Assembly (NCBI GenBank): GCA_944322935.1
Contig: CALUQO010000005.1
Coordinates: forward strand, 1 to 64,000
DNA from: Candidatus Gastranaerophilales bacterium
GTDB taxonomy: Bacteria > Cyanobacteriota > Vampirovibrionia > Gastranaerophilales > Gastranaerophilaceae
Length of the DNA stretch: 64,000 nucleotides
Direction of reading: 5' to 3'
Both the position numbers and the translations under genes were made by a program. Shown in pieces: positions 1 to 64,000 of this stretch; position 1 is the first letter of the stretch; each line of letters opens with the position of its first letter. The notes under the pieces were generated by a model that searched no databases, had not been told where the DNA came from, and saw only the letters and a list, made by a program, of their open reading frames with translations.

Positions 1-110
1 TGAACGGAACAGCAGGTCGGAAGTTTCTTGGGTGTTACCCGTTCTTTGCTCCAAAGAATGGGTAACAAATAAAGCATAAATCTTTGGGTTTATTCAACAA
101 ACAAAATACA
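1..110 (+). repeat. Dispersed intergenic element, copy 1 (cut by window edge)
   Basis: Matches the reverse complement of 32497-32575 and, in two blocks, 45244-45269 and 45513-45560. It holds a hairpin with 15-base arms (34-48 and 52-66, one G-T wobble) around a 3-base loop. The outer arm bases differ from the 32-kb copy, but pairing is kept. No reading frame is supported here. Confidence 0.75.
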
Positions 111-127
111 GATTCCACAATTGGTCA

Positions 128-193
128 GATTCTGAACACAAACGATTAATAAAGACCTAAAAGCCTGATGCTTCGCAAATGACAGCGGGATTT
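128..193 (+). repeat. Dispersed repeat block (copy also at 18.2 kb, inverted)
   Basis: The block containing GAACACAAACGATT and GCCTGATGCTTCGCAAATG reappears on the opposite strand at about 18231-18285. A shorter degenerate copy lies at about 63886-63916. All copies are intergenic. Confidence 0.7.
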
Positions 194-251
194 TTGACTA
201 TAACAGAACGGAGAGTGAGCAAAGGCAGACTAAAGCCAAACCTGCGACACT

Positions 252-292
252 TTCTTAATTGTTATACGGCGCGCAGATACTTCGTATCTGGC
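252..292 (+). repeat. Hairpin repeat, copy 1
   Basis: The context TTCTTAATTGTTATACGGC is followed by a perfect 7-3-7 hairpin at 274-290 (CAGATAC, loop TTC, GTATCTG). The same context recurs at 18314-18350. A related context (ATACGGCACG) recurs at 45381-45409 with a different but again perfect 7-3-7 hairpin. Confidence 0.7.
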
Positions 293-376
293 AGGTGGTA
301 CTTTACGGAACTGAGGTCCTTTTTATGACGGATACGTATGATATGTGCCTAATTTGTAACAATTGATACAGTTGTA

Positions 377-405
377 TTGGCACAAAGTTATTTTCTTAAT
401 ATAAT
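377..405 (+). promoter_or_regulatory. Sigma70-type promoter of ssb
   Basis: TTGGCA (377-382), a 17-base spacer and a perfect TATAAT (400-405). The predicted start is near 412, giving a leader of about 29 bases with an AAAGGG ribosome site at about 430-435. Confidence 0.75.
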
Positions 406-440
406 GGTATGTAATTATATTAATTATAAAGGGAAAATTA

Positions 441-779
441 ATGATAAATTCTGTTGTTTTAGTCGGTAGAGCAGGTCAGGATCCGGAGATGAAATATTTT
501 GAATCCGGAAAAGTTAAAACAACCTTCTCAATTGCGGTAAACCGTTGGGATTCTAAAACTAAAGCCGAGGTTACCGACTGGTTTAATGTAGAACTGTGGG
601 ATAAGCTTGCCGAAGTTGCAGGTGAGTACGTAAAAAAAGGCAAACTTGTTGCAATAGACGGAAGACTCTCCTCAAGTAAATGGACGGATGCTACTGGAGC
701 TCAAAGAGAAAGATTTTTTATCAGAGCAGGTAATTTAAGACTTCTTTCCGGTTCAAGATCAGATCAGGGTGCTGCTTAA
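441..779 (+). CDS. ssb: Single-stranded DNA-binding protein (short form)
   Basis: Binds single-stranded DNA during replication, repair and recombination. The protein is 112 residues long and consists almost wholly of one OB fold, beginning with the typical MINSVVLVGR strand and including the DWFNVELWDKLAE core. It ends in LSGSRSDQGAA, so the long disordered linker and acidic tip that recruit partner proteins in E. coli SSB are missing. Short tail-less SSBs are common in the cyanobacterial lineage. The ATG start is fixed by an AAAGGG site nine bases upstream and by the promoter at 377-405. The gene is followed by the DUF1537 kinase after a 31-base gap and may be cotranscribed with it. Confidence 0.93.
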   Translation: MINSVVLVGRAGQDPEMKYFESGKVKTTFSIAVNRWDSKTKAEVTDWFNVELWDKLAEVAGEYVKKGKLVAIDGRLSSSKWTDATGAQRERFFIRAGNLRLLSGSRSDQGAA

Positions 780-810
780 TTAATCATAATCGATAAATCA
801 GGGATAAGAC

Positions 811-2115
811 ATGTTTATATCTAACAATATCGGCGTTATTGCGGATGATTTGACGGGTGCAGATGATACGGCTTTGCAGTTTCACTTAAGGGGGGCTAAT
901 ACCCAAATTCTTCTTGATGATTCAATTGTACCGGAAAATAAAGCAAGTACCCAGGTTTGGGCTATTCCGACAGAAACAAGAAACCTTGATCCGCACAGTG
1001 CCTATGAAAGGGTTAAACAGGCAGCAAAAATTCTTGCCGATACGTATAATGTGGAATATTTTTATAAAAAAATGGATTCCACTTTAAGAGGGCACATAGC
1101 CGTTGAAGCTTTGGCTGTATTAGATGCCCTTGAATGGGACGCTGCGGTTATAATTCCTGCATTTCCTCAAGAAGGAAGAACTACAATAGGGGGGTATCAT
1201 CTGCTGAGGGGTGTACCTCTTGAAAGAACAGAGTTTGCACGCGACCCCAGATTCCCTATATATGAATCTCATATCCCTACTGTACTGCGCAACGAGCTGC
1301 AGAATCAACAGGATGAACTCGTTGATCTTATAGAATTGCGTACTGTCATCAAAGGAGCCGGCCCTATCCTGAAAAAAATGAATGAACTTATCGGCAGGGG
1401 GGTAAAACTTATTGTTGTTGATGCAAATTCAGTAACGGATATTGAGCAGGTTGTTCTGGCAATAGAAAAAAGCTCTTATAAAGTGCTGCCATGCGGTTCG
1501 GCGGGATGTGCACAGGTTTTGGGAAATATATGGTTGCCGGAGCTTGAAAATCATCATCAGGAAAGAACAATTCCGGCATTGCCAAAACTGCTTGTTTCAG
1601 GCAGCGCAACACAGACAAATGCTTTGCAGATTCACAAGCTGCAAGACAGTGATGATATTGAAAACACTTATTTTATTGATTTAAAGATGGAAGACATTCT
1701 TGAAGGGGTTAACGAGGATATTATTAAACGGGTCTCTGAAAACCTTATCAAGGATAATGTTGTGGTTGTACATACCTCTGATTTAATCGTTGATTCAAAA
1801 ATTATTGCACAGATATTGTTTGATAATGATCTTTCCAAAAGTCAATTTTTATCAAAAATAAGCGAGTACCTTGCGGCATTAACAAAGAGAGTTCTGTTTA
1901 ACAAAGATGCAATATTGATTACAGTCGGAGGCGAAACATCTTTTAAGTGCTGTAAGGCAATAAACAGTAACGCTCTACAGATAATAGATGCAATACTGCC
2001 GGCAATACCGCTTTGCCTTGACACAAAGGCTCAGTGGGTAGTGACAAAATCCGGCAATCTGGGTAACTCCAATACATTAATAGATATTTTAAAATATTTT
2101 GAACAGCATGAGTAA
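811..2115 (+). CDS. DUF1537 four-carbon acid-sugar kinase
   Basis: A member of the OtnK/DtnK (DUF1537) kinase family, which phosphorylates four-carbon acid sugars such as D-threonate, D-erythronate or 3-oxo-tetronates with ATP. The N-terminus shows the Asp-rich substrate motif IADDLTGADDTA at residues 10-21. The C-terminal ATP-binding region has a Gly-Gly-Glu-Thr turn (TVGGETS, near residue 370). The length of 434 residues is normal for the family. It overlaps the following PdxA-type gene by 8 bases. This kinase/PdxA pair is the known arrangement for D-threonate or erythronate catabolism, in which the PdxA homologue oxidatively decarboxylates the 4-phosphate. The exact substrate cannot be read from sequence. 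Confidence 0.88.
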   Translation: MFISNNIGVIADDLTGADDTALQFHLRGANTQILLDDSIVPENKASTQVWAIPTETRNLDPHSAYERVKQAAKILADTYNVEYFYKKMDSTLRGHIAVEALAVLDALEWDAAVIIPAFPQEGRTTIGGYHLLRGVPLERTEFARDPRFPIYESHIPTVLRNELQNQQDELVDLIELRTVIKGAGPILKKMNELIGRGVKLIVVDANSVTDIEQVVLAIEKSSYKVLPCGSAGCAQVLGNIWLPELENHHQERTIPALPKLLVSGSATQTNALQIHKLQDSDDIENTYFIDLKMEDILEGVNEDIIKRVSENLIKDNVVVVHTSDLIVDSKIIAQILFDNDLSKSQFLSKISEYLAALTKRVLFNKDAILITVGGETSFKCCKAINSNALQIIDAILPAIPLCLDTKAQWVVTKSGNLGNSNTLIDILKYFEQHE

Positions 2116-3040
2116 AAAAATTGCGATAACAGCAGGTGATTTTAACGGAATCGGCCCCGAGGTTATTATAAAAGCCTTGAATAAACTTGATATTGAAGAG
2201 AACAGGCTTTTGCTTATCGGAGCAGAGCCGCTTTTTGAAGGGTTGAAAAACAAATATGAAATTTTGCCAGTGCCCTTTGAAAAAAAATGGCTTAATTTTG
2301 GCAAAGAAACCAAAGAATCCGGCGAGTTTTCTTACAACTGCCTTGTTAAAGCCTGTGAACTTGCAAAGTCTGGGAAGATAAACGCTATAGTCACAGCGCC
2401 TGTCTCAAAAAATGCAATGCACCTTGCGGGGCACAATTTTTCCGGACAAACAGAAGTGCTTGAACAAAACCTTTCTGCCCCACAAAAAGATGAAAAAGCC
2501 GAAATGGTTTTTGTTGCACGTGATTTTCGTATCCTTTTGCTGACAAGACATCTTCCCTTAAAAGAAGTAAAAATAACAAAAGAACTTTTGATAGAAAAAG
2601 TTCAAAGGATACACAGGGTATTAAAAAACGATTTTAAGATATCATCTCCTAAAATCGCCCTGTGTTCGCTGAACCCTCATGCCGGAGAGCACGGTATTTT
2701 AGGCAGAGAAGAAATAGAAGAGTTTGCTCCTGCCATAGATTATTTAAGAGAGGCAGGAATTGATGTTGCTGCACCTATGCCGTCAGACACGTTATTTGCT
2801 AAAGCAGCCAAGGCCTATGTTAAAGGTGAAAAACTGCCATATGATATATACTGTGCCTGTTACCATGATCAGGGGCTTATACCGGTAAAAGTGCTGGCCA
2901 TGGATGAAACTGTTAATATGACGGCGGGATTAAATATAATAAGGACTTCTCCGGCGCACGGTACTGCATACGATATCGCCGGCAAAGGAATTGCCGGCGA
3001 AAACAGTATGATTTGTGCAATAAAACAGGTATTGTTTTAA
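2108..3040 (+). CDS. PdxA-family 4-phospho-hydroxyacid dehydrogenase
   Basis: NAD-dependent dehydrogenase of the PdxA/PdxA2 family. In vitamin B6 synthesis PdxA oxidises 4-phosphohydroxy-L-threonine; PdxA2 acts on D-threonate or D-erythronate 4-phosphate. Metal-ligand histidine motifs are present: TRHLPLK, NPHAGEHG and YHDQGLIPVK. The start is taken as the ATG at 2108 (MSKKIAITAGDFNGIGPEV), not the upstream TTG at 2099, because it aligns with the family and lies in an ATGAGTAA overlap with the kinase stop. This gives 310 residues, near the usual 325-330. Coupling to the DUF1537 gene favours the catabolic PdxA2 role, but this could also be the only B6 enzyme of the cell. It converges on the next gene with a 4-base overlap of stops. 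Confidence 0.87.
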   Translation: MSKKIAITAGDFNGIGPEVIIKALNKLDIEENRLLLIGAEPLFEGLKNKYEILPVPFEKKWLNFGKETKESGEFSYNCLVKACELAKSGKINAIVTAPVSKNAMHLAGHNFSGQTEVLEQNLSAPQKDEKAEMVFVARDFRILLLTRHLPLKEVKITKELLIEKVQRIHRVLKNDFKISSPKIALCSLNPHAGEHGILGREEIEEFAPAIDYLREAGIDVAAPMPSDTLFAKAAKAYVKGEKLPYDIYCACYHDQGLIPVKVLAMDETVNMTAGLNIIRTSPAHGTAYDIAGKGIAGENSMICAIKQVLF

Positions 3041-3591
3041 TCTAATTCAGACATTAGTCGGTTTATAAACTGCAGGGTTTCAGGCTGTTTGTGCACGTAA
3101 GGATTTTTCTTTAACAGATTTCTTGCGGATTTTAAAGTGTAATATGCTTTGTCCGGTGATTCTTGTTCATCGGCCTGTATTTGTGCTATTGCAACTGAAT
3201 CAGCCATTATATCCTGTATAACTGTGTCGGTTGTTTTTAAAAGAAGATAATCTATTCTGCCCTTTTCCTTGCCTATACAAGCCATTAAGGATTCATCGGC
3301 TTCTTTTTCAGTCATCTGCAAAAGACATTTGTCTGTTATTCTTCTTTTGTAAAAATTAACAATTTGTTTGCTCTGGCGAATTCTTTCTTTGCGGATAGCC
3401 AAAACCTCATCGTATTTCTTTTCTTCGGTTATTTTGTTTATGTATACCTGACACGACGGTGCAAAAACGTTTTTGCATAAATCGTTAAAATCCTTGGATG
3501 GGTCATACAGAACTGCAGCCCTAAAAATTAATGCTGCGCAAAAAAGTACAACAAATATAATTGAGTACATTATTGCTTTTTTCTTTGTCAT
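3037..3591 (-). CDS. Hypothetical single-pass membrane protein
   Basis: I do not recognise this 184-residue protein. Residues 1-7 are basic and residues 8-28 form one hydrophobic helix (IMYSIIFVVLFCAALIFRAAV), so it is probably anchored in the membrane with a helical, charged domain outside. The body has four cysteines (CKNVF, APSC, DKCLL, MACIG) and Lys/Glu-rich helices, but no known catalytic motif. The start is supported by AAGGAG, eight bases upstream of ATG. It is monocistronic and converges with the pdxA-type gene. Confidence 0.7.
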   Translation of the reverse strand: MTKKKAIMYSIIFVVLFCAALIFRAAVLYDPSKDFNDLCKNVFAPSCQVYINKITEEKKYDEVLAIRKERIRQSKQIVNFYKRRITDKCLLQMTEKEADESLMACIGKEKGRIDYLLLKTTDTVIQDIMADSVAIAQIQADEQESPDKAYYTLKSARNLLKKNPYVHKQPETLQFINRLMSELD

Positions 3592-3713
3592 TTTTTGTTC
3601 TCCTTATTTTCTGTATATTGCTTAAACTATATCACACTACTGTACACAGTGGGAATAATCTTTTGTGATGATATTTTTTATACTGTTTTTGTTAATAATT
3701 CAAAGGAGGCTTT

Positions 3714-4115
3714 ATGACAAAAATTTTAGAGATGTATAAGTGTAATATTTGCGGAAATATTGTTGAGGTCGTTTTATCCGGCGAAGGTGAACTGGTCTGC
3801 TGTGGCCAGCCTATGGAAAAAATGGAAGAACACACAAACAACGAAGAAATGACAGGCGAAAAACATGTTCCGGTTATTGAAAAAACGCAAGATGGGGTTA
3901 TTGTGAAGGTCGGCAGCATTCCTCACCCGATGGAAAACGAACATTATATTATGTTTATTGAGGTTAACTCAAAGGATAAAAGATATGTTAAAAGAAAATA
4001 CCTGCATCCCCATGAAGAGCCGGTATTGAATTTGAAATGTTCTTGCGATAAAGTGATTGCGAGAGAATTATGTAATATTCACGGATTGTGGACATCAAAT
4101 GAGTCTCAATCCTAA
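3714..4115 (+). CDS. dfx: Desulfoferrodoxin (2Fe superoxide reductase)
   Basis: Reduces superoxide to hydrogen peroxide in the cytoplasm without releasing oxygen, a typical defence of anaerobes. The N-terminal desulforedoxin domain has the Fe(Cys)4 ligands C10, C13, C29 and C30. The C-terminal superoxide-reductase domain has the expected His4Cys ligands H51, H71, H77, C120 and H123 (ELCNIHGLW). The length of 133 residues matches two-iron desulfoferrodoxins. A strong AAAGGAGG site lies seven bases before ATG. The ferritin gene follows after 20 bases, so the two form an oxidative-stress and iron-sequestration operon. Confidence 0.96.
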   Translation: MTKILEMYKCNICGNIVEVVLSGEGELVCCGQPMEKMEEHTNNEEMTGEKHVPVIEKTQDGVIVKVGSIPHPMENEHYIMFIEVNSKDKRYVKRKYLHPHEEPVLNLKCSCDKVIARELCNIHGLWTSNESQS

Positions 4116-4135
4116 AATATAGATTGGAGTAAAAA

Positions 4136-4645
4136 ATGATTTCAGAAAAAATGACTGCAGCGTTTAACAAGCAAATTAAAGACGAAATGTACTCATCAAA
4201 CCTCTACCTTTCAATGGTGGCATATTTTGAAGAAATTGGCCTGAAAGGCTTTGCCAACTGGATGAGAGTTCAGGTTCAGGAAGAAAATGCACACGCTATG
4301 GGGCTTTTTGATTATTTAATATCAAGAGACGGCAGAGTCATTATTGATGCTATTGATAAACCAGCTTTTGAATGGTCTTGTGCTCTTGATTGCTTTGAAG
4401 CTGTTTATAAACATGAACAACACGTAACATCTTTGATTAATGCACTTATTGATGTTGCGGAAGCAGAAAGAGACAGAGCAGCAGTGTCATTCTTGCAATG
4501 GTATTTAAAAGAACAGGTTGAAGAGGAGGCTAACTGCTCTGAAATTTGCGCTAAATTGAGACTTATCGGTGATGACAAACACGCACTTTTGCTCATTGAT
4601 CAGGAATTGGCAGCAAGAACATACGTTGCTCCGACAATAGCATAG
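4136..4645 (+). CDS. ftnA: Non-haem ferritin
   Basis: Iron-storage ferritin with a four-helix bundle. The ferroxidase ligands are all visible: E17, E50 and H53 (EENAHA), E94, and Q127 with E130. The length of 169 residues is typical of bacterial FtnA; no haem-ligating Met of bacterioferritin is evident. The TTGGAG ribosome site lies about six bases before ATG. It is cotranscribed with the superoxide reductase, so peroxide and Fe(II) made by that enzyme could be consumed by the ferroxidase centre. A clean terminator follows at 4671-4698. Confidence 0.95.
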   Translation: MISEKMTAAFNKQIKDEMYSSNLYLSMVAYFEEIGLKGFANWMRVQVQEENAHAMGLFDYLISRDGRVIIDAIDKPAFEWSCALDCFEAVYKHEQHVTSLINALIDVAEAERDRAAVSFLQWYLKEQVEEEANCSEICAKLRLIGDDKHALLLIDQELAARTYVAPTIA

Positions 4646-4668
4646 TGGCTAAATTGGATATTATATTG

Positions 4669-4698
4669 AGGGAGGCGCATTTCGCCTCCCCTTTTTTA
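4669..4698 (+). terminator. Intrinsic terminator after dfx-ftnA
   Basis: Stem GGAGGCG (4671-4677) with CGCCTCC (4683-4689), followed by CCTTTTTT. It ends the dfx-ftnA transcript. Confidence 0.9.
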
Positions 4699-5266
4699 CT
4701 TTTTTAAGAAAAATTTTTACATATTTTGTGTGATTATATCCGCGGGCCGGACTTTGGCACGGCAAAACGCCATCTCCGACTTGGACACAAGTGTCCATGA
4801 TAATTTTAGAAGTTTAAAATATTAACTTAATATCTTTGTATACAACCCATCCACACAATCCCTCGCCCCTTGCAGGAGAGGGGGCGCAGCGCGGTGAAAA
4901 AAGTTAAACTGTCCCACAAAAGTATGGTGTTTCAGAATCTTATCGACTTGATTCTTTAGCTGCTGATTGGGCAAAATCTTTCGGTGTTTTTTGTTTCTTT
5001 AACTCTTTGTCCGGGATTGTTGTATTAAAAACGTTTTTTGAGGGCCGGATTATGTTTAGTCTTGGATTTAGCAAACACTACCCGGAAATGACCTTGACAT
5101 AAATACATTATAGTGGATTGTTTTTGCATAATTCACAAGCATTCGCTGCCGGCCACATATATTTTTTTACTTACTTTTTTGTTAAGATTTATAAAACATA
5201 ATATAAAAAATCGGTAAATTTTTTACTTTAGCTGTTTTGTAAAAACCAAGGAAGCAGAAAAACTTT
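4699..5266 (+). other. Long intergenic stretch with a possible gene remnant
   Basis: There is no convincing gene. On the plus strand one frame is open for about 59 codons (about 4917-5102) and contains the stretch LAADWAKSFGVFCFF, but it has no ATG near its beginning, no ribosome site and starts right after a stop. It may be the decayed tail of a gene. The stretch also holds a short IR (GACACAAGTGTC, 4784-4795). The segment just before 5267 is very AT-rich and probably carries the promoter of the M16 gene. Confidence 0.3.
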
Positions 5267-8203
5267 ATGAAGCTGGAAGTTTTTAATTTTAAAAATTATA
5301 TTCAAAACCCTGAATCGGGCAATGTGCGCAATAACGTTTCCAACACCGTAAACAATCCCAATCAGACAATGACGGTGCCGACACAGATTGAATCTTCCAA
5401 CACGGGGGTAACAATCCCAAGCAACGATTCCAAAATAGCTGAAAAAGCGGTGGAAGCGCTAAAAGCACAAGCCCTGACTCAGGCTCCAATGTCTTATAAA
5501 TACATAAGAGATATAAAACTGCCTTTCTCTGCTCCCGCAAAGCTTTATCAGCTTGCTAACGGACAAAAAGTGGCCGTACTAGAAAAAAGGGGGCCGACTG
5601 TTTTGCAAACATATTACAATGTCGGCTCAATGAATGAACCTGACGAATTAAGAGGAATAAGCCATTTTAATGAGCACATGGCTTTCAATGGATCGAACGG
5701 ACCTAGCGGAGGTTTGAATGCCGGGGATTTTTTTAGAATTGTCAACAAAATGGGAGCAATGACAAACGCATCTACCGGATTTTCCCAGACAAATTATTAC
5801 ATAACTTCACAGCTACTGGGAGATAAAGATTTTGACACAAGCACTTATCTTCAGTCAGAACAGCTTCAATATCCTTCGCACAAAGCGGATATGATTGAAA
5901 AAGAAAAAGGTCCTGTTACACAGGAAATTGCAATGGTAGGCGACCAGCCGGAAAATACCGCTTTTTCAGCCTGCATTAAAAATCTTTATCAAATAGACTC
6001 CACTTCTCAAGACCTTGTTGCCGGTTCTATTTCTAACATAAACAAACTTACCAATGAGGATACAATAAATTACTACAATCTCTGGTACACACCTGATAAC
6101 TGCGCAACCGTCGTAACAGGAGAAGTCCCTGCTCAAGAGGCAATGAATACAATAGCAAAATACTTTAACAAGAGTATTACCCCTGACACTAAGAACAGAA
6201 AATATCAGGACTTCAAAGCTATTGAAAAACCGATTCGAGTGGATATAAAAATGCCTAAGGCTCAATCCACAATCACTGCATTAGGCTTTGCAGGCCCCAA
6301 CAACAATTCCACCAAAGAAAATATTACAATGGAAGTGTTGATGACCGCTCTTTTGGGCTATAAAAACGCAAGGATAAGCAAAGAGCTTAATAAAATCCAA
6401 TCCTCTGCGCTTATGAATATTGAAAGAGTAGGCAATCGTCCTACAGACCCCAAAACTATTCTTATTGCTTCGCAATCTACACCTCAAAAAACAGAAGAGG
6501 TTATAAAAACAATTTATCAACAAATTGGGACACTTGCTCAAAATCCGCTTACTCAAGAAGAATTGACCACTGCCAAAAAGATTTTAACAATGGCGTTTTC
6601 AAAAATTTCCGAAAATTCGCAAATGCTGAATATGATGCTGGGCAATGCAATGCTTGATGATGATCTTGCTTATGTTGAAAATTATCTTGAAATTTTAAAC
6701 AACATAACAAGCGAGGATGTAAGCAATTTTGCAAAAAAATATCTAGACCTTAATAAAGCTTCGCTGACTGTTGTACACCCGCAAAGTCAGGATGACTCAC
6801 AGATTTTTGAAAGTTATAACAAGGCAAATAATACAAAGACTGCAGCAATAAATAATATAAAGAATGCCAATAAGCTTACAAACATTGCATTTAAAGGCCG
6901 CTTGGAAGATAAAATGCTTGATATGTCACAAATTAAGCAATACCGTCTTGCAAATAACATGGAACTTGTTCTTAACCCAAATAAATCTGATATTGCAACA
7001 GGTCAGATAACTCTTCAGGCAACGGCCCCGGCTGATGTAAAGCCGGCAGTGCCTGCGATTCTTGGTGTATTGTTAAACGAAGGTTCCAAAACAAAAAACT
7101 ATGAACAGTTTTATAAAGCTGTTCATAAATCAGGGATTACTTTAAAATTTGATACTGATTTTCGTTCGATAAATGCTTCTTTTGAAGCTCTTGCGCCTGA
7201 TACCGGATACACTCTTGATTTGATAAAAGAAGTATTTACTCAGCCGAGATTTAGCGAATCAGCATTAACTTATGCCAAAAATCTTGTCAGAGAAGCTATT
7301 ATGAACCTTGAAGAATCAGCTTCAGACCCCGCTTTAAAAAAGATGTTTCCTAATTTGAACGAGTATGCGACAAAAGATGAAATTCTTCAATCTATTGATA
7401 CAACTACACTTGCAGATGTTCAGGGCTTTTTTGATTACATAAAAACTAACGCAATGGCAAAGGGGGTGTTTAGTGCACCGTTTAGCAAAATACAAAACCT
7501 TGAACAAACTGTTACATCTAAACTGTCAACAGATTTGGGTACGTTTAAACCTTTTAACACAGATGTTTTCCAATCGTTTACCCCCATTGAAAAAAATGAA
7601 CTTATTACTAAAGCACAGCCCAGAAATCAGGCTGATATAGTACGATATTTTAAATTCAAAACAAACTACAATCCAAAAGATCAGGCTGTATTTGCACTTT
7701 TAAATACAATTCTCGGCGGAAGCGCCTCATCAAGGTTGTTCAATGACCTTAGAGAAACGCAAAAGCTGGCTTACAGAGTGGAATCTAATATTGATTTTGT
7801 CGGCAATACTGGTGTTATGGCATTGAGCATAAAAACTACAACCGACAACCCGTCAGAAAACATTCAACAGTATGACAATGTAAAAAAATCATTAGAAGGT
7901 TTTCAAAAACATATAGATCTTTTAAAAACGCAGCCTGTTCCTATAGAAGAGCTTGATGCGGCAAAATTAAGAATAAAAACACAAATTCTTAATTCTCTTG
8001 AGTCGTCCGCTTCACAAACAGTTGTCTTAAACTCTGCTAAGGATAATGCTCTCGGGATTAATGCAATTAACAACAATCTTAAACTAATTGATGAAATAAC
8101 TCCGCAGGATATTCAAAATGCGGCAAATTACATATTTAATTCTAATTCCATAACCTCGATACTTGCCAGCCAAAACACACTGGACAATATGAATATCCAA
8201 TAA
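5267..8203 (+). CDS. Double-domain M16 (insulinase/pitrilysin) zinc peptidase
   Basis: A large M16 metallopeptidase of 978 residues with two M16 halves. The active half has the inverted zinc motif HFNEH (H133, E136, H137). A conserved Glu about 75 residues later (around E212, in EKEKGPVTQE) is the third ligand. The C-terminal half lacks the zinc motif, as in two-domain pitrilysin-type enzymes, and has the NTILGGSASSRLF and RETQKLAYRV type motifs that help bind substrate. No signal peptide is seen; instead an unusual Asn/Thr-rich, probably disordered extension fills residues 1-80. It is likely cytoplasmic, or exported by an unrecognised route. The gene stands alone behind a long intergenic stretch. 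Confidence 0.88.
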   Translation: MKLEVFNFKNYIQNPESGNVRNNVSNTVNNPNQTMTVPTQIESSNTGVTIPSNDSKIAEKAVEALKAQALTQAPMSYKYIRDIKLPFSAPAKLYQLANGQKVAVLEKRGPTVLQTYYNVGSMNEPDELRGISHFNEHMAFNGSNGPSGGLNAGDFFRIVNKMGAMTNASTGFSQTNYYITSQLLGDKDFDTSTYLQSEQLQYPSHKADMIEKEKGPVTQEIAMVGDQPENTAFSACIKNLYQIDSTSQDLVAGSISNINKLTNEDTINYYNLWYTPDNCATVVTGEVPAQEAMNTIAKYFNKSITPDTKNRKYQDFKAIEKPIRVDIKMPKAQSTITALGFAGPNNNSTKENITMEVLMTALLGYKNARISKELNKIQSSALMNIERVGNRPTDPKTILIASQSTPQKTEEVIKTIYQQIGTLAQNPLTQEELTTAKKILTMAFSKISENSQMLNMMLGNAMLDDDLAYVENYLEILNNITSEDVSNFAKKYLDLNKASLTVVHPQSQDDSQIFESYNKANNTKTAAINNIKNANKLTNIAFKGRLEDKMLDMSQIKQYRLANNMELVLNPNKSDIATGQITLQATAPADVKPAVPAILGVLLNEGSKTKNYEQFYKAVHKSGITLKFDTDFRSINASFEALAPDTGYTLDLIKEVFTQPRFSESALTYAKNLVREAIMNLEESASDPALKKMFPNLNEYATKDEILQSIDTTTLADVQGFFDYIKTNAMAKGVFSAPFSKIQNLEQTVTSKLSTDLGTFKPFNTDVFQSFTPIEKNELITKAQPRNQADIVRYFKFKTNYNPKDQAVFALLNTILGGSASSRLFNDLRETQKLAYRVESNIDFVGNTGVMALSIKTTTDNPSENIQQYDNVKKSLEGFQKHIDLLKTQPVPIEELDAAKLRIKTQILNSLESSASQTVVLNSAKDNALGINAINNNLKLIDEITPQDIQNAANYIFNSNSITSILASQNTLDNMNIQ

Positions 8204-8306
8204 TTAACATGTAACAATTGTGTAATAATTGTTGAAGCTCTGTCAAAATTTTTTTATCAGTGGTTTTACTGTTAGCAATATTCCCCCCAACAAGAAATGT
8301 TATAAA

Positions 8307-8729
8307 ATGTTTACTGCCACAAGAATAGCTGCTTCTGCAACAAAAATAGAAAGAAAAGCAATCAAAGATTACGCAAAAATCATAAAAGAAATTTCACAGG
8401 AACAAACTCCCGATTTAGCTGCAGAGTTTAACACAAGTGGTTTTGACAAGTTTGGCAAAAAATTTTTGCCTTATTCCAAAAATATATTTAAAAATGGTAT
8501 TTACTGGTTGAAATCATTTAAAGAAAATTACAAAATTACTAAAAAAGTTTATACTGGTACAATCCAAGCCTACAAGGTTTATTACGGAGAACTTTTTAAC
8601 CAAAAACGCCAAAAATATGTGAAAAAATTATTGACAAAGAGTATGAAAGGTAGCCTGGAAAAATTAAAAACAGGGTTTAATAAAGAAATAAAAAATACGC
8701 AAAACGAGTTCAAAACAAAAACAGTGTAA
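8307..8729 (+). CDS. Hypothetical Lys-rich protein
   Basis: I do not recognise this protein. From the ATG at 8307 it has 140 residues and is strongly basic and helical, with repeated Lys/Phe/Tyr patches (KSFKENYKITKKVY, KRQKYVKKLL) and no cysteine. An in-frame TTG at 8229 would add 26 residues, but that stretch looks untranslated and lacks a ribosome site. It follows the M16 gene by about 100 bases and is closed by a shared terminator at 8751-8795. A nucleic-acid or membrane-surface role is possible from charge alone, but nothing proves it. Confidence 0.55.
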   Translation: MFTATRIAASATKIERKAIKDYAKIIKEISQEQTPDLAAEFNTSGFDKFGKKFLPYSKNIFKNGIYWLKSFKENYKITKKVYTGTIQAYKVYYGELFNQKRQKYVKKLLTKSMKGSLEKLKTGFNKEIKNTQNEFKTKTV

Positions 8730-8748
8730 AACCTGATAAAAAATCATA

Positions 8749-8796
8749 AAAAACACCCCCTTGCCGGATAACAAATTAGGCAAGGGGGTGTTTTTA
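8749..8796. terminator. Bidirectional terminator
   Basis: Long stem AACACCCCCTTGCC with GGCAAGGGGGTGTT, flanked by A-tracts on one side and T-tracts on the other. It can stop the plus-strand hypothetical gene and the converging ftsH transcript. Confidence 0.9.
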
Positions 8797-8811
8797 GAAC
8801 CTGTTATTCTC

Positions 8812-10734
8812 TTATTCGTTAAATTCGTGGTGTTGCCTTTTTTCTTCAACACGTTTCATAATTTCTTCAAACTCTTCTTCGTCAAGAGTTTCTCTTTCTA
8901 GAAGTTCTTTGGCTATGACTTCGAGCATATCTCTGTTGCCTAAAAGAAGTTCTTTAGCAAGATTGTATCTTTCATCAACAATCTTTTTAACTTCTCTGTC
9001 TATGTCAGCAGCAATTTCTTCGGAATAATCTCTTGAATGCCCGAAATCTCTGCCCATAAACACGTGTTCTTCGCTCTTTCCGTATGCCATATTACCCATT
9101 TTAAAAGACATACCGTATGTTGTAACCATGTTTCTGGCAGTTGCCGTAACTTTTTCCAAATCGTTTTGAGCACCTGTTGTAATTGAATCGGGGCCGTATA
9201 TAATTTCTTCTGCAACACGACCGCCTAACAGCATAGTAATTCTGTCTAACAGTTGTGATTTCTTCAGTGTCAGATGATCTTTTTCCGGCAGAGTCATCGT
9301 AACGCCTAAAGCCATACCTCTAGGGATAATAGATACTTTGTGAAGAGCGTCAGTATTTTTAAGCAATTTTGCAAGTAATGCGTGGCCGACTTCGTGATAA
9401 GCAGTGTTTTCCTTTTCTTCATCTGAAATTATTCTGCTTTTCTTTTCAGGGCCTGCAATTACCTTATCAATTGCTTCTTCTAAATCCGGCATATCAATCT
9501 TATCCTGATTTTTACGTGCAGCGAGCAATGCTGCTTCGTTTAAAAGGTTCTGCAAATCAGCACCAGTAAAGCCCGGAGTTCTTTTAGCCAGAACTTTTAA
9601 ATCTACGTCGTCAGCAAGAGGTTTATTTTTGGCATGAACTTTAAGAATCTGCTCTCTGCCCAAGATGTCAGGTCTGTGAACAACAATCTGTCTGTCAAAA
9701 CGTCCTGGTCTTAAAAGAGCATTATCTAAAATATCTGGTCTGTTTGTAGCTGCAATTACAATGATATTTGTATTTTCGTCAAAGCCGTCCATTTCAACAA
9801 GCAGCTGGTTAAGAGTTTGTTCTCTTTCATCGTGGCCGCCGCCCATGCCGGCACCTCTCTGGCGTCCTACAGCATCAATTTCATCTATAAATATAATGCA
9901 GGGCTGATGTTTTTTTGCCTGTTCAAATAAATCTCTAACACGCGAAGCACCAACACCGACAAACATTTCAACAAAATCGGAACCGCTTATGGAAAAGAAC
10001 GGGACACCGGCTTCCCCGGCAACGGCTTTTGCCATTAATGTTTTACCTGTACCGGGAACACCGACAAGCAAAACGCCTTTAGGAATTTTAGCACCGAGTT
10101 TTATATATTTTTCGCCGTTTTTAAGGAAGTCCACAATTTCTTCGAGTTCCTGTTTCTCTTCGTCTATACCGGCAACATCGTTAAAAGTAACTTTTACTTT
10201 ACTGTCAAGCATAAGTTTAGCCTTGCTTTTGCCGAAAGACATTGCCTGTGAACCGCCGGATTGCAGTGTTTTAGCCATAAGAATAACAAAACCGATTATT
10301 AATAACAATGGCAGCACTGTTGATAAAATAGCGATAAGCTGTGAAGAATCGCTTGGCTTTTTAACATTTACATCAACTTTGCTTGTCTCAAGTTTTTCAT
10401 ATAAAGAATTATCATTAAGCGGAATCATAACCCTGTATTGGATACTTGGTGCAGCACCAAAACGTTTTGCACTCATAACACCGGTAAACGAATTTGTATT
10501 CTGTGCCGGTTCGGGAACCTTTTGAGTTTCATTTTTTTGCTTAATCGGTTTGGCTATTAACACATCTCTGTCAATTTGTACGGATTCAATTTGTCCGTTT
10601 TTAACCTTTGAAAGGAACTGAGAATATGAAATATCCTGTGTACTTGTTGTTTGTGCCGGGAACAACATGGAGCCCAGACAAAGTACAAGCAGAATTACTA
10701 CAATCCAAATTCCGGTAGATTGGCTTTTGTTCAT
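8812..10734 (-). CDS. ftsH: ATP-dependent zinc metalloprotease FtsH
   Basis: Membrane-bound AAA+ protease that extracts and degrades membrane and regulatory proteins as a hexamer. In order it shows an N-terminal membrane helix (residues 8-25), an external domain, a second helix (about 127-147), the AAA module with Walker A GVPGTGKT and Walker [11 protein letters not shown], the pore motif [12 protein letters not shown], the SRH region [19 protein letters not shown], and the M41 protease site HEVGH. The C-terminus is acidic and Glu-rich. The length of 640 residues is normal. The start is supported by GAGGAAAT six bases upstream of ATG. It is transcribed alone. Confidence 0.98.
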
Positions 10735-10879
10735 TAATATTTCCTCTAATATATTTGTCGTTCAGTTATAAGATTATAACACATTTTGTAAACTTATGTA
10801 AATTATAAACCAAAAATCATAAAGTTTAAATTAAATTTGCCGATAAATATAGTACAAGCAATAAGGGGTATGAAAACAA

Positions 10880-11404
10880 ATGAGTTTTGGCGTTACATTA
10901 AATACAAACAGAAATTACATCGATACAGCAGCAATCAATGAAGTTGCAAAACAGATTTTTACAAATGCTCAATCAAAAACAGCACAGACTTCAGATTTAG
11001 GCAACATTGATTTAACAAAATTCAGAAGAGCCGATGTAGGTATCGACTTATACAGCCAAAGAACAGATATTGATACTGCTAAATTTGTTGCAGTAAGAAA
11101 CGCAGGCCTTGATATTAATTTGAATCAAAACTTTATAACTAATGTTCAATACTTAAATACAATGGCAGCATTAGACGCAACAAAAGTTCAAAAAAATGTT
11201 GAAGGCAAAATGATTGCACCTGTTGCAGAAGGCGAAAAATCAGAAGTTAAAAACATTTTCAACCTCCCTGAAACTGTTGAATTGACTAATGCAAAAACAT
11301 TAGACAAAGACAAAAGAGGTTCTAACCCGTTCTCTTTCTTCTCTATGAACACTAACAAAGGCAAAGAAAAACAGGAAGAAAAAATTGTAAATATCTTTGC
11401 ATAA
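10880..11404 (+). CDS. Hypothetical protein, soluble, lineage-type
   Basis: I do not recognise this 174-residue protein. It begins MSFGVTLNTNRNYIDTAAINE, has no cysteine, no signal peptide and no membrane segment, and is rich in Asn, Thr and Asp. The tail is Lys/Glu-rich and ends KEEKIVNIFA-like. The reading frame uses the same codons as its neighbours and is preceded by GGGG about eight bases before the ATG. A hairpin terminator follows at 11453. It is divergent from ftsH. Confidence 0.6.
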   Translation: MSFGVTLNTNRNYIDTAAINEVAKQIFTNAQSKTAQTSDLGNIDLTKFRRADVGIDLYSQRTDIDTAKFVAVRNAGLDINLNQNFITNVQYLNTMAALDATKVQKNVEGKMIAPVAEGEKSEVKNIFNLPETVELTNAKTLDKDKRGSNPFSFFSMNTNKGKEKQEEKIVNIFA

Positions 11405-11452
11405 TTAAAAATTATTATTAACATATTCCCCTTCTTATATGCTTGATTATTA

Positions 11453-11478
11453 GATGAGTTTTTACTCATCTTTTTTTT
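11453..11478 (+). terminator. Intrinsic terminator
   Basis: GATGAGT and ACTCATC form the stem, followed by eight T. It ends the gene at 10880-11404. Confidence 0.85.
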
Positions 11479-11482
11479 GAAT

Positions 11483-11512
11483 AAAAAAGAGATGTTGTGT
11501 CATCTCTTTTTT
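11483..11512. terminator. Bidirectional terminator
   Basis: AAAAAAGAGATG and CATCTCTTTTTT form a perfect 12-base stem with a 6-base loop. On the minus strand it closes the HExxH gene that ends at 11518. Confidence 0.85.
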
Positions 11513-11517
11513 CGGGG

Positions 11518-12375
11518 TTACAAGTTGTCATCTTCAAAGCCCGGCGAACGTGATGGCAGATTAGCATATCCGGGATTTGCAAAGACGGTTTTCCTTATGT
11601 ATTTACTTGTATAATTCCCCTTTACAAAAAGTTTTTTGAGTGTATTTTCCCTTACGGCAAGAGGGTGCATGCTGTCTGTATACTGCGGATATTTTTCCGA
11701 AAGCTGCGTCCATACAGCGGCTTCCATTGTCCAGGCGTATGTCTCTTCATTTAGTGAATTAAAATCATCCTGATGCAGGGCCTCATGGGCCAATACTGCA
11801 GCAAGAGCAGGTTTTGGTGCATCTTGATGCTTTTTATTTATATAAATATACAACCTGTCCTTTTTTTTCCAGCCTAATGCATCAAAATTTGTGTAGGCCT
11901 GGCCGAATTTGCTTAAATCCTCAAAATCAACCTGCATCGGCTTTTCGGATAAATTGTTGCCAAGAATTGCCCGTCTTGAGAATTCGCCCAATCCGCCTCT
12001 TAATAATTCCAGAGCTTCCATAATATGCTCATCTTTGGTCACACCTTTATAAACTTTTTTCAGATTTTTGGAACGCTCTTTCTGCTCTTCGGAAATTGGA
12101 TTACCTTCACTATCCTTGTATACTTTTTGTTCTTCTTTAGTATCCTTTTTATGTGAATTATCCAATGTTTTTACATTTTTATTTGATTGTATATTTTTGC
12201 GGCTGTTTGATTTTTTAGTGTTTTGTTGTGAGGTAACAGCTTTATAATTGCTTGCATTTTTTATGTTTACCCTTGGCTTTAATTGCGGAGAATCTGCCGC
12301 GAGAGCTTCCGGCGCAAAAGAGAAAATACACATTATTCCTGCTAAAAAAAACGATAAAATCTTTTTCTTATTCAA
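11518..12375 (-). CDS. Exported putative HExxH zinc metallopeptidase
   Basis: A 285-residue protein with a signal peptide (basic MNKKK, hydrophobic core, cleavage likely after EALA near residue 26). Residues 27-110 are a Lys/Asn/Ser-rich, probably disordered linker. The folded C-terminal part has LAAVLAHEALHQDD, an HExxH zinc site (H197, E198, H201), followed by NSLNEETYAW with E210/E211 as a possible third ligand. This supports a periplasmic or surface peptidase, but the family is not one I can name. The start codon appears to be TTG with AAGGA five bases before it; the next ATG lies inside the signal core. It is monocistronic. Confidence 0.7.
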   Translation of the reverse strand: MNKKKILSFFLAGIMCIFSFAPEALAADSPQLKPRVNIKNASNYKAVTSQQNTKKSNSRKNIQSNKNVKTLDNSHKKDTKEEQKVYKDSEGNPISEEQKERSKNLKKVYKGVTKDEHIMEALELLRGGLGEFSRRAILGNNLSEKPMQVDFEDLSKFGQAYTNFDALGWKKKDRLYIYINKKHQDAPKPALAAVLAHEALHQDDFNSLNEETYAWTMEAAVWTQLSEKYPQYTDSMHPLAVRENTLKKLFVKGNYTSKYIRKTVFANPGYANLPSRSPGFEDDNL

Positions 12376-12753
12376 TAATCCTTACCCGTCTTTGACTAAT
12401 TCCGTACCCGTGTACAAAAACGACTGTTACCAGCCTGTTTAATGGCATCCCCAAAATTTTATTTTGCTTTTTAGGCGTTCAATTTCAGTTTTTGAGTCGG
12501 TACTTGTTAATATTATTAATTATTATTTTTATGATATCAAATTTATCTGGCTTTGTGAAAAGATTTGTAAAGAAACAAATTGTCGTAATTACCCATTGAT
12601 AATTTTGTAAAAACAGATAAAAATATCTTAAAATATCTGTATATCATGCTTGACGCAAAGGTTTTAGATGTTATGATTTAGGAACGAATAATGTATTTTA
12701 TTTAGTTTACGCCACCAACTTAAACTGACTAAAATAAATAAAGGAACAAAAAA
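12376..12753. other. Intergenic region upstream of rpsO
   Basis: AT-rich divergent region. I see the rpsO promoter at 12650-12677 and no other supported element. The rpsO leader is about 70 bases long and may serve S15 autoregulation, but no clear structure was identified. Confidence 0.4.
12650..12677 (+). promoter_or_regulatory. Sigma70-type promoter of rpsO
   Basis: TTGACG (12650-12655), a 16-base spacer and TATGAT (12672-12677). It predicts a start near 12684. Confidence 0.75.
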
Positions 12754-13029
12754 ATGGCAATAAATTTAGCAAAAGAAGAAAAAGCTGCAATCATCAAAAA
12801 ATTCGGTAAAGACGCTAAAGACTCCGGTTCTGCTGAAGTACAAATCGCTCTTTTAACTCAAAAAATTTCTGAATTGACAGAACACCTTAAATCTAACAAA
12901 AAAGATTTTCAAGGCAGAAGAGGTCTTTTGATGATGGTAGGTCAAAGAAAAAGACTTTTAGCTTATGTTAAAAAACAGGATTTACAAAAATACAGAGATT
13001 TAATCAAAACTTTAGGTATCAGAGGTTAA
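12754..13029 (+). CDS. rpsO: 30S ribosomal protein S15
   Basis: Primary 16S-rRNA-binding protein of the small subunit. The 91 residues cover the whole family, including the signatures [13 protein letters not shown] and [20 protein letters not shown], which contact the rRNA three-way junction. AAAGGAAC is the ribosome site. It is transcribed alone from the promoter at 12650 and closed by a terminator at 13071. pnp is not next to it, unlike in many bacteria. Confidence 0.98.
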
Positions 13030-13068
13030 TCACTATTTTTTGAACCTGACAACCATTTTGAAATTAAA

Positions 13069-13107
13069 AAGGCTTCGCAAAACAAAATTCGCGGAGTCTT
13101 TTTTTAC
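13069..13107 (+). terminator. Intrinsic terminator of rpsO
   Basis: GGCTTCGC pairs with GCGGAGTC (one G-T wobble), followed by a run of seven T. Confidence 0.8.
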
Positions 13108-13153
13108 ATAAATTAATGCTCCCAAAAATGTTGTATATAGTATAATAATTTGT

Positions 13154-14986
13154 ATGGGACGGAATTATAAAAGCGACAAAGAGAAGTTTAAAGAATTTGA
13201 TAAAAAGCTTATTTTCTGGCAGATTATCTGCATACTTGTAAGCTTTGTTATAATAGTTTATTTGTTTTTAATAATGGTCGTCGATATAAAAGACTATCGT
13301 GCACAGGCAAAACGTCAAAGAGCTGCCAAAAATTTTGTTATGCGCGGGGACATACTGGATAGAAACGGTATAAAACTAGCCTCTGATCAAACCTCTTTTG
13401 ATGTATTTGCCCATCAGGAATACTATGACCATACTCCTAACGAACTTGCGGCAATGCTTGCTCCAATATTAAATGTTAACAAAAACCAGCTTGCCAAAAA
13501 GCTTGCACAGGATGAAAAAGTTATTTCTCTAAAAAAAGATGTATCCAGAACAACAGCACAGGCCGTACGCAAACTGGGTCTGAGAGAAATAAGCCTGGAT
13601 AAAAAGAATGAACGTGTATACCCACAGGGCACAATGGCTGCTCACGTTCTGGGGTATTACAATGCAAACGCTGATGTTGCCGCTGGCGTTGAGTATACAG
13701 CCAAAGATAAACTTGAAGAAGTTGAACAGAATGTCAGCCTTGAAAAAACACGTGACGGCGATATCATTTACGAAGTCGATACCGACCCTGAATCTACAAC
13801 CTCGCCGCTAAAAGGCAAATCAATAACTTTAACAATAGATTCAGCAATCCAGCATATCTGCGAAGTTGAATTAAACAAAGTTATAAAAGAAAAAGGTGCT
13901 CTAAGGGGTACTGTCATAGTAATGAATCCTAAAAACGGAGAAATACTCGGATATGCAGTTTATCCAAGTTACAACCCGAATGATTTCAACAAAGCAACAC
14001 TCACACAGTTAACCAACTGGACATTGAGCGATGTATTTGAACCGGGTTCTACTTTTAAAACTCTAACTATTGCTTCTGCAATAGAAAACGGAAGACTGTT
14101 TGAAGATTCAAAAATTCTGGATACGGGGAAAATTGAAATAGATAAATGGGTAATTAAAAATTATGACTATGCAACCCGACCATATCCCGGCAACATTGAC
14201 CTGTATTACTTATTTGAACACTCAAGCAACGTAGGCAGTGCCAAAGCAGCTTTGATGATGACAAGAAACGAACACTACAATGTTCTTAAAAAATTCGGAA
14301 TCGGAGAAAAAACGGGTATTGACCTGCCGGGAGAATCCAGAGGTCTTTTGCCGCCGCCTTCTGACTGGCAAAAATCCACACATGCCTCAATCGGATACGG
14401 CTACAGTATTTCAGTTACGGCAATACAGATGGTATCTGCAATCTCTGCGCTTGCAAATAACGGTGTAAGAGTGACGCCGCACGTAATTAAATATTCTCCG
14501 GAAGAGGAAGCTCTAAAGGTTAAACGAATACAGACTATTAAACCGGAAACTGCCCAAACAATCACAAAACTTCTTGCCGGCAGCATAGGCCGTTCAAAGT
14601 CAGTTGTAAACCTTGAAGACTACCATGTTGCGGCCAAAACAGGTACAGCAAGAAAATCAATTACCGGTGCAAAAGGATACACAAATAAGCTAGTCACCTC
14701 TATCATCGGTTACTTCCCTGCAACAAATCCACAAATAGAGATATATGTTGTAATAGATTCGCCATCTAAAGGCGCTTTGTGGGGTAACACGGTCGCAGGT
14801 CCGGTATTTAGAGAAGTGGCTCTGCAAACAGCAAGAATATTAAATATTGCACCCGACAGAACTCCGCCGCCGCCAAAAACTGTAAAAAAAGCTGTAAAAA
14901 AGTCAGCAGCTCCAAAACCCAAAACTGAAACTAAAAAAGCACCTGTGCCCAAAATCGTAAAAAAAAGCGAATCTCAAACGGATTAG
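13154..14986 (+). CDS. ftsI: Peptidoglycan transpeptidase, FtsI/PBP3-like penicillin-binding protein
   Basis: Class B penicillin-binding protein that cross-links peptidoglycan, probably at the division septum. After a short cytoplasmic part there is one membrane helix (about residues 21-43), then the PBP dimerisation region (MRGDILDRNG at 63-72), then the transpeptidase domain with S299-TF-K302 (nucleophile motif), S357-S-N359 and K495-T-G-T498. No glycosyltransferase domain and no PASTA repeat are present. The tail after residue 560 is Pro/Lys/Ala-rich and probably disordered. murE follows after 22 bases, the order found in dcw clusters, which favours FtsI over an elongation PBP2. Confidence 0.93.
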   Translation: MGRNYKSDKEKFKEFDKKLIFWQIICILVSFVIIVYLFLIMVVDIKDYRAQAKRQRAAKNFVMRGDILDRNGIKLASDQTSFDVFAHQEYYDHTPNELAAMLAPILNVNKNQLAKKLAQDEKVISLKKDVSRTTAQAVRKLGLREISLDKKNERVYPQGTMAAHVLGYYNANADVAAGVEYTAKDKLEEVEQNVSLEKTRDGDIIYEVDTDPESTTSPLKGKSITLTIDSAIQHICEVELNKVIKEKGALRGTVIVMNPKNGEILGYAVYPSYNPNDFNKATLTQLTNWTLSDVFEPGSTFKTLTIASAIENGRLFEDSKILDTGKIEIDKWVIKNYDYATRPYPGNIDLYYLFEHSSNVGSAKAALMMTRNEHYNVLKKFGIGEKTGIDLPGESRGLLPPPSDWQKSTHASIGYGYSISVTAIQMVSAISALANNGVRVTPHVIKYSPEEEALKVKRIQTIKPETAQTITKLLAGSIGRSKSVVNLEDYHVAAKTGTARKSITGAKGYTNKLVTSIIGYFPATNPQIEIYVVIDSPSKGALWGNTVAGPVFREVALQTARILNIAPDRTPPPPKTVKKAVKKSAAPKPKTETKKAPVPKIVKKSESQTD

Positions 14987-15008
14987 AAATACAAATAAGG
15001 AACTAACC

Positions 15009-16487
15009 ATGAAACTGAGCGAACTTGTTAAAAACATAAAAGTAAAGGATACAGTTAATAATAGAGAAACTGAAATTACAGGCATTTCTTATAATTCAAA
15101 AACAATAAAAAAGGGCGAAATCTTTGTTTGTCTTAAAGGAGAAAATACAGACGGCCATGATTATGCAAAAATGGCTGTAGAAAACGGAGCAAGCGCACTT
15201 TTTTGTGAAAAGCAGCTTGACCTTGAAGTACCTCAGGTAATTGTTGAATCCACAAGACACCAGATAGCCGATCTTGCTGCTGCTTTTTATGACTACCCGT
15301 CACAAAAAATCAACCTAATCGGAGTTACTGGTACTAACGGAAAAACAACCGTAACACATCTTATACAAAGAATCATTGAAGACGCAAACCATAAATGTGC
15401 TCTTATAGGGACTCTGGGATATAAACTGTCCGGCAAAGATACTTACCACGATGCAAAACACACAACACCTCAGGCACCTGAGCTGCAAAAAACATTAAAA
15501 ATGATTTGTGATAACAATATTGATTATGTAGCGATGGAAGTAAGCTCCCATGCACTTGAACAGAATCGTGTCGGCTGCTGTGACTTTAACGGAGCGGTGT
15601 TTACAAACCTTACTCAAGATCACCTCGATTACCACATCACAATGAACAATTATTTTGAAGCCAAAGCACTTTTGTTTAAAGGTTTAAAAGCCGGAGGCTT
15701 TGCCGTAATCAACAACGATGACGAATACGCACAGAAATTCAAAAGTGTTGTGCCAAACGGCGTAATTATATACACATACGGAATAAAAAACGATGCAGAC
15801 ATAACAGCTTCTAATATTGAGTTTTCAATCCACGGAGCACAATTTGACTGCCTTGTTAACGGAGTAACTAAAAAAATTAATCTGCAAATGAACGGTATGT
15901 TCAGCGTTTACAATGCACTGGCTGCATTAACAGCCGGTATAGCTGCAGGATTCGACACAGATATTTGCATTAAAGCACTTGAAGAAACCAAAAGTGTTGA
16001 CGGAAGGTTTGAAATAGTTAACAAACAGCCGCTTGTTATTGTAGACTATGCACATACCCCTGACGGACTCTTGAACGTTTTGAAGGCGGCAAGAGAGCTG
16101 ACACCGAAAGACAGCAATCTTATTTGTATGTTCGGCTGCGGGGGGGACAGAGACGCAACAAAACGTCCCAAGATGGGCAAAATTGCTGAAGAAGCAGCTG
16201 ATATTGTTGTTGTAACCTCGGACAACCCGAGAAGCGAAGACCCACAGCTTATTATATCCGACATTCTGGCCGGCATAAAAACAGTAAATACACAAAAGGT
16301 TTATGTAGAGCCGGACAGAAGAACTGCTATATCCATGCTAAAAAATATTGCAAAAGAAAAAGATGTTGTAGTTCTTGCCGGAAAAGGGCATGAAGATTAC
16401 CAAATACTCAAAGATAAAACAATACATTTTGACGACAGAGAAGAAGCACGTAAAGTTTTTGCAACAAATGACCGTGTAAGTGTTTAA
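15009..16487 (+). CDS. murE: UDP-MurNAc-L-Ala-D-Glu:meso-diaminopimelate ligase
   Basis: Adds the third amino acid to the peptidoglycan stem peptide in the cytoplasm. The ATP site GTNGKTT lies at residues 108-114, and the AHTPDGL and GCGGDRD motifs of Mur ligases are present. The motif SDNPRSEDP near residue 402 is the DNPR signature of enzymes that use meso-diaminopimelate, consistent with a diderm-type wall. The length of 492 residues is normal. It is translated from AAGGAAC eight bases upstream of ATG and sits in an operon with the upstream transpeptidase. Confidence 0.97.
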   Translation: MKLSELVKNIKVKDTVNNRETEITGISYNSKTIKKGEIFVCLKGENTDGHDYAKMAVENGASALFCEKQLDLEVPQVIVESTRHQIADLAAAFYDYPSQKINLIGVTGTNGKTTVTHLIQRIIEDANHKCALIGTLGYKLSGKDTYHDAKHTTPQAPELQKTLKMICDNNIDYVAMEVSSHALEQNRVGCCDFNGAVFTNLTQDHLDYHITMNNYFEAKALLFKGLKAGGFAVINNDDEYAQKFKSVVPNGVIIYTYGIKNDADITASNIEFSIHGAQFDCLVNGVTKKINLQMNGMFSVYNALAALTAGIAAGFDTDICIKALEETKSVDGRFEIVNKQPLVIVDYAHTPDGLLNVLKAARELTPKDSNLICMFGCGGDRDATKRPKMGKIAEEAADIVVVTSDNPRSEDPQLIISDILAGIKTVNTQKVYVEPDRRTAISMLKNIAKEKDVVVLAGKGHEDYQILKDKTIHFDDREEARKVFATNDRVSV

Positions 16488-16634
16488 AAATTTTAAAAAT
16501 GGGTATTATTATAATATGGACTCTTTTATTTCCATATTAAAAAAAATACTTGAAAACTGCGCCTTTATTTGTCGTAAAGGGCTTGCTACAATGTTCGGCA
16601 ACTTCTGTTAGGAAGAAAATCAGATTGAAAAATG
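16488..16634 (+). other. Short intergenic segment with a possible 31-codon ORF
   Basis: A TATAATATGG sequence leads into an ATG at 16516 with 31 open codons ending at 16611. The peptide would begin MDSFISILKKILENC and would be hydrophobic/basic with four Cys. There is no ribosome site, so this would need leaderless translation. It could equally be a chance frame in the murE 3' region. Confidence 0.2.
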
Positions 16635-16678
16635 AAAAAAGCTCCCGATTAAATCATCGGGAGCTTTGCAGTTTTATT
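16635..16678. terminator. Bidirectional terminator between murE and the minus-strand gene
   Basis: AAAGCTCCCGAT and ATCGGGAGCTTT form a perfect 12-base stem with T-rich flanks on both sides. Confidence 0.9.
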
Positions 16679-17241
16679 TAATGAACTATATTATCAGGTG
16701 ATATAATTGCTGGCTGTTGAGTTTCTTCTTGTGGTTGGACTGTTTTTACATTTTTATCGTCAATATTATTTTGACTTTTCTTTTTAGCTTCTTTTGCTGC
16801 TTTTTTTGCTTTTTTCAAATCTTTTTTATATTTTATATTTGTATCCAGACGACACTCGTTAATTAATTTTTGGTAATACATCTCTTTTTCGGCAGGATTT
16901 GTTATTTTTTCAGCTTCCAACAAACCATTTTCAAATTTTATCTTTCTGTCATAGTATCCTTTGTTTTTTAACTTTGTTGTGGAGTGAACAACCATAGGGA
17001 TACCTATTGGAGCTGTTATTATCAAAGTTGTTAAGAATATACCGGAAGAAAGTTCAGCAATTGATTTCCCTCTTGAAAAATTACGAGGATTTTCATATTT
17101 TTTAGGAACATAATCATTCCAAATAGGTGCTACTACTTCTTCTTTTTGTGTCGCATTTTGTAGAGCAGTATCTTCTGCATATACGCATAAATTAGTACAT
17201 AATAGCATCAAAGAAATACTCAAGTTTAAAAATTTTTTCAT
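16678..17241 (-). CDS. Hypothetical exported/membrane protein
   Basis: I do not recognise this protein. Translation is taken from the ATG at 17241 (MKKFLNLSISLMLLCTNL), which gives a proper signal peptide with cleavage near VYA-ED and 187 residues. An upstream start at 17268 would overlap speE. A second hydrophobic segment (IAELSSGIFLTTLIITAPIG) lies near residues 60-80, so it may stay in the membrane. The rest is charged, ending in a Lys/Ala-rich helix (KKDLKKAKKAAKEAKKK) and a Gln/Pro tail. It lies 16 bases downstream of speE on the same strand and may be cotranscribed. Confidence 0.6.
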   Translation of the reverse strand: MKKFLNLSISLMLLCTNLCVYAEDTALQNATQKEEVVAPIWNDYVPKKYENPRNFSRGKSIAELSSGIFLTTLIITAPIGIPMVVHSTTKLKNKGYYDRKIKFENGLLEAEKITNPAEKEMYYQKLINECRLDTNIKYKKDLKKAKKAAKEAKKKSQNNIDDKNVKTVQPQEETQQPAIISPDNIVH

Positions 17242-17257
17242 ATACTTATAAAACCTT

Positions 17258-18097
17258 TTATTTAACAAGTTCTTTTACAAAATTAGGCAAAGCAAAACGT
17301 GCAAGATGATATTCTTTGTTATAAATTTTGCACTGCTTTGATATTTTTTCAGCTCTGGCTTCATCAATGTAGCTCAAAGGTTTAACTGTTTCAGAACAGA
17401 AACACCAGCTCCAATATCCTCCCGGATAAGACGGAATCGGCCCTGTAAAAGTATCCACTATCGGGAATACTTTTCTCAAAAGCGGATACATCTTTTTCAT
17501 TTCAGCCTGATTAATGAATGGAGATTCAGATTGTGCAGCCATAATGCCGCCTTCTTTTAGCGCCTCTTTAACGTTTGTATAAAATTCTTCAGTAAACAAA
17601 CCTTCTCCGGGGCCCATCGGATCGGTAGAATCTATTAAAATAACATCATACTGTGCTTTTTTATCTTTAATAAACTCTATGGCGTCTTCAATTCTTACTT
17701 CAACCTTCGGATTATCAAGCTCACAGCCTATGGTTGGAAGATATTTTTTGCAAGCATCAACAACCATACCATCAATCTCACAAAGCACAACCTTTTTAAC
17801 CGTATCGTGCTTTAAAACTTCTCTTATTGTACCGCCGTCACCGCCGCCTATAACCAGTACTGACTCAGGGTTTTTGTGATTAATCATAGGAATGTGAGAA
17901 ATCATTTCATGATAATAAAATTCATCACGCTCTGTTGTCATCATTAATCCATCCAGAGTAAGAACTCTGCCCATGGATTCTGTATCAAAAATATCAACCT
18001 TTTGAAATTCAGATTGTGCACTAAACAAAGTCTCTTTAACCGTCATACAACATCCGAACCCATCTTTGCTAAGTTCACAATATTTCATGTCCAACAT
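17258..18097 (-). CDS. speE: Polyamine aminopropyltransferase (spermidine synthase)
   Basis: Transfers the aminopropyl group of decarboxylated SAM to putrescine to make spermidine. The Rossmann fold carries VLVIGGGDGGTIREVLKH, the decarboxylated-SAM site; LIDSTDPMGPGEGLFTEEFY holds the catalytic Asp and the putrescine-binding loop. The N-terminal beta-strand domain and the length of 279 residues are typical. The start at 18097 is preceded by GAGGG nine bases upstream; an ATG nine bases further in is possible. No speD, speA or speB is in the window. Confidence 0.96.
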   Translation of the reverse strand: MLDMKYCELSKDGFGCCMTVKETLFSAQSEFQKVDIFDTESMGRVLTLDGLMMTTERDEFYYHEMISHIPMINHKNPESVLVIGGGDGGTIREVLKHDTVKKVVLCEIDGMVVDACKKYLPTIGCELDNPKVEVRIEDAIEFIKDKKAQYDVILIDSTDPMGPGEGLFTEEFYTNVKEALKEGGIMAAQSESPFINQAEMKKMYPLLRKVFPIVDTFTGPIPSYPGGYWSWCFCSETVKPLSYIDEARAEKISKQCKIYNKEYHLARFALPNFVKELVK

Positions 18098-18525
18098 AAT
18101 TGTACCCTCTTCTTAACTAATCAGTGTTTTAGATTATAACACAATAAAAATAAACAAAGTATAAAACAGGTATTTTTCTTTTTGTGTATAATTAAGCACA
18201 ATTTTGTCGCCGAATTATGTAACATATACAATTCAGAAGCATCAGGCTTTTGAGGTATACATCAATCGTTTGTGTTCAGAATCTTTTCGACGTTTTTTCT
18301 TTTCTTAGATATTTTTCTTAATTGTTATACGGCACGCAGATACTTCGTATTGGCTTAGCTTGTCTCCATTATGCACGATACTCAATCGTGCTCGCGGGGT
18401 CTTGCCCCCCGCTTACAGGACTAGCTCCTTTCAGTCGCAGCGTCCGTCCCAAATTCGCACACCGCTTGCGCGGTAAAGATTGTTATTTAACTCCATTTCC
18501 GAGGCAAATAACAGAAATGACCTTG
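18098..18525. repeat. Intergenic repeat cluster (18.2-18.4 kb)
   Basis: Contains three blocks found elsewhere: a GAATTATGTAACATATACAA-type segment (about 18211-18230), the inverted copy of the 128-193 block (about 18231-18285), and the hairpin-repeat context (18314-18350). The last ends in ATACTTCGTAT with only a 4-5 bp stem. Then comes a GC-rich hairpin (GCGGGGTCTTGCCCCCCGC, about 18394-18412). Open frames across it are not gene-like. Confidence 0.65.
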
Positions 18526-20067
18526 TTATTTGCAAGTCAGTATCGCTTTTAAATCATCCTGCACTGTAGTAACAGGTTTAATCTTGTATTTATCAACAAG
18601 AATTTTTAACACATTGGGCGATACAAAAGCCGGCAAAGTAGGCCCGAGTCTGATATCCTCAATGCCCAGATACAGCAGTGTCAGCAATATACAAACCGCT
18701 TTTTGCTCATACCACGACAGCACAAGCGAAAGCGGAAGTTCGTTTACACTTACGTTAAAAGCCTTTGCCAGTTCAACAGCAACTTTTATTGCGCTGTAGG
18801 CATCGTTGCATTGCCCCATATCAAGCAAACGGGGAATACCGTTAATCTCACCAAGGTCAATATCGTTGAATCTGAATTTGCCACAGGCAAGTGTTAATAC
18901 AAGGGTGTTGTCGGGAGTTTGTTTTACAAAATCGGTATAATAATTTCTGCCAGGTTTTGCACCGTCACAGCCGCCGACAAGAAAGATATGTTTTATATCT
19001 CCGTTTTTTACTCCTTCTATAACTTTATCTGCGACGGAAAGTACGGTATTATGCGCAAATCCGGTTGTCAAAACATCCCCGCCGTTTATACCCGTCATTT
19101 TTTTATCTTCTTTATATCCGCCCAGCTCAAGAGCTTTTTCTATAACGGGAGTAAAGTCCTTGTCCTCGCCAATATGTATGGTTTCTGGATATCTTACAAC
19201 AGAACTTGTAAACACTCTGTCTTTATAACTGTCTTTTACAGGCATTATACAGTTTGTTGTAAACAAAATCGGGGCCGGAAGATTGTCAAATTCTTTTTGC
19301 TGATTTTGCCACGCCGTGCCGAAATTACCCTTTAAATGCGGATATTTTTTTAATTCGGGATAAGCGTGACATGGCAACATTTCACCGTGGGTATATATAT
19401 TTATGCCTTTATCTTTTGTCTGTTCCAAAAGCAGCGCTAAATCTCTTAAATCGTGCCCCGTAACCACAATAAACGGCCCTTTTTCGATATTTGTTGTAAC
19501 TTTCGTCGGTACGGGATTTCCGTAGGTTTGTGTATTGGCCTTGTCGAGCAGTTCCATACATTTAAGATTTATTTCGCCTGTTTTTAAAACAAGAGCAAGC
19601 AGTTCATCCGTAGTCAAATCTTTGGAAATTGCTCTCAGCGCTTCAAAAAAGAAATCATCCACATCAGAATCTTTATATCCCAATACACGTGCGTGGTGTG
19701 CATAAGCAGCCACTCCTTTAAGTCCGAAAAGAATCAGGGATTTTAAGCTTCTTATATCCTCATTTGCATTCCAGACAGAATCAATACTAAAATCTGTATT
19801 GCCAGTAAGATCAATTATCTTTTGCACCTCATTTTTAATGGAATCAGCGTCAAAGTTTACGTTGGTGATGGTTGTGAAGAGTCCGTTTATTAACAATTCC
19901 GTGTTTTTGTCATTAATGACTGCAACATTGGCAAGATGTATTAAGGCGCTTGTTAAATCATCCTGCAAATTTGCAACGTCGGCTGTTTTGCCGCAAACAC
20001 CGATATTTGTACATGCTGTGCATTTGGCGGTTTGTTCACACTGAAAACAAAACATATTATTTGTCAT
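18526..20067 (-). CDS. hcp: Hydroxylamine reductase (hybrid-cluster protein)
   Basis: Hybrid-cluster protein, now regarded mainly as an NO reductase and protein nitrosylase. It protects anaerobes from nitrosative stress and reduces hydroxylamine in vitro. The N-terminal cysteines fit C-x2-C-x8-C-x5-C (CFQC, then CTNIGVC) and bind the conventional FeS cluster. Hybrid-cluster ligands appear in HGEMLPCHAYPEL, FTTNCIM, GGCDGAKPGRNYY and LACGKFRFN. The start is taken at 20067 (MTNNMFCFQCEQ, 513 residues) with AAGGAG six bases upstream; a longer frame to 20229 runs through the promoter. It is divergent from the Crp/Fnr-type gene. Confidence 0.96.
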   Translation of the reverse strand: MTNNMFCFQCEQTAKCTACTNIGVCGKTADVANLQDDLTSALIHLANVAVINDKNTELLINGLFTTITNVNFDADSIKNEVQKIIDLTGNTDFSIDSVWNANEDIRSLKSLILFGLKGVAAYAHHARVLGYKDSDVDDFFFEALRAISKDLTTDELLALVLKTGEINLKCMELLDKANTQTYGNPVPTKVTTNIEKGPFIVVTGHDLRDLALLLEQTKDKGINIYTHGEMLPCHAYPELKKYPHLKGNFGTAWQNQQKEFDNLPAPILFTTNCIMPVKDSYKDRVFTSSVVRYPETIHIGEDKDFTPVIEKALELGGYKEDKKMTGINGGDVLTTGFAHNTVLSVADKVIEGVKNGDIKHIFLVGGCDGAKPGRNYYTDFVKQTPDNTLVLTLACGKFRFNDIDLGEINGIPRLLDMGQCNDAYSAIKVAVELAKAFNVSVNELPLSLVLSWYEQKAVCILLTLLYLGIEDIRLGPTLPAFVSPNVLKILVDKYKIKPVTTVQDDLKAILTCK

Positions 20068-20094
20068 AAAGTACTCCTTATTGATTACATTAAA

Positions 20095-20151
20095 AATATA
20101 AACCGTTTTGTTAAAGAAATCTGTTGCACCGGCAACGTAATAAAGTATAAT
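20095..20151. promoter_or_regulatory. Divergent hcp / Crp-Fnr-type promoter region with operator
   Basis: The inverted repeat GTTGC-N4-GCAAC (20123-20136) has the 5-4-5 geometry of Crp/Fnr sites. On the minus strand a TATATT -10 (20100-20095) places its centre at -41.5, the class II activator position for hcp. On the plus strand TATAAT (20146-20151) lies only seven bases before the regulator ATG, so that mRNA would be leaderless or nearly so, and the same site would cover its -35 region. Confidence 0.65.
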
Positions 20152-20158
20152 TTTTGTT

Positions 20159-20794
20159 ATGACAAAATTATTTGATGAAATAAATGAAAAAGATAAAGAA
20201 ATTCTGTTTAAGTGTTTAAACGCCGTCAAAAAAAATTTTTTAAAGGGGGAAATGATTATAGAAGCGGGACAAAAACAGAATTCCGTTGCTTATATAGAAA
20301 AAGGCTCGATTGATATAGTAAAAGACAATTTCGACGGAAGCAAAATCATCTTAAATACTATCGGCCAGGGCGAAACTTTTGCCGAAGCAATAGTGTGTTC
20401 GGGAGCGAAAAAAAGTCCTAATTATGTTTTTGCCAAAACAGATGCAACAATTTTATTTATTAATATAAACAAGATTTTAAATCCCTGCAGCGAGGTTTGT
20501 TCTTTTCACAAAAAGCTGTTGAAAAATTTGATTAAAATAATTGCTCAAAAGAATGTATTTTTGAACCAAAGATTGGAATTGTTGACGCAAAAATCGTTGC
20601 GGGAGCGCATACTTTTTTATCTTAATAATTACAGGAAAAAATTTGATACGGAAATTTTTGAAATACCGCATTCAAGAGAAGAGATGTCGCAGTATATTGG
20701 CGTTAACAGAAGCGCCCTGTCAAGAGAATTGTGCAAAATGAAAAAAGAAAAACTCATTGATTTCAACAAGAACAGCTTTCGACTGTTTAGTTAA
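20159..20794 (+). CDS. Crp/Fnr-family transcription regulator (probable hcp activator)
   Basis: A 211-residue regulator with an N-terminal cyclic-nucleotide-binding-type beta roll (residues 15-110, including KGEMIIEAGQ and GQGETFAEA), a long dimer helix (115-150) and a C-terminal winged helix with SREEMSQYIGVNRSALSRELCKM (172-193). No N-terminal FeS cysteine cluster of FNR is seen; cysteines are at 19, 80, 110, 114 and 192. Its position, divergent from hcp and sharing an operator, argues for an HcpR-like NO sensor, which in known cases uses haem. It probably activates hcp and represses itself. Confidence 0.85.
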   Translation: MTKLFDEINEKDKEILFKCLNAVKKNFLKGEMIIEAGQKQNSVAYIEKGSIDIVKDNFDGSKIILNTIGQGETFAEAIVCSGAKKSPNYVFAKTDATILFININKILNPCSEVCSFHKKLLKNLIKIIAQKNVFLNQRLELLTQKSLRERILFYLNNYRKKFDTEIFEIPHSREEMSQYIGVNRSALSRELCKMKKEKLIDFNKNSFRLFS

Positions 20795-20801
20795 ATTACA
20801 C

Positions 20802-20830
20802 AATTTTACTGTATAATATACAGTAAAATT
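20802..20830. promoter_or_regulatory. 29-bp perfect palindrome over a -10 box
   Basis: Arms AATTTTACTGTATA and TATACAGTAAAATT flank a central A. The palindrome contains TATAAT (20812-20817). It lies 18 bases before the first XRE gene and is most simply its autoregulatory operator. No T-run follows, so it is not a terminator. Confidence 0.7.
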
Positions 20831-20847
20831 AGATAATACGATAAAGT

Positions 20848-21081
20848 ATGCTTGTAATTATGGATTACGACCAGTTTTACAAAAATTTAGGCAAAAGAAT
20901 TAAATATCTGAGAGAAAAAACAGGTCTATCTCAGGAAAAATTTGCTGAAAAAGCCGGCATTAGCCAAGACTTTTTAGGTAAAATTGAAGTTTGCATAAAC
21001 AGACCGGGTCTGAAATCCATTTTGAAAATAGCTGCTGCATTGGATATTACCGTTTCTGAACTTACAAATTTTGAGAAATAA
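20848..21081 (+). CDS. Small XRE-type HTH regulator (tandem copy 1)
   Basis: A 77-residue protein made almost entirely of one Cro/C1-type helix-turn-helix (KNLGKRIKYLREKTGLSQ, then the recognition helix around GISQDFLGKIE, ending DITVSELTNFEK). The ATG at 20860 (MDYDQFYKNL) aligns better with its neighbour than that at 20848; neither has a clear ribosome site. It probably binds the palindrome at 20802-20830. It is a paralogue of the next gene, 11 bases downstream. Confidence 0.75.
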   Translation: MLVIMDYDQFYKNLGKRIKYLREKTGLSQEKFAEKAGISQDFLGKIEVCINRPGLKSILKIAAALDITVSELTNFEK

Positions 21082-21092
21082 AAATTTTACGT

Positions 21093-21311
21093 ATGAGAGA
21101 TTTGTTTTATAAAAATCTGGGCAAAAATATTAAAAAATACAGAGAATCGGCCAGAATAACCCAGCAGATACTCGCAGATAGGGTTGGAAAATCTCTTAAT
21201 TTTATAGGAAAAATTGAAGTCGGCTATTCCAGACCTTCACTCGATACCGTTATTGATATAGCATCAGCATTGGATATCACCGTTTCTGAACTCACAAATT
21301 TTGAGGAGTAA
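21093..21311 (+). CDS. Small XRE-type HTH regulator (tandem copy 2)
   Basis: A 72-residue Cro/C1-type helix-turn-helix protein, clearly a tandem duplicate of the preceding gene. FYKNLGK-I-K, FIGKIEVG-RP and the last ten residues DITVSELTNF are shared, and the final 30 bases differ only at synonymous sites. It has no extra domain, so it acts as a small repressor or a competitor of its sister. The recognition helix (GKSLNFIGKIEVG against GISQDFLGKIEVC) differs, so operator choice may have diverged. Confidence 0.75.
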   Translation: MRDLFYKNLGKNIKKYRESARITQQILADRVGKSLNFIGKIEVGYSRPSLDTVIDIASALDITVSELTNFEE

Positions 21312-21377
21312 AACACAGAGCAGGTACGCCCCAAAAAACGCACCTGCAGCCGATATATTACACATGAATAAGCTAAT

Positions 21378-22349
21378 TTATTTGTGCAAGCTTTTTTTGA
21401 GCATCTTGCACGCCAGAATTAAAGCTCCTTTTGCCGGCTCCGTGTTCGAAAGCGCGTTAAGCATTAAAAAATCGTGTATTGTTCCGTTGATTCGTACATT
21501 CAATACATCAACACCCGCCGAATCCAGCTTTCTTGCAAAGGCTTCACCCTCATCTCTTAAAACATCGTTTTCGGCAGTAATAATAAGAGTTTTAGGCAAC
21601 CCCGCAAGCTGTGTTTCTTCTGCCTGCAAAGGCGAAATATATAAATCATCCCGTATGGATTTGTCAGGTGCATAAGCATCCCAGAACCATTCCATAGCTT
21701 TTTTGCTTAACCACGGCCCATCGCGGAATTGGTCGTAAGAGTGTGTGTCCATATCAGCGTTTGTTACCGGATAAAAAAGACACTCGAATACAAGCTTAAT
21801 ATCACCATCATTTTTTGCCTTTATGGCTGTTGCCGTGGCCATATTTCCGCCGGCGCTGTCTCCCGCAATAGCTATCCGGTTTTTGTCTATATTAAATTCC
21901 TTGTGTTCTTCATAAATATATTTGAGTACAGCATAAATCTCTTCCAGCGCTTTCGGGAATCTTGCCTCCGGAGAAAGAGAATACTCGGGGAATATCACTA
22001 CCGAGTTTGTATGTATCGCAATTTTTCGAATAAGCATGTCAAAACTGTTTTTGCTGCCGATAACCCAACCGCCGCCGTGTATGTAAATAATTGCGGGTAA
22101 AATATCGTTGTTGCCGGCTGGTCTTACAGTGCGAATTTTTACATCGCCGGCAACATCCGTATAAATAGTTAAGTCTTTAACTTCTGCCGGGATTTCTTCA
22201 TACGTTTGTGCCTGCAAATCTTCCAAAAAATCCCGTGCCTGCTGCGGCGTCAATTTATAAAGCGGTTTGCCGTTCTGTTCTTCAATTTTTAATACAAATT
22301 CTTCTGTTTGTGTTGTCAAATTAGGTAATTTGGAATTAGGTTCCGACAT
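21378..22349 (-). CDS. Alpha/beta-hydrolase esterase of the hormone-sensitive-lipase family
   Basis: Probably hydrolyses short acyl esters in the cytoplasm. It shows the oxyanion-hole motif YIHGGGW, the nucleophile elbow GDSAGGN, a late Asp (ITAENDVLRDEGE) and the catalytic His region GTIHDFLML, all in the order of the HSL/bHSL group. The start is placed at 22349 (MSEPNSKLPNL, 323 residues) with AAGGAG seven bases upstream; the frame extends 17 codons further up without a site. It is divergent from the DUF4145-like gene. The real substrate is unknown. Confidence 0.88.
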   Translation of the reverse strand: MSEPNSKLPNLTTQTEEFVLKIEEQNGKPLYKLTPQQARDFLEDLQAQTYEEIPAEVKDLTIYTDVAGDVKIRTVRPAGNNDILPAIIYIHGGGWVIGSKNSFDMLIRKIAIHTNSVVIFPEYSLSPEARFPKALEEIYAVLKYIYEEHKEFNIDKNRIAIAGDSAGGNMATATAIKAKNDGDIKLVFECLFYPVTNADMDTHSYDQFRDGPWLSKKAMEWFWDAYAPDKSIRDDLYISPLQAEETQLAGLPKTLIITAENDVLRDEGEAFARKLDSAGVDVLNVRINGTIHDFLMLNALSNTEPAKGALILACKMLKKSLHK

Positions 22350-22436
22350 ATTTTTCTCCTTATTTTTTTTGAAATTATCAAAATTAATAAAAATTTTCAT
22401 TAGGAGAAAGTATACGTTATGTAATATAATTGTTTT

Positions 22437-23150
22437 ATGAGTAACTTTGAATTTTTAAAAAGCATAAACGAAAACCTGTACATCATAGCAGCGGACGCTG
22501 AAAATCTTTTCAGAGACAAATATTTTGAGCAGTGCATGGCGCAGACAAGACGTCTTGGCGAGCACCTTTGCCGTCTGGTGATGGGTGAAGCGGCAAAACC
22601 AGAAGACACTTTTGACACAATGCTTGCAACGCTTAAAGACACCCCTTCACCGAGTGAAATAGAAAAAGAATTTATAGACGACCTGTATTTTTTAAAAAGA
22701 GCGGGCAACAAAGCCGTGCATTCGTTGAATGTGTCAAACGACGGCAAAGAGGCTCTTGAGTGTCTTGAAAGAGCTTTTGAGGCATCTATAAATTATGCGG
22801 TGTACAAAGGCGGAGCGTCAGAGGACTTGTTGAACAAAGTTTTTGACGAAGAATTGCTGATTACAGGCCAAAAAAGCAAAAAAATCTCACTTCAGGAAGA
22901 ATATATTGCCAAGAAAAAGCAATGGATAGAAGAAGAAAAAAGGCTGTCACAGGGCGAAGACGAGGAAGAGCCCCAAAAATCAAAGCATAAGAAATCCAAA
23001 AAGAAGAAAAAGAAGCAAAATGACGTATTCGAAAACGACTCACCCGTGGCACAGGAAGAGGCCAAAAAGCCCTTGTGGCGTGAAATTTTGGAAACAATCC
23101 TTGCCGGAGTGTTGATATACGTGTGTTACCTGTTATTTTTCACAAAATAA
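22437..23150 (+). CDS. DUF4145-like protein with C-terminal membrane anchor
   Basis: The 237 residues begin with a helical domain (1-125) resembling DUF4145 (LRRLGEHLCRLVMGE-like helix, FLKRAGNKAVHS), a domain often seen in restriction or other nucleic-acid systems. Residues 130-210 are a Lys/Glu-rich charged linker (HKKSKKKKKKQND). The last 23 residues form one hydrophobic helix (ILETILAGVLIYVCYLLFF), so the protein is tail-anchored with its domain in the cytoplasm. Function unknown. It is followed by the iron-sulfur flavoprotein after 69 bases. Confidence 0.65.
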   Translation: MSNFEFLKSINENLYIIAADAENLFRDKYFEQCMAQTRRLGEHLCRLVMGEAAKPEDTFDTMLATLKDTPSPSEIEKEFIDDLYFLKRAGNKAVHSLNVSNDGKEALECLERAFEASINYAVYKGGASEDLLNKVFDEELLITGQKSKKISLQEEYIAKKKQWIEEEKRLSQGEDEEEPQKSKHKKSKKKKKKQNDVFENDSPVAQEEAKKPLWREILETILAGVLIYVCYLLFFTK

Positions 23151-23219
23151 GCATAAACGGCCATCCGGGCCCATAAAAAAAAGTTAAAGAATAAATCAAA
23201 TTATAAGGGAGAAAATACA

Positions 23220-23846
23220 ATGAAAGTCATACTGGTGAACGGAAGCCCTCACAAAAGCGGTTGTACGTATACGGCACTTAGCGAAGTAGAAAAATCATTA
23301 CAGGAGCAGGGTATCGAAACAGAAATTTTTCATATCGGCTTAACTGCAATACAGGACTGTATCGGCTGCGGCTCTTGCCGGGATCACAGGGGCAAATGCG
23401 TGTACGATAAAGACAGCGTAAACGTGTTTATTGAAAAGGCCAAAGAGGCGGACGGCTTTGTGTTTGGCTCACCGGTTTATTACGCCCACCCGAGCGGACG
23501 AGTGCTGTCATTTATGGACAGAGTATTTTTTGCCGGCAAAGAATGGTTTGAAAACAAACCTGCGGCAATAGTTGTATCAGCGAGACGCGCGGGTACAACA
23601 GCGTCAATTGATGCAATGACAAAGCACCTGACCATAAACAACATGCCGGTAGTTTCTTCAAACTATTGGAACATGGTGCATGGCAACACGTCTGATGAAG
23701 TCAGACTGGACTTAGAAGGCATGCAGATAATGCGCGTGCTCGGTCAGAACATGGCATGGCTTATAAAATGCATAGAAGCCGGAAAACATGCTGGTATAGA
23801 GATACCGCAGCGTGAAGAAAAGATAATGACAAACTTTATAAGATAG
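23220..23846 (+). CDS. Iron-sulfur flavoprotein / NADPH-dependent FMN reductase family
   Basis: Flavodoxin-fold redox protein of 208 residues. The FMN phosphate loop is NGSPHKSGCTYTAL (8-21). The compact cysteine motif C47-x2-C50-x2-C53-x6-C60 (DCIGCGSCRDHRGKC) matches the [4Fe-4S] site of archaeal and clostridial iron-sulfur flavoproteins, and GSPVYYAHPSG is the second flavin loop. Likely an electron carrier or a reductase for oxygen, peroxide or quinone-like compounds. AAGGGAG ribosome site before ATG. It ends in a strong terminator shared with the converging pilin locus. Confidence 0.88.
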   Translation: MKVILVNGSPHKSGCTYTALSEVEKSLQEQGIETEIFHIGLTAIQDCIGCGSCRDHRGKCVYDKDSVNVFIEKAKEADGFVFGSPVYYAHPSGRVLSFMDRVFFAGKEWFENKPAAIVVSARRAGTTASIDAMTKHLTINNMPVVSSNYWNMVHGNTSDEVRLDLEGMQIMRVLGQNMAWLIKCIEAGKHAGIEIPQREEKIMTNFIR

Positions 23847-23880
23847 CAAAAGAGCCCCCAACAAGGGGGCTCTTTTTTGC
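23846..23880. terminator. Bidirectional terminator
   Basis: GCAAAAGAGCCCCC and GGGGGCTCTTTTTTGC form a long stem with a 5-base loop. It separates the plus-strand flavoprotein from the end of the minus-strand pilin locus. Confidence 0.95.
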
Positions 23881-23888
23881 TTTTTAAA

Positions 23889-24833
23889 CTATTTTTGCAT
23901 AAACGTGCTGACCTCAATGCTGCATGGCGGGAAATCACGTTTGGAGTCATATAATGCCATATTTTCATTACATTTTAACTCGTTTGTAATACTTGAATCC
24001 GGCGTTGGAGCGGAAAAATCGTCAGGTTTTGTGTCTTGAAAATAGCTGTCCAACCCCCAGCTCATTCTGTCCAAAGTCCAATGTTTACCGCTGTATGCCA
24101 CTGATCTTGCTTCGTAGAAAGTCATTGGTATTGAATAATCAAAATCAATATCAGGGTTTGCTGAAACGACTCTGGCTGTCATGTAGGTAGGGTCAAAAAT
24201 GGGGTACCCTTGCGGAACAACCACGCCTGTATCTTTGAATATCGAAAACGGTACAATGTCGGGTCGTTTTTTACCGGTAACGAATCTTGCACTGTTAGGT
24301 CTTCTGTCCCCGCTGATATCAACCCAAACAATATAATTCAAAGCGTCAGGCGATGAAGTAAGATAAAAATTCATACCGTCCGTGGTTTTAAACGAAGGTT
24401 CTTCAGGCGGCTCCTCGGCTGTGGTGAAATCAGACATGGCAAACACCTTGCAAGACGGAGTGCCCACTACATTTATGTAGCCTCTGTCGTCTTTAACAAG
24501 AGCATCGCAAAGCTGTGCTTCGGTAACGGCTGTATCTTCGCAAGATGAGCCTGTGCAGTTAACATAGGGGAATCTTTTTTTCTCGCTGTCGTCAGCACCG
24601 GCTTTGCCTTCATTTTCCTGTGCTTTAAGGTCTTGTTCTGCATTGTAGTCGTCGACATCCTTTTGAATGTTGTAAGTAGCGACATTCAAAGTGTTAAAGG
24701 CCTTGGCATACAGTTTTGAATACGCCTTTTCATCAGCCGTCCTGAAAATTTTGAAAGACAAAAGAACAAGAAGCGATGCAATAGTAATAACTATAAGCGT
24801 TTCAAAAATTGTGAATCCTTCTTTTTTTCGCAT
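23889..24833 (-). CDS. Type IV prepilin-like protein (minor pilin)
   Basis: Last gene of a four-gene minus-strand pilin locus. It has a class III leader MRKKEG|FTIFETLIVIT with Gly at -1 and Glu at +5, followed by a hydrophobic helix to about residue 27. The 314-residue protein is large for a pilin. Its ectodomain has paired cysteines (NCTGSSCED, AQLCDAL, PSCKVF, ELKCNE, FPPCSIE) that may form disulfides, and a segment DISGDRRPNSARF that resembles a Ca-binding or D-region turn. Unlike the three upstream genes it has no polyglycine body. It follows the 486-residue protein after 20 bases and is probably a minor pilin or adaptor for the same fibre. Confidence 0.8.
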   Translation of the reverse strand: MRKKEGFTIFETLIVITIASLLVLLSFKIFRTADEKAYSKLYAKAFNTLNVATYNIQKDVDDYNAEQDLKAQENEGKAGADDSEKKRFPYVNCTGSSCEDTAVTEAQLCDALVKDDRGYINVVGTPSCKVFAMSDFTTAEEPPEEPSFKTTDGMNFYLTSSPDALNYIVWVDISGDRRPNSARFVTGKKRPDIVPFSIFKDTGVVVPQGYPIFDPTYMTARVVSANPDIDFDYSIPMTFYEARSVAYSGKHWTLDRMSWGLDSYFQDTKPDDFSAPTPDSSITNELKCNENMALYDSKRDFPPCSIEVSTFMQK

Positions 24834-24853
24834 TTATGTAATATACCTTTCAA

Positions 24854-26314
24854 TTAGTTCCATTCAACGCGGACATAGCCCGGCATTCCTCTGCCGCCTT
24901 TGCCCCACTTATCTTCAAGAGAACAGCTTGTAGAGGTGCTGCTGTATGCTGCTCCGCCGCCGCCTCCGGCGCCGTATTCATTTTCCGCAGCTTTGACACG
25001 ACCTCGGTTTTCTTTTGCAATGCCCTCGTTGTTGCCCATGTCATTTTGACCGTTCATAGCCGTAGCGGAACACGTGGCAGCACCGCCGCTGATAGAAGCG
25101 CCGTAAGGAGACATTGCTCCGTCTTCACCGGGGATACCCGATGTGTCAGAGCTGTCGGATTTATATCTTATTTTGCCGCCTTCTCCGCCTTTAGCTGTAA
25201 CATAATAGCCGAAAGCGGAAGCCTCGCCGGGTTCACCGTTGGTGTCTTCATATATAGCACCTGCGCCGCCCTGGCCGACGTATACTTTTACTTCGTCAGT
25301 AATGTTTTCAACAGTAATAAAAGCACTAGAACCGCGTTTTCCGCCGCCGCCTGCGTGGTGGCTGTCAGATATAAGCATTACAACGCCGTTATACCCCGCA
25401 TAAGCATCGGCAGTAGATGAACCGTCACCCCCATTGCCATAAACAACCTTAAAGCCGCTGGCGCCTAAATAGCTCATATAATCCTGAGTTTTATTGCAAT
25501 CGGCATTAAAAGCCTTCCCTCCATAGTAGCCAACAGCGTTTTGATCACCGCATTTTGGTTCACCTTGTTCACCGGGGTAGGCTTTACCGCCGCCTTTGCC
25601 CCCTTCGGCAGTAATTGCATTGCTGTAATCACCATATATATAGAATTTGCTTGGTTTACCGTCTTTGCCATTACAAACATCTTTCCAGGTTGTGCCTGTA
25701 CAGGTTGTATCGGCAGTTCCTGAGGATGATTCTGGAGTCTCTGCATCAGGGTCAACAGAACCGCCGCCAACACCGCCCTGCCCTGCTTCTAATATAGCAA
25801 GGTCGCCTTTATGCATATGAACGGTAGTGTATTCCACACCGCCTGCACCACCGCCTTTGTTTCCACGGGGCAAGAGTCCAATCATTGCGCTACCGCCACC
25901 GCCGCCGCCGACAACCAGAATTTTGTAATCACCTTCTGCTTCAGCAACGTAAGATGTTGGAGAGCCGTAAGAAGTGGCATCAACTGCATAAGACGTGCCA
26001 GATGCACCGCCGCCACCGCCACCGATAACGGTAACGGTATATTTTTTAGCGTTTGTCTGAGGTTTAAAAAGGCACATGTTGCCTTCTACTGTTTCGGATT
26101 CCACAGTGCCGTTTATTGTCCTTCTGCTGACATGCTGACCGTTTTCGTTAAGGTAGCATTCCCAAACGCCGTGCGGAGCTTTATTTTTTGTGTTTTTTCT
26201 GGTAATCATCGGTGCGGATGCAATAATCAACAGCATGATTATAAACATTGTGACTAGCACTTCTGTTAAAGAAAAAGCATTTAATATTTTTATGTTGTTA
26301 TATTTTTGTGTCAT
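24854..26314 (-). CDS. Prepilin-leader glycine-rich surface protein (486 aa)
   Basis: Prepilin-type N-terminus with cleavage after Ala13 (LNA|FSLTEVLVTM, Glu at +5) and a helix to about residue 37. Then a short domain with GVWECYLNENGQHV, then YTVTVIGGGGGGASG near residue 95. From there to the end the chain is dominated by Gly runs separated by short polar or aromatic strands, and it closes with the beta strand GMPGYVRVEW. The same order occurs in the two upstream genes, so the three are paralogues. Such bodies resemble the glycine-rich domains of phage tail-tip adhesins. Export by a type II secretion or type IV pilus-like machine is inferred; none is encoded here. Confidence 0.8.
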   Translation of the reverse strand: MTQKYNNIKILNAFSLTEVLVTMFIIMLLIIASAPMITRKNTKNKAPHGVWECYLNENGQHVSRRTINGTVESETVEGNMCLFKPQTNAKKYTVTVIGGGGGGASGTSYAVDATSYGSPTSYVAEAEGDYKILVVGGGGGGSAMIGLLPRGNKGGGAGGVEYTTVHMHKGDLAILEAGQGGVGGGSVDPDAETPESSSGTADTTCTGTTWKDVCNGKDGKPSKFYIYGDYSNAITAEGGKGGGKAYPGEQGEPKCGDQNAVGYYGGKAFNADCNKTQDYMSYLGASGFKVVYGNGGDGSSTADAYAGYNGVVMLISDSHHAGGGGKRGSSAFITVENITDEVKVYVGQGGAGAIYEDTNGEPGEASAFGYYVTAKGGEGGKIRYKSDSSDTSGIPGEDGAMSPYGASISGGAATCSATAMNGQNDMGNNEGIAKENRGRVKAAENEYGAGGGGGAAYSSTSTSCSLEDKWGKGGRGMPGYVRVEWN

Positions 26315-26393
26315 TACTTATTTTTCCTTTTATTGCTCCCTCTCCGAAGGGAGAGGGATCCGGGAGAGGGTTGCCTCTCCTCAGTAGTCTGTA

Positions 26394-29021
26394 TTACCAT
26401 TCGATAATTACTACCCCCGGCGTGCCGGCACCACCGCCGCCATATGCTGCTTTACCGCCGGCACCGCCGCCGCCGCCTGCACCGTATGTCAGGTCAAGCG
26501 GGTGGCCGCCTGTGGTCAAAAAGCTTGTCACTGCACCGAGTACTGAAGCATTAGATCGATTCGGATCCCATGTGTCGAATATCTTGGCGCTTTCGCCACT
26601 CCAGCTTGTATTGCCGTCTGTTTTACCGCCACGCGGAACAATTTTTGCACGGTTGGATTCGTTTTCAATAGGAGACGGTGCACCGTTGGCTCCCGGTACT
26701 GATTCCGTGCTGTTTGCTGCAATCATCTTTTTGGCCTGTCCGCCTTTGCCGCCCTGCAGCTCGAACATTGGTTTTGAAGACGGGCCTTCAAAAATTCTTG
26801 TAGTACCGCCCTGTCCGCCGTCAGACGAACCACCGCCCGGCATGCCGGGTTTGCCTATAATAACTCTTAAATTGCCGAGTTTTTTAGTCATGGTGCTTGT
26901 ATACTGTCCTGCTTCACCGCCTGTACCGCCGTAGGCCGAAGACTTAATAATTGTTACATAGCCTTCTTGACCATCTTCACCGTACAAGACACCATAAGAA
27001 TTTACAAGATCATCGGTTTGGATATAGCTTTTTACCTGTTCGCCAGCACCGTAACCGCCAGACCCGGGGTCACCCTGATATCTTTGTCTGTCGAACATGG
27101 CTGCTACATCGTAGTCTTCGCCGTCTTCCGTATCAGTAGACACATACTCTTTTACGGGATCCTGGAAATACGGGTAATCAAGACCTGTCCAGAAGTTTTC
27201 CGTTGTGGAGAAGTTCATGATTTTTGCCTCGCCGGATCTTGCCGGGTGGCTTTCCGGAATCTCTGCCGTGTATACGCAGGTGTTAATACCATAGCTCGGG
27301 TTGTCAAAGTATTTCGGTCTTACACGCTGTGCATCATCACCTTTTTCATAATATTCACCTGCGTGATAGTTTGTAGAGCATGTCCAATAATCTCGGGTTT
27401 CAACACAGGTCTCACCGGTACAAGTTTTGCTCGGGTCTTCTTCTGTTGGGCAGGAATATGTGTATGGTTCCCATTTAATACACTCTGTGAATGGCCCGGC
27501 TTCCGTACAATCATCCACCCCGACACACTCACCTGAGGCATAATGTACTCCCACACTGCAGTCATAATCATCGGGATAATCAGTTCTTACGCCAGCCACA
27601 ACTTCGTTTTCTATTACAGGTATATTTATATAAAAGTCTATAGGCAGCAGTTTTCTGGCTGCACCGCCTTTGCCGCCTGATGCGGTAAGAACGTCTTTGC
27701 CCAAATAAACGGTTGTGTCACCACCATTAATACCCTCTGTACCGTCAGACACATTATCAGTTTTTAATATAAGATTAGTGAAAGAATTGTCAGGTACATA
27801 CAAACCAACTGTATGAGATGATGAAGTTATTCTTCTGCCTTTGCCCTGCTGGCCGACTGTGGCATAAATACCCTGTCCGCCTTTTAAGAAGATAGGATTG
27901 CCCTCCAGTTCTTTATTTTGCTCGCCTTTTTCTCCGCCCACACCGGGGAGGTTCCAGCATTTTACGTTAGGTTTTTTGCTGTCCATGTCACTCAGGTACA
28001 AACCTTTATAGCTTTGTTCGGCTATTTCCTTTGACATGGGCCAGTTATCTTCCGCAAAGCAAATACCTTTGTTTTTAAGTTCGGATTCCGTGCCTATATC
28101 AGTAGGCAGGTATTTATATTTAAAATCATAGGCGCTTATTTTTTCACCTACAAATTGACCTTTTTCGTCAGTATAGCTGACTTTGGGTTCGGGGTTTTGT
28201 GTTCCGTAGTCGTAATTGTCAGTAAATCTTTTGTCGTTTTGATACAAAAGTTTGTAATCAAAACCCGATACTGGCAGGTCAAAGTAGCCGTATTCATAAG
28301 TTTTTGGATGATACGGGTCTTCACTTTTCAATGCATCGCCTAAATTTGAGCAGTCAAGCTGATATTGGCCTTTTACATCACACGGGGTCGGGTTTCTGCT
28401 CGGGTCATAGGTTTGTGCTTTTTGGTCCCATGCCCAATCTTCATGCCAGGGGCCGCCCTGATTGCCTTCAGAAACACCGCCTGTTGCCGCACCGTGGTGA
28501 TCTTGAGACTGCTGTATAAAATATTTAGCTTCGTTTAAGTCGAAGCCCTGTGCCGTTATCTGGTCTTTGGCTTCGCCGCAGGCCATGCCGCCGCCGCCAC
28601 CGCCGCCGCCTACGGCAACAATGGAGTAGTAACCGTCATTTTCAACATTGCCTGCGTAAATACCGGCATCGTCATCTTTTGAGTTATACACGCTTTCAAA
28701 GTCGCCGGCTGTACCGCCGCCGCCGCCACCACCGCCGCCCACGGCTCTAATTGTAAAGTTTTTTGCGTTAGCAGGGGGGGTAAATGTACAGAAAGCAGCA
28801 TCCGCAAGCTCAAAATCCGAGGTTTTGCCTCTGTACACGGTTTTGATAACGTGTTTTCCGTCACTGTTCAGGGTGCAAATCCATTTACCGTGTTCTGCAA
28901 CATCTTTGTGTTTTCTTGTTATTACGGGCACAAGCGCCGCAGCAAGCAGTGCCGCTATCAACAGCAGTATCAATGCTTCTGCAAGTGTAAATGCCTTAGA
29001 TTTCTTTTCCATATTTATCAT
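26394..29021 (-). CDS. Prepilin-leader glycine-rich surface protein (875 aa)
   Basis: Largest of the three paralogues. The leader MINMEKKSKA|FTLAEALILL has Ala at -1 and Glu at +5. After the helix come GKWICTLNSDGKHV and FTPPANAKNFTIRAVGG, then Gly runs (up to nine in a row) for most of the length. The C-terminus is GTPGVVIIEW. Two non-Gly inserts interrupt it: a Tyr/Asp-rich part (about residues 150-340) and a Cys-rich part (about 475-590; SCPTEEDPSKTCTGETC) that is probably a disulfide-bonded domain. The GC content rises sharply because of GGN codons. Likely an exported fibre tip or adhesin. Confidence 0.8.
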   Translation of the reverse strand: MINMEKKSKAFTLAEALILLLIAALLAAALVPVITRKHKDVAEHGKWICTLNSDGKHVIKTVYRGKTSDFELADAAFCTFTPPANAKNFTIRAVGGGGGGGGGTAGDFESVYNSKDDDAGIYAGNVENDGYYSIVAVGGGGGGGGMACGEAKDQITAQGFDLNEAKYFIQQSQDHHGAATGGVSEGNQGGPWHEDWAWDQKAQTYDPSRNPTPCDVKGQYQLDCSNLGDALKSEDPYHPKTYEYGYFDLPVSGFDYKLLYQNDKRFTDNYDYGTQNPEPKVSYTDEKGQFVGEKISAYDFKYKYLPTDIGTESELKNKGICFAEDNWPMSKEIAEQSYKGLYLSDMDSKKPNVKCWNLPGVGGEKGEQNKELEGNPIFLKGGQGIYATVGQQGKGRRITSSSHTVGLYVPDNSFTNLILKTDNVSDGTEGINGGDTTVYLGKDVLTASGGKGGAARKLLPIDFYINIPVIENEVVAGVRTDYPDDYDCSVGVHYASGECVGVDDCTEAGPFTECIKWEPYTYSCPTEEDPSKTCTGETCVETRDYWTCSTNYHAGEYYEKGDDAQRVRPKYFDNPSYGINTCVYTAEIPESHPARSGEAKIMNFSTTENFWTGLDYPYFQDPVKEYVSTDTEDGEDYDVAAMFDRQRYQGDPGSGGYGAGEQVKSYIQTDDLVNSYGVLYGEDGQEGYVTIIKSSAYGGTGGEAGQYTSTMTKKLGNLRVIIGKPGMPGGGSSDGGQGGTTRIFEGPSSKPMFELQGGKGGQAKKMIAANSTESVPGANGAPSPIENESNRAKIVPRGGKTDGNTSWSGESAKIFDTWDPNRSNASVLGAVTSFLTTGGHPLDLTYGAGGGGGAGGKAAYGGGGAGTPGVVIIEW

Positions 29022-29092
29022 AAACAGATTTGCTCCTGTTATCTTATTCCAGTTGTTACATTTAGTTCTTATTTTATTATATTTGTTTTATT

Positions 29093-29160
29093 AAGGCACT
29101 CTCAATCCACCTTTGAATGTATTTTTTTTGGTATTTTTTGTGGAAATTGAGAGTGCTTAA
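29093..29160. repeat. Long imperfect inverted repeat between two pilin genes
   Basis: AGGCACTCTCAATCCAC (29094-29110) pairs with GTGG-AA-ATTGAGAGTGCTT (29140-29158), with a T-rich loop of about 29 bases. It lies between the stop of the 654-residue gene and the start of the 875-residue gene. It could modulate mRNA stability or read-through; it lacks a U-run on the minus strand. Confidence 0.6.
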
Positions 29161-29172
29161 TATATTTTGTTT

Positions 29173-31092
29173 TTACCAGGTAACAAGTACTATACCGGAT
29201 GCGCCGTTACCGCCTTTGCCGTATTGTACCTTGCTCCAGTCGAAGTCACCGGTACCCAGGGCACCGCCGCCGCCGCCGCCCATGCCGGGCATTGCCATAG
29301 TTTTAGCACCGCAGGAGTTACCCGAGCCAAGGCCTTCGTATTTACAGCTGCTTTTGCCGTGAGATATACCGCCCAGGGATTCTTCAATGAAGTTGCCGGA
29401 GCCAGCTGCATTTTTTACAATTTCCTGCAAGTTTGAAGGAAGAGCGCTGGCAATGCCGTCTTCGCCTTTAGCTTCGTATGAGCCCGATTCAGGATCAATA
29501 CCGTTTGCTCTTATATCACCGCCAAGACCGCCATCAGCAATGATTCTGCTGCCAAATCTTGAAAACATGCCGTCAGCTCCGTCAGCACCGTTTTCTTGAC
29601 CGCCCTGACCGCCTTTACCCGGGAATACTTTGACATAGCCGTCTTGTTTTTCCTGAGGGGTTGACAGAGGGGATTTTGTATAAGAGTAGAAGGATACCGC
29701 TCCGGGCTGGCCGCCGCCGCCGCCGTATACAGCAACTTCTTGTACCTGTACAAAGCCGCCCTGACCGGCCGAGCCTGTTTTACGATAGTCTCCGCCAAGA
29801 CCGCCGTTGCCAAACTGCGAAGGAACCATATCTTTAAGGATAAAAGGGAGTCTTGTACCTACTTCGCCGAGGCATTGCTGTGTGCCGTTATTGTCACGAC
29901 AGATATAGCCGTTAGGTTTATTCTTACGTTCGTCTTCTTTCCAGGGCTCCTGTATAATTGCAGAACCGATAATACCTTCTGCATGATTTTTTTGTTTAGT
30001 TTCTATACCATGTTCTTCAAGAAATTCTTTGGCAGCAATTTTAACAAAAGGATCCGCACCAAACAGCAAGCCTTTTTTAGATTCAAAACCATTTAACTTA
30101 GCAATTGCATAAGCATCATATTCTGCAGAACCGTCTTGTCCGCCTGTACCTTTACATTTCCAGACGCCTTTTTTACGTACGTGCTGGCCGCCACCGCCGC
30201 CGCAAGCAATTATTGTTAACTGCTGGCCGTCAGCGTTTATACCTGCAAATGCGGAGTTAAGACCATAACCACCGCCCTGTTTTCTGTCAGTAGGATGGTT
30301 GCCTGCCAGAATAGTGGTAACAGAAGCTTCAATTGCTTGAAGTGCATTAGCACCAAACAAAATGCCTGTGCCTGCAGCAGTACCGGCCCATGTTGCCATT
30401 GCCGAGCCGAATAAACCTGCAGCAATACCGCCTGTTAATACCCCTGCTACTGCTACACCAATCCAGGCTACAGGCACAAATAAATCCAAAAACACATTAA
30501 TTGGCTTTTGAGGTTGACCACCCGCACCGCCGGGGCCTGCAGCAGCTGTATAAACTTCATTAGGAGACAGTTTTGCCTGGGCAATTACAGCACCGCCTGA
30601 GAAACCGCCGCCGCCGTCACAACCGACACCGCCGCCGCCACCGCCGCCGCCGCCGCCGATAGCTACGATTTGATATATACCTTCACTTGCCGGAACAAAC
30701 GAATTGTCTGTTGAATCAGGGAAGAACACCTTTGACTGTCCGGTGCTGGACATGCCTGCGGCACCGCCGCCACCGCCGCCGACTACCGTAACATTAAAAC
30801 GTGTTACGCCTGCCGGAGGGACAAATTTTGCATATTGCTGTACCTGTCCGTTGACAACTTCCGACCCGACAAGGCTGGCGTCGGGAACGCCGTCTACGAA
30901 TACTTGAAGGTCACCGTTGGCATCGTACATTGCCATCCAGGTATTTTTATCCTGTGAGGCTTCCCTAAGTTCTTTTGAGTGTTTGATTACCGGAATACTG
31001 GCTAGCGTCATCAGAACGATAACCATCATGGTTATTAGCACTTCCGCCAGTGTGAAGGCTAAAAATTTTTCTAGTTTTGTTTTTGATATCAT
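29173..31092 (-). CDS. Prepilin-leader glycine-rich surface protein (639 aa)
   Basis: First gene of the locus. The start at 31092 (MISKTKLEKFLA|FTLAEVLITM) has GAGGAG upstream, while the frame extends 15 codons further without need. Leader cleavage after Ala12, Glu at +5. A helix is followed by NTWMAMYDANGDLQVF and FVPPAGVTRFNVTVVGG, then Gly runs, ending GASGIVLVTW like its two paralogues. Unusual is an internal hydrophobic Ala/Gly stretch (VFLDLFVPVAWIGVAV onward, about residues 195-255), long enough for one or two membrane-like helices inside the supposed ectodomain. About 150 bases separate it from the next gene. Confidence 0.8.
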   Translation of the reverse strand: MISKTKLEKFLAFTLAEVLITMMVIVLMTLASIPVIKHSKELREASQDKNTWMAMYDANGDLQVFVDGVPDASLVGSEVVNGQVQQYAKFVPPAGVTRFNVTVVGGGGGGAAGMSSTGQSKVFFPDSTDNSFVPASEGIYQIVAIGGGGGGGGGGVGCDGGGGFSGGAVIAQAKLSPNEVYTAAAGPGGAGGQPQKPINVFLDLFVPVAWIGVAVAGVLTGGIAAGLFGSAMATWAGTAAGTGILFGANALQAIEASVTTILAGNHPTDRKQGGGYGLNSAFAGINADGQQLTIIACGGGGGQHVRKKGVWKCKGTGGQDGSAEYDAYAIAKLNGFESKKGLLFGADPFVKIAAKEFLEEHGIETKQKNHAEGIIGSAIIQEPWKEDERKNKPNGYICRDNNGTQQCLGEVGTRLPFILKDMVPSQFGNGGLGGDYRKTGSAGQGGFVQVQEVAVYGGGGGQPGAVSFYSYTKSPLSTPQEKQDGYVKVFPGKGGQGGQENGADGADGMFSRFGSRIIADGGLGGDIRANGIDPESGSYEAKGEDGIASALPSNLQEIVKNAAGSGNFIEESLGGISHGKSSCKYEGLGSGNSCGAKTMAMPGMGGGGGGALGTGDFDWSKVQYGKGGNGASGIVLVTW

Positions 31093-31329
31093 GCGCTGCT
31101 CCTCAATTTTTCTAAAAAACAACATGATTATCGGCATTTTATAAAAAAACTTTAATTTTTTTAGTGAATTGTGTCAATTTCGTTACAAAAAAACCAGAAT
31201 TTATATAAAAAGCCTATATTATATAAATACCCATTTTTGATACTTTTATAACATGTTTATTAAGTTTTGTAAAAATGAATTTTTTAAACAAAGGCAAAAT
31301 ACTTGACACGCACGGGTTTTGGTTTTTTA

Positions 31330-31872
31330 TTAATATTTAAAACATCCCTTCTCATGGTCATCCACCACCCCTATCGCCTGAAGGTAGGAGTAGACAATAA
31401 CCGTGCCGACGTATTTCATCCCGCGTTTTTTCAGGTCTTTTGATATTGTGTCGGAAAGCTCCGTGCTGGCCGGAAGTTTGACATATTGTTTTTTTACAAC
31501 CTTGTTGTTTGTAAAGCCCCAGATGTAGTTTGAAAAGCTGCCGAACTCCTTTTGTATTTGCATAAATATTTTTGCGTTGCCGATTGCACTTGCGATTTTG
31601 TTTTTGCTTCTTATAATTTTTTCGTTTTTCAAAAGTTCGTTTATCTTATCCTCGCCGTAGTTTGCAACTTTTTTGACATCAAAATCGTCAAAAGCGGCTT
31701 TAAACGCCTCGCGCTTTTTTAGCACCGTCAGCCACGACAGGCCGGCCTGAAAAGATTCCAACACAAGAAGTTCGAACAAATCCCTGTCGTCGTACTTTGG
31801 CACGCCCCATTCTTCATCATGGTATTTTATGTAAACCTCTGACTTTTCGTCCACCCAGCTGCATCGTTTCAT
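31330..31872 (-). CDS. tag: DNA-3-methyladenine glycosylase I
   Basis: Removes 3-methyladenine from alkylated DNA as the first step of base excision repair. Tag-family hallmarks are present: the N-terminal MKRCSW with zinc ligand Cys4, YHDEEWGVP holding the next His, the LESFQAGLSWLTVLKKR helix-hairpin region, and the C-terminal zinc pair H-x3-C in DDHEKGC. The ATG at 31872 is preferred to a GTG nine bases upstream. It is divergent from ogt, whose start is 55 bases away, so the two alkylation-repair genes share one promoter region. Confidence 0.95.
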   Translation of the reverse strand: MKRCSWVDEKSEVYIKYHDEEWGVPKYDDRDLFELLVLESFQAGLSWLTVLKKREAFKAAFDDFDVKKVANYGEDKINELLKNEKIIRSKNKIASAIGNAKIFMQIQKEFGSFSNYIWGFTNNKVVKKQYVKLPASTELSDTISKDLKKRGMKYVGTVIVYSYLQAIGVVDDHEKGCFKY

Positions 31873-31927
31873 GGTTAACACACTCTCCCTTTTTATCTAT
31901 AATACAAATATAAAAGGGCAATTAAAA

Positions 31928-32440
31928 ATGTTTTACAAATCGTATTATTTTTCGCCGATAGGCAAGATGCTATTGGTCAGCGACGGTGAAAGCCTATGCG
32001 CGCTGCGCATTGAAGGACAGAAATATTTTGATGTAAACCCAGACAGAATGCCGGGAAACGACAAGCTTGAAATTTTTTGCAACACAAAACGCTGGCTTGA
32101 ACGCTATTTTGACGGACAGAATCCGGATTTGAATACTCTGCCGCTTTCCCCGCAGGGCACGGAGTTTCAAAAAGCCGTATGGAAGGTTCTTTGCAATATT
32201 CCGTATGGCAAAGTCGTCACCTACGGTGACATTGCAAGAAAAATAAACAGAAACACACGCTGTGCGCAGGCTATTGGCGGGGCTGTCGCGCGAAATCCGA
32301 TTTTGGTGATTATTCCCTGTCACAGGGTCATTGGTGCTGACAAAAGTCTTACGGGTTATGCAGCAGGTGTGGACAAGAAATTGCAGCTACTGAAGCTGGA
32401 GAACGCCGGTGGGGCAAATACATTCACCACGAAAACATAA
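31928..32440 (+). CDS. ogt: Methylated-DNA-[protein]-cysteine S-methyltransferase
   Basis: Suicide repair protein that takes the methyl group from O6-methylguanine. The active site IIPCHRV has the acceptor Cys131. The HTH part (TEFQKAVWKVLCNIPYGKVVTYGDIA) and RCAQAIGGAVARNP are typical. The start is the ATG at 31928 (MFYKSYYFSPIGKML, 170 residues) with AAGGGC about eight bases upstream. The last ten residues (NAGGANTFTTKT) differ from a second copy of the gene's 3' end at 32749-32877, suggesting that this tail was replaced by recombination. It is divergent from tag. Confidence 0.95.
   Translation: MFYKSYYFSPIGKMLLVSDGESLCALRIEGQKYFDVNPDRMPGNDKLEIFCNTKRWLERYFDGQNPDLNTLPLSPQGTEFQKAVWKVLCNIPYGKVVTYGDIARKINRNTRCAQAIGGAVARNPILVIIPCHRVIGADKSLTGYAAGVDKKLQLLKLENAGGANTFTTKT
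32309..32417 (+). repeat. Direct repeat, copy 1 (inside ogt)
   Basis: Identical at all but four of 109 positions to 32749-32857. It covers the codons from IIPCHRV to ENAGGA. Confidence 0.9.
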
Positions 32441-32496
32441 TCAATCTGCAGGATATATCAATTCTTTATAAAGATATTGGATTAAAAAATACAATT

Positions 32497-32745
32497 CTTG
32501 CTTTATTTGCACCCCATTCTTTGACGCAAAGAACGGGGTGCCCCCAAGAAACTTCCGACCAGTTGTTCCGTTCAAACAGAAAGTAACACAAACCTGTGCT
32601 CGGCAACTCGGGCTATATAAATTGCTTTCCTTAGATAAATTAAAGTGATTGTTATAATTACATAGCCCTCAAACAAACCTCGCTCGTAGTTGTTTGTGAA
32701 ACTTTCTGTAATTCACTTCACAAAGGTCGGTTTTTTTGATTTATT
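32497..32745 (-). repeat. Dispersed structured element, complete copy (minus strand)
   Basis: Collinear, on the opposite strand, with 45070-45270 and with 1-70. Nested pairings are visible. Outer: 32576-32584 with 32701-32709. Inner: GGGCTAT (32610-32616) with ATAGCCC (32662-32668). Plus a separate 15-3-15 hairpin at 32510-32542. The equivalent inner helix at 45 kb has different bases but pairs equally well. It sits between ogt and its duplicated 3' end. Confidence 0.7.
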
Positions 32746-32748
32746 TAT

Positions 32749-32877
32749 ATTATTCCCTGTCACAGGGTTGTCGGTGCTGACAAAAGTCTTACGGGTTATG
32801 CAGCAGGTGTGGACAAGAAATTGCAGCTGCTGAAGCTGGAGAACGCCGGTGGGGCAATCACAGGGGATAGAGTATAA
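32749..32877 (+). pseudogene. Duplicated 3' fragment of ogt
   Basis: The reading frame continues from the active-site region ([13 protein letters not shown]) to a stop at 32875-32877, giving an alternative end [12 protein letters not shown]. There is no start codon or N-terminal domain. It is a fragment left by duplication or by recombination between two ogt copies. Confidence 0.85.
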
Positions 32878-32880
32878 CGG

Positions 32881-33747
32881 TTATTTTTTTATACAAAATC
32901 TATCAAGTATTTTTTCATCCGTCCGTTTATGTTTGCGGGGTCTGTTTGATACATTGCTGTCATGAACAACTTCCAACCACATTGGCTTTCCAGGGGTTTT
33001 GATTAACAAAAAATTTGGGCATTTTAATCTGACATTATCATGCCATTCAAAATACACTGTATCAAAATTTGATTTAAGATTTTCTACCATAGCAAGAAAA
33101 TGATACGAATTGTTTGAATATTCGTATACAAAATTAGTTTTATCCTCTAAAATTGCACCGTTTGCAAAACTTATGAACATTTTATTTATTGGTAAAAAAT
33201 AATCCTTTACTGTTTTTACATAATTTAGAGGAATAGCATCATCATTATCCAGACGAATCGTCATAACCCAATCTGCATTATGACTGTATTTAATCACTAC
33301 TTTTTTCAACAGCTCGGTATCCCAGTATTCAGTGTAATAAGGGATAAAAATACCGTTCAATTCTTCTTCATATTTTTTTATTTTTTCTTTGTATTTTTCA
33401 GGCGTTTTTGGATGAAAAAGCACAATGGCTTTATAGTTTTTATCAGTTTGGGCTTTTAACGAAGGGATATAATATCTTTCAAATAAATCAAATCTCTTTT
33501 CCAGATATTGTTCATTTAAAATATCTTCATAATATTTGTCATTATAGGCAATGCTAATATTAAACTTTGTGATTACAAATGTATCAAAGTCAATGTTTTT
33601 TCCTATTTTAAACAAACGTAACAATTTATGTTTTAAACAAAACAGCTTTTGCACAAGAATTAGTTTGTTAAATTTAATTTTTATCCCGCAAAAAATAATC
33701 TGTTTCTGGTTATCTATATCGTTTACAGAAAAAATTTTTTTAAACAT
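32881..33747 (-). CDS. Putative rhamnosyltransferase-like glycosyltransferase
   Basis: A 288-residue protein resembling the putative rhamnosyltransferase family (PF11316-like). It has the pattern RFDLFERYYIPSLKAQTDKNY, then VLFHP, then WVMTIRLDNDDA (about residue 165), whose Asp residues would bind metal and nucleotide sugar, and a late WLEVVHDSN. The first 28 residues (IFSVND..KQIIFCGIKIKFN) are an N-terminal copy of a module found at the C-terminus or in the middle of four other genes of this locus. AT-rich like the rest of the cluster. It lies downstream of the coupled operon, after a non-enzymatic gene, and next to the ogt fragment. Confidence 0.65.
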   Translation of the reverse strand: MFKKIFSVNDIDNQKQIIFCGIKIKFNKLILVQKLFCLKHKLLRLFKIGKNIDFDTFVITKFNISIAYNDKYYEDILNEQYLEKRFDLFERYYIPSLKAQTDKNYKAIVLFHPKTPEKYKEKIKKYEEELNGIFIPYYTEYWDTELLKKVVIKYSHNADWVMTIRLDNDDAIPLNYVKTVKDYFLPINKMFISFANGAILEDKTNFVYEYSNNSYHFLAMVENLKSNFDTVYFEWHDNVRLKCPNFLLIKTPGKPMWLEVVHDSNVSNRPRKHKRTDEKILDRFCIKK

Positions 33748-33849
33748 TAGCCGCCAATTTGTACCGTTAATTACCCTATCATCAGTATCCTATAACAAAA
33801 TTCAAGGTTAAACAACTCGAAATTGCAACAGTGAGTAACAGCAAAATTT

Positions 33850-34401
33850 TTAAATTCTCTTATGCATGCTCCCGATTGACGAAGAACCGCCTGAGGAAGA
33901 GTTGTTTGAAGAACCCAAGAGTTTGCCCAAAAGGTCATCGCCGTCTTTGTTTGAGGTTCTGTATGTATCTGCATAAATTCCGGTGCCCACATCCGTGGAG
34001 GTTTCACCCTTCTTTAGCCCCTGCAAACGCAGTTGCGCCGCCTTTATGGCTTTATCAAGGGTTGTGAAATCTATTTTTGACATGTCATAGTTGTTGTAAA
34101 GAGCGTAAAATTTAATGGATTCGGCTTCTGCAATCATTGATTCAATCGCGGCACGGTTTTTTGTGGCAATGTTGGATATATCAAGGTTGGCAAGTCTTTG
34201 CTGCAGAACATCCGTATTCTCGCTTCGCAGCTGCTGGCGGTGAGCTTCTTCCTGCTGTGCCATACGGATACGGTATTCCTCCGGAGTTTCCGTAACTTTG
34301 CGGATATTTCTTGCGCTATCTAAGGCCGCATCTCTTTGTTTTTGCAAATCTTTTGAAAACGGCGAGGTAATATAAGCATCAATGTTCATTTCATCCGACA
34401 T
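33850..34401 (-). CDS. Hypothetical coiled-coil protein
   Basis: I do not recognise this 183-residue protein. Residues 15-130 are predicted helical and charged (EEYRIRMAQQEEAHRQQLR), then comes a Gly/Thr turn region and a Ser/Gly/Asn-rich tail (SSNNSSSGGSSSIGS) ending MHKRI. It has no cysteine, no signal peptide and no membrane segment. It sits inside the sugar locus but is less AT-rich than the transferases around it, so it may be an older neighbour. Confidence 0.6.
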   Translation of the reverse strand: MSDEMNIDAYITSPFSKDLQKQRDAALDSARNIRKVTETPEEYRIRMAQQEEAHRQQLRSENTDVLQQRLANLDISNIATKNRAAIESMIAEAESIKFYALYNNYDMSKIDFTTLDKAIKAAQLRLQGLKKGETSTDVGTGIYADTYRTSNKDGDDLLGKLLGSSNNSSSGGSSSIGSMHKRI

Positions 34402-34494
34402 ATTTCACACCCTAAATTTTTTATCTTCCACTTATTCATTATAAACCATGAAGCGGAATTTTTTTGCTAGCTATTTGGAGGATTTTTTTATCAA

Positions 34495-36081
34495 TCAGCA
34501 AAGGGTAAGAAATTTGTATTTATCAGAAGTTATTACCAATTGGGATTTTGCGTTGCCGCAGCAGAATTTTGAATATTTTATATTATTTTCGTCAAGTTTT
34601 TCGAATATTAGTTGTGCGGTATTTTGTTCAAGTTCACTTTGCGCGTCGTCGAGGATAATGATAAAATCCCCCGCAAGATTTTGCGGTATTAAATCGTTGA
34701 TATTTATTGTTTGTATTTTATCGGAACCGGAAGAACTGCCGATAATTATTAAATCGTATTTTTTGTTTACAATATTTTGTCCGTTTGAAGTATTTGAAGA
34801 ATCTGTCTTTTTAAAAAACTTTTCATACTGCGTGGTCAATTTTGTAGTTTGTCCGAATCCAAACTCAAGGATATTCTCAGGTTGAATTTTATCTAAGATA
34901 ACAAGCAATATATATAAAAGTGAATAATTCGCAAAGCCCTTTGCCGGTATGATGTCTTTGTCCTTAATCCAATCTTTGTGACTAAGCAAATTATTGAAAA
35001 TCAGCCCTCTGCGGAGTTCTTCGTTCTGGAGTTTGATTTCCTCTAAATGAGACTCCAGAGCTTTGAATTTGGAATCAATGAAATCATGAAGATGTATTTC
35101 TTTTATACGTTTTTTGTTTTTGAGCTTGAGTTTTACTCCACATATTGTGATTACTTTGTGGATATTGTCGTTTCTGATGGAAAAAATATTATGTAAAAAA
35201 ATTTTTAAAATATTACTATCATTTGTATTGATGACAATATTAACATAGGGGAACATTGCTTTATATTTTTTTAGAAAAATTTTTTTGTCTAAAGTTCCAA
35301 GTTTTGGATATATATTATATTGTTCTTCAATTAATTTTTCATTTATTTGTTTATTATAACAAGATATTTGTTGTAAATTTAGAAAATCACATATTTTTTT
35401 ATATTCCTCCAAAATGGCAATATCCCATTTAGTATTTTTCCTCCGCATAAGTGAATTATCTCTCAATAAATAGTTATAGCAGGTAGAATTTGTATCTGCT
35501 ATATTTTGTGCATAAAAAACCGCAAAAAAAGTAAAAGGAATATCCTCCCCTCTTTTGTCTCCAAATTGTATCTTATTGTCTATTATAAATTTTTTTTTGA
35601 ATATTTTTGTAAAAACAGAAACATCCTTACTAATTATTTGTTGTTTTTGTTGAAATAAAGAAGAATATTTTTCTAAGTTATATAGACAATTAAAGCTATA
35701 ATCATTATTATAGTGCTTTTTAACCATTGTTCTTGAGATATCAGCATCAATTTCTTTTGCTGCATTATACAAAGTTTCAAAATAGTTAGATTCAATCCAG
35801 TCATCAGCATCAACAAAGCCTAAATATTCTCCACAAGCTTCTTTTACACCTAAATTTCTGGTCGCACCTGGCCCTTTATTTTTTTGATTGATTATTCGTA
35901 TTCTTGAATCATTATTTGCAAACTCTTCAAGTATGTTTAAAGATGAATCTGTAGATCCGTCATTAATACAAATAATTTCTATATCTTTTAATGTTTGATT
36001 CATTATACTATCGAGACATTTTTTAAGATAGTTTTCCACATTGTATACTGGTATAATTACAGAAATTTTTATATTTGACAT
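34495..36081 (-). CDS. Family 2 glycosyltransferase fused to a methyltransferase-like domain
   Basis: Two-part protein of 528 residues. Residues 1-130 are a GT-A family 2 domain (ISVIIPVYNVE, ICINDGSTDSS, metal site VDADD at 90-94). Residues 299-321 carry the module IFSIRN..HKVITICGVKLKLK. A coiled-coil-like piece (335-365) leads to a Rossmann-type domain (385-528) with LEFGFGQTT at 405-413 and YDLIIIGSSSGSD, FIIILDDA, resembling small-molecule methyltransferases. The stretch between LEFGFGQTT and YDLIIIG is short, so SAM binding may be lost. Its start directly abuts the upstream gene's stop, so the two are translationally coupled. Confidence 0.8.
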   Translation of the reverse strand: MSNIKISVIIPVYNVENYLKKCLDSIMNQTLKDIEIICINDGSTDSSLNILEEFANNDSRIRIINQKNKGPGATRNLGVKEACGEYLGFVDADDWIESNYFETLYNAAKEIDADISRTMVKKHYNNDYSFNCLYNLEKYSSLFQQKQQIISKDVSVFTKIFKKKFIIDNKIQFGDKRGEDIPFTFFAVFYAQNIADTNSTCYNYLLRDNSLMRRKNTKWDIAILEEYKKICDFLNLQQISCYNKQINEKLIEEQYNIYPKLGTLDKKIFLKKYKAMFPYVNIVINTNDSNILKIFLHNIFSIRNDNIHKVITICGVKLKLKNKKRIKEIHLHDFIDSKFKALESHLEEIKLQNEELRRGLIFNNLLSHKDWIKDKDIIPAKGFANYSLLYILLVILDKIQPENILEFGFGQTTKLTTQYEKFFKKTDSSNTSNGQNIVNKKYDLIIIGSSSGSDKIQTININDLIPQNLAGDFIIILDDAQSELEQNTAQLIFEKLDENNIKYSKFCCGNAKSQLVITSDKYKFLTLC

Positions 36082-37194
36082 TTATACAATCTCCCTGTGT
36101 GACTTTTTTCTTTTTATTTTTATTGAACACCCAATAACAGTAAATACTTTATGTTTTGAGTCAAAGCTATTTCTTATAGAAAAGATTTTTTCGGCTAAAG
36201 AAAGTTTTTTGGGCTGTCTCTTATTAAAATTTGATAGTAATTGTTTAACTTTTAACAAATTTTTATTATTTGCATAATACAAAATAGGATAATCATTTTT
36301 TTCTATTTTATGATTAAATACTGAAATCATTTCATATATTAAATAAATATAAAGGTTTAACTCTTCTTTGCTGACAAATTGACTCCAATAATAAACTTGA
36401 TCCATTGTATTTTTCATTAAATAGTCAATTTTATTTTTATTAATATTTTTTAAACTAGAAGCAAAATTTAGACAACATTTAGAGGCTAATAAAAGATCAA
36501 AATAATCTTTAGTTATATTTTTCACAGATTTATCCATAATACTATTATTTGTTAAGTAATAGTTATAAAGAGCATGATTTAAACCATATGCAGTATGAGA
36601 AATTAAAATATATTCTTGTATAAAGACCATGTCATCTATTTTTAATCCATCTGCAAATCTGACATTATATTTGTCAATTAGCGATTTTTTAAAAATCTTT
36701 TTCCATAAAAAAACATGGATTTTCCGTTCAATATGTTTTTCTTTATCAAGGTCCAGTTTCCCCTTAAATGCTAATTTTTCATAAGGGTTAGTTTTTCCTA
36801 TTTTTCTTTTGGAACCATCCCTTATAATATTAACATCACAAACCACAAGGTCTACGTCTTGTTCCTGAATTGTTTGAACCATTTCTTCAACCATGGTGGG
36901 TTCATATTTGTCATCGGCATCACAAAACATAATGTACTCACCGGTTGAATTATCTAATCCCATATTTCTGGCTATTGCAGGTCCCTGATTTTCTTGGTTA
37001 AAAACTTTTACTCTACAATCTTTTTGTGCGTATTTATTTAAAATTTTTAAGGAATTATCTTCAGAACCGTCATTTACACACAAAATTTCTATATTAGGGT
37101 ATGATTGGTTTATTAAAGCGCTGATGCTCCTATCTAGAAATTTTGCTGCATTATAAACAGGCATAATAATTGAAACTTTAACTTTATCCGACAT
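36082..37194 (-). CDS. Family 2 glycosyltransferase
   Basis: A 370-residue GT-A glycosyltransferase, probably adding a sugar to a surface polysaccharide or glycoprotein glycan at the inner face of the membrane. N-terminal VSIIMPVYNAAKFLDRSI, LCVNDGSEDNS and the metal motif FCDADDKYEP (near residue 92). The C-terminal half is helical. The last 38 residues contain the shared module IFSIRN..KHKVFTVIGCSIKIKRK. Its start overlaps the radical SAM gene by 11 bases and it abuts the next transferase. Donor and acceptor are unknown. Confidence 0.87.
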   Translation of the reverse strand: MSDKVKVSIIMPVYNAAKFLDRSISALINQSYPNIEILCVNDGSEDNSLKILNKYAQKDCRVKVFNQENQGPAIARNMGLDNSTGEYIMFCDADDKYEPTMVEEMVQTIQEQDVDLVVCDVNIIRDGSKRKIGKTNPYEKLAFKGKLDLDKEKHIERKIHVFLWKKIFKKSLIDKYNVRFADGLKIDDMVFIQEYILISHTAYGLNHALYNYYLTNNSIMDKSVKNITKDYFDLLLASKCCLNFASSLKNINKNKIDYLMKNTMDQVYYWSQFVSKEELNLYIYLIYEMISVFNHKIEKNDYPILYYANNKNLLKVKQLLSNFNKRQPKKLSLAEKIFSIRNSFDSKHKVFTVIGCSIKIKRKKSHREIV

Positions 37195-38536
37195 TACATT
37201 TGTCCTTTCTCTTTATTTTAATTTTTATACCTGCAATATTTATTACCTTGTGTTGGTCGTGATTTGTTAAAGAAAAAATTTTACGCAATTGTTTTGATAT
37301 TTGTTTTTTTAAAACATCGACTTTTTTTACAAAAATAATTTTGTCTTGAGGATATCTTGATTTTACTGATATCCCTTTTAATGAATCAGGATTTTTAATA
37401 TATTCTCTTATTGAACGGGCTTTTACATTAAATAGTTCTAACCCGTCAAATTCGTATAAACAGCCTGGGTTTATAACAAGTTCGGAAAAATATTTTTGTG
37501 CATTTTTTGATTTATAGTTTCGGCGGCTCAAAATAATCCAATCTTGAGGTTTTTCAATTTTTATTGTTTCACTAAGTTCTTCTTCCGGTATAAAACTAAA
37601 ACTTTTTGGATATATATCTCTATTCTCTTTGGTTGTTCTTATATTGTTGCCTGCTAATATGTAATCAGAAGCTCCAACAAATGTTTTATAGTTATTTTTA
37701 TTTTTTTGATAATCTTCTTTTGTGTGTATGACATACAAACCATTTTTCATTTTAGGTGAACCAATAGTTATTAATTTTTCCGCCATAGTTTCGCTTATGT
37801 CATCTTTGCCATCATTTGACAATCTTTTGGGTACATCAAGACACCCTGAGCAAAATTCACACCAGTGAAGTTGATCTGTAAAATCTTTTGGTTCTCTTTT
37901 CCACCATCCTGGCTTAACATCCCATCCCCCCGGGCCGTTAAAAAGCATGTCGAGAGCACCTGCTACTTCACAGAAAAAAGCTCCTTTAGGTGTAATTGTT
38001 GAAGACCAGGTGTTTTGAATCCAGCAATTATCCCTTTTGGCCACCCATTCTTCATCATCAATACCTAAATCTTTTCTTGACATTAATAGAGCTTGATGCA
38101 AGCAGGTGTTGTTATGGTCATTGCAATTTTGAGCTTCAAAAGAGTCATTTATTGTCTCAAAATGTTTGTAGTAACTTTTGTTTAATGAGGACCAAAGACC
38201 TGCTTTGCTTTTATGAAAATCTGTAAAATGCTCTAGTATGTAACTTTGCATATCAACAATGGGTTCTCTGGTATTTTTTACAGAATGTTTAATTCTTTTT
38301 TCTTTTATATAATCTGCAAATTTTTCAAATTCGGGGTGAAGTGTTGGCTCGCCGCCAATTACCCCCACACATCCTTCATATCCATCAAGTGGATCAACAG
38401 CATTTTTAAATGTTTCAAAATCCATAAAAAATGTTTTAGGATGGTGTCCACAAAATCTCGTGCAATTGGAACATTTATGTATACAAGCATTTGTTATGTC
38501 TATTTGAATAATTAATTGATCCTTAGGGCTTTTCAT
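37184..38536 (-). CDS. Radical SAM protein in a glycosyltransferase operon
   Basis: Radical SAM enzyme of 450 residues. The cluster motif C18-x3-C22-x2-C25 (CIHKCSNC) and the SAM motif GGEP (VIGGEPTLHPEF) are present. Further cysteines in the middle (DNCWIQ, FFCEVA, WCEFCSGC) may bind a second cluster, as in SPASM-type proteins. Residues 300-420 are a separate domain of unknown type. The C-terminus (417-445) holds the shared module IFSLTN..HKVINIAGIKIKIKRK. It overlaps the genes on both sides (14 and 11 bases). It may modify a sugar, lipid or peptide made by this locus; the reaction cannot be predicted. Confidence 0.82.
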   Translation of the reverse strand: MKSPKDQLIIQIDITNACIHKCSNCTRFCGHHPKTFFMDFETFKNAVDPLDGYEGCVGVIGGEPTLHPEFEKFADYIKEKRIKHSVKNTREPIVDMQSYILEHFTDFHKSKAGLWSSLNKSYYKHFETINDSFEAQNCNDHNNTCLHQALLMSRKDLGIDDEEWVAKRDNCWIQNTWSSTITPKGAFFCEVAGALDMLFNGPGGWDVKPGWWKREPKDFTDQLHWCEFCSGCLDVPKRLSNDGKDDISETMAEKLITIGSPKMKNGLYVIHTKEDYQKNKNNYKTFVGASDYILAGNNIRTTKENRDIYPKSFSFIPEEELSETIKIEKPQDWIILSRRNYKSKNAQKYFSELVINPGCLYEFDGLELFNVKARSIREYIKNPDSLKGISVKSRYPQDKIIFVKKVDVLKKQISKQLRKIFSLTNHDQHKVINIAGIKIKIKRKDKCNVG

Positions 38537-39587
38537 TTGTTATCTCCTGTTTAAATACTCTTTCTTTTCTTAAAAATTTAAAGACAAAACCGAACACCAC
38601 ATATGTTTTATCTGTTTTTGTTGTTCTAATATCGAACACATCAAAAAACTTCTTGTGATGATATTTGAATAAAATCAAATTCAACTTTCGGAAGTTACAC
38701 ATTTTTTGCTGCTCGGATTTTGTAAATGAATTTTTTATAAAATTTAAAAAGTCAGAAATATCCTTTTCGTACTGTTTTTTTAGCCATTCGTCCGAACTTT
38801 TCCGCCAGTAATATATACAACCGCCTATAAAATGGTTTGTTGAGGCTATTTTCATCGGTCTTGACTGCTTTTTGTATATTTCAGATTCTACTAACGCCCT
38901 GTATGCTGCAAAGTCATTTCTTATACAATTAGCAAATTTTTTTGTCGCCGCACCTTCTCTGTCATCACTGTAGTTGTACAATGGTTCTAAAATAAATGAA
39001 TATTTTGGATTTTGATAAAATGTTTTAAGGCAAAATACTAAATCTTCTGCATTTTTTATTCCTAATGGAAAATTTATCTTATTTTTTTCTAAAAAATCTT
39101 TTTTAAATGCCTTGTTCCAGATATAAACATTTATTTTTATTGTTTCTTTTAAAACTTTAGAATGTTTAATAAAATTTCTTATATCTTTTAAGGAATTTGA
39201 ATTATCAATGACTTTTGTTTTATTAAAAACATTATGTCCCCACATAACGATGTCGGGGGTTTCGGTGTTTATTTTTTCAACAACTTTTTCACACAGCGTC
39301 AAATCGTATGTATCATCGGGGTCAAGGAACATTATATATTCACCGCAGGCAGCCTCTATGCCTGCATTTCTTGCTGCAGATACACCTTGATTATACTGGT
39401 TTATAAGTTTAATTCTCGAGTCTTTTTGAGCGTAATTTTCAAGAATAGCAAGAGAATTATCGGTAGAACCGTCGTTAATACAGATGATTTCTATATCTAC
39501 AAAAGTCTGTTTTATAACACTTTCCAGTGCTTGAGACAGATATTTTTCAACATTGTATACGGGGATTATGACTGAGCATTTAGGCAT
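38523..39587 (-). CDS. Family 2 glycosyltransferase
   Basis: A 354-residue GT-A transferase with CSVIIPVYNVEKYLSQAL, ICINDGSTDNS and the metal motif FLDPDDTYDL (near residue 92; DPD instead of DAD). The helical C-terminal half ends with a diverged copy of the shared module (VFDIRT..KTYVVFGFVFKFLRK). It is the second gene of the operon; its start lies inside the end of the XRE regulator (8-base overlap) and its end inside the radical SAM start. Probably acts in surface glycan assembly. Confidence 0.87.
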   Translation of the reverse strand: MPKCSVIIPVYNVEKYLSQALESVIKQTFVDIEIICINDGSTDNSLAILENYAQKDSRIKLINQYNQGVSAARNAGIEAACGEYIMFLDPDDTYDLTLCEKVVEKINTETPDIVMWGHNVFNKTKVIDNSNSLKDIRNFIKHSKVLKETIKINVYIWNKAFKKDFLEKNKINFPLGIKNAEDLVFCLKTFYQNPKYSFILEPLYNYSDDREGAATKKFANCIRNDFAAYRALVESEIYKKQSRPMKIASTNHFIGGCIYYWRKSSDEWLKKQYEKDISDFLNFIKNSFTKSEQQKMCNFRKLNLILFKYHHKKFFDVFDIRTTKTDKTYVVFGFVFKFLRKERVFKQEITNEKP

Positions 39588-39942
39588 ATTTTCCCCCTTT
39601 GCCGTTTACAAGCGCTTTCAAAAGTTTGTAAGAAAGTTTTAATTCTTCCGTATCCATATTTTTTATAAGTTTCAGTATTTGTGCTTCGCCCTCTCGCGGT
39701 GCGTATTTGTGCAATGTCTTTATGTCTTCGATATTAAAGCCCAGTACCCGTGAAATATTCATATAAGTAGACAATTTGGGTATGTATGTTCCATCCTCAA
39801 GTTTGCCTATATGTCTTGTACTTAAACCAACCAGATTGGCAAGCTGTGCCTGTGTCAGGCCTTTAAGATGCCTGTGTTCTTTAATCAATAAGCCCAGTGA
39901 AATTCCCAGATTTAATTCTGATATCATTGCCCGCTTTCTCAT
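39580..39942 (-). CDS. XRE-family regulator heading the sugar operon
   Basis: A Cro/C1-type helix-turn-helix protein of about 120 residues. The DNA-binding domain is at residues 15-70 (GLLIKEHRHLKGLTQAQLANLVGLSTRHIGKLE). A helical C-terminal part (EAQILKLIKNMDTEELKLSYKLLKALV) may dimerise. ATG at 39942 follows a TTG at 39945; an ATG at 39927 is also possible. It overlaps the glycosyltransferase by 8 bases and is therefore the first gene of that operon. It probably binds the inverted repeat at 39956-39978 and controls its own operon. It is divergent from a second XRE gene. Confidence 0.82.
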   Translation of the reverse strand: MRKRAMISELNLGISLGLLIKEHRHLKGLTQAQLANLVGLSTRHIGKLEDGTYIPKLSTYMNISRVLGFNIEDIKTLHKYAPREGEAQILKLIKNMDTEELKLSYKLLKALVNGKGGKYA

Positions 39943-39955
39943 CAAAAATTATTAC

Positions 39956-39978
39956 AACTACGTAACACACACGTAGTT
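39956..39978. promoter_or_regulatory. Operator-like inverted repeat in front of the sugar operon
   Basis: AACTACGT-N7-ACGTAGTT, a perfect 8-7-8 repeat. A minus-strand TATACT (39993-39988) would start transcription at about 39981, so the repeat covers the first transcribed bases: a repressor position. Confidence 0.6.
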
Positions 39979-40083
39979 TTCATAAAAAGTATATATTAAA
40001 CAAAACAAACTTAACATATATTACGTACTTTTTTACAAAACTATATACTATTTACGCTTATACATCGTGGACAAGTGATTTAA

Positions 40084-40107
40084 CATAATTTAAAAGGTTA
40101 AATTATG
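40084..40107 (+). promoter_or_regulatory. Palindrome that encloses a ribosome site and start codon
   Basis: CATAATTTAA-AAGG-TTAAATTATG is a perfect 10-4-10 palindrome. The loop AAGG is the ribosome site of the XRE gene and the last three bases of the right arm are its ATG. It can act as an mRNA hairpin that limits translation, as an operator, or both. Confidence 0.6.
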
Positions 40108-40419
40108 AATAATAAGCAACTACTGGGTAAAAGAATAAAGGAACTGCGAAAATCCGCTCACCTTACGCAGGAAAAACTTGCCGAACTTATTGATATAGAA
40201 ACGGGTTCCCTTAGCGGTATTGAAAGCGGAAGGCATTTTCCTTCCTTACCGACCTTGGAAAAAATTGCCATAAACCTTAACGTCGAGCTAAAAGCCCTTT
40301 TTGAGTTCAAACACCTTATCTCTGTTGAGGAAATGAAGGTTGCAATAATAAAAAACTTAGACAAAATAGACAATGACCACATTACTTTTATATACAAGTT
40401 GGTAGAAAATTTTAAATAA
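40105..40419 (+). CDS. XRE-family regulator
   Basis: A 104-residue Cro/C1-type regulator with HTH at residues 7-62 (KRIKELRKSAHLTQEKLAELIDIETGSLSGIESG) and a helical tail with ISVEEMKVAIIKNLDKIDNDHITF, similar in layout to the tail of the divergent regulator at 39580. The start codon is inside the 40084-40107 palindrome. glgA follows after 70 bases on the same strand. It may regulate itself, glgA, or the divergent sugar operon. Confidence 0.82.
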   Translation: MNNKQLLGKRIKELRKSAHLTQEKLAELIDIETGSLSGIESGRHFPSLPTLEKIAINLNVELKALFEFKHLISVEEMKVAIIKNLDKIDNDHITFIYKLVENFK

Positions 40420-40489
40420 TTGAATGTAAATGATATAATTATTATGCAATTTTTTTTATAAGCTATTTTAATTTTATAGAGGGTTTATC

Positions 40490-41938
40490 ATGAAAATAAT
40501 GTTTGTATCTGCCGAAGTTGCTCCTTTTTCTAAAGTCGGGGGGCTTGCCGATGTTGTGGGGAGTCTGCCTAAGGTGCTTGAAAAAATGGGGCATGAGGTT
40601 GCTATATTTACACCTTTGCACGGGTGTATCGACCAGCAGAAATACAATATTCAAGAGGTGCCGAATTCTAAACTGACAATAGATTACAGCTACGGTCAGT
40701 ACTATTTTAATTTGAAAATGGCAAAACTGCCCGATACGAACATCAATGTGTTTTTCCTCGATAACAGCAAATATTTTGCACCGTTTCATGAAGTTTACCC
40801 CAGATACATAGATACAAGATACGAGCACGAAAGATTTATTGCGTTTTCGCATGCATCGATTGAATACGCAAGACTATTGAATTTTAAGCCTGATGTTATA
40901 CATTCAAATGACTGGCATACGGCGATGATTCCCGTGTATATGAAGGTAAATTATAAGGACGACCCGTTCTTTAAATATACAAAAAACTTTTTCTCCATAC
41001 ACAATATTGCATATCAGGGTCAGTGGTTTGATGATTTGTTGTATTTTGCACAAATTGACCATAAAGATGTATGGAACTGCTGGGGGCTGGAGCATTTTGG
41101 AATGCTTAACTGGATGAAAGGGGCAATCAACTATAGCGATAAAATAATAGTTGTTTCTCCTAACTATGCAAAAGAAATTATGACTTATGAGGGCGGACAC
41201 GGTCTGGATTGGACATTGAATCATAACTCACACAAACTGCTCGGCATTTTAAACGGAGTTGATTACAGTGTTTATAACCCAGAAACCGACAGATTTATTG
41301 CCAAAAATTATGACTTAAATCATGTTCAATACAAAGAAGATAATAAAAAAGCGGTGCTGGAACAGTTCGGCTTGCCTTATGAAAAGGACAAACCATTGAT
41401 TGCAATTGTTTCAAGGCTGGTTGAGCAAAAGGGTTTTGACTTACTCGGGCCGGTGTGTGAAGAGTTAAAAGGGCTGGATGCACAGTTCATAATACTCGGC
41501 ACGGGTGCAAAACATTACGAAGATATGTTCAGCTATCTGAGCAATACAAGTTCTAATATTAGAGCTAAGATTGAATTCAGCGTACAGCTTGGTAATCTTA
41601 TGTATGCTGGGGCTGATATGTTTTTAATGCCTTCAGCGTTTGAGCCCTGCGGGTTGAGCCAGCTTATTGCATTAAAATACGGAACAATCCCTATAGTACG
41701 TGCAACCGGCGGGCTGGATGACACAATCATCGGATATCCTCTGGAAAACGGCGACGGCTTTAAGTTCTGGAATTACAGCCCGTATTCTATGATGGATTGT
41801 ATAAGGTATGCCATCGATATATTTAAGGATAAAAAAGATTGGGCACATCTTATTGAAAATGCAATGAAGGCTGATTTCAGCTGGGATAAAAGTGCACAAA
41901 AATATGTTGATGCTTACAAAGAAGCTTGCGGAAAATAA
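40490..41938 (+). CDS. glgA: Glycogen (starch) synthase, ADP-glucose type
   Basis: GT5 glycosyltransferase that elongates alpha-1,4-glucan from ADP-glucose. The N-terminal SKVGGLADVVGSLPK (residues 15-29) is the ADP-glucose site. The KPDVIHSNDWHTAMIP and FSIHNIAYQG motifs, the C-terminal SRLVEQKGFDLL, and PSAFEPCGLSQLIALKYGTI complete the GT-B fold. The length of 482 residues is normal. GAGGG-type ribosome site before ATG. No glgB, glgC or glgP is next to it in this window. Confidence 0.97.
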   Translation: MKIMFVSAEVAPFSKVGGLADVVGSLPKVLEKMGHEVAIFTPLHGCIDQQKYNIQEVPNSKLTIDYSYGQYYFNLKMAKLPDTNINVFFLDNSKYFAPFHEVYPRYIDTRYEHERFIAFSHASIEYARLLNFKPDVIHSNDWHTAMIPVYMKVNYKDDPFFKYTKNFFSIHNIAYQGQWFDDLLYFAQIDHKDVWNCWGLEHFGMLNWMKGAINYSDKIIVVSPNYAKEIMTYEGGHGLDWTLNHNSHKLLGILNGVDYSVYNPETDRFIAKNYDLNHVQYKEDNKKAVLEQFGLPYEKDKPLIAIVSRLVEQKGFDLLGPVCEELKGLDAQFIILGTGAKHYEDMFSYLSNTSSNIRAKIEFSVQLGNLMYAGADMFLMPSAFEPCGLSQLIALKYGTIPIVRATGGLDDTIIGYPLENGDGFKFWNYSPYSMMDCIRYAIDIFKDKKDWAHLIENAMKADFSWDKSAQKYVDAYKEACGK

Positions 41939-41985
41939 AAACAAAAGACTGTTATTTCTCAATTAGATTTGTGAAATACCCCCGT

Positions 41986-42219
41986 TCAATAAGTGGTCGA
42001 GGTCAGTTGACTATATGAAAAATTCATTTCTGAGTATCTTATTGTATTTGCTCTCAATTTTTTAGAAAGCGAATCAAGAGAATACTTTTTATTTGTATGT
42101 TTTGACAGATATTCGGCCAGATATGTCAGTGTCAGGCCTTTTTGTGCCGCAAGCATTTTTACTTCATTTATAGCGTTCATAATCTTATTCATTTTTATTT
42201 TGTTGTCAGGATTTATCAT
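41986..42219 (-). CDS. Small HTH-like protein, C-terminus probably altered
   Basis: A 77-residue protein whose first 67 residues resemble the 74-residue protein at 44397: both have a helix pair followed by KKYSLDSLSKKLRANTIRYSEM (here) or KKTSPSNLSNKLKNNRLRLDEL (there). After EMNF the homologue continues with a conserved FICNYLGYDLLIE-type end, but here the chain ends in an unrelated SYSQLTSTTY. The 3' end has probably been replaced or frameshifted. Possibly a DNA-binding protein; may be non-functional. Confidence 0.5.
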   Translation of the reverse strand: MINPDNKIKMNKIMNAINEVKMLAAQKGLTLTYLAEYLSKHTNKKYSLDSLSKKLRANTIRYSEMNFSYSQLTSTTY

Positions 42220-42221
42220 AA

Positions 42222-42258
42222 CAAAAAACCCGCATAAATTATATGCGGGTCTTTATTA
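42222..42258 (-). terminator. Intrinsic terminator
   Basis: AACCCGCATA and TATGCGGGT form the stem. The T-run lies on the minus strand and can end the transcript of the 42273-42959 gene. Confidence 0.8.
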
Positions 42259-42272
42259 TAAAACAATCAGGT

Positions 42273-42959
42273 TTAAACTTTTAAAACAAATCCGCCGTTG
42301 TCGGCATTTTGGATTGCGTTTTCGTTCATTTTTGCTCTGAGATTTTTAATGTATTTGTATACATAATCTCTTGGCAAATCCAGTACCTGTGCGAGTTCTT
42401 TTGCATAAACAATATGGTTTTTGTTGTTTAAAAAGTGTTCGTAAACAGCCTGTTCTCTTGGTGTAAGATTCTTTTTGAAAGTTACCGCAACTTCTTCTGT
42501 TACAATAGAAGCCTGCGGGGCTGCAGGTTGTACAGAAGTTTTGACAGCTGCTTTTGGTGCAGATTTTGTTTTTATTGCAGGCTTAACTTCTTTAACAGAA
42601 GCCTTTTTAGTTTCTGCTGCTTTTGCAGCCGGTTTTTCTGTTTTAATTGCCGGTTTTGGTTTGTTAATAGCTTTTCTTAAATCTCTTTCCAGTTTGATTT
42701 CTTTTTCTCTGTCAAAAGATTGTTGAGCCAGCGAGCTTATTCTTTCTGCTTTAAAATTGCTTTGAGAAATAGTCGTATCTTCGTTTGTTACATATCTAAC
42801 TTCTGATGAATGGTGTTTGTAAACCATATCTACCATATCGTTAGTTTCTTTCTCCTCATTTATTACTTTGCCCAATCTCTTGGCGTATTCTTCCAAAGTA
42901 ATTTTTTCCAAAGAGCCTCTCCATTGTTTGATTTCTTCTTTGGTCAAATAATCCGGCAT
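42273..42959 (-). CDS. Hypothetical protein with C-terminal winged-helix-like domain
   Basis: The 228-residue protein has three parts: a charged N-terminal helical region (1-95), a low-complexity Lys/Ala/Pro linker (96-160, KPAIKTEKPAAKAAETKK), and a C-terminal domain (165-228) with LTPREQAVYEHFLNNKN and a helix-turn-helix-like YAKELAQVLDLPRDYVYKYIKNLRAKM. This end looks like a regulator-type winged helix. Possibly a lineage-specific transcription or nucleoid protein; no family recognised. It stands alone and has its own terminator. Confidence 0.65.
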   Translation of the reverse strand: MPDYLTKEEIKQWRGSLEKITLEEYAKRLGKVINEEKETNDMVDMVYKHHSSEVRYVTNEDTTISQSNFKAERISSLAQQSFDREKEIKLERDLRKAINKPKPAIKTEKPAAKAAETKKASVKEVKPAIKTKSAPKAAVKTSVQPAAPQASIVTEEVAVTFKKNLTPREQAVYEHFLNNKNHIVYAKELAQVLDLPRDYVYKYIKNLRAKMNENAIQNADNGGFVLKV

Positions 42960-43157
42960 ATTAATAAATCTCCTTGACTAATATATATAATAACTATTCC
43001 TTAACCCTGAGGTGGTTTGAATAAGCAGATGAACCATTCCGTCTGCAAAAATAAATTTTATCTTTCTCAACTTACCAATGGGGTTCAAGTTATGTATAAT
43101 TTAGCATGAAATTTATAAAAAAATCTCAAAATATGTAGCAATATTTACAATGTAAAT

Positions 43158-44300
43158 TTATTTGTTTAGCAGTTGATTTTTTGTTTTTTCGCGGGCAATT
43201 TTATCCTGTTCAAGAATTTGTTCAAACGACGGATTTAAAATATTATTATGCTCTGACATTATTTTTTTTGTTATTTCGTAAATTTCCCACAGTGAAATTT
43301 TTCCGTTTAAAAACATAAATACGGCCTCTTCGTTTGCCGCATTCATAACCGCCGGCAGCGTACCGCCCTGTTTCCCCGCTTCAAATGCAAGTTTTAAACA
43401 CGGAAATTTTTCTAAATCTGGTGCTTCAAAATCCAGCCTTCCAGCTTTTATAAAATCAAAATTTCTTGTTTCAATCCCTTCGTATCTGTGCGGGTAGGTT
43501 AAGGTGTATTGAATCGGAATGTGCATTGAAGGAAAACCTAATTGTGCAATGACACTTCCGTCAACGTATTCGACTGCGCTGTGTACAATGCTTTGTGGGT
43601 GTACAACCACCTGAATTTTTTCATAAGGCATATCAAAAAGATGGTGAGCCTCTATAACCTCAAGCCCTTTGTTCATCAAGGTAGCCGAGTCTATTGTGAT
43701 TTTTTTGCCCATATTCCATCTTGGGTGATGAAGTGTTTCTTCAACGGTTGCGTTTTTTATGTCATCAATTGTTTTGTTTCTGAAAGGCCCACCCGAGGCT
43801 GTTATAATAAGTTTTTCAACTTCTTCTCGATTGGAAAGGCACTGGTGTATAGCTCCGTGTTCGGAATCAACGGGAAGAATTTTTACTCCGTTTTCTTTTG
43901 CCTTTGCCATAACAATATCACCGGCCATAACAAGAGTTTCTTTATTAGCAAGTGCGACATCTATTTTGTTTTCTATAGCTGCAAGTGTCGGTTTTAAGCC
44001 TGTTTTGCCCGAAACTGAAACTAAAATTCTCTCATTTGTTTTATCAGACGCGACTTCAATCAATCCTTCGTCACCGTATAGAACGTTTAGTTTAGGGAAT
44101 TCTTTTTTTAATAACAGGGCATTTTGTTGCGATTTTACACAGACATTTTCAGGATTTAAAATTTTTATTTGTTTTCGCAGTTCATCGATATTGTCCCCGC
44201 CGCAGATGGAAACAATGTCAAAATAGTCCGGCATTTTTTGGATAACTTCTACAGCCTGTCTGCCGATTGAACCTGTTGAACCTAAGATTGAAATTTTCAT
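43158..44300 (-). CDS. dxr: 1-deoxy-D-xylulose-5-phosphate reductoisomerase
   Basis: Second step of the MEP isoprenoid pathway: rearranges and reduces DXP to MEP with NADPH. N-terminal GSTGSIGRQ (7-15) is the NADPH loop; ALANKETLVMAG, PVDSEHGAIHQCL (metal ligands), TASGGPFR, HPRWNMGKKITIDSATLMNKGLEVIEA and VHPQSIVHS are family signatures. The length of 380 residues is normal. The gene is transcribed alone. The C-terminus with the EQDKIAREKTK helix is complete. Confidence 0.97.
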   Translation of the reverse strand: MKISILGSTGSIGRQAVEVIQKMPDYFDIVSICGGDNIDELRKQIKILNPENVCVKSQQNALLLKKEFPKLNVLYGDEGLIEVASDKTNERILVSVSGKTGLKPTLAAIENKIDVALANKETLVMAGDIVMAKAKENGVKILPVDSEHGAIHQCLSNREEVEKLIITASGGPFRNKTIDDIKNATVEETLHHPRWNMGKKITIDSATLMNKGLEVIEAHHLFDMPYEKIQVVVHPQSIVHSAVEYVDGSVIAQLGFPSMHIPIQYTLTYPHRYEGIETRNFDFIKAGRLDFEAPDLEKFPCLKLAFEAGKQGGTLPAVMNAANEEAVFMFLNGKISLWEIYEITKKIMSEHNNILNPSFEQILEQDKIAREKTKNQLLNK

Positions 44301-44396
44301 AATTTTCCCTGAATAAAATCTCTTTTGTCTGCAATTAAATTATAAAATAAATAGACTAAAAGGGAATTTGTTAACGATTTGTTTAAAGAGGGAAAT

Positions 44397-44621
44397 TTAT
44401 TTTCTTTTTTCTATCAATAAATCATAACCCAGATAATTACAAATAAATCTCAATTCATCAAGACGAAGCCTATTGTTTTTTAATTTGTTTGATAAATTAG
44501 AGGGCGAAGTCTTTTTCCCCTTGTATTCGTCCAACTTGTCGGACAATTCTTTGTGTGTGATTTTTTCTTCGTCTAAAAGATATTTGACCAGAATATAATC
44601 GTTTAATTCATTTATTTTCAT
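44397..44621 (-). CDS. Small HTH-like protein
   Basis: A 74-residue protein (MKINELNDYILVKYLLDEEKITHKELSDKL) with a phage-repressor-like helical layout: an N-terminal helix pair, a recognition-like helix (SPSNLSNKLKNNRLRLDEL) and a final FICNYLGYDLLIE helix-strand. It is a paralogue of the altered protein at 41986. Probably a small DNA-binding protein. It lies between dxr and a small divergent gene, with no operon partner. Confidence 0.6.
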   Translation of the reverse strand: MKINELNDYILVKYLLDEEKITHKELSDKLDEYKGKKTSPSNLSNKLKNNRLRLDELRFICNYLGYDLLIEKRK

Positions 44622-44729
44622 AAGTTTAATTATAGATTATTGACAATTTTAAACAATTAAAATACAATCATTAATTATATAGTTAATTATTAACTTATAA
44701 ATAAATAATTTAATAAGAAAGATTACAAA

Positions 44730-44915
44730 ATGACTAAAACAGAAAGAATAAGGGAACTAAAAAAAGAGTTTAAAAAATGTTTTTCCAAACTTGAGCGCAT
44801 AATAAAAAATACAAGCCGGGAGAAAAATATTGATGAAGTAATAGACACAATCCAACTGTCGTATTTTGTTTATCATTCAATAAATGACAAAATCAAATTT
44901 GTGGAAAAGCTGTAA
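44730..44915 (+). CDS. Hypothetical small helical protein
   Basis: 61 residues, MTKTERIRELKKEFKKCFSK at the N-terminus, then an Ile/Asp-rich helical part ending KIKFVEKL. Charged and helical, one cysteine, no known motif. The ribosome site is weak (AAGAAAG). It is divergent from the 74-residue HTH-like protein and could be its partner; the repeat region begins about 50 bases downstream. Confidence 0.45.
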   Translation: MTKTERIRELKKEFKKCFSKLERIIKNTSREKNIDEVIDTIQLSYFVYHSINDKIKFVEKL

Positions 44916-44964
44916 CCGGTTAAGTCTGCAGATGGGCATTTTTACACAGCAAATTTTTACGATA

Positions 44965-44997
44965 ATATACACGGCTTACTTTGTAAGCCGTGTATAT
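44965..44997. repeat. Perfect hairpin, copy A
   Basis: Arms of 15 bases (ATATACACGGCTTAC and its complement) with a TTT loop. Its core ACGGCTTAC..GTAAGCCGT recurs at 45780-45800 with loop AAA. It may also end the small gene at 44730, though no T-run follows. Confidence 0.8.
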
Positions 44998-45009
44998 ATA
45001 AAAATAATT

Positions 45010-45049
45010 CGTCATTCTTATATATATTACGTAATTCAGTGACAGAAAT
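45010..45049 (-). repeat. 40-base block, inverted copy
   Basis: Reverse complement matches 45847-45886 with three or four differences (core CACTGAATTACGTAATATAT). Degenerate relatives occur at about 18211-18235 and 53518-53540. Confidence 0.75.
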
Positions 45050-45069
45050 AATTTTTTCTTAACATAAAT

Positions 45070-45270
45070 AATCAAAAAATCCGACCTTTGTGAAGTGAAT
45101 TACAGAAAGTTTATTAAACAACAATTAGTCTCATCTGTTTGAGCAGCCCGTAATTATTTTCAATAAATAGGTTTTGTTATTTACAATTTTTGCGGCAATT
45201 TGGGCTGCGAGTTATGAGACTCGGGTTTAATTTACTTTCTGTATGAACGAAACAACTGGTCGGAAGTTTG
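45070..45270 (+). repeat. Dispersed structured element, copy at 45 kb
   Basis: Collinear with the reverse complement of 32497-32745. Outer helix TACAGAAAGT (45101-45110) with ACTTTCTGTA (45234-45243). Inner helix GCAGCCC (45143-45149) with GGGCTGC (45202-45208). The inner helix has other bases in the 32-kb copy (GGGCTAT/ATAGCCC) but stays fully paired. The downstream hairpin of the other copies is interrupted here after 45269 by about 240 bases. Confidence 0.7.
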
Positions 45271-45380
45271 CCTTCTTTTTCGGCTGAGCTGTGGCGAAGC
45301 CTGAAAAATGGCTTCACGATAACACAAAGATATTTCAAATACAGCAACGGTTTTTTAATAGTGAACTTGGGGCACAATTA

Positions 45381-45409
45381 CTATACGGCACGCAAAAGCT
45401 GCGCTTTTG
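45381..45409 (+). repeat. Hairpin repeat, copy 3
   Basis: CTATACGGCACG is followed by a perfect 7-3-7 hairpin CAAAAGC-TGC-GCTTTTG (45393-45409). At 274-290 the same context carries CAGATAC-TTC-GTATCTG. Confidence 0.7.
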
Positions 45410-45570
45410 ACTTAGCCTGTCTCTATCTCGAATTGCACTTCGTAAGGACAGGTTCACAATTTTCACTTCGTTCAAATGTTCACTTTGTCACATTTAGTCA
45501 ATTCTCGACATAGTTCTTTCCAAAGAATGGGTAACAAATAAGGCATAAATCTTGGTTTTTATTTTTATAT

Positions 45571-45619
45571 GTTCATTTCTTTTCTTTTGTGTTGCGCAGG
45601 CAAAAGAAAAGAAATGAAC
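45571..45619. repeat. Perfect 19-bp inverted repeat
   Basis: GTTCATTTCTTTTCTTTTG and its exact complement are separated by 11 bases (TGTTGCGCAGG). Not followed by a T-run, so a terminator is unlikely. Confidence 0.85.
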
Positions 45620-45846
45620 CAAAGAAAAGAAAAACCGGCGCTGTACAAAAGAGATTTTAAAACTCAGAAACGAAAATTTCCGTCCACTCTCAAAATGTCA
45701 AATTCGGTACGGTAAATTTTCATTCCTTCGTTAAAAATCTCTAATCAACATTCCATCAGGGCTCCGCCCCGAACCCCCTACGGCTTACAAAGTAAGCCGT
45801 GTATAAAACTATATAGAATAATTGTATTTTTACAATAATTGCTATA

Positions 45847-45886
45847 ATTTCTGCCACTGAATTACGTAATATATACAAGGATGACG
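45847..45886 (+). repeat. 40-base block, direct copy
   Basis: Partner of 45010-45049 on the opposite strand. Confidence 0.75.
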
Positions 45887-46089
45887 TGTTTGTAAACTTT
45901 TTAGTCTGTCGCGCGATTATCCAGTGTGCTGAAATCTCACCCGCCTCCCGTAATTTTTAATAAAAACCGCAATTGATTAAGCTATGTAAAGCTGTGCAGT
46001 TCTTTGTTTGACCCTGAAATACCTTTGATTTAACATGTTTCTAATCTCGGAGAGTCACCCGGGTGTATTATGAAAGGGAACATAACAAA

Positions 46090-47364
46090 ATGACATCAAA
46101 AAGATTTCTTTTTACGTCAGAGTCAGTAACGGAAGGACACCCCGATAAAGTGTGCGACCAGATTTCTGACGCAATTCTGGATGAATTTCTTACAAAAGAC
46201 AAAAGCTCCAGAGTAGCTGCCGAAACTACGGTAACAACAGGCATGGCGCTTGTTTGCGGAGAAATTACATCCGACTGCTACGTGGATATCCCCGCAGTAG
46301 TAAGAAATACTATTAAAAATATTGGATACGCAGGTGCAGAAGGCGGCGGTTTTGATTACAAAAACTGTGCTGTTTTGACCTCTATTGATGAACAGTCTAC
46401 AGATATCGCAGGCGGCGTAAACAAGGCTCTTGAGTCAAGAAGTGACAACGCTGACACTTCTTCATCAGAAACCGAAAACGTAGGCGCAGGCGATCAGGGT
46501 ATTATGTTCGGTTTCGCTTGTGATGAAACTCCGGAACTTATGCCTTTACCTATCAGCCTTGCACACAGACTTGCACACAGACTTGCTCAGGTTAGAAAAA
46601 ACGGTTCTCTGGGCTATTTAAGACCGGACGGAAAATCTCAGGTTACTGTTGAATACGTTGACGGCAGACCTTCAAGAATCGATACAATCGTTCTTTCAAC
46701 ACAACACGACCCTGAAATCAAAGGCGTTTCTGACAACAAAGAAGTTCAGGAAATCATAAGACAGGATTTAATCGAAAAAGTTATTAACCCTGTTTTCGAA
46801 AACGACGCTATTAAACCCGATGCAAACACAAAATACTTAATCAACCCATCAGGCAGATTCGTAATCGGCGGCCCTCAAGGTGACGCAGGTTTGACAGGAA
46901 GAAAAATCATCGTAGATACTTACGGCGGTTATTCACGTCACGGCGGCGGTGCTTTCTCGGGCAAAGATCCTACAAAAGTTGACCGTTCGGCTGCTTATGC
47001 TGCACGTTATGTTGCTAAAAACATCGTTGCTGCAGGCCTTGCTCAAAAATGCGAAGTTGAACTCGGTTACGCTATCGGTGTTGCACAGCCTGTTTCTGTT
47101 ATGGTTGATACTTTTGGCACAGGTGTTATTTCTGATGATGAAATTTCTAACCTTGTTCAATCAAACTTTGACCTCAGACCTGCTGCAATCATCAAGCAGT
47201 TTGACCTGAGAGGATTGCCTGCTAAAAACGGCGGCAAATTCTATCAGCTGCTTGCTGCATACGGTCATATGGGCAGAACTGATATCGATGTTCCTTGGGA
47301 ACACACTGATAAGGCAGACAAATTAAAAGAGCAGGCAGGCTTAAACTGCTGCGGATGCAAGTAA
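46090..47364 (+). CDS. metK: S-adenosylmethionine synthetase
   Basis: Makes SAM from methionine and ATP. The start is taken at 46090 ([20 protein letters not shown]), where the family begins; a GTG frame could add nine residues. Signatures present: [26 protein letters not shown] (ATP loop), [21 protein letters not shown] and the P-loop-like [19 protein letters not shown]. The C-terminus ends in a Cys-rich LNCCGCK. Upstream lies a long repeat region and a short palindrome CACCCGGGTG (46056-46065) of unknown role; I could not identify a SAM riboswitch. A strong terminator follows. Confidence 0.97.
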
Positions 47365-47377
47365 GATAATTTGCAAA

Positions 47378-47420
47378 CAAAAACCGGTCGAAATATTAAA
47401 AAATCGACCGGTTTTTTTAA
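47378..47420 (+). terminator. Intrinsic terminator of metK
   Basis: AAACCGGTCGA (47381-47391) with TCGACCGGTTT (47404-47414) and a run of seven T. Confidence 0.92.
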
Positions 47421-47525
47421 TATTTTTAATAAAGATTCATTATTTTTGCTAATTTTTTGGTATTTTTGGCTAATAAATGGTACTATATTTAAAAAACATT
47501 ATTATTTTGGAGTAAAAACTAAAAC

Positions 47526-49268
47526 ATGGGCGGTACTGAAACTCAACAGCAAACAAATACTAATATATTGACAGGGGCGCAGATTTTTCTGGAATGTTTG
47601 AAAAAAGAAGGTGTGAAAGATATTTTTGGCTACCCCGGCGGCGTAATCCTTTCTATATACGAAGCTTTGTATAACGACCACGATATAAAACATTACCTAG
47701 TCAGACATGAGCAGGCTGCCGTGCACGCAGCAGAAGGCTATGCACGTGTTACAGGTAAACCGGGGGTCGTTCTTGTTACTTCGGGGCCGGGGGCAACGAA
47801 TTGTATTACAGGTATTGCAAATGCCTACTATGACGGCTATCCCGTAGTTGTGTTTACCGGACAGGTAGGTGTAAACCAGATAGGCAACGATGCTTTTCAG
47901 GAGGCCGATATCATAGGCATAACACGCTCCTGCTGCAAGCATAACTATCTTATAAAAGATGTTAAAGATATGCCAAGAATTATTAAAGAGGCATTTCATA
48001 TTGCCACAACCGGCAAACCTGGGCCTGTTGTCGTCGATATGCCAAAAGATGTTTTAACAGCGTCAACGGAATTTATCTGGCCTGAAAATATTAAACTTCC
48101 CGGTTACAACCCTAACTATAACGGCCACCCCAAACAAACCTCAAAAGCGCTTGAACTTCTGTGTGACGCGGAAAGACCTGTTATTATTGCAGGCGGCGGG
48201 ATTGTGGCGTCCGAAGCTATGGAAGAATTAAAACAACTTGCTGACAAACTCCATGTGCCCGTTGCAAACACGCTTATGGCAAAAGGCGTTTACCCCGAGA
48301 ACGATGAAAAATCGCTCGGTATGCTCGGTATGCACGGGAATTTCTGGGCAAACCACGCTGTTACAAACTGTGATGTGCTTTTTGCAATAGGCACACGCTT
48401 TAATGACAGGATAACAGGCTGCTTAAAACGTTTTGCCAGAGATGCACAAATTATACACGTTGATATTGACCCCTGTTCTATTAACAAAAACGTCAAGGTC
48501 GATATTCCGATTATCGGGGATGCAAAAAATGTCTTGAGAGCTATGCTGGAAGATTTTGATAATAATAATTATGAAATCCATTACGAAGTAAAACAATCAT
48601 GGCTTGAGCAGATTAACGAATGGAAAAACAAACGCCCTAAAATTGAACCGCATACCGATAAATTGAGTTCTATTACTGTGATACAGAAAATATATGAATA
48701 CACAAAAGATTTTGACCCTGTTGTCACAACAGAAGTCGGACAGCACCAGATGTGGGCTGCTCAAAAATGGAAATGTGATAAACCCAGAAGATTTATAACC
48801 TCGGGCGGGCTCGGTACAATGGGATTCGGCTTTCCTGCTGCAATGGGTATCGCTGTTGCGGATAAGGACAGGCTCGTTTTAAACATAGCGGGCGACGGAA
48901 GTATCCAGATGAATATTCAGGAGCTTGCCACCTGCGTGCAGTATAATTTGCCTGTTATTAACATAATCATTAACAACGGATATCTCGGAATGGTGCGCCA
49001 GTGGCAGGAAAAACTGTACCATCAGCATTATTCGGAAACCAGAATTCCGGGGCCGGATTTTGTTAAAGTGGCGGAAGCATACGGTGCAAGGGGATTCCGT
49101 ATTACAAAAGAAGAAGAAATTGTTCCGGTGCTTAAACAGGCTATCGAATGCAAACAGCCCGTGTTTATAGATGTAGTTGTTGATGAGTACGAAATGGTTT
49201 ATCCGTGGGTGCTTGCGGGAAATCCTATCAACAAAATGCTGATGTCAAACAACTGTCCTGTTAATTAG
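47526..49268 (+). CDS. ilvB: Acetolactate synthase large subunit
   Basis: Thiamine-diphosphate enzyme that makes 2-acetolactate or 2-aceto-2-hydroxybutyrate for valine, leucine and isoleucine. The N-terminal domain has the catalytic Glu in RHEQAAVHAAEGYAR; the central domain has the FAD-type fold; the C-terminal domain has the ThDP motif GDGSIQMNIQELATC...NNGYLGMVRQWQE. The length of 580 residues is normal, with a Gln/Thr-rich N-terminal extension of about 15 residues. The ilvH gene follows after 16 bases. No T-box or leader attenuator was recognised upstream. Confidence 0.97.
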   Translation: MGGTETQQQTNTNILTGAQIFLECLKKEGVKDIFGYPGGVILSIYEALYNDHDIKHYLVRHEQAAVHAAEGYARVTGKPGVVLVTSGPGATNCITGIANAYYDGYPVVVFTGQVGVNQIGNDAFQEADIIGITRSCCKHNYLIKDVKDMPRIIKEAFHIATTGKPGPVVVDMPKDVLTASTEFIWPENIKLPGYNPNYNGHPKQTSKALELLCDAERPVIIAGGGIVASEAMEELKQLADKLHVPVANTLMAKGVYPENDEKSLGMLGMHGNFWANHAVTNCDVLFAIGTRFNDRITGCLKRFARDAQIIHVDIDPCSINKNVKVDIPIIGDAKNVLRAMLEDFDNNNYEIHYEVKQSWLEQINEWKNKRPKIEPHTDKLSSITVIQKIYEYTKDFDPVVTTEVGQHQMWAAQKWKCDKPRRFITSGGLGTMGFGFPAAMGIAVADKDRLVLNIAGDGSIQMNIQELATCVQYNLPVINIIINNGYLGMVRQWQEKLYHQHYSETRIPGPDFVKVAEAYGARGFRITKEEEIVPVLKQAIECKQPVFIDVVVDEYEMVYPWVLAGNPINKMLMSNNCPVN

Positions 49269-49284
49269 TGTCAAAGGTTTAAAG

Positions 49285-49809
49285 ATGAATAACAACAATA
49301 ACAACAAAAATCACGTAATATCAGTGCTTGTAAAAGATGAGGCCGGTATAGTTTCCCGCGTAAGCGGTCTGTTTTCTGGCAGGGGATATAATATCGAAAG
49401 CATTACCGCTGCACAAACAAGCGAAAAGGGCTATGCACGTATAACCATAGAAACCTCGGGCGGGGACGAAAACGTCATTGAGCAAATTACAAAGCAGCTC
49501 AACAGACTGATTCCTGTTTTGAAGGTTGTTGACCTCGGGGATGTTGAATCTATCGAGCGCGAATTAATTTTGTGTAAGGTTATTGCAAAAGATGAAGACC
49601 GCTCCGAGATTTTAAGAATTGCAGAAATTTTTAACGCAAAAATTATTGACGTTACACAAAGAACATACACGCTTGAAGCAATAGGCGACGAAAGACAGAT
49701 ACGTTCTTTAATCGAGCTTTTAAGACCTATCGGTATTAAAGAGCTTGTGCGCTCCGGCAAGGTCGGAATCACCCGTTCTAACCAGTTCACTGGCGTAAAA
49801 ACGGAGTAA
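49285..49809 (+). CDS. ilvH: Acetolactate synthase small (regulatory) subunit
   Basis: ACT-domain subunit that activates IlvB and gives valine feedback control. Residues 10-80 (HVISVLVKDEAGIVSRVSGLFSGRGYNIESI) form the ACT domain that binds valine; the C-terminal half has RSEILRIAEIFNAKIIDVTQRTYTLEATG-like features of the family. 174 residues, with an Asn-rich N-terminus. Four bases separate it from the DUF4127 gene, so the operon continues. Confidence 0.96.
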   Translation: MNNNNNNKNHVISVLVKDEAGIVSRVSGLFSGRGYNIESITAAQTSEKGYARITIETSGGDENVIEQITKQLNRLIPVLKVVDLGDVESIERELILCKVIAKDEDRSEILRIAEIFNAKIIDVTQRTYTLEAIGDERQIRSLIELLRPIGIKELVRSGKVGITRSNQFTGVKTE

Positions 49810-49813
49810 ATCC

Positions 49814-51193
49814 ATGGTTGAGATTGCCTTCATCCCTATAGATAATAGACCCGTCTGCTATACGCTGGCACAACAGATTGCGGATATGGATGATAATTTA
49901 CATTTGCATCTGCCGGATAGAAGCCTGCTTGGGGATTTAACAAAACAGGCTGATATAGATGGGATTTTAAACTGGCTTGAAAACCTGCATGAGGTGGATA
50001 AAGTCGTTGTGTCGCTCGATACAATTGCCTACGGCGGGCTGATTCCGTCACGCAGATGTTCTGATGATTACGAAAAAATCGTTGAGCGCATTGAACGTTT
50101 CAAAGAAATTTTGAATAAAAAACATTCCGAAGTTTTTGCGTTTTCAAGCATAATGCGTATTTCTAACAACAACTGCAACGAAGAAGAAAAAGAGTACTGG
50201 AGCCTTTACGGCAAAAAGATATTTAAATACTCTTATGACTACCACAAAAACGGCTTTGCTAAGACCGATGTCCCGTCAGAAATTCTTGAGGACTACCTTA
50301 AAACAAGAAACAGAAACTTTGACATCAACAAACTGTATATAAAATGGTCTGAGGAGCATTTTTTTAATACCCTTGTTTTTTCAAAAGACGATTGCGCACA
50401 ATACGGACTCAATGTTACTGAAGCCAAGGTGCTGAATGTTAATATACTCGCAAACAAACTCAATGCACTGATAAAAACCGGCGCTGATGAAATCCCGCTG
50501 ACATTGCTTGCACGTGCAATAACAGAAGGCAAACACATAAAAATTGCGCCCGTATTTACTCAAAAGGATTATACAGATAAAATTTCAAAGTACGAAGATG
50601 TTTCCGTTTACGAATCAGTAAAAGGACAGATTGAACTTGCAGGCTGTGAGGTTTGTGAAAACCCTGAGACAGCTGACATTGTAATGATTGTGAACAACTT
50701 TAAAGACGAACAGGGCGAGCTTGTTATGGGGGTTGATGTTGAAGGTTTTGGCGGCAAAATCGAAATACCTCAAAAACCCTATCTGATTGTCGATATTTTG
50801 AACGCCAACGGTTCTGATAATGCTTTTGTAAAACAGTTTTTGGAAAATAAAATCGATTGGAATAATTTTCTGGGGTATGCGGGTTGGAATACAACAGGCA
50901 ACTCTTTAGGCAGCGCTCTGTGCTGTGCTCTGGTCAAGTATTGTGCAAAAGAGCCTGACATCATGGCTTTCAAAAAGGTGCAGATGATTCGATTCCTTGA
51001 TGACTGGGCTTATCAGGCAAATGTAAGAAAGCTTCTTAAATCACGGTTAAAAGAAATAAGTGTCGAAGAACTGGAAAAAGAAATGAAACCGTATGAAGGA
51101 TTTTTAAAAGAAAAATTTGATGTAGAATTTAACGGGATAAAGTATTCTTATCCTTGGAACAGATTTTTTGAAATAGAGGCAGATATATTATGA
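49814..51193 (+). CDS. DUF4127 family protein
   Basis: A 459-residue protein that fits the DUF4127 family: N-terminal IAFIPIDNRPVCYTLAQQIA, then VVSLDTIAYGGLIPSRR and a central SIMRISNNN-type stretch, with YAGWNTTGNSLGSALC in the C-terminal half. The molecular function of the family is not established; it is often annotated near hydrolases or sugar genes. No signal peptide is seen. It is translationally tied to ilvH (4 bases before) and to the M20 peptidase (4-base overlap). Confidence 0.85.
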   Translation: MVEIAFIPIDNRPVCYTLAQQIADMDDNLHLHLPDRSLLGDLTKQADIDGILNWLENLHEVDKVVVSLDTIAYGGLIPSRRCSDDYEKIVERIERFKEILNKKHSEVFAFSSIMRISNNNCNEEEKEYWSLYGKKIFKYSYDYHKNGFAKTDVPSEILEDYLKTRNRNFDINKLYIKWSEEHFFNTLVFSKDDCAQYGLNVTEAKVLNVNILANKLNALIKTGADEIPLTLLARAITEGKHIKIAPVFTQKDYTDKISKYEDVSVYESVKGQIELAGCEVCENPETADIVMIVNNFKDEQGELVMGVDVEGFGGKIEIPQKPYLIVDILNANGSDNAFVKQFLENKIDWNNFLGYAGWNTTGNSLGSALCCALVKYCAKEPDIMAFKKVQMIRFLDDWAYQANVRKLLKSRLKEISVEELEKEMKPYEGFLKEKFDVEFNGIKYSYPWNRFFEIEADIL

Positions 51194-52449
51194 CAAAAGA
51201 TATTAACACTTTAAGAAATGAAAACGAACTTATCGATTTATTTTGTACTTTAGCGCAAATTCCTTCCCCTTCAGGTGAAGAAGACAACGTGTCGGCTAAG
51301 ATTGTTGAAATTTTAACTAACGCCGGCATAGATGCTAAAGAAGACCATTTTAAAAACGTAAGGGCAAAGATTCCGGCAACAAATCCAAACAAAAAGCCGA
51401 TTCTGCTTTCGGCTCATATGGATGTTGTGGGTGACGCTTCGCCCGTAAATATAAGGATTTCTCAAGACGGTCAGTTTATAGAAACCGACAAATCAAGACC
51501 TCTTGGCTCGGATGACAAAGTCGGCGTTGCGGCTGCAATGTATCTGGCTTTGAACCTTGTTAAAAACCCTGATATGGTGCAAGGCGGCCACGGCGGACTT
51601 GAGCTTGTGTTTACAAAAGACGAAGAACAAAACATGACAGGTATACATAACGTAAAATTCGACGAGATAGATTCCGAGTATGTTCTTGTGCTTGATGCGG
51701 ACAAACTCGGACAGATTCAGATTTCAGGCGCAAGCTATACCAACGGAACACTGCGTGTAACAAGCTTAAAAGGCGGTCATTCGGGTATTGATATAGGCGA
51801 TAAAACAAGATTGAACGCCGTAAAACTTATTGCAGAACTTGTGAACGAAATTCCGCAGGGCGAGTACAAACGTGATGAATATGGCACGGTTACTTCTATT
51901 AACATCGGCTGTATAGTAGGCGGCGGGGTTGAACCGGTTATACAAAAGATTTCTCAAAAAGGAATCAAGGCAGAAAGCTACATAGAATACGTTGCCGGCA
52001 ACTGCCTGACAAACATCATCAACACAAAAGCCATGGCTAAATATTCTATCAGAAGTTCTGAAGAAGCAAACGAAAATCAGCTTATAGAAGATATAAAACA
52101 AATTGTCGAAAAATTTAATGAAAAATATAAAGGGCTTGCGGTTGCGGAATTTGAAGCAAAATCAAAGATGAAGGCTTTTGAAAAATCAAGCGATGAAACC
52201 ATACAAAAAATTTGTGTGCAAGCATGCGATAATATCGGCATAAAAGGAGATGTTTCCTCTTTCCATGCCGGAGCGGAAACCCATATTTACGCTCATGAAA
52301 AAAATAAACACGGACAAATTTTAAAGCCATATCTGCTCGGGCTGGCTGATATTTATAACATGCACTCAAGCGATGAGATGGTTAATATAGAATCATTTTT
52401 GAAGGGTTATGAATTTTTGAAAGAATCCTTTATAATTTATAATAAATAA
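51190..52449 (+). CDS. M20-family metallopeptidase (tripeptidase-like)
   Basis: Zinc aminopeptidase or deacylase of the M20 family, close in layout to PepT-like peptidases. Metal and catalytic residues: SAHMD (H76, D78), GSDDKVG (bridging Asp near 108), TKDEEQ (E145 catalytic, E146 ligand), VLDADK, and a late HAGAETH. A dimerisation domain lies between about 185 and 300. Length 419. It overlaps the DUF4127 gene by four bases. Likely cytoplasmic and involved in peptide turnover; substrate not predictable. Confidence 0.9.
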   Translation: MTKDINTLRNENELIDLFCTLAQIPSPSGEEDNVSAKIVEILTNAGIDAKEDHFKNVRAKIPATNPNKKPILLSAHMDVVGDASPVNIRISQDGQFIETDKSRPLGSDDKVGVAAAMYLALNLVKNPDMVQGGHGGLELVFTKDEEQNMTGIHNVKFDEIDSEYVLVLDADKLGQIQISGASYTNGTLRVTSLKGGHSGIDIGDKTRLNAVKLIAELVNEIPQGEYKRDEYGTVTSINIGCIVGGGVEPVIQKISQKGIKAESYIEYVAGNCLTNIINTKAMAKYSIRSSEEANENQLIEDIKQIVEKFNEKYKGLAVAEFEAKSKMKAFEKSSDETIQKICVQACDNIGIKGDVSSFHAGAETHIYAHEKNKHGQILKPYLLGLADIYNMHSSDEMVNIESFLKGYEFLKESFIIYNK

Positions 52450-52458
52450 GGGGGTATC

Positions 52459-52872
52459 ATGAAAAAGTTATCATTACTTTTAATACCGGTTCTTGCCGCG
52501 GTGACGGCCATACCTGCTTTTTGTGCGGCTGATATGAACAAGGGGAAACTTTCTGAAAGCTTAAAAAATTGTTCATATTTTAAAACTTCTTCCTTTATTA
52601 CTGAAGACGGACAAAAAATAAAATTTAACGAAAAAATCACCGGCTATGTCAACGGGAAATGCCGTTATATAACGGAATCCCATTACAGCAACGGTACAGC
52701 TACCGGAAAAATATGTGATTTAGATGAGAGCCAGAGATACCGCTTATACCAGAATAAGCTAAAACCAAAACAATATTCCAATCCGGAATTGGTAAAGTGT
52801 GAAAGTTATAACCTTGTAAATGACAGATGGATAAAAAGCGACAAAAATACAACTCTGGCTATACCGAGATAA
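52459..52872 (+). CDS. Hypothetical exported protein
   Basis: 137 residues with a clear signal peptide (MKKLSLLLIPVLAAVTAIPA, cleavage after FCA near residue 23). The mature part has four cysteines (NCSYF, GKCRY, KICDL, VKCES) and beta-rich character (FITEDGQKIKFNEKITGYVNGK). Family not recognised. It is 9 bases after the peptidase gene and could be part of that operon; GGGGG ribosome site before ATG. Confidence 0.65.
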   Translation: MKKLSLLLIPVLAAVTAIPAFCAADMNKGKLSESLKNCSYFKTSSFITEDGQKIKFNEKITGYVNGKCRYITESHYSNGTATGKICDLDESQRYRLYQNKLKPKQYSNPELVKCESYNLVNDRWIKSDKNTTLAIPR

Positions 52873-53039
52873 ATGCCTGCTGATATGCCCTCTTAATATT
52901 TTTTTACAATGGTTTGAGATACTTCCTGTATAAGCAATATAAAGGTTTTATAATTTTTTACAATTAAAGCTTTTCTTTCAAAGTGCCGATATACTTTATG
53001 ACTTTTTAAAGAGTAGTTAGCAAATTGAAAGGAGCTACT

Positions 53040-53408
53040 ATGAGCATAAATCCGATTAGAAACAATCTGTTTAGACCGCTTACAACTGAGCAAATGGAAG
53101 AACTTAGAAATTCCAAACCCGAATACGATATACAGGAAATGCCGTCTCGGGAATATGACGTCGAAAATAAAGAAACAGTTTCGTCCGAGACAGCCTGGTC
53201 CAACGTCACGCCTGATGAAGAGGCTCAACTTGCGGCAGATATTGACGTAAATATAAATAATGAAGTGCCGGAATTTCGCAAACCGCAAGCAGTAAAACCG
53301 CTGCTGCCAAATTGGTCTTCTCAATTAACAAATAATCAAAAAGCAGAGTTTATGGCAAATATCAATGAAAATATTGACAACACAGATCTTCCGGGCTTTG
53401 AGCGTTAA
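53040..53408 (+). CDS. Hypothetical acidic protein
   Basis: 122 residues from the ATG at 53040 (MSINPIRNNLFRPLTTEQME), chosen for its AAAGGAG site. Two halves repeat a short theme: LTTEQMEELRNSKPEYDIQE near the start, and DEEAQLAADIDVNINNEVPEF and QKAEFMANINENIDNTDLPGF near the end, each with (A/E)-x-(D/N)-I-(D/N)-x-N-I-x-N. No cysteine and no membrane segment. Function unknown. Confidence 0.6.
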   Translation: MSINPIRNNLFRPLTTEQMEELRNSKPEYDIQEMPSREYDVENKETVSSETAWSNVTPDEEAQLAADIDVNINNEVPEFRKPQAVKPLLPNWSSQLTNNQKAEFMANINENIDNTDLPGFER

Positions 53409-53437
53409 GATATAAGTCATAAAAAGTTATAAAATAC

Positions 53438-53476
53438 CAAGCAGGCCTTTTTATCTGACCTGCTTGTATTTATATA
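53438..53476 (+). terminator. Probable terminator
   Basis: CAAGCAGG and CCTGCTTG form an 8-base stem; the downstream T-tract is interrupted. Confidence 0.6.
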
Positions 53477-53583
53477 TAAAATTTTTAAACAAGGCATTGC
53501 TGACTAAAGTCCGTATTTAACATATACAATTCGGAATCGTTGCATTAGAGCATGTTTTACGGCCGAATCGTATCCAAAGCAAT

Positions 53584-55821
53584 ATGTCCTGCAATTTAAT
53601 AAATTGCCCCGTACTGTTATTTTGTATACAATTATTCTTAACTGAACTTAACAGCGGGGTATTTGTTGTGACTGCAATATGTTTTATTATTCTTTTTTTA
53701 TGGATGATTGTTCTTCAGGGTGAATTTAATTCCCTGAGAAAAAAACTGCAAGAGCTTATTAATGAAGAGCCTGTGTCTTCTTCCCAAAACCCGAATGGAG
53801 GTCTTGGAGATTTGGATGAATCTGTTTGTTCCGTATTTGAACCCGAACCGCAAACAACAACACCTCAACCCGTTTTAAACACGGAGGTTCAGGATGAACA
53901 AAACCCCGCTCAGCAGGAAGCTGCCGAGGTGTTTGAGCAGCAGGATGTTTCGGATAATGCAAAGAAACCTGAAAAAGACAAAAACGGATTTGAAAAAATA
54001 TTTCTCGGCAATATTTTTAACAAAGTCGGAGCGCTGGCTATTATTATAGGGGTTATCTTTTTTATAAAGGTTGTTTCACAATACATTGTTTTTACCCCGT
54101 TAATGAAATGTCTGATAGCTTTTATGGCAGGTGCGGGCATGGTGGGATATGCGCTTAAGCTGCATTATTCAAATATGAAAAACTATGCGGAAGTCCTTAT
54201 GGGTACGGGCTTTGCAGTATTGTTTATAACCGTTTATTGTGCTTCGAGCCTTTATGATATTTTGCACATGCCGGCTGCAACCGTTTTCGGTATTTTGCTT
54301 GTATTGTTAACTTACTTTATAGCCGACAGGTTCAAAACCTTTTCAACCTTCATAATCGGCTTTATCGGCGGTTATTTAAACCCGTTTTTTGTAAATACAA
54401 ATATAACCATGGGCTTTTTGTTCGGTTATCTTATTTTTCTTAACCTTGTTTCGGCAGTATATGTTTCGAAAAACGAATCGAAAAAAATGCTGAATGTTAT
54501 CAATCTTATTTTAACTGCGTTTACGGTATCTGTTTTTTCGGCAGTCAAAGATTATGACATAAACTATCTGTTTCCCATAGGTTTGTGGGCATTGTATGCG
54601 GTGAATGATATTATCGATATCGTTAAAAACAGGTACAATGACAGCTATAAAGGCAGCCTTGGATTTAATTTGTTCAATTTTGCCGTACTGCTTTATTTTA
54701 TAAAGTTTTTTGCCTCCGGAAAATTTATTGAAACCGGTCTGTTTGCCCTGTTTACGGCTGCGTTATATTCCGTGTCCCCGTACATTTGCAAAATAAAAGA
54801 TAATGAAAACATGAAATATTTTGTACACGGTATTTTGTTATCCTTTTTGATATCAACATATTTTTCACTAACAGGCACACAAAGGGTTTGTGTCTGGGCG
54901 GTTGAGGCGTTGGTTTTGGCTTATATTGCCAGAGAACGCAAATATCTTGTCAACTGGTCGGTTGCGTTTTTGCTGACTTCGTTTACCGGCATATTCTTTG
55001 TAAAAAATGCGATGATTTACGGTGATTTAAGCAGCTATACACCTGTATTCAATTTCAGGCTTCTTTTGTACGGTATCCCTGCGCTATGTGCATTTACTGC
55101 TTCAATCTGGCATAGGGAAAACACAAATATATCAAATCTTTTAAAATTTCTTGCGCTTTCATTTGTTTATTTGTTCGGCGTGTTTGAGATAAACGCTGTC
55201 TACGGAAAATATTTGAAAACGGATGAAGAAAGTTTGTGGGATTTAAAAATATACACGTATTCCATAATCGGTTTTATTTATGCGCTAAATACCAAAAGAC
55301 TTGCGGATTCGCTGCAATCAATGTTGTTTAAGGTAGCTTCATACGTAATTTATATTTATTCTCTTGCTGCACTGCTGCTTGTTTGTGCAGCTGCCGAGTC
55401 CGGCAATAACGGTATGCTGCCTGTATTGAATTTGAGATTTTTAACTTTTGCGTTTGCTGTCGCAACATCGTTATATTATTTAAGAAAAACTTCAAAAAGT
55501 TTGTTTGCATACATGGCTTTAATCTGCGGATTTTTCTGCCTGCATTTTGAAATTGCGGCTCTTACGGAAAACAATGCTCTGGCTGTTTCTCTTGTCTGGA
55601 TATTGTATTCCGGAGTGTCAACCCTTATCGGTATATTTAAGGAGAAATCGGTCTTAAAAAATTTCGGTATATGGGTTTTGATTCTGGCAATATTAAAAGT
55701 TATGCTTTTTGATATAGCGGATATGGCAATACATTACAAATTTATTGCCTTTATTGTGCTGGGTGTAATTTTGATGATAGTTTCTTATTTTTATTCAAAA
55801 ATTAAATCAAAAGAGGATTAA
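53584..55821 (+). CDS. DUF2339 polytopic membrane protein
   Basis: A 745-residue inner-membrane protein of the DUF2339 family. After an N-terminal hydrophobic helix (about 24-44) and a short coiled-coil (LRKKLQELINEE) there is a long acidic, Gln/Pro-rich linker (60-125). From residue 136 on it is an almost unbroken series of membrane helices, starting with NKVGALAIIIGVIFFIK and the family hallmark FIIGFIGGYLNPF. The function of the family is unknown; an envelope or transport role is often guessed. The start is uncertain because no ribosome site precedes the ATG. It is followed by the MetE-like gene after 55 bases. Confidence 0.85.
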   Translation: MSCNLINCPVLLFCIQLFLTELNSGVFVVTAICFIILFLWMIVLQGEFNSLRKKLQELINEEPVSSSQNPNGGLGDLDESVCSVFEPEPQTTTPQPVLNTEVQDEQNPAQQEAAEVFEQQDVSDNAKKPEKDKNGFEKIFLGNIFNKVGALAIIIGVIFFIKVVSQYIVFTPLMKCLIAFMAGAGMVGYALKLHYSNMKNYAEVLMGTGFAVLFITVYCASSLYDILHMPAATVFGILLVLLTYFIADRFKTFSTFIIGFIGGYLNPFFVNTNITMGFLFGYLIFLNLVSAVYVSKNESKKMLNVINLILTAFTVSVFSAVKDYDINYLFPIGLWALYAVNDIIDIVKNRYNDSYKGSLGFNLFNFAVLLYFIKFFASGKFIETGLFALFTAALYSVSPYICKIKDNENMKYFVHGILLSFLISTYFSLTGTQRVCVWAVEALVLAYIARERKYLVNWSVAFLLTSFTGIFFVKNAMIYGDLSSYTPVFNFRLLLYGIPALCAFTASIWHRENTNISNLLKFLALSFVYLFGVFEINAVYGKYLKTDEESLWDLKIYTYSIIGFIYALNTKRLADSLQSMLFKVASYVIYIYSLAALLLVCAAAESGNNGMLPVLNLRFLTFAFAVATSLYYLRKTSKSLFAYMALICGFFCLHFEIAALTENNALAVSLVWILYSGVSTLIGIFKEKSVLKNFGIWVLILAILKVMLFDIADMAIHYKFIAFIVLGVILMIVSYFYSKIKSKED

Positions 55822-55876
55822 CAAATTGCCCCGTATTTATATTTTTAGTAAAATTGTTTACGATTGAAAATAGACA

Positions 55877-56980
55877 ATGCGGGGTAGTTTTTTGAAAGCA
55901 TTAACACTAAAAGCCACGGCTGTCGGCAGCCTTCCTCACAAAAATCCTGAAGAAGCCATAGATTTAATTTTTAACGAATTTAGCGAAATCCCTTTCTGGC
56001 CGCAGCTGTCAGGAGTGGACAAACACGAGGAAATGACTGTTCAATATATTCAGGGAATCCCCGGTATTATTTATGATGAAGAAAACTGTAAGTACTATTA
56101 TGACGCTCAGTCAGATGAGTTTTTTGAAGCGCTGGAAGAATTTTTTATGGACTATGAGGCAATAGTCAACGAAAAAGATTTTACAAACCTCGACAAATAC
56201 GCCATAACAAGCCCCTTTACCTCTGCAATCCCTCTTTATCTGGAGAGGTTTAAAGCCGGCAGCTACGATTTTGCAAAATGCCACATCATAGGACCTTTCA
56301 CCTGGGGCACAAGCCTTTGCGACGAAAACAACCTGTGCGCTTTTTATGACGAAACTTACAGGGAAGTGCTGATTAAAGGCTTAACACTGAAAGCGGTATG
56401 GCAGATTCAACAGGTTAAAAAAGCCAACCCCAAGGCAACCGTAATAATGTTTATGGACGAACCTGTCATGTCGCAGTTTGGCACCTCGGCGTTTATTACG
56501 GTTAAAAAAGATGAGGTTGTAGAGGCGCTTGGCGAAATTGCAAAGGTTGTAAAAGATTTCGGTGCGCTGTGCGCAGTGCACTGCTGCGGAAAATCCGACT
56601 GGTCGGTTTTAATTGACGCAGGAGTTAACATTATAAATTTTGATGCATTTGCATATTCAAAAAGCCTCGGGGCTTATGCCGGCGAGATGTCCGATTTTCT
56701 CAAAAACGGCGGATATATTGCCTGGGGCATTGTGCCGACTCTTGATAAGGAAGCGCTTGAAAAAACGAATCTGCAGGAGTTGGAACAAAAATACGAGGCT
56801 GCCGTTGATGACCTTGTTAAAAGGTCAAAAGGCAAAATAGACAGGGAAACAGTTATCAAACAAAGCTTTTTTACACCCTCTTGCGGTGCGGGGTCTTTGC
56901 CAATGAATCTTGCTAAAAAAGCGATGAAACTTGTTAACGACCTGTCAAAGAGTTTAAAGACAAAATACGGGGTAAATTAA
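55877..56980 (+). CDS. Short MetE-like (core methionine synthase-type) methyltransferase
   Basis: A 367-residue TIM-barrel protein like the catalytic half of cobalamin-independent methionine synthase. The zinc ligands expected of MetE are present: H235 and C237 in AVHCCGKSDW, E195 in MDEPVMSQ, and C336 in PSCGAGSLP. ATAVGSLPHKNP near residue 14 matches the start of the MetE barrel. The folate-binding N-terminal half of full MetE is missing. Short 'core-MetE' enzymes are known to take methyl groups from methylated corrinoid, not from methyl-folate. It overlaps the CooC-like ATPase by one base, with folD next, which suggests one-carbon or corrinoid methyl transfer. Confidence 0.82.
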   Translation: MRGSFLKALTLKATAVGSLPHKNPEEAIDLIFNEFSEIPFWPQLSGVDKHEEMTVQYIQGIPGIIYDEENCKYYYDAQSDEFFEALEEFFMDYEAIVNEKDFTNLDKYAITSPFTSAIPLYLERFKAGSYDFAKCHIIGPFTWGTSLCDENNLCAFYDETYREVLIKGLTLKAVWQIQQVKKANPKATVIMFMDEPVMSQFGTSAFITVKKDEVVEALGEIAKVVKDFGALCAVHCCGKSDWSVLIDAGVNIINFDAFAYSKSLGAYAGEMSDFLKNGGYIAWGIVPTLDKEALEKTNLQELEQKYEAAVDDLVKRSKGKIDRETVIKQSFFTPSCGAGSLPMNLAKKAMKLVNDLSKSLKTKYGVN

Positions 56981-57729
56981 TGACATTATCAATTGCTATC
57001 ACGGGTAAAAGCGGAAGCGGAAAAACCACAATCACCAAAAATTTTGTAAAAGTTTTAAAAGAAACGTATCCCGACAAATCCATTCTGCTTTTTGATAATG
57101 ACCTTTCAACAGAACTTGCACACAGCTACGGTATGGACGTACGCAACACCATTTACGGTATCAGAAGCGGAAAACACGAATATAAAACCGGAATTCCCTC
57201 ACGTATGACCAAGCAGGAATACATTGAATGGGCATTGGAAGATATTGTTGTTGAAGTTGAAGAAAATGTGGACTTAATCGTATCATGGCTTGTGGCTTCA
57301 AAAGACTGCCGCTGCCCGATTACGGGACAAATCACCTATGCTGTTAAAAAACTTATAGACAGATACGATATAGTAATTTTTGACTGCGAGTTTGATTTAA
57401 AATACCTGCATCAGCTTGTTGATATACCTATGGATGTCACGCTGATTATTGCAAGACCCACCGAGGAATCTATTTTCCTTGCACAAAGGGTAGAGGAATT
57501 TTCCGCAAAATACGCAGCAGGCGGGCAAATGGCGCTTGTGCTAAACAACGTTAACAACGAGCAGCATGCCAAAGTCCACGATTATCTGGATAAATACAGC
57601 CTTGAAGTTTTAGGTATAATACCGGAAGATAAGGATTTAATTCAACACTCTATTGATAAAAATTCTCAAATAGTGGAAGATGCTATTAAAGGATTCTTCT
57701 TCAGGTTGAATCTTCCGCAGTCAAGATAA
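56980..57729 (+). CDS. CooC/MinD-type P-loop ATPase
   Basis: A 249-residue SIMIBI-class ATPase, similar to CooC-type nickel or maturation ATPases of CO dehydrogenase and corrinoid protein systems. The deviant Walker A is GKSGSGKTT (9-17). LLFDNDLS is switch I-like, IVIFDCEFD (near 134) is Walker B, and LVLNNVNN is the base-recognition-like region. Two cysteines in SKDCRCPITG could be metal or cluster ligands, as in CooC dimers (C-x-C). It overlaps the MetE-like gene (TAATG) and precedes folD by 18 bases. It may load metal or activate a corrinoid partner; no CO dehydrogenase gene is in the window. Confidence 0.78.
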   Translation: MTLSIAITGKSGSGKTTITKNFVKVLKETYPDKSILLFDNDLSTELAHSYGMDVRNTIYGIRSGKHEYKTGIPSRMTKQEYIEWALEDIVVEVEENVDLIVSWLVASKDCRCPITGQITYAVKKLIDRYDIVIFDCEFDLKYLHQLVDIPMDVTLIIARPTEESIFLAQRVEEFSAKYAAGGQMALVLNNVNNEQHAKVHDYLDKYSLEVLGIIPEDKDLIQHSIDKNSQIVEDAIKGFFFRLNLPQSR

Positions 57730-57747
57730 GTCAGGTATAATTGAGTT

Positions 57748-58602
57748 ATGGCACAATTGATAGACGGCAAACTTGTTTCTAAAAAAATACTGGAAAATCT
57801 CTCGGATGAGATTTTATTCCTTTCCCAAAAACCATGCCTTGCGGTGATAATTGTCGGTGATGACCCCGCAAGCAAAATTTATGTTAACTTAAAAAAGAAA
57901 AAAGCTCTTGAACTCGGAATAGATTCCATTGTTGAAGAAATGAGCGCTTCCACTACTCAGGAAGAGCTCCTTAACAAAATAGAACAACTGAATAACGATG
58001 ATAAGGTTAATGCAATTCTTGTTCAACTGCCTTTGCCAAAACATATTGATACAAAAATAGTGATAGAAAAAATCAACCCGATAAAAGATGTTGACTGCTT
58101 TCACCCGTATAACATGGGGCACATAGCAACCGGCTGCAAACCGTATGTTTACCCCTGCACACCAAAAGGCATAATCCGCCTGCTGGAATATTACAATATC
58201 CCCATAGAAGGCAAACATGCAGTGATTGTCGGGCGTTCCAATATTGTGGGCAGACCCATGGCGCAAATGCTTTTAAATGAAAACGCCACAGTGACAATAT
58301 GCCACAGCAAAACAAAAAATCTTGAAGAAATTACCAAAACAGCGGATATTTTAATATCTGCTGTAGGACAAAAAAATTTGATAAAAGCCGGCATGGTTAA
58401 AGACGGCGTTGTGGTTATTGATGTCGGTATGAACAGAACCGACGATGGCAAATTGTGCGGGGACGTTGATTTTTATAATGTAGAGCCAAAGGCCTCTTTT
58501 ATTACTCCTGTTCCGGGCGGTGTGGGCCCTATGACAATTTGTTCTTTGATGCAAAATACTTTTGATTTGTATAAAATACAAAATAAAAATCAGGAAATTT
58601 AA
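57748..58602 (+). CDS. folD: Methylene-tetrahydrofolate dehydrogenase / methenyl-THF cyclohydrolase
   Basis: Bifunctional cytoplasmic enzyme that interconverts methylene-, methenyl- and 10-formyl-THF using NADP. Signatures: NYVNLKKKKALELGI-type substrate loop with the catalytic Lys (KIYVNLKKK), ILVQLPLP, PIKDVDCFHPYNMG, VGRSNIVGRPMAQMLL (NADP loop) and PVPGGVGPMTI. Length 284 residues. It sits behind the MetE-like and CooC-like genes and its stop is one base before the next ATG, so all four genes can be one operon. Confidence 0.97.
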   Translation: MAQLIDGKLVSKKILENLSDEILFLSQKPCLAVIIVGDDPASKIYVNLKKKKALELGIDSIVEEMSASTTQEELLNKIEQLNNDDKVNAILVQLPLPKHIDTKIVIEKINPIKDVDCFHPYNMGHIATGCKPYVYPCTPKGIIRLLEYYNIPIEGKHAVIVGRSNIVGRPMAQMLLNENATVTICHSKTKNLEEITKTADILISAVGQKNLIKAGMVKDGVVVIDVGMNRTDDGKLCGDVDFYNVEPKASFITPVPGGVGPMTICSLMQNTFDLYKIQNKNQEI

Positions 58603-58603
58603 A

Positions 58604-59425
58604 ATGGGTAATTTTAAATATACTTATAATATTGAAGAATTTGATAAATTTTATCAATCAAGGCTCGCACCTGAATTACAGGCTCTTGCCAAGAAAAGAA
58701 TGCTGCCCTGGAAAAGTAAAGCGACAGCTCAAGAGGCTTTTAATATCACCTGCTCTTTACTCGGACGTTTTTCACCTTATGAGGGCAAGTCTTCTGAAAA
58801 TACATACAATTTTTTAAAAGATTTAAGATTATTTCCTGATTTTTTACACGTCAAATACAACGGGTGTTTTTCCGGTCACAGTGCAGGCAAAGCCTTTGAC
58901 GCAAAATCAATGGAACTATACAAGAATGACGGCAAAAAGGATGTGCTCGTTTGGAGAGGAGTGCTGGTTTCTACACAGTATCATAACAGAACATTCGGAA
59001 GGGTTTTGTTTAGAAAACGAGGTTTAAATGTTGATAACCCGGACACAATAAAATTAATTTTTAACAAAAAAAATTATGAAGACATTATAGACAAAACGAT
59101 TTTAAGAAAAAGCGAAACATACTGTGATGTAGTAAATGCAAATTACCATATAACGTTTACAAATCCGCAAGACCAGTGCAATTTTTCTGATGAAATGTTA
59201 TGCAAAAAAATCTGTACAGTTATAAAAAAATATAGCTGCAATGTATCATTTTCCGTATTGAACAACAACTTGTTTCTTGCAATAAGCGCTGCTGATACAG
59301 AGTCAACATACACTGAAAACGGATGGTTTGACTTTAAAAATAATTTTAGCGATGAAGATTTTATGAAAGACCTCTTTCAACAGTTCGAAACTGTTGTAAT
59401 GACTTTAAAACTTCTAAACAGCTAA
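58604..59425 (+). CDS. Hypothetical protein, DUF3137-like C-terminal half
   Basis: A 273-residue soluble protein from the ATG at 58604 (MGNFKYTYNIEEFDKFYQSR). The C-terminal part (KDVLVWRGVLVSTQYHNRTFGRVL, then NYHITFTNPQDQCNF and NNLFLAISAADT) is reminiscent of DUF3137-type proteins, but their usual membrane helices are absent. No catalytic motif is evident. Its start is one base after the folD stop and its end overlaps the convergent dedA gene by four bases. Confidence 0.55.
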   Translation: MGNFKYTYNIEEFDKFYQSRLAPELQALAKKRMLPWKSKATAQEAFNITCSLLGRFSPYEGKSSENTYNFLKDLRLFPDFLHVKYNGCFSGHSAGKAFDAKSMELYKNDGKKDVLVWRGVLVSTQYHNRTFGRVLFRKRGLNVDNPDTIKLIFNKKNYEDIIDKTILRKSETYCDVVNANYHITFTNPQDQCNFSDEMLCKKICTVIKKYSCNVSFSVLNNNLFLAISAADTESTYTENGWFDFKNNFSDEDFMKDLFQQFETVVMTLKLLNS

Positions 59426-60039
59426 TCATTCAAATGTTTAAAATGTTTGTATAAGTATGCTGCCCCAAGTACAACACATATACCTACAATTGCCACATCA
59501 AATTTGTGCCATATGTGCTTAAATGCTTCAAGATTCTGTCCCATTTTTACACCGACAAAAACAAGAAAATAACTCCATACAAGCGAACCTAAAAAGGTTA
59601 ATGTAAAAAATATTCTTTTTTTAGCTCTTAATATACCTGCAGGGAAAGAAATAAATGTTCTTACAACAGGCAGCATTCTGCATATAAAAAATGCCCAATC
59701 TCCGTATTTTTGCACCCATTTGTCCGCGTCTTCAAGGTCTTTTTTACTTATCAAAAACCATTTTCCGTATTTTTCAACAAACGGACGTCCCCCAAAATAC
59801 CCGAGATAATACGACGGTATAGACCCGAGCACACACCCGAAGGCACCAGCAAACGCCGCCACATGTATGCTGAAAACTCCTTTGGTTACCATATATCCGG
59901 CAAAAGGAAGAATTGCCTCACTCGGCAACGGGATATTACAGGACTCTATAGCCATAAGAAGCATAATCCCCCAGGCTCCGGTTTTTGAAATAACACCCTC
60001 GATAAAAGCTATCAAATGTCCCAAAATCATATCCAACAT
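59422..60039 (-). CDS. DedA-family membrane protein
   Basis: Polytopic inner-membrane protein of 205 residues from the DedA/SNARE-associated family; recent work links members to undecaprenyl-phosphate or lipid flipping and to envelope stress. Signatures: ESCNIPLPSEAILPFAGYM, LGSIPSYYLGYFGGRPF, and FFICRMLPVVRTFISFPAGIL with the conserved Arg residues. About five membrane segments. The minus-strand gene is convergent with the preceding gene and divergent from the MarR gene. Confidence 0.93.
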   Translation of the reverse strand: MLDMILGHLIAFIEGVISKTGAWGIMLLMAIESCNIPLPSEAILPFAGYMVTKGVFSIHVAAFAGAFGCVLGSIPSYYLGYFGGRPFVEKYGKWFLISKKDLEDADKWVQKYGDWAFFICRMLPVVRTFISFPAGILRAKKRIFFTLTFLGSLVWSYFLVFVGVKMGQNLEAFKHIWHKFDVAIVGICVVLGAAYLYKHFKHLND

Positions 60040-60208
60040 AAATTCTATCCCTTATAAATTAATAAATTTCATCTACAATTCTATCAAAAAAAATAAAAGT
60101 GTGTAACAATATTACACGCGGCACAAAGCTCATAACTTGTTTTTGTTGACGGCTAAACCCAAAGCTGTTAAAATTTTGTTTACAAGGAAACAATTTTTAA
60201 AGAACACA

Positions 60209-60700
60209 ATGACAATACAAAAACAATTAATATCTTTAATAATCAACATCCACGAAAACCTGACCACTCTTGATAAAGCATACAAAAAAGAAGCAGGCGA
60301 AATTTTAAACGACTACAACTTTAATGAAATGCACTGTGTTGATTTTATAGGGAAAACCGAAAACCCTAACGTAACAAAACTCTCGCAGCATCTTAATCTG
60401 ACCAGAGGTGCAATCAGCAAAATCATCAAAAAACTTGTCAAAAAAAATGCAATAGAAATTTATACAACAGAAAGCAACAAAAAAGAGATTTATTATAAAT
60501 TAACCCCGACAGGTCAAAAAGTTTTTTACGCACACGAAAAAATGCACAAAAAATGGAATAATGATGACTTAGCCTATTTATCGGGTATAGAAGAAAAAGA
60601 TTTACTAACCGTAAATAATTTTTTGACAAATTACAACAAATTTACGGAATCAAGAATAAAAATCCTGAAAGGAAATAACGATGAAGATACAGCAGATTAG
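60209..60700 (+). CDS. MarR-family transcription regulator
   Basis: A 163-residue winged-helix regulator. The start is taken at 60209 (MTIQKQLISLIINIHENLTTL); an upstream in-frame region of 24 codons lacks support. The HTH is in VTKLSQHLNLTRGAISKIIKKLVKKNAIE, followed by the wing (TTESNKKEIYYKLTPTGQKVF) and a helical dimer region. The gene overlaps the next one by 20 bases, then comes feoAB, so it probably regulates iron uptake from its own operon. Metal-responsive MarR relatives (MntR- or Zn-type) are possible; no metal site is clear. Confidence 0.85.
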   Translation: MTIQKQLISLIINIHENLTTLDKAYKKEAGEILNDYNFNEMHCVDFIGKTENPNVTKLSQHLNLTRGAISKIIKKLVKKNAIEIYTTESNKKEIYYKLTPTGQKVFYAHEKMHKKWNNDDLAYLSGIEEKDLLTVNNFLTNYNKFTESRIKILKGNNDEDTAD

Positions 60701-61475
60701 AAGCGCAACAATAATAATAAACTATGCAGATAAAAAATTCCTTGTAGACCCTATGTTCGCTCCGAAAGACTTTTACCCGCCAATACCGGAATGTTTTACA
60801 CCGGATTTAAAATGGCCTTTGGTCGACTTGCCGATGAGTACGGAAAAAATCCTTGAAAATATAGATGCTGTTATAATGACACATTATCATATAGACCACT
60901 TTGACGAATTTGCAATAAAAGCTCTGCCCAAAGATATAAAAATGTTTGCACAAGACGAATACGATAAAAACGTGCTTTCAGATTTCGGCTTTAATAATAT
61001 CGAAATAATAAAAGAAGAAGGCACTGTCTTTGGCAACGTCACAATGTATAAAACAAACTGCATACACGGCATAAAAGAAACTACAATGCCTTATTTTGAT
61101 ATGCTGAATATAAGACACGAGGCAATGGGGGTTGTATTTAAAAATAAAGATGAAAAAACACTGTATCTTGCAGGCGATACTATCTGGTGTGATTTTGTAA
61201 AAAATGCAATTGAAAAATACAGACCGTCAGTAATAATAGTCAACGCAGCCAAAGCCCAACTGCTAAAAAGCGGCCCGATAATTATGGGAACCGAGGATAC
61301 CGAAAAAGTTCACGAATGTGCGCCAAAAGCAAAAATCATTTCCAGCCATATGGATACGGTAGGGCACGCCACCTTAAACAGAAAACAGCTTAAAGATTTC
61401 GTCGAAAAAAATAATCTTTCTGAATCAGTACTTATTCCCGAAGATGGAGATATAATATCCTTTGATAAGGAATAA
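60681..61475 (+). CDS. Metallo-beta-lactamase-fold hydrolase (UlaG-like)
   Basis: 264 residues with the HxHxDH motif THYHIDH (H68, H70, D72, H73), further ligand His (NCIHG; SSHMDTVGH) and LYLAGDTIW, in the pattern of UlaG-type or YtnP/YcbL-like hydrolases. Such proteins hydrolyse cyclic esters, lactones or phosphodiesters. The true substrate is unknown. It sits between a MarR regulator (20-base overlap) and feoAB (3-base gap), so it may be coupled to iron homeostasis or be a hitch-hiker. Confidence 0.85.
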   Translation: MKIQQIRSATIIINYADKKFLVDPMFAPKDFYPPIPECFTPDLKWPLVDLPMSTEKILENIDAVIMTHYHIDHFDEFAIKALPKDIKMFAQDEYDKNVLSDFGFNNIEIIKEEGTVFGNVTMYKTNCIHGIKETTMPYFDMLNIRHEAMGVVFKNKDEKTLYLAGDTIWCDFVKNAIEKYRPSVIIVNAAKAQLLKSGPIIMGTEDTEKVHECAPKAKIISSHMDTVGHATLNRKQLKDFVEKNNLSESVLIPEDGDIISFDKE

Positions 61476-61478
61476 ATA

Positions 61479-63851
61479 ATGAAACAAACCATTGAAAAAA
61501 CAACACTTGATAAAATACATGTCGGAAAAGATGCCGTTATAGAATCCATTAACTGCAGCGATGCAGCCCTCAGACATCACATACTTGATATGGGGCTGAC
61601 ACCCGGAGTGGAAGTAACACTTATCAAAACAGCCCCCTTAGGCGACCCTCTGGAGATTCGTGTACGAGGATACGAACTTACACTGAGAAAAGACGATGCC
61701 TCAAAAATCACTGTTAACGATATCCACGATGCGCACAACTGCCCCCGAAAAAACGCAGTGTTTGCAGATATAGAGCACTCGCAAAAAGGGGAAAACCGCA
61801 CCTATCAAACAAGAAAAAACAGCAAAGTTCAGCCGAAAACAAAACTGCTTTTTGCGCTTGCCGGCAACCAGAACTGCGGAAAGACCACCCTTTTTAACAA
61901 ACTAACGGGTGCACACCAGCATGTGGGCAATTTCCCCGGTGTTACGGTGGACAGGACAGACGGGACGCTTAAAGGGCATAAAGAAGTAACTATCACGGAT
62001 CTTCCGGGGATTTATTCACTTTCCCCTTACAGCAGCGAAGAAATTGTAACAAGAAATTTTATAATCAATGAAAAACCCGACGGTATTATCAACATCGTTG
62101 ACGCCACAAATATTGAAAGAAACCTGCTTTTAACAATGCAGCTTATCGAGCTTGATGTGCCTATGGTTATTGCGCTTAATATGATGGACGAAGTCAATGA
62201 AAGCGGGGGCAGCATTGATGTAAACGGACTCGAGGCAACACTCGGCGTTCCAGTCATTCCTATCAGCGCCTCAAAATCTCAGGGTATTCAAGAACTCGTT
62301 GAACACGCACTAAACGTGGCAAAGTACGAGGAGCACCCGGGAAGGCTGGATTTTTGCGCTGCCGATGACGGAAAAGAAGGCGCTGTACACAGATGTATTC
62401 ACTCAATTATTCACCTTATTGAAGACCACGCAAAAGCGGCAAATATTCCCGTACGTTTTGCGGCAACAAAATTAACCGAAAGCGACAAACTTATACAACA
62501 AACATTAAATCTTGACGAACAGGAAATAAATAACTGTGAGCAGATAATAAAAACAATGGAAGATGAGCGGGGTCTGGACAGAGAAGCAGCGTTGGCCGAC
62601 ATGCGCTTTTCTTTTATAGAAAAATTATCCGCACGGTTTGTACAAAAACCGTCTGAATCAGCGGGATACAAACTGTCAAAGAATATTGATAAAATATTAA
62701 CAGGTAAATACACTGCAATGATAGCGTTTCTGACTATTATGGCATTTATTTTTTATATAACATTCGGCCCCGTCGGCACAATGCTTTCCGACATCATGGA
62801 TATCGGCATAAATTGGCTTACCTCACTCACCGACAATGCGCTTACCGCTTACGGGCTGAATCCCGTTGTACATTCGCTAATTATTGACGGTATCTTTGCA
62901 GGTGTCGGCAGCGTCTTGAGCTTTTTACCAGTTATAGTTGTGTTGTTTTTCTTCTTGTCAATACTGGAAGACACTGGCTATATGGCACGTGTGGCGTTTG
63001 TTATGGACAAGCTTTTAAGAAAAATAGGTTTGTCAGGCAGAAGTTTTGTACCGATGCTGATAGGCTTCGGGTGTTCCGTTCCCGCCATTATGTCCACAAG
63101 AACACTGCCTTCAGAACGTGACAGAAAAATGACCATATTTTTAACACCTTTTATGAGCTGTTCGGCTAAACTGCCTATTTATGCGCTGTTTACTGCGGCG
63201 TTCTTCACTCAAAATCAGGTGCTCGTTATATTGAGCCTGTATTTGATAGGGATAATCGTGGGCATAGTGTTTGCTTATTTTATGAAATTTTTTGTTTTCA
63301 AAGGCGAACCCGTACCCTTTGTAATGGAGCTTCCGAATTACAGAATGCCCAGTGCAACCAATGTTTGCAGGCTTATTTATATGAAGGCGAAAGGTTTTGT
63401 AAGCAAGGCTTTTACTATAATTTTCTGGGCAACGATTCTTGTCTGGTTTTTACAGACCTTTGATTCACGCTTAAATCTTGTAACCGATGCCTCGCAAAGC
63501 CTTCTGGCAATGCTGGGGAATGTGCTTGTACCCGTATTTAAGCCGCTCGGCATAAACGATTGGCGTATTTCCACAGCATTTATAACGGGATTTATGGCAA
63601 AAGAAAGTGTTGTAAGCACGTTAACGGTATTATTGGGCGACACCGACAAACTGCCGCTTGTGTTCAACAAACTGACAGCCTTTGTGTTCCTTGTATTTTC
63701 ACTGTTGTATACGCCGTGTGTTGCAACCATTGCAACGGTAAGGAGAGAACTCGGACGTCTTTATGCGTTCCTTGTTGTTCTTGTACAGTGTTCAATAGCA
63801 TGGTTTGTTGCATATTTTGTCTATATTACGGGAAGCATTTTGTTGTCCTGA
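61479..63851 (+). CDS. feoB: Ferrous iron transporter, FeoA-FeoB fusion
   Basis: Fe(II) uptake protein in the inner membrane. Residues 1-85 form an SH3-like FeoA domain (LTPGVEVTLIKTAPLGDPLEIRVRGYELTLRKDDA). The G domain has the P-loop GNQNCGKTT (129-137), GNFPGVTVDRTDG (switch I) and DLPGIYSLSPYS. The C-terminal membrane region has the Gate motifs (GFGCSVPAIMSTRTL, FMSCSAKLPIYALF) with conserved cysteines. Length 790. Fusion of FeoA onto FeoB is known in several anaerobes. It is the last gene of the MarR - hydrolase - feoAB operon. Confidence 0.96.
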   Translation: MKQTIEKTTLDKIHVGKDAVIESINCSDAALRHHILDMGLTPGVEVTLIKTAPLGDPLEIRVRGYELTLRKDDASKITVNDIHDAHNCPRKNAVFADIEHSQKGENRTYQTRKNSKVQPKTKLLFALAGNQNCGKTTLFNKLTGAHQHVGNFPGVTVDRTDGTLKGHKEVTITDLPGIYSLSPYSSEEIVTRNFIINEKPDGIINIVDATNIERNLLLTMQLIELDVPMVIALNMMDEVNESGGSIDVNGLEATLGVPVIPISASKSQGIQELVEHALNVAKYEEHPGRLDFCAADDGKEGAVHRCIHSIIHLIEDHAKAANIPVRFAATKLTESDKLIQQTLNLDEQEINNCEQIIKTMEDERGLDREAALADMRFSFIEKLSARFVQKPSESAGYKLSKNIDKILTGKYTAMIAFLTIMAFIFYITFGPVGTMLSDIMDIGINWLTSLTDNALTAYGLNPVVHSLIIDGIFAGVGSVLSFLPVIVVLFFFLSILEDTGYMARVAFVMDKLLRKIGLSGRSFVPMLIGFGCSVPAIMSTRTLPSERDRKMTIFLTPFMSCSAKLPIYALFTAAFFTQNQVLVILSLYLIGIIVGIVFAYFMKFFVFKGEPVPFVMELPNYRMPSATNVCRLIYMKAKGFVSKAFTIIFWATILVWFLQTFDSRLNLVTDASQSLLAMLGNVLVPVFKPLGINDWRISTAFITGFMAKESVVSTLTVLLGDTDKLPLVFNKLTAFVFLVFSLLYTPCVATIATVRRELGRLYAFLVVLVQCSIAWFVAYFVYITGSILLS

Positions 63852-64000
63852 GGTTATAAATGCTTATCCCCCACTTTTCTGCAATCCAACTGTCATTGCG
63901 ACGCATCAGGTTTTTGACTGCAGTTAGATATTACTAAGGCCGACAAAAGGCCAGTCTACAGCCAGCAATCTTAATAAAAATAGTCAATATAGAAAAAACA
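63852..64000. repeat. Intergenic tail with a partial repeat
   Basis: GTCATTGCGACGCATCAGG at about 63893-63911 is a degenerate copy (opposite strand) of the 155-193 block. The rest holds a GGCC..GGCC repeat and nothing gene-like. Confidence 0.5.

Follow-up and report, generated by a model that had tools for sequence, protein, structure and literature searches.

We asked what three adjacent genes, each joining a prepilin leader to a large glycine-rich ectodomain, might do for their host, Candidatus Gastranaerophilales bacterium. The genes lie in a stretch of 64,000 nucleotides (hereafter the window). The original prediction, made from the letters and their translations, held that the three proteins share one unusual plan, that their bodies resemble phage tail adhesins and the glycine-rich region of ALK/LTK, and that, if anchored as prepilins, they would make up a new class of adhesin or fibre tip.

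Four prepilin genes and their shared plan

Four open reading frames occupy window positions 31092-23889 on the minus strand and are transcribed in the order P4, P3, P2, P1 (Table 1), with intergenic gaps of 151 (P4-P3), 79 (P3-P2) and 20 bases (P2-P1). An earlier start for P4, at 31137, has been replaced by ATG 31092 (639 aa, MISKTKLEKFLAFTLAE), which is most likely correct, because it is preceded by a GAGGAG sequence of ribosome-binding type and is also where five orthologues begin. The P3/P2 gap contains a perfect hairpin-forming element, CTCTCCCTTCGGAGAGG (26339-26355), found in one copy in the window where shuffles led us to expect none; it may be a dispersed palindromic repeat. Upstream of the operon, at 34495-39587 on the minus strand, is a cluster with three family-2 glycosyltransferases and a weak radical SAM match, possibly a set of surface glycan genes.

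Table 1. Features of the operon by window position; a slash in a leader marks the predicted cleavage site.
Feature	Position	Strand	Remarks
Sigma-70-like promoter match upstream of P4	31149..31177	-	TTGACA-17-TAAAGT, 10/12; consensus match only
P4, 639-aa prepilin, glycine-rich ectodomain	29173..31092	-	leader MISKTKLEKFLA/FTLAE; C-terminal end GIVLVTW
P4 hydrophobic Gly/Ala-rich insert (residues ~197-260)	~30313-30504	-	between two glycine motifs
Sigma-70-like promoter match, P4/P3 gap	29076..29105	-	TTGAGA-18-TATAAT, 11/12; consensus match only
P3, 875-aa prepilin, glycine-rich ectodomain	26394..29021	-	leader ...KSKA/FTLAE; C-terminal end GVVIIEW
P2, 486-aa prepilin, glycine-rich ectodomain	24854..26314	-	leader ...ILNA/FSLTE; C-terminal end GYVRVEWN
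P1, 314-aa minor pilin, no glycine body	23889..24833	-	leader MRKKEG/FTIFE; fourth operon gene, conserved
Terminator-like hairpin, 3' of P1	23848..23876	-	12 pairs

Class III signal peptides consist of a short hydrophilic leader ending in Gly or Ala, followed by 20-25 mainly hydrophobic residues, usually with Glu at +5. All four window proteins begin in this way. At the cleavage site, position -1 is occupied by Ala in P4, P3 and P2 and by Gly in P1, the two residues in which prepilin leaders end (PMC10191384). In P4, P3 and P2 the leader is followed by Phe at +1, Glu at +5, a hydrophobic helix, a turn region, a strand F-x-P-(P/Q) ... GGGGGG, the glycine-rich body and a last strand (S/P)G-x-V-x-(V/I)-x-W; P3 additionally carries long inserts rich in Cys and aromatic residues. 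The N-terminal regions of the paralogues are homologous (BLASTP E 1e-11 and 3e-10). The N_methyl profile PF07963 (cut-off 21.2 bits) scored P1 at 20.3, P2 at 15.0 and P3 at 12.9 in protein scans, with no match to P4, and gave 24.5, 18.4, 18.4 and 13.1 for P1, P2, P3 and P4 in a genome scan. No NCBIfam equivalog was found above cut-off for any of the four.

To these three proteins we added 78 glycine-rich prepilins from 24 other genomes. Leader, helix and Glu+5 are present in all 81 (residue -1 is Ala in 42 and Gly in 39), as is a C-terminal strand G..[VIL]x[VILM]xW. The prepilin anchor proposed for the three adjacent genes is supported. Chance resemblance is ruled out by these 81 proteins of the same plan and by the conserved operon.

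The W-x-(C/M) turn of the original prediction held in part. In P3 and P2 it belongs to a Cys pair (WxC ... C-x-F-x-P), and exactly two Cys, mostly as HG(W/F/Y)xC ... C-x-F, lie between the helix and the first glycine run in 71 of the 81 proteins; P4 and its five orthologues (6/6) have neither. The four remaining exceptions comprise one protein with a single Cys, where an early glycine run shortened the count, and three with four. That P4 orthologues lost both Cys jointly suggests that the pair forms a disulfide.

Five congeneric genomes retain all four genes in this order, and dN/dS for comparisons within the genus is ~0.10-0.38 wherever dS is unsaturated. In a tree of N-terminal regions, P2, P3 and P4 form separate orthologous groups across congeners, and tandem triplets from four other genera fall into three additional groups according to gene position. 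One genome (G169) carries the triplet twice consecutively (L080:5764-10832 and L080:12133-17036); the two copies pair by position in the tree, and the triplets were thus apparently duplicated as one block. The fusion of prepilin to ectodomain, the operon and its conservation are in this way established at the level of sequence.

Named loci matched by the N-terminal profile belong to MAGs of Candidatus Gastranaerophilales, and a single genome can hold up to ten strong matches. Among 386 genomes sampled across the phylum, 96 match at E<=1e-9; these belong to a single family and represent 21 of 142 sampled genera, with the proviso that 13 candidates per genome were scored and that matches near 1e-10 may be ordinary pilins. 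A search across the order added a single strong match (2e-18), in G016, which belongs to another family.

Predicted fold of the glycine-rich ectodomains

We predicted structures for P2 and P4 with AlphaFold, aligning sequences from the window and its related loci. The P2 model, built on a shallow alignment of ten sequences, has a mean pLDDT of 74, with 326 of 486 residues at 70 or more and means of 82-94 in the ten-residue blocks from 51 to 140. Its helix (residues 16-32) leads through a low-confidence linker (residues 32-44, pLDDT below 50) directly into a sandwich. The P4 model, from a similarly shallow alignment of seven sequences, is only moderately confident, with a pLDDT of 60.6 and 220 of its 639 residues below 50, and passes from a continuous helix (residues 4-45), with no loose linker, into the sandwich.

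Compared with solved structures, the P2 model matched the Pam3 cyanophage fibre 7YPX (Z 15.5 over 167 residues, 2.6 A, 23% identity), the tail tip of mycobacteriophage Bxb1 (Z 13.3 over 168 residues, 3.7 A) and ALK/LTK (Z 7.5-8.8); TNF and other sandwiches followed at Z ~4, which we counted as common likeness only. The P4 model matched Pam3 (Z 15.0), Bxb1 (13.8) and LTK (9.2), with the next row at 4.9, although the alignments behind the two models overlap in part, so that the models are not fully independent. The proposed likeness to phage tail adhesins and to the ALK/LTK glycine-rich region is therefore borne out by the models, at Z 13.3-15.5 for the former and up to 9.2 for the latter, and they support a TNF-like sandwich with a glycine-rich lattice as the ectodomain fold. 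This arrangement is seen in the predicted P2 and P4 models only; P3 is assigned to the same fold group by its sequence homology with P2 (E 1e-11).

A Foldseek search of viral predicted structures returned many glycine-rich domain-containing proteins from tailed phages and giant viruses. The Gly_rich_2 profile PF21722 (cut-off 24.3 bits) recognised P2 (51.7); P3 (16.0) and P4 (23.1) scored below the cut-off, though P4 shares the predicted fold, and PHROG 863 (tail fibre) was matched by all three. A tblastn search of 50,697 phage records with the P2 ectodomain found no match, and a PDB sequence search with an alignment yielded pilin helices and chance-like glycine matches only, with no sequence-level match to ALK/LTK.

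Glycine-rich bodies might instead be disordered low-complexity spacers with no specific fold, and both the poor alignment of glycine-rich sequence and the extent of low pLDDT in P4 would agree with this. Yet P2 reached its pLDDT with just ten aligned sequences, both models hit one set of solved structures at Z 13-15, and glycines are the most conserved residues. We regard this highly improbable reading as ruled out by confident cores that match the same structures in both models, and the compact ectodomain of the original prediction stands on the same grounds.

Conservation across six P2 orthologues averages 0.87 for Gly against 0.47 for other residues; among P4 and P3 orthologues it is 0.72 for Gly against 0.39 and 0.42, respectively. 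The most conserved blocks of P2 are the helix, the turn, residues 341-380 and the last strand. Its least conserved blocks (181-200 and 241-300) are loops between glycine motifs and overlap low-confidence parts of the model. By analogy, this is the pattern of Pam3, in which the stem is conserved and the tip variable.

P4 differs in its hydrophobic insert. With the pilin helix excluded, the five most hydrophobic 19-residue stretches among the 81 proteins all belong to P4 orthologues (Kyte-Doolittle means 1.6-2.2), and the sixth P4 orthologue ranks ninth (1.4), against a family median of 0.94. Hydrophobicity persists in the orthologues even though conservation of the insert's sequence, at 0.12-0.23, is among the lowest. 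The insert may form a membrane hairpin in the bacterium's own inner membrane or a loop that contacts a target.

Pilus machinery and the probable location of the glycine-rich pilins

The machinery that a prepilin anchor calls for is present in the same genome (assembly of 2.3 Mb, 99.8% complete). One contig (C38) encodes a secretin, a PilB-type ATPase and a full PilC-type platform protein, another (C14) encodes the prepilin peptidase, and three ATPases score above the PilT/PilU cut-off (504, 411 and 430 bits against 319). A termite-gut genome of the same order has been reported to carry pilA, B, C, D and T (PMC5877343). PilY1 (PF05567) was found in 0 of 97 genomes of the order, a weak negative given that control genomes gave no match either.

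The best-scoring model for the PilB-type ATPase is that of type IVa pili (525 bits, below the equivalog cut-off). For the secretin and PilC homologues, the GspD and GspF models give slightly higher scores than those of PilQ and PilC, again below cut-off. These last scores would suit the pseudopilus of a type II-like secretion system, with the glycine-rich heads serving as substrate receptors. We consider that very unlikely given an assembly ATPase that is best against PilB, and because three PilT/PilU-family retraction ATPases are present, a retractile, type IVa-like pilus is the better reading of these genes.

Other pilin-related genes occur in the genome. A second PilC/GspF-like platform protein (L085:6276-7292, plus strand, contig C12) lies apart from any assembly ATPase or secretin. 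Two further prepilins (L088:5887-7038, plus strand, contig C7; L090:6762-8015, plus strand, contig C2) bear long (S/T)G tracts of the type SGSTSGSSGSTSG, by sequence a second, different low-complexity pilin extension.

On balance, we favor the explanation that P4, P3 and P2, as modular type IV pilins, make up an adhesin complex at the pilus tip. The class III signal peptide would target the three proteins, which would be cut after Ala(-1), and the N-terminal helix would then insert them into the retractile type IVa-like pilus. Each ectodomain would fold as a TNF-like beta-sandwich whose glycine-rich loops extend as a stacked lattice, as in Pam3 gp24 and ALK/LTK, with the variable loops at the far end of the lattice touching the target surface. 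Together with the minor pilin P1, the three paralogues would make up a multi-subunit adhesive and priming complex. The tip is the most likely position because a shaft could hardly accommodate ectodomains of ~440-835 residues carried by a short helix. We infer processing, assembly, tip position, ligand binding (adhesion) and stoichiometry, and hold the fusion and the fold to be far more secure than location and function.

The same proteins might be distributed along the shaft, a flexible linker letting their heads hang laterally and coat the filament. The low-confidence P2 linker would permit this, Glu5 is kept in all as is usual for shaft subunits, and a location in the pilus body has been considered possible for modular pilins with flexible linkers (PMC8179133). 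However, heads of this size would crowd the shaft, the predicted P4 helix is continuous, and a trio of genes at fixed operon positions, accompanied by a minor pilin, looks more like a tip set; we judge a shaft location unlikely.

The proteins could also remain in the inner membrane facing the periplasm, cut by prepilin peptidase or not, and outside any pilus. The operon is not adjacent to the pilus machinery genes, and the P4 insert could serve as a second membrane hairpin. Moreover, the genome encodes a leaderless paralogue of 238 aa (L093:6493-7209, minus strand, equivalent to G000:C3:15495-16208) with a plain N-terminal membrane helix, an RGRFVC ... C-x-F turn, a short glycine-rich body and a GAVVIIW end. 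Of 23 genomes in the genus, 22 have a match to it (strong ones at 52-80% identity, one weak), and a search outside the genus found none at E<=1e-15. Its conservation with a similar small ectodomain means that a plain membrane anchor can also hold the domain, which leaves room for a membrane-based role; the paralogue itself could be an assembly base or a membrane partner. Against an inner-membrane location of P4, P3 and P2, leader and Glu5 are kept in 81/81 proteins and would be needless for a plain anchor, and the fold and variable loops better suit surface recognition. We consider it quite unlikely.

A more elaborate form of the tip complex would have P4, P3 and P2 assemble by way of their TNF-like sandwiches as a heterotrimeric, phage-fibre-like receptor-binding head on the tip of the retractile pilus, with the P4 loop entering the target-cell membrane. 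It is attractive because the Pam3 head is a trimer and the paralogues number three, and if true would describe a bacterial organelle working as a phage tail tip on a pilus, but we give it little credence.

Gastranaerophilales live in animal guts, and this operon provides concrete surface-adhesin candidates, in sizeable families; a literature search for ligands of Gastranaerophilales pili found none. If this reading is correct, the ectodomains should have a TNF-like/glycine-lattice structure, the Cys pair should form a disulfide, the proteins should localise to the tip, and one subunit of the three should carry a hydrophobic loop.

Relation to known pilins, phage fibres and receptors

Modular pilins are already established: in Streptococcus sanguinis, PilB and PilC bear adhesive domains, have been modelled at the tip on steric grounds and work together with a plain minor pilin (PMC8179133, PMC9934059). 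The claim of a new adhesin or fibre-tip class is narrowed accordingly. By the definition of Raynaud et al. 2021, a pilin motif joined to a non-pilus domain, the glycine-rich proteins would be modular pilins (PF21722 in P2; the P2 and P4 models). What looks new is the module, a TNF-like sandwich with a glycine-rich lattice on a pilin, and its use as three tandem paralogues; in the samples searched it looks restricted to one bacterial order. The literature held nothing on point for glycine-rich or ALK-like pilins, although the supplementary table of the 2021 modular-pilin catalogue may include an earlier entry for this architecture.

As in S. sanguinis PilB and PilC, a leader and helix are fused to a bulky non-pilin domain, and one gene set includes several such pilins and a plain minor pilin. 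There, adhesion was shown, whereas here we infer it; the module there is vWA or lectin; and here one module occurs in three paralogues, no separate globular pilin head is recognised in the P2 and P4 models with their shallow alignments, and the host is a non-photosynthetic relative of cyanobacteria.

GspI/J/K, PilHIJK with PilY1 and trimeric CofB/TcpB are likewise small minor-pilin sets proposed at the filament tip, some with large extra domains, but those domains are unrelated. Moreover, the proposed tip-cap subunits GspK and S. sanguinis PilA lack Glu5, whereas all four operon proteins keep it and include no such PilHIJK/GspHIJK-type capping subunit. Like the distance of the operon from the machinery genes, we counted this against a close copy of the known tip complexes.

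The names of PF21722 (Gly_rich_2) and PHROG 863 carry no tested function, and the closer comparisons are structural. Like the fibre protein gp24 of myocyanophage Pam3 (7YPX), the modelled pilins combine an N-terminal helix, a TNF-like sandwich, a glycine-rich lattice and variable distal loops. The TNF-like/glycine-rich domain pair of gp24 is its proposed receptor-binding part and is trimeric, and its authors remarked on the likeness to ALK; unlike the pilins, the phage protein is a homotrimer that needs a chaperone and has no prepilin leader (PMC9608196). The glycine-rich (TG) domain of ALK/LTK (7NX1, 7NX3, 7MZY) shares the TNF-like sandwich and glycine-rich lattice with our models (Z 8.3-9.2), but belongs to animal receptor kinases that bind a protein ligand. 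The glycine-rich pilins would thereby link phage receptor-binding tips, the ALK/LTK receptor fold and type IV pili.
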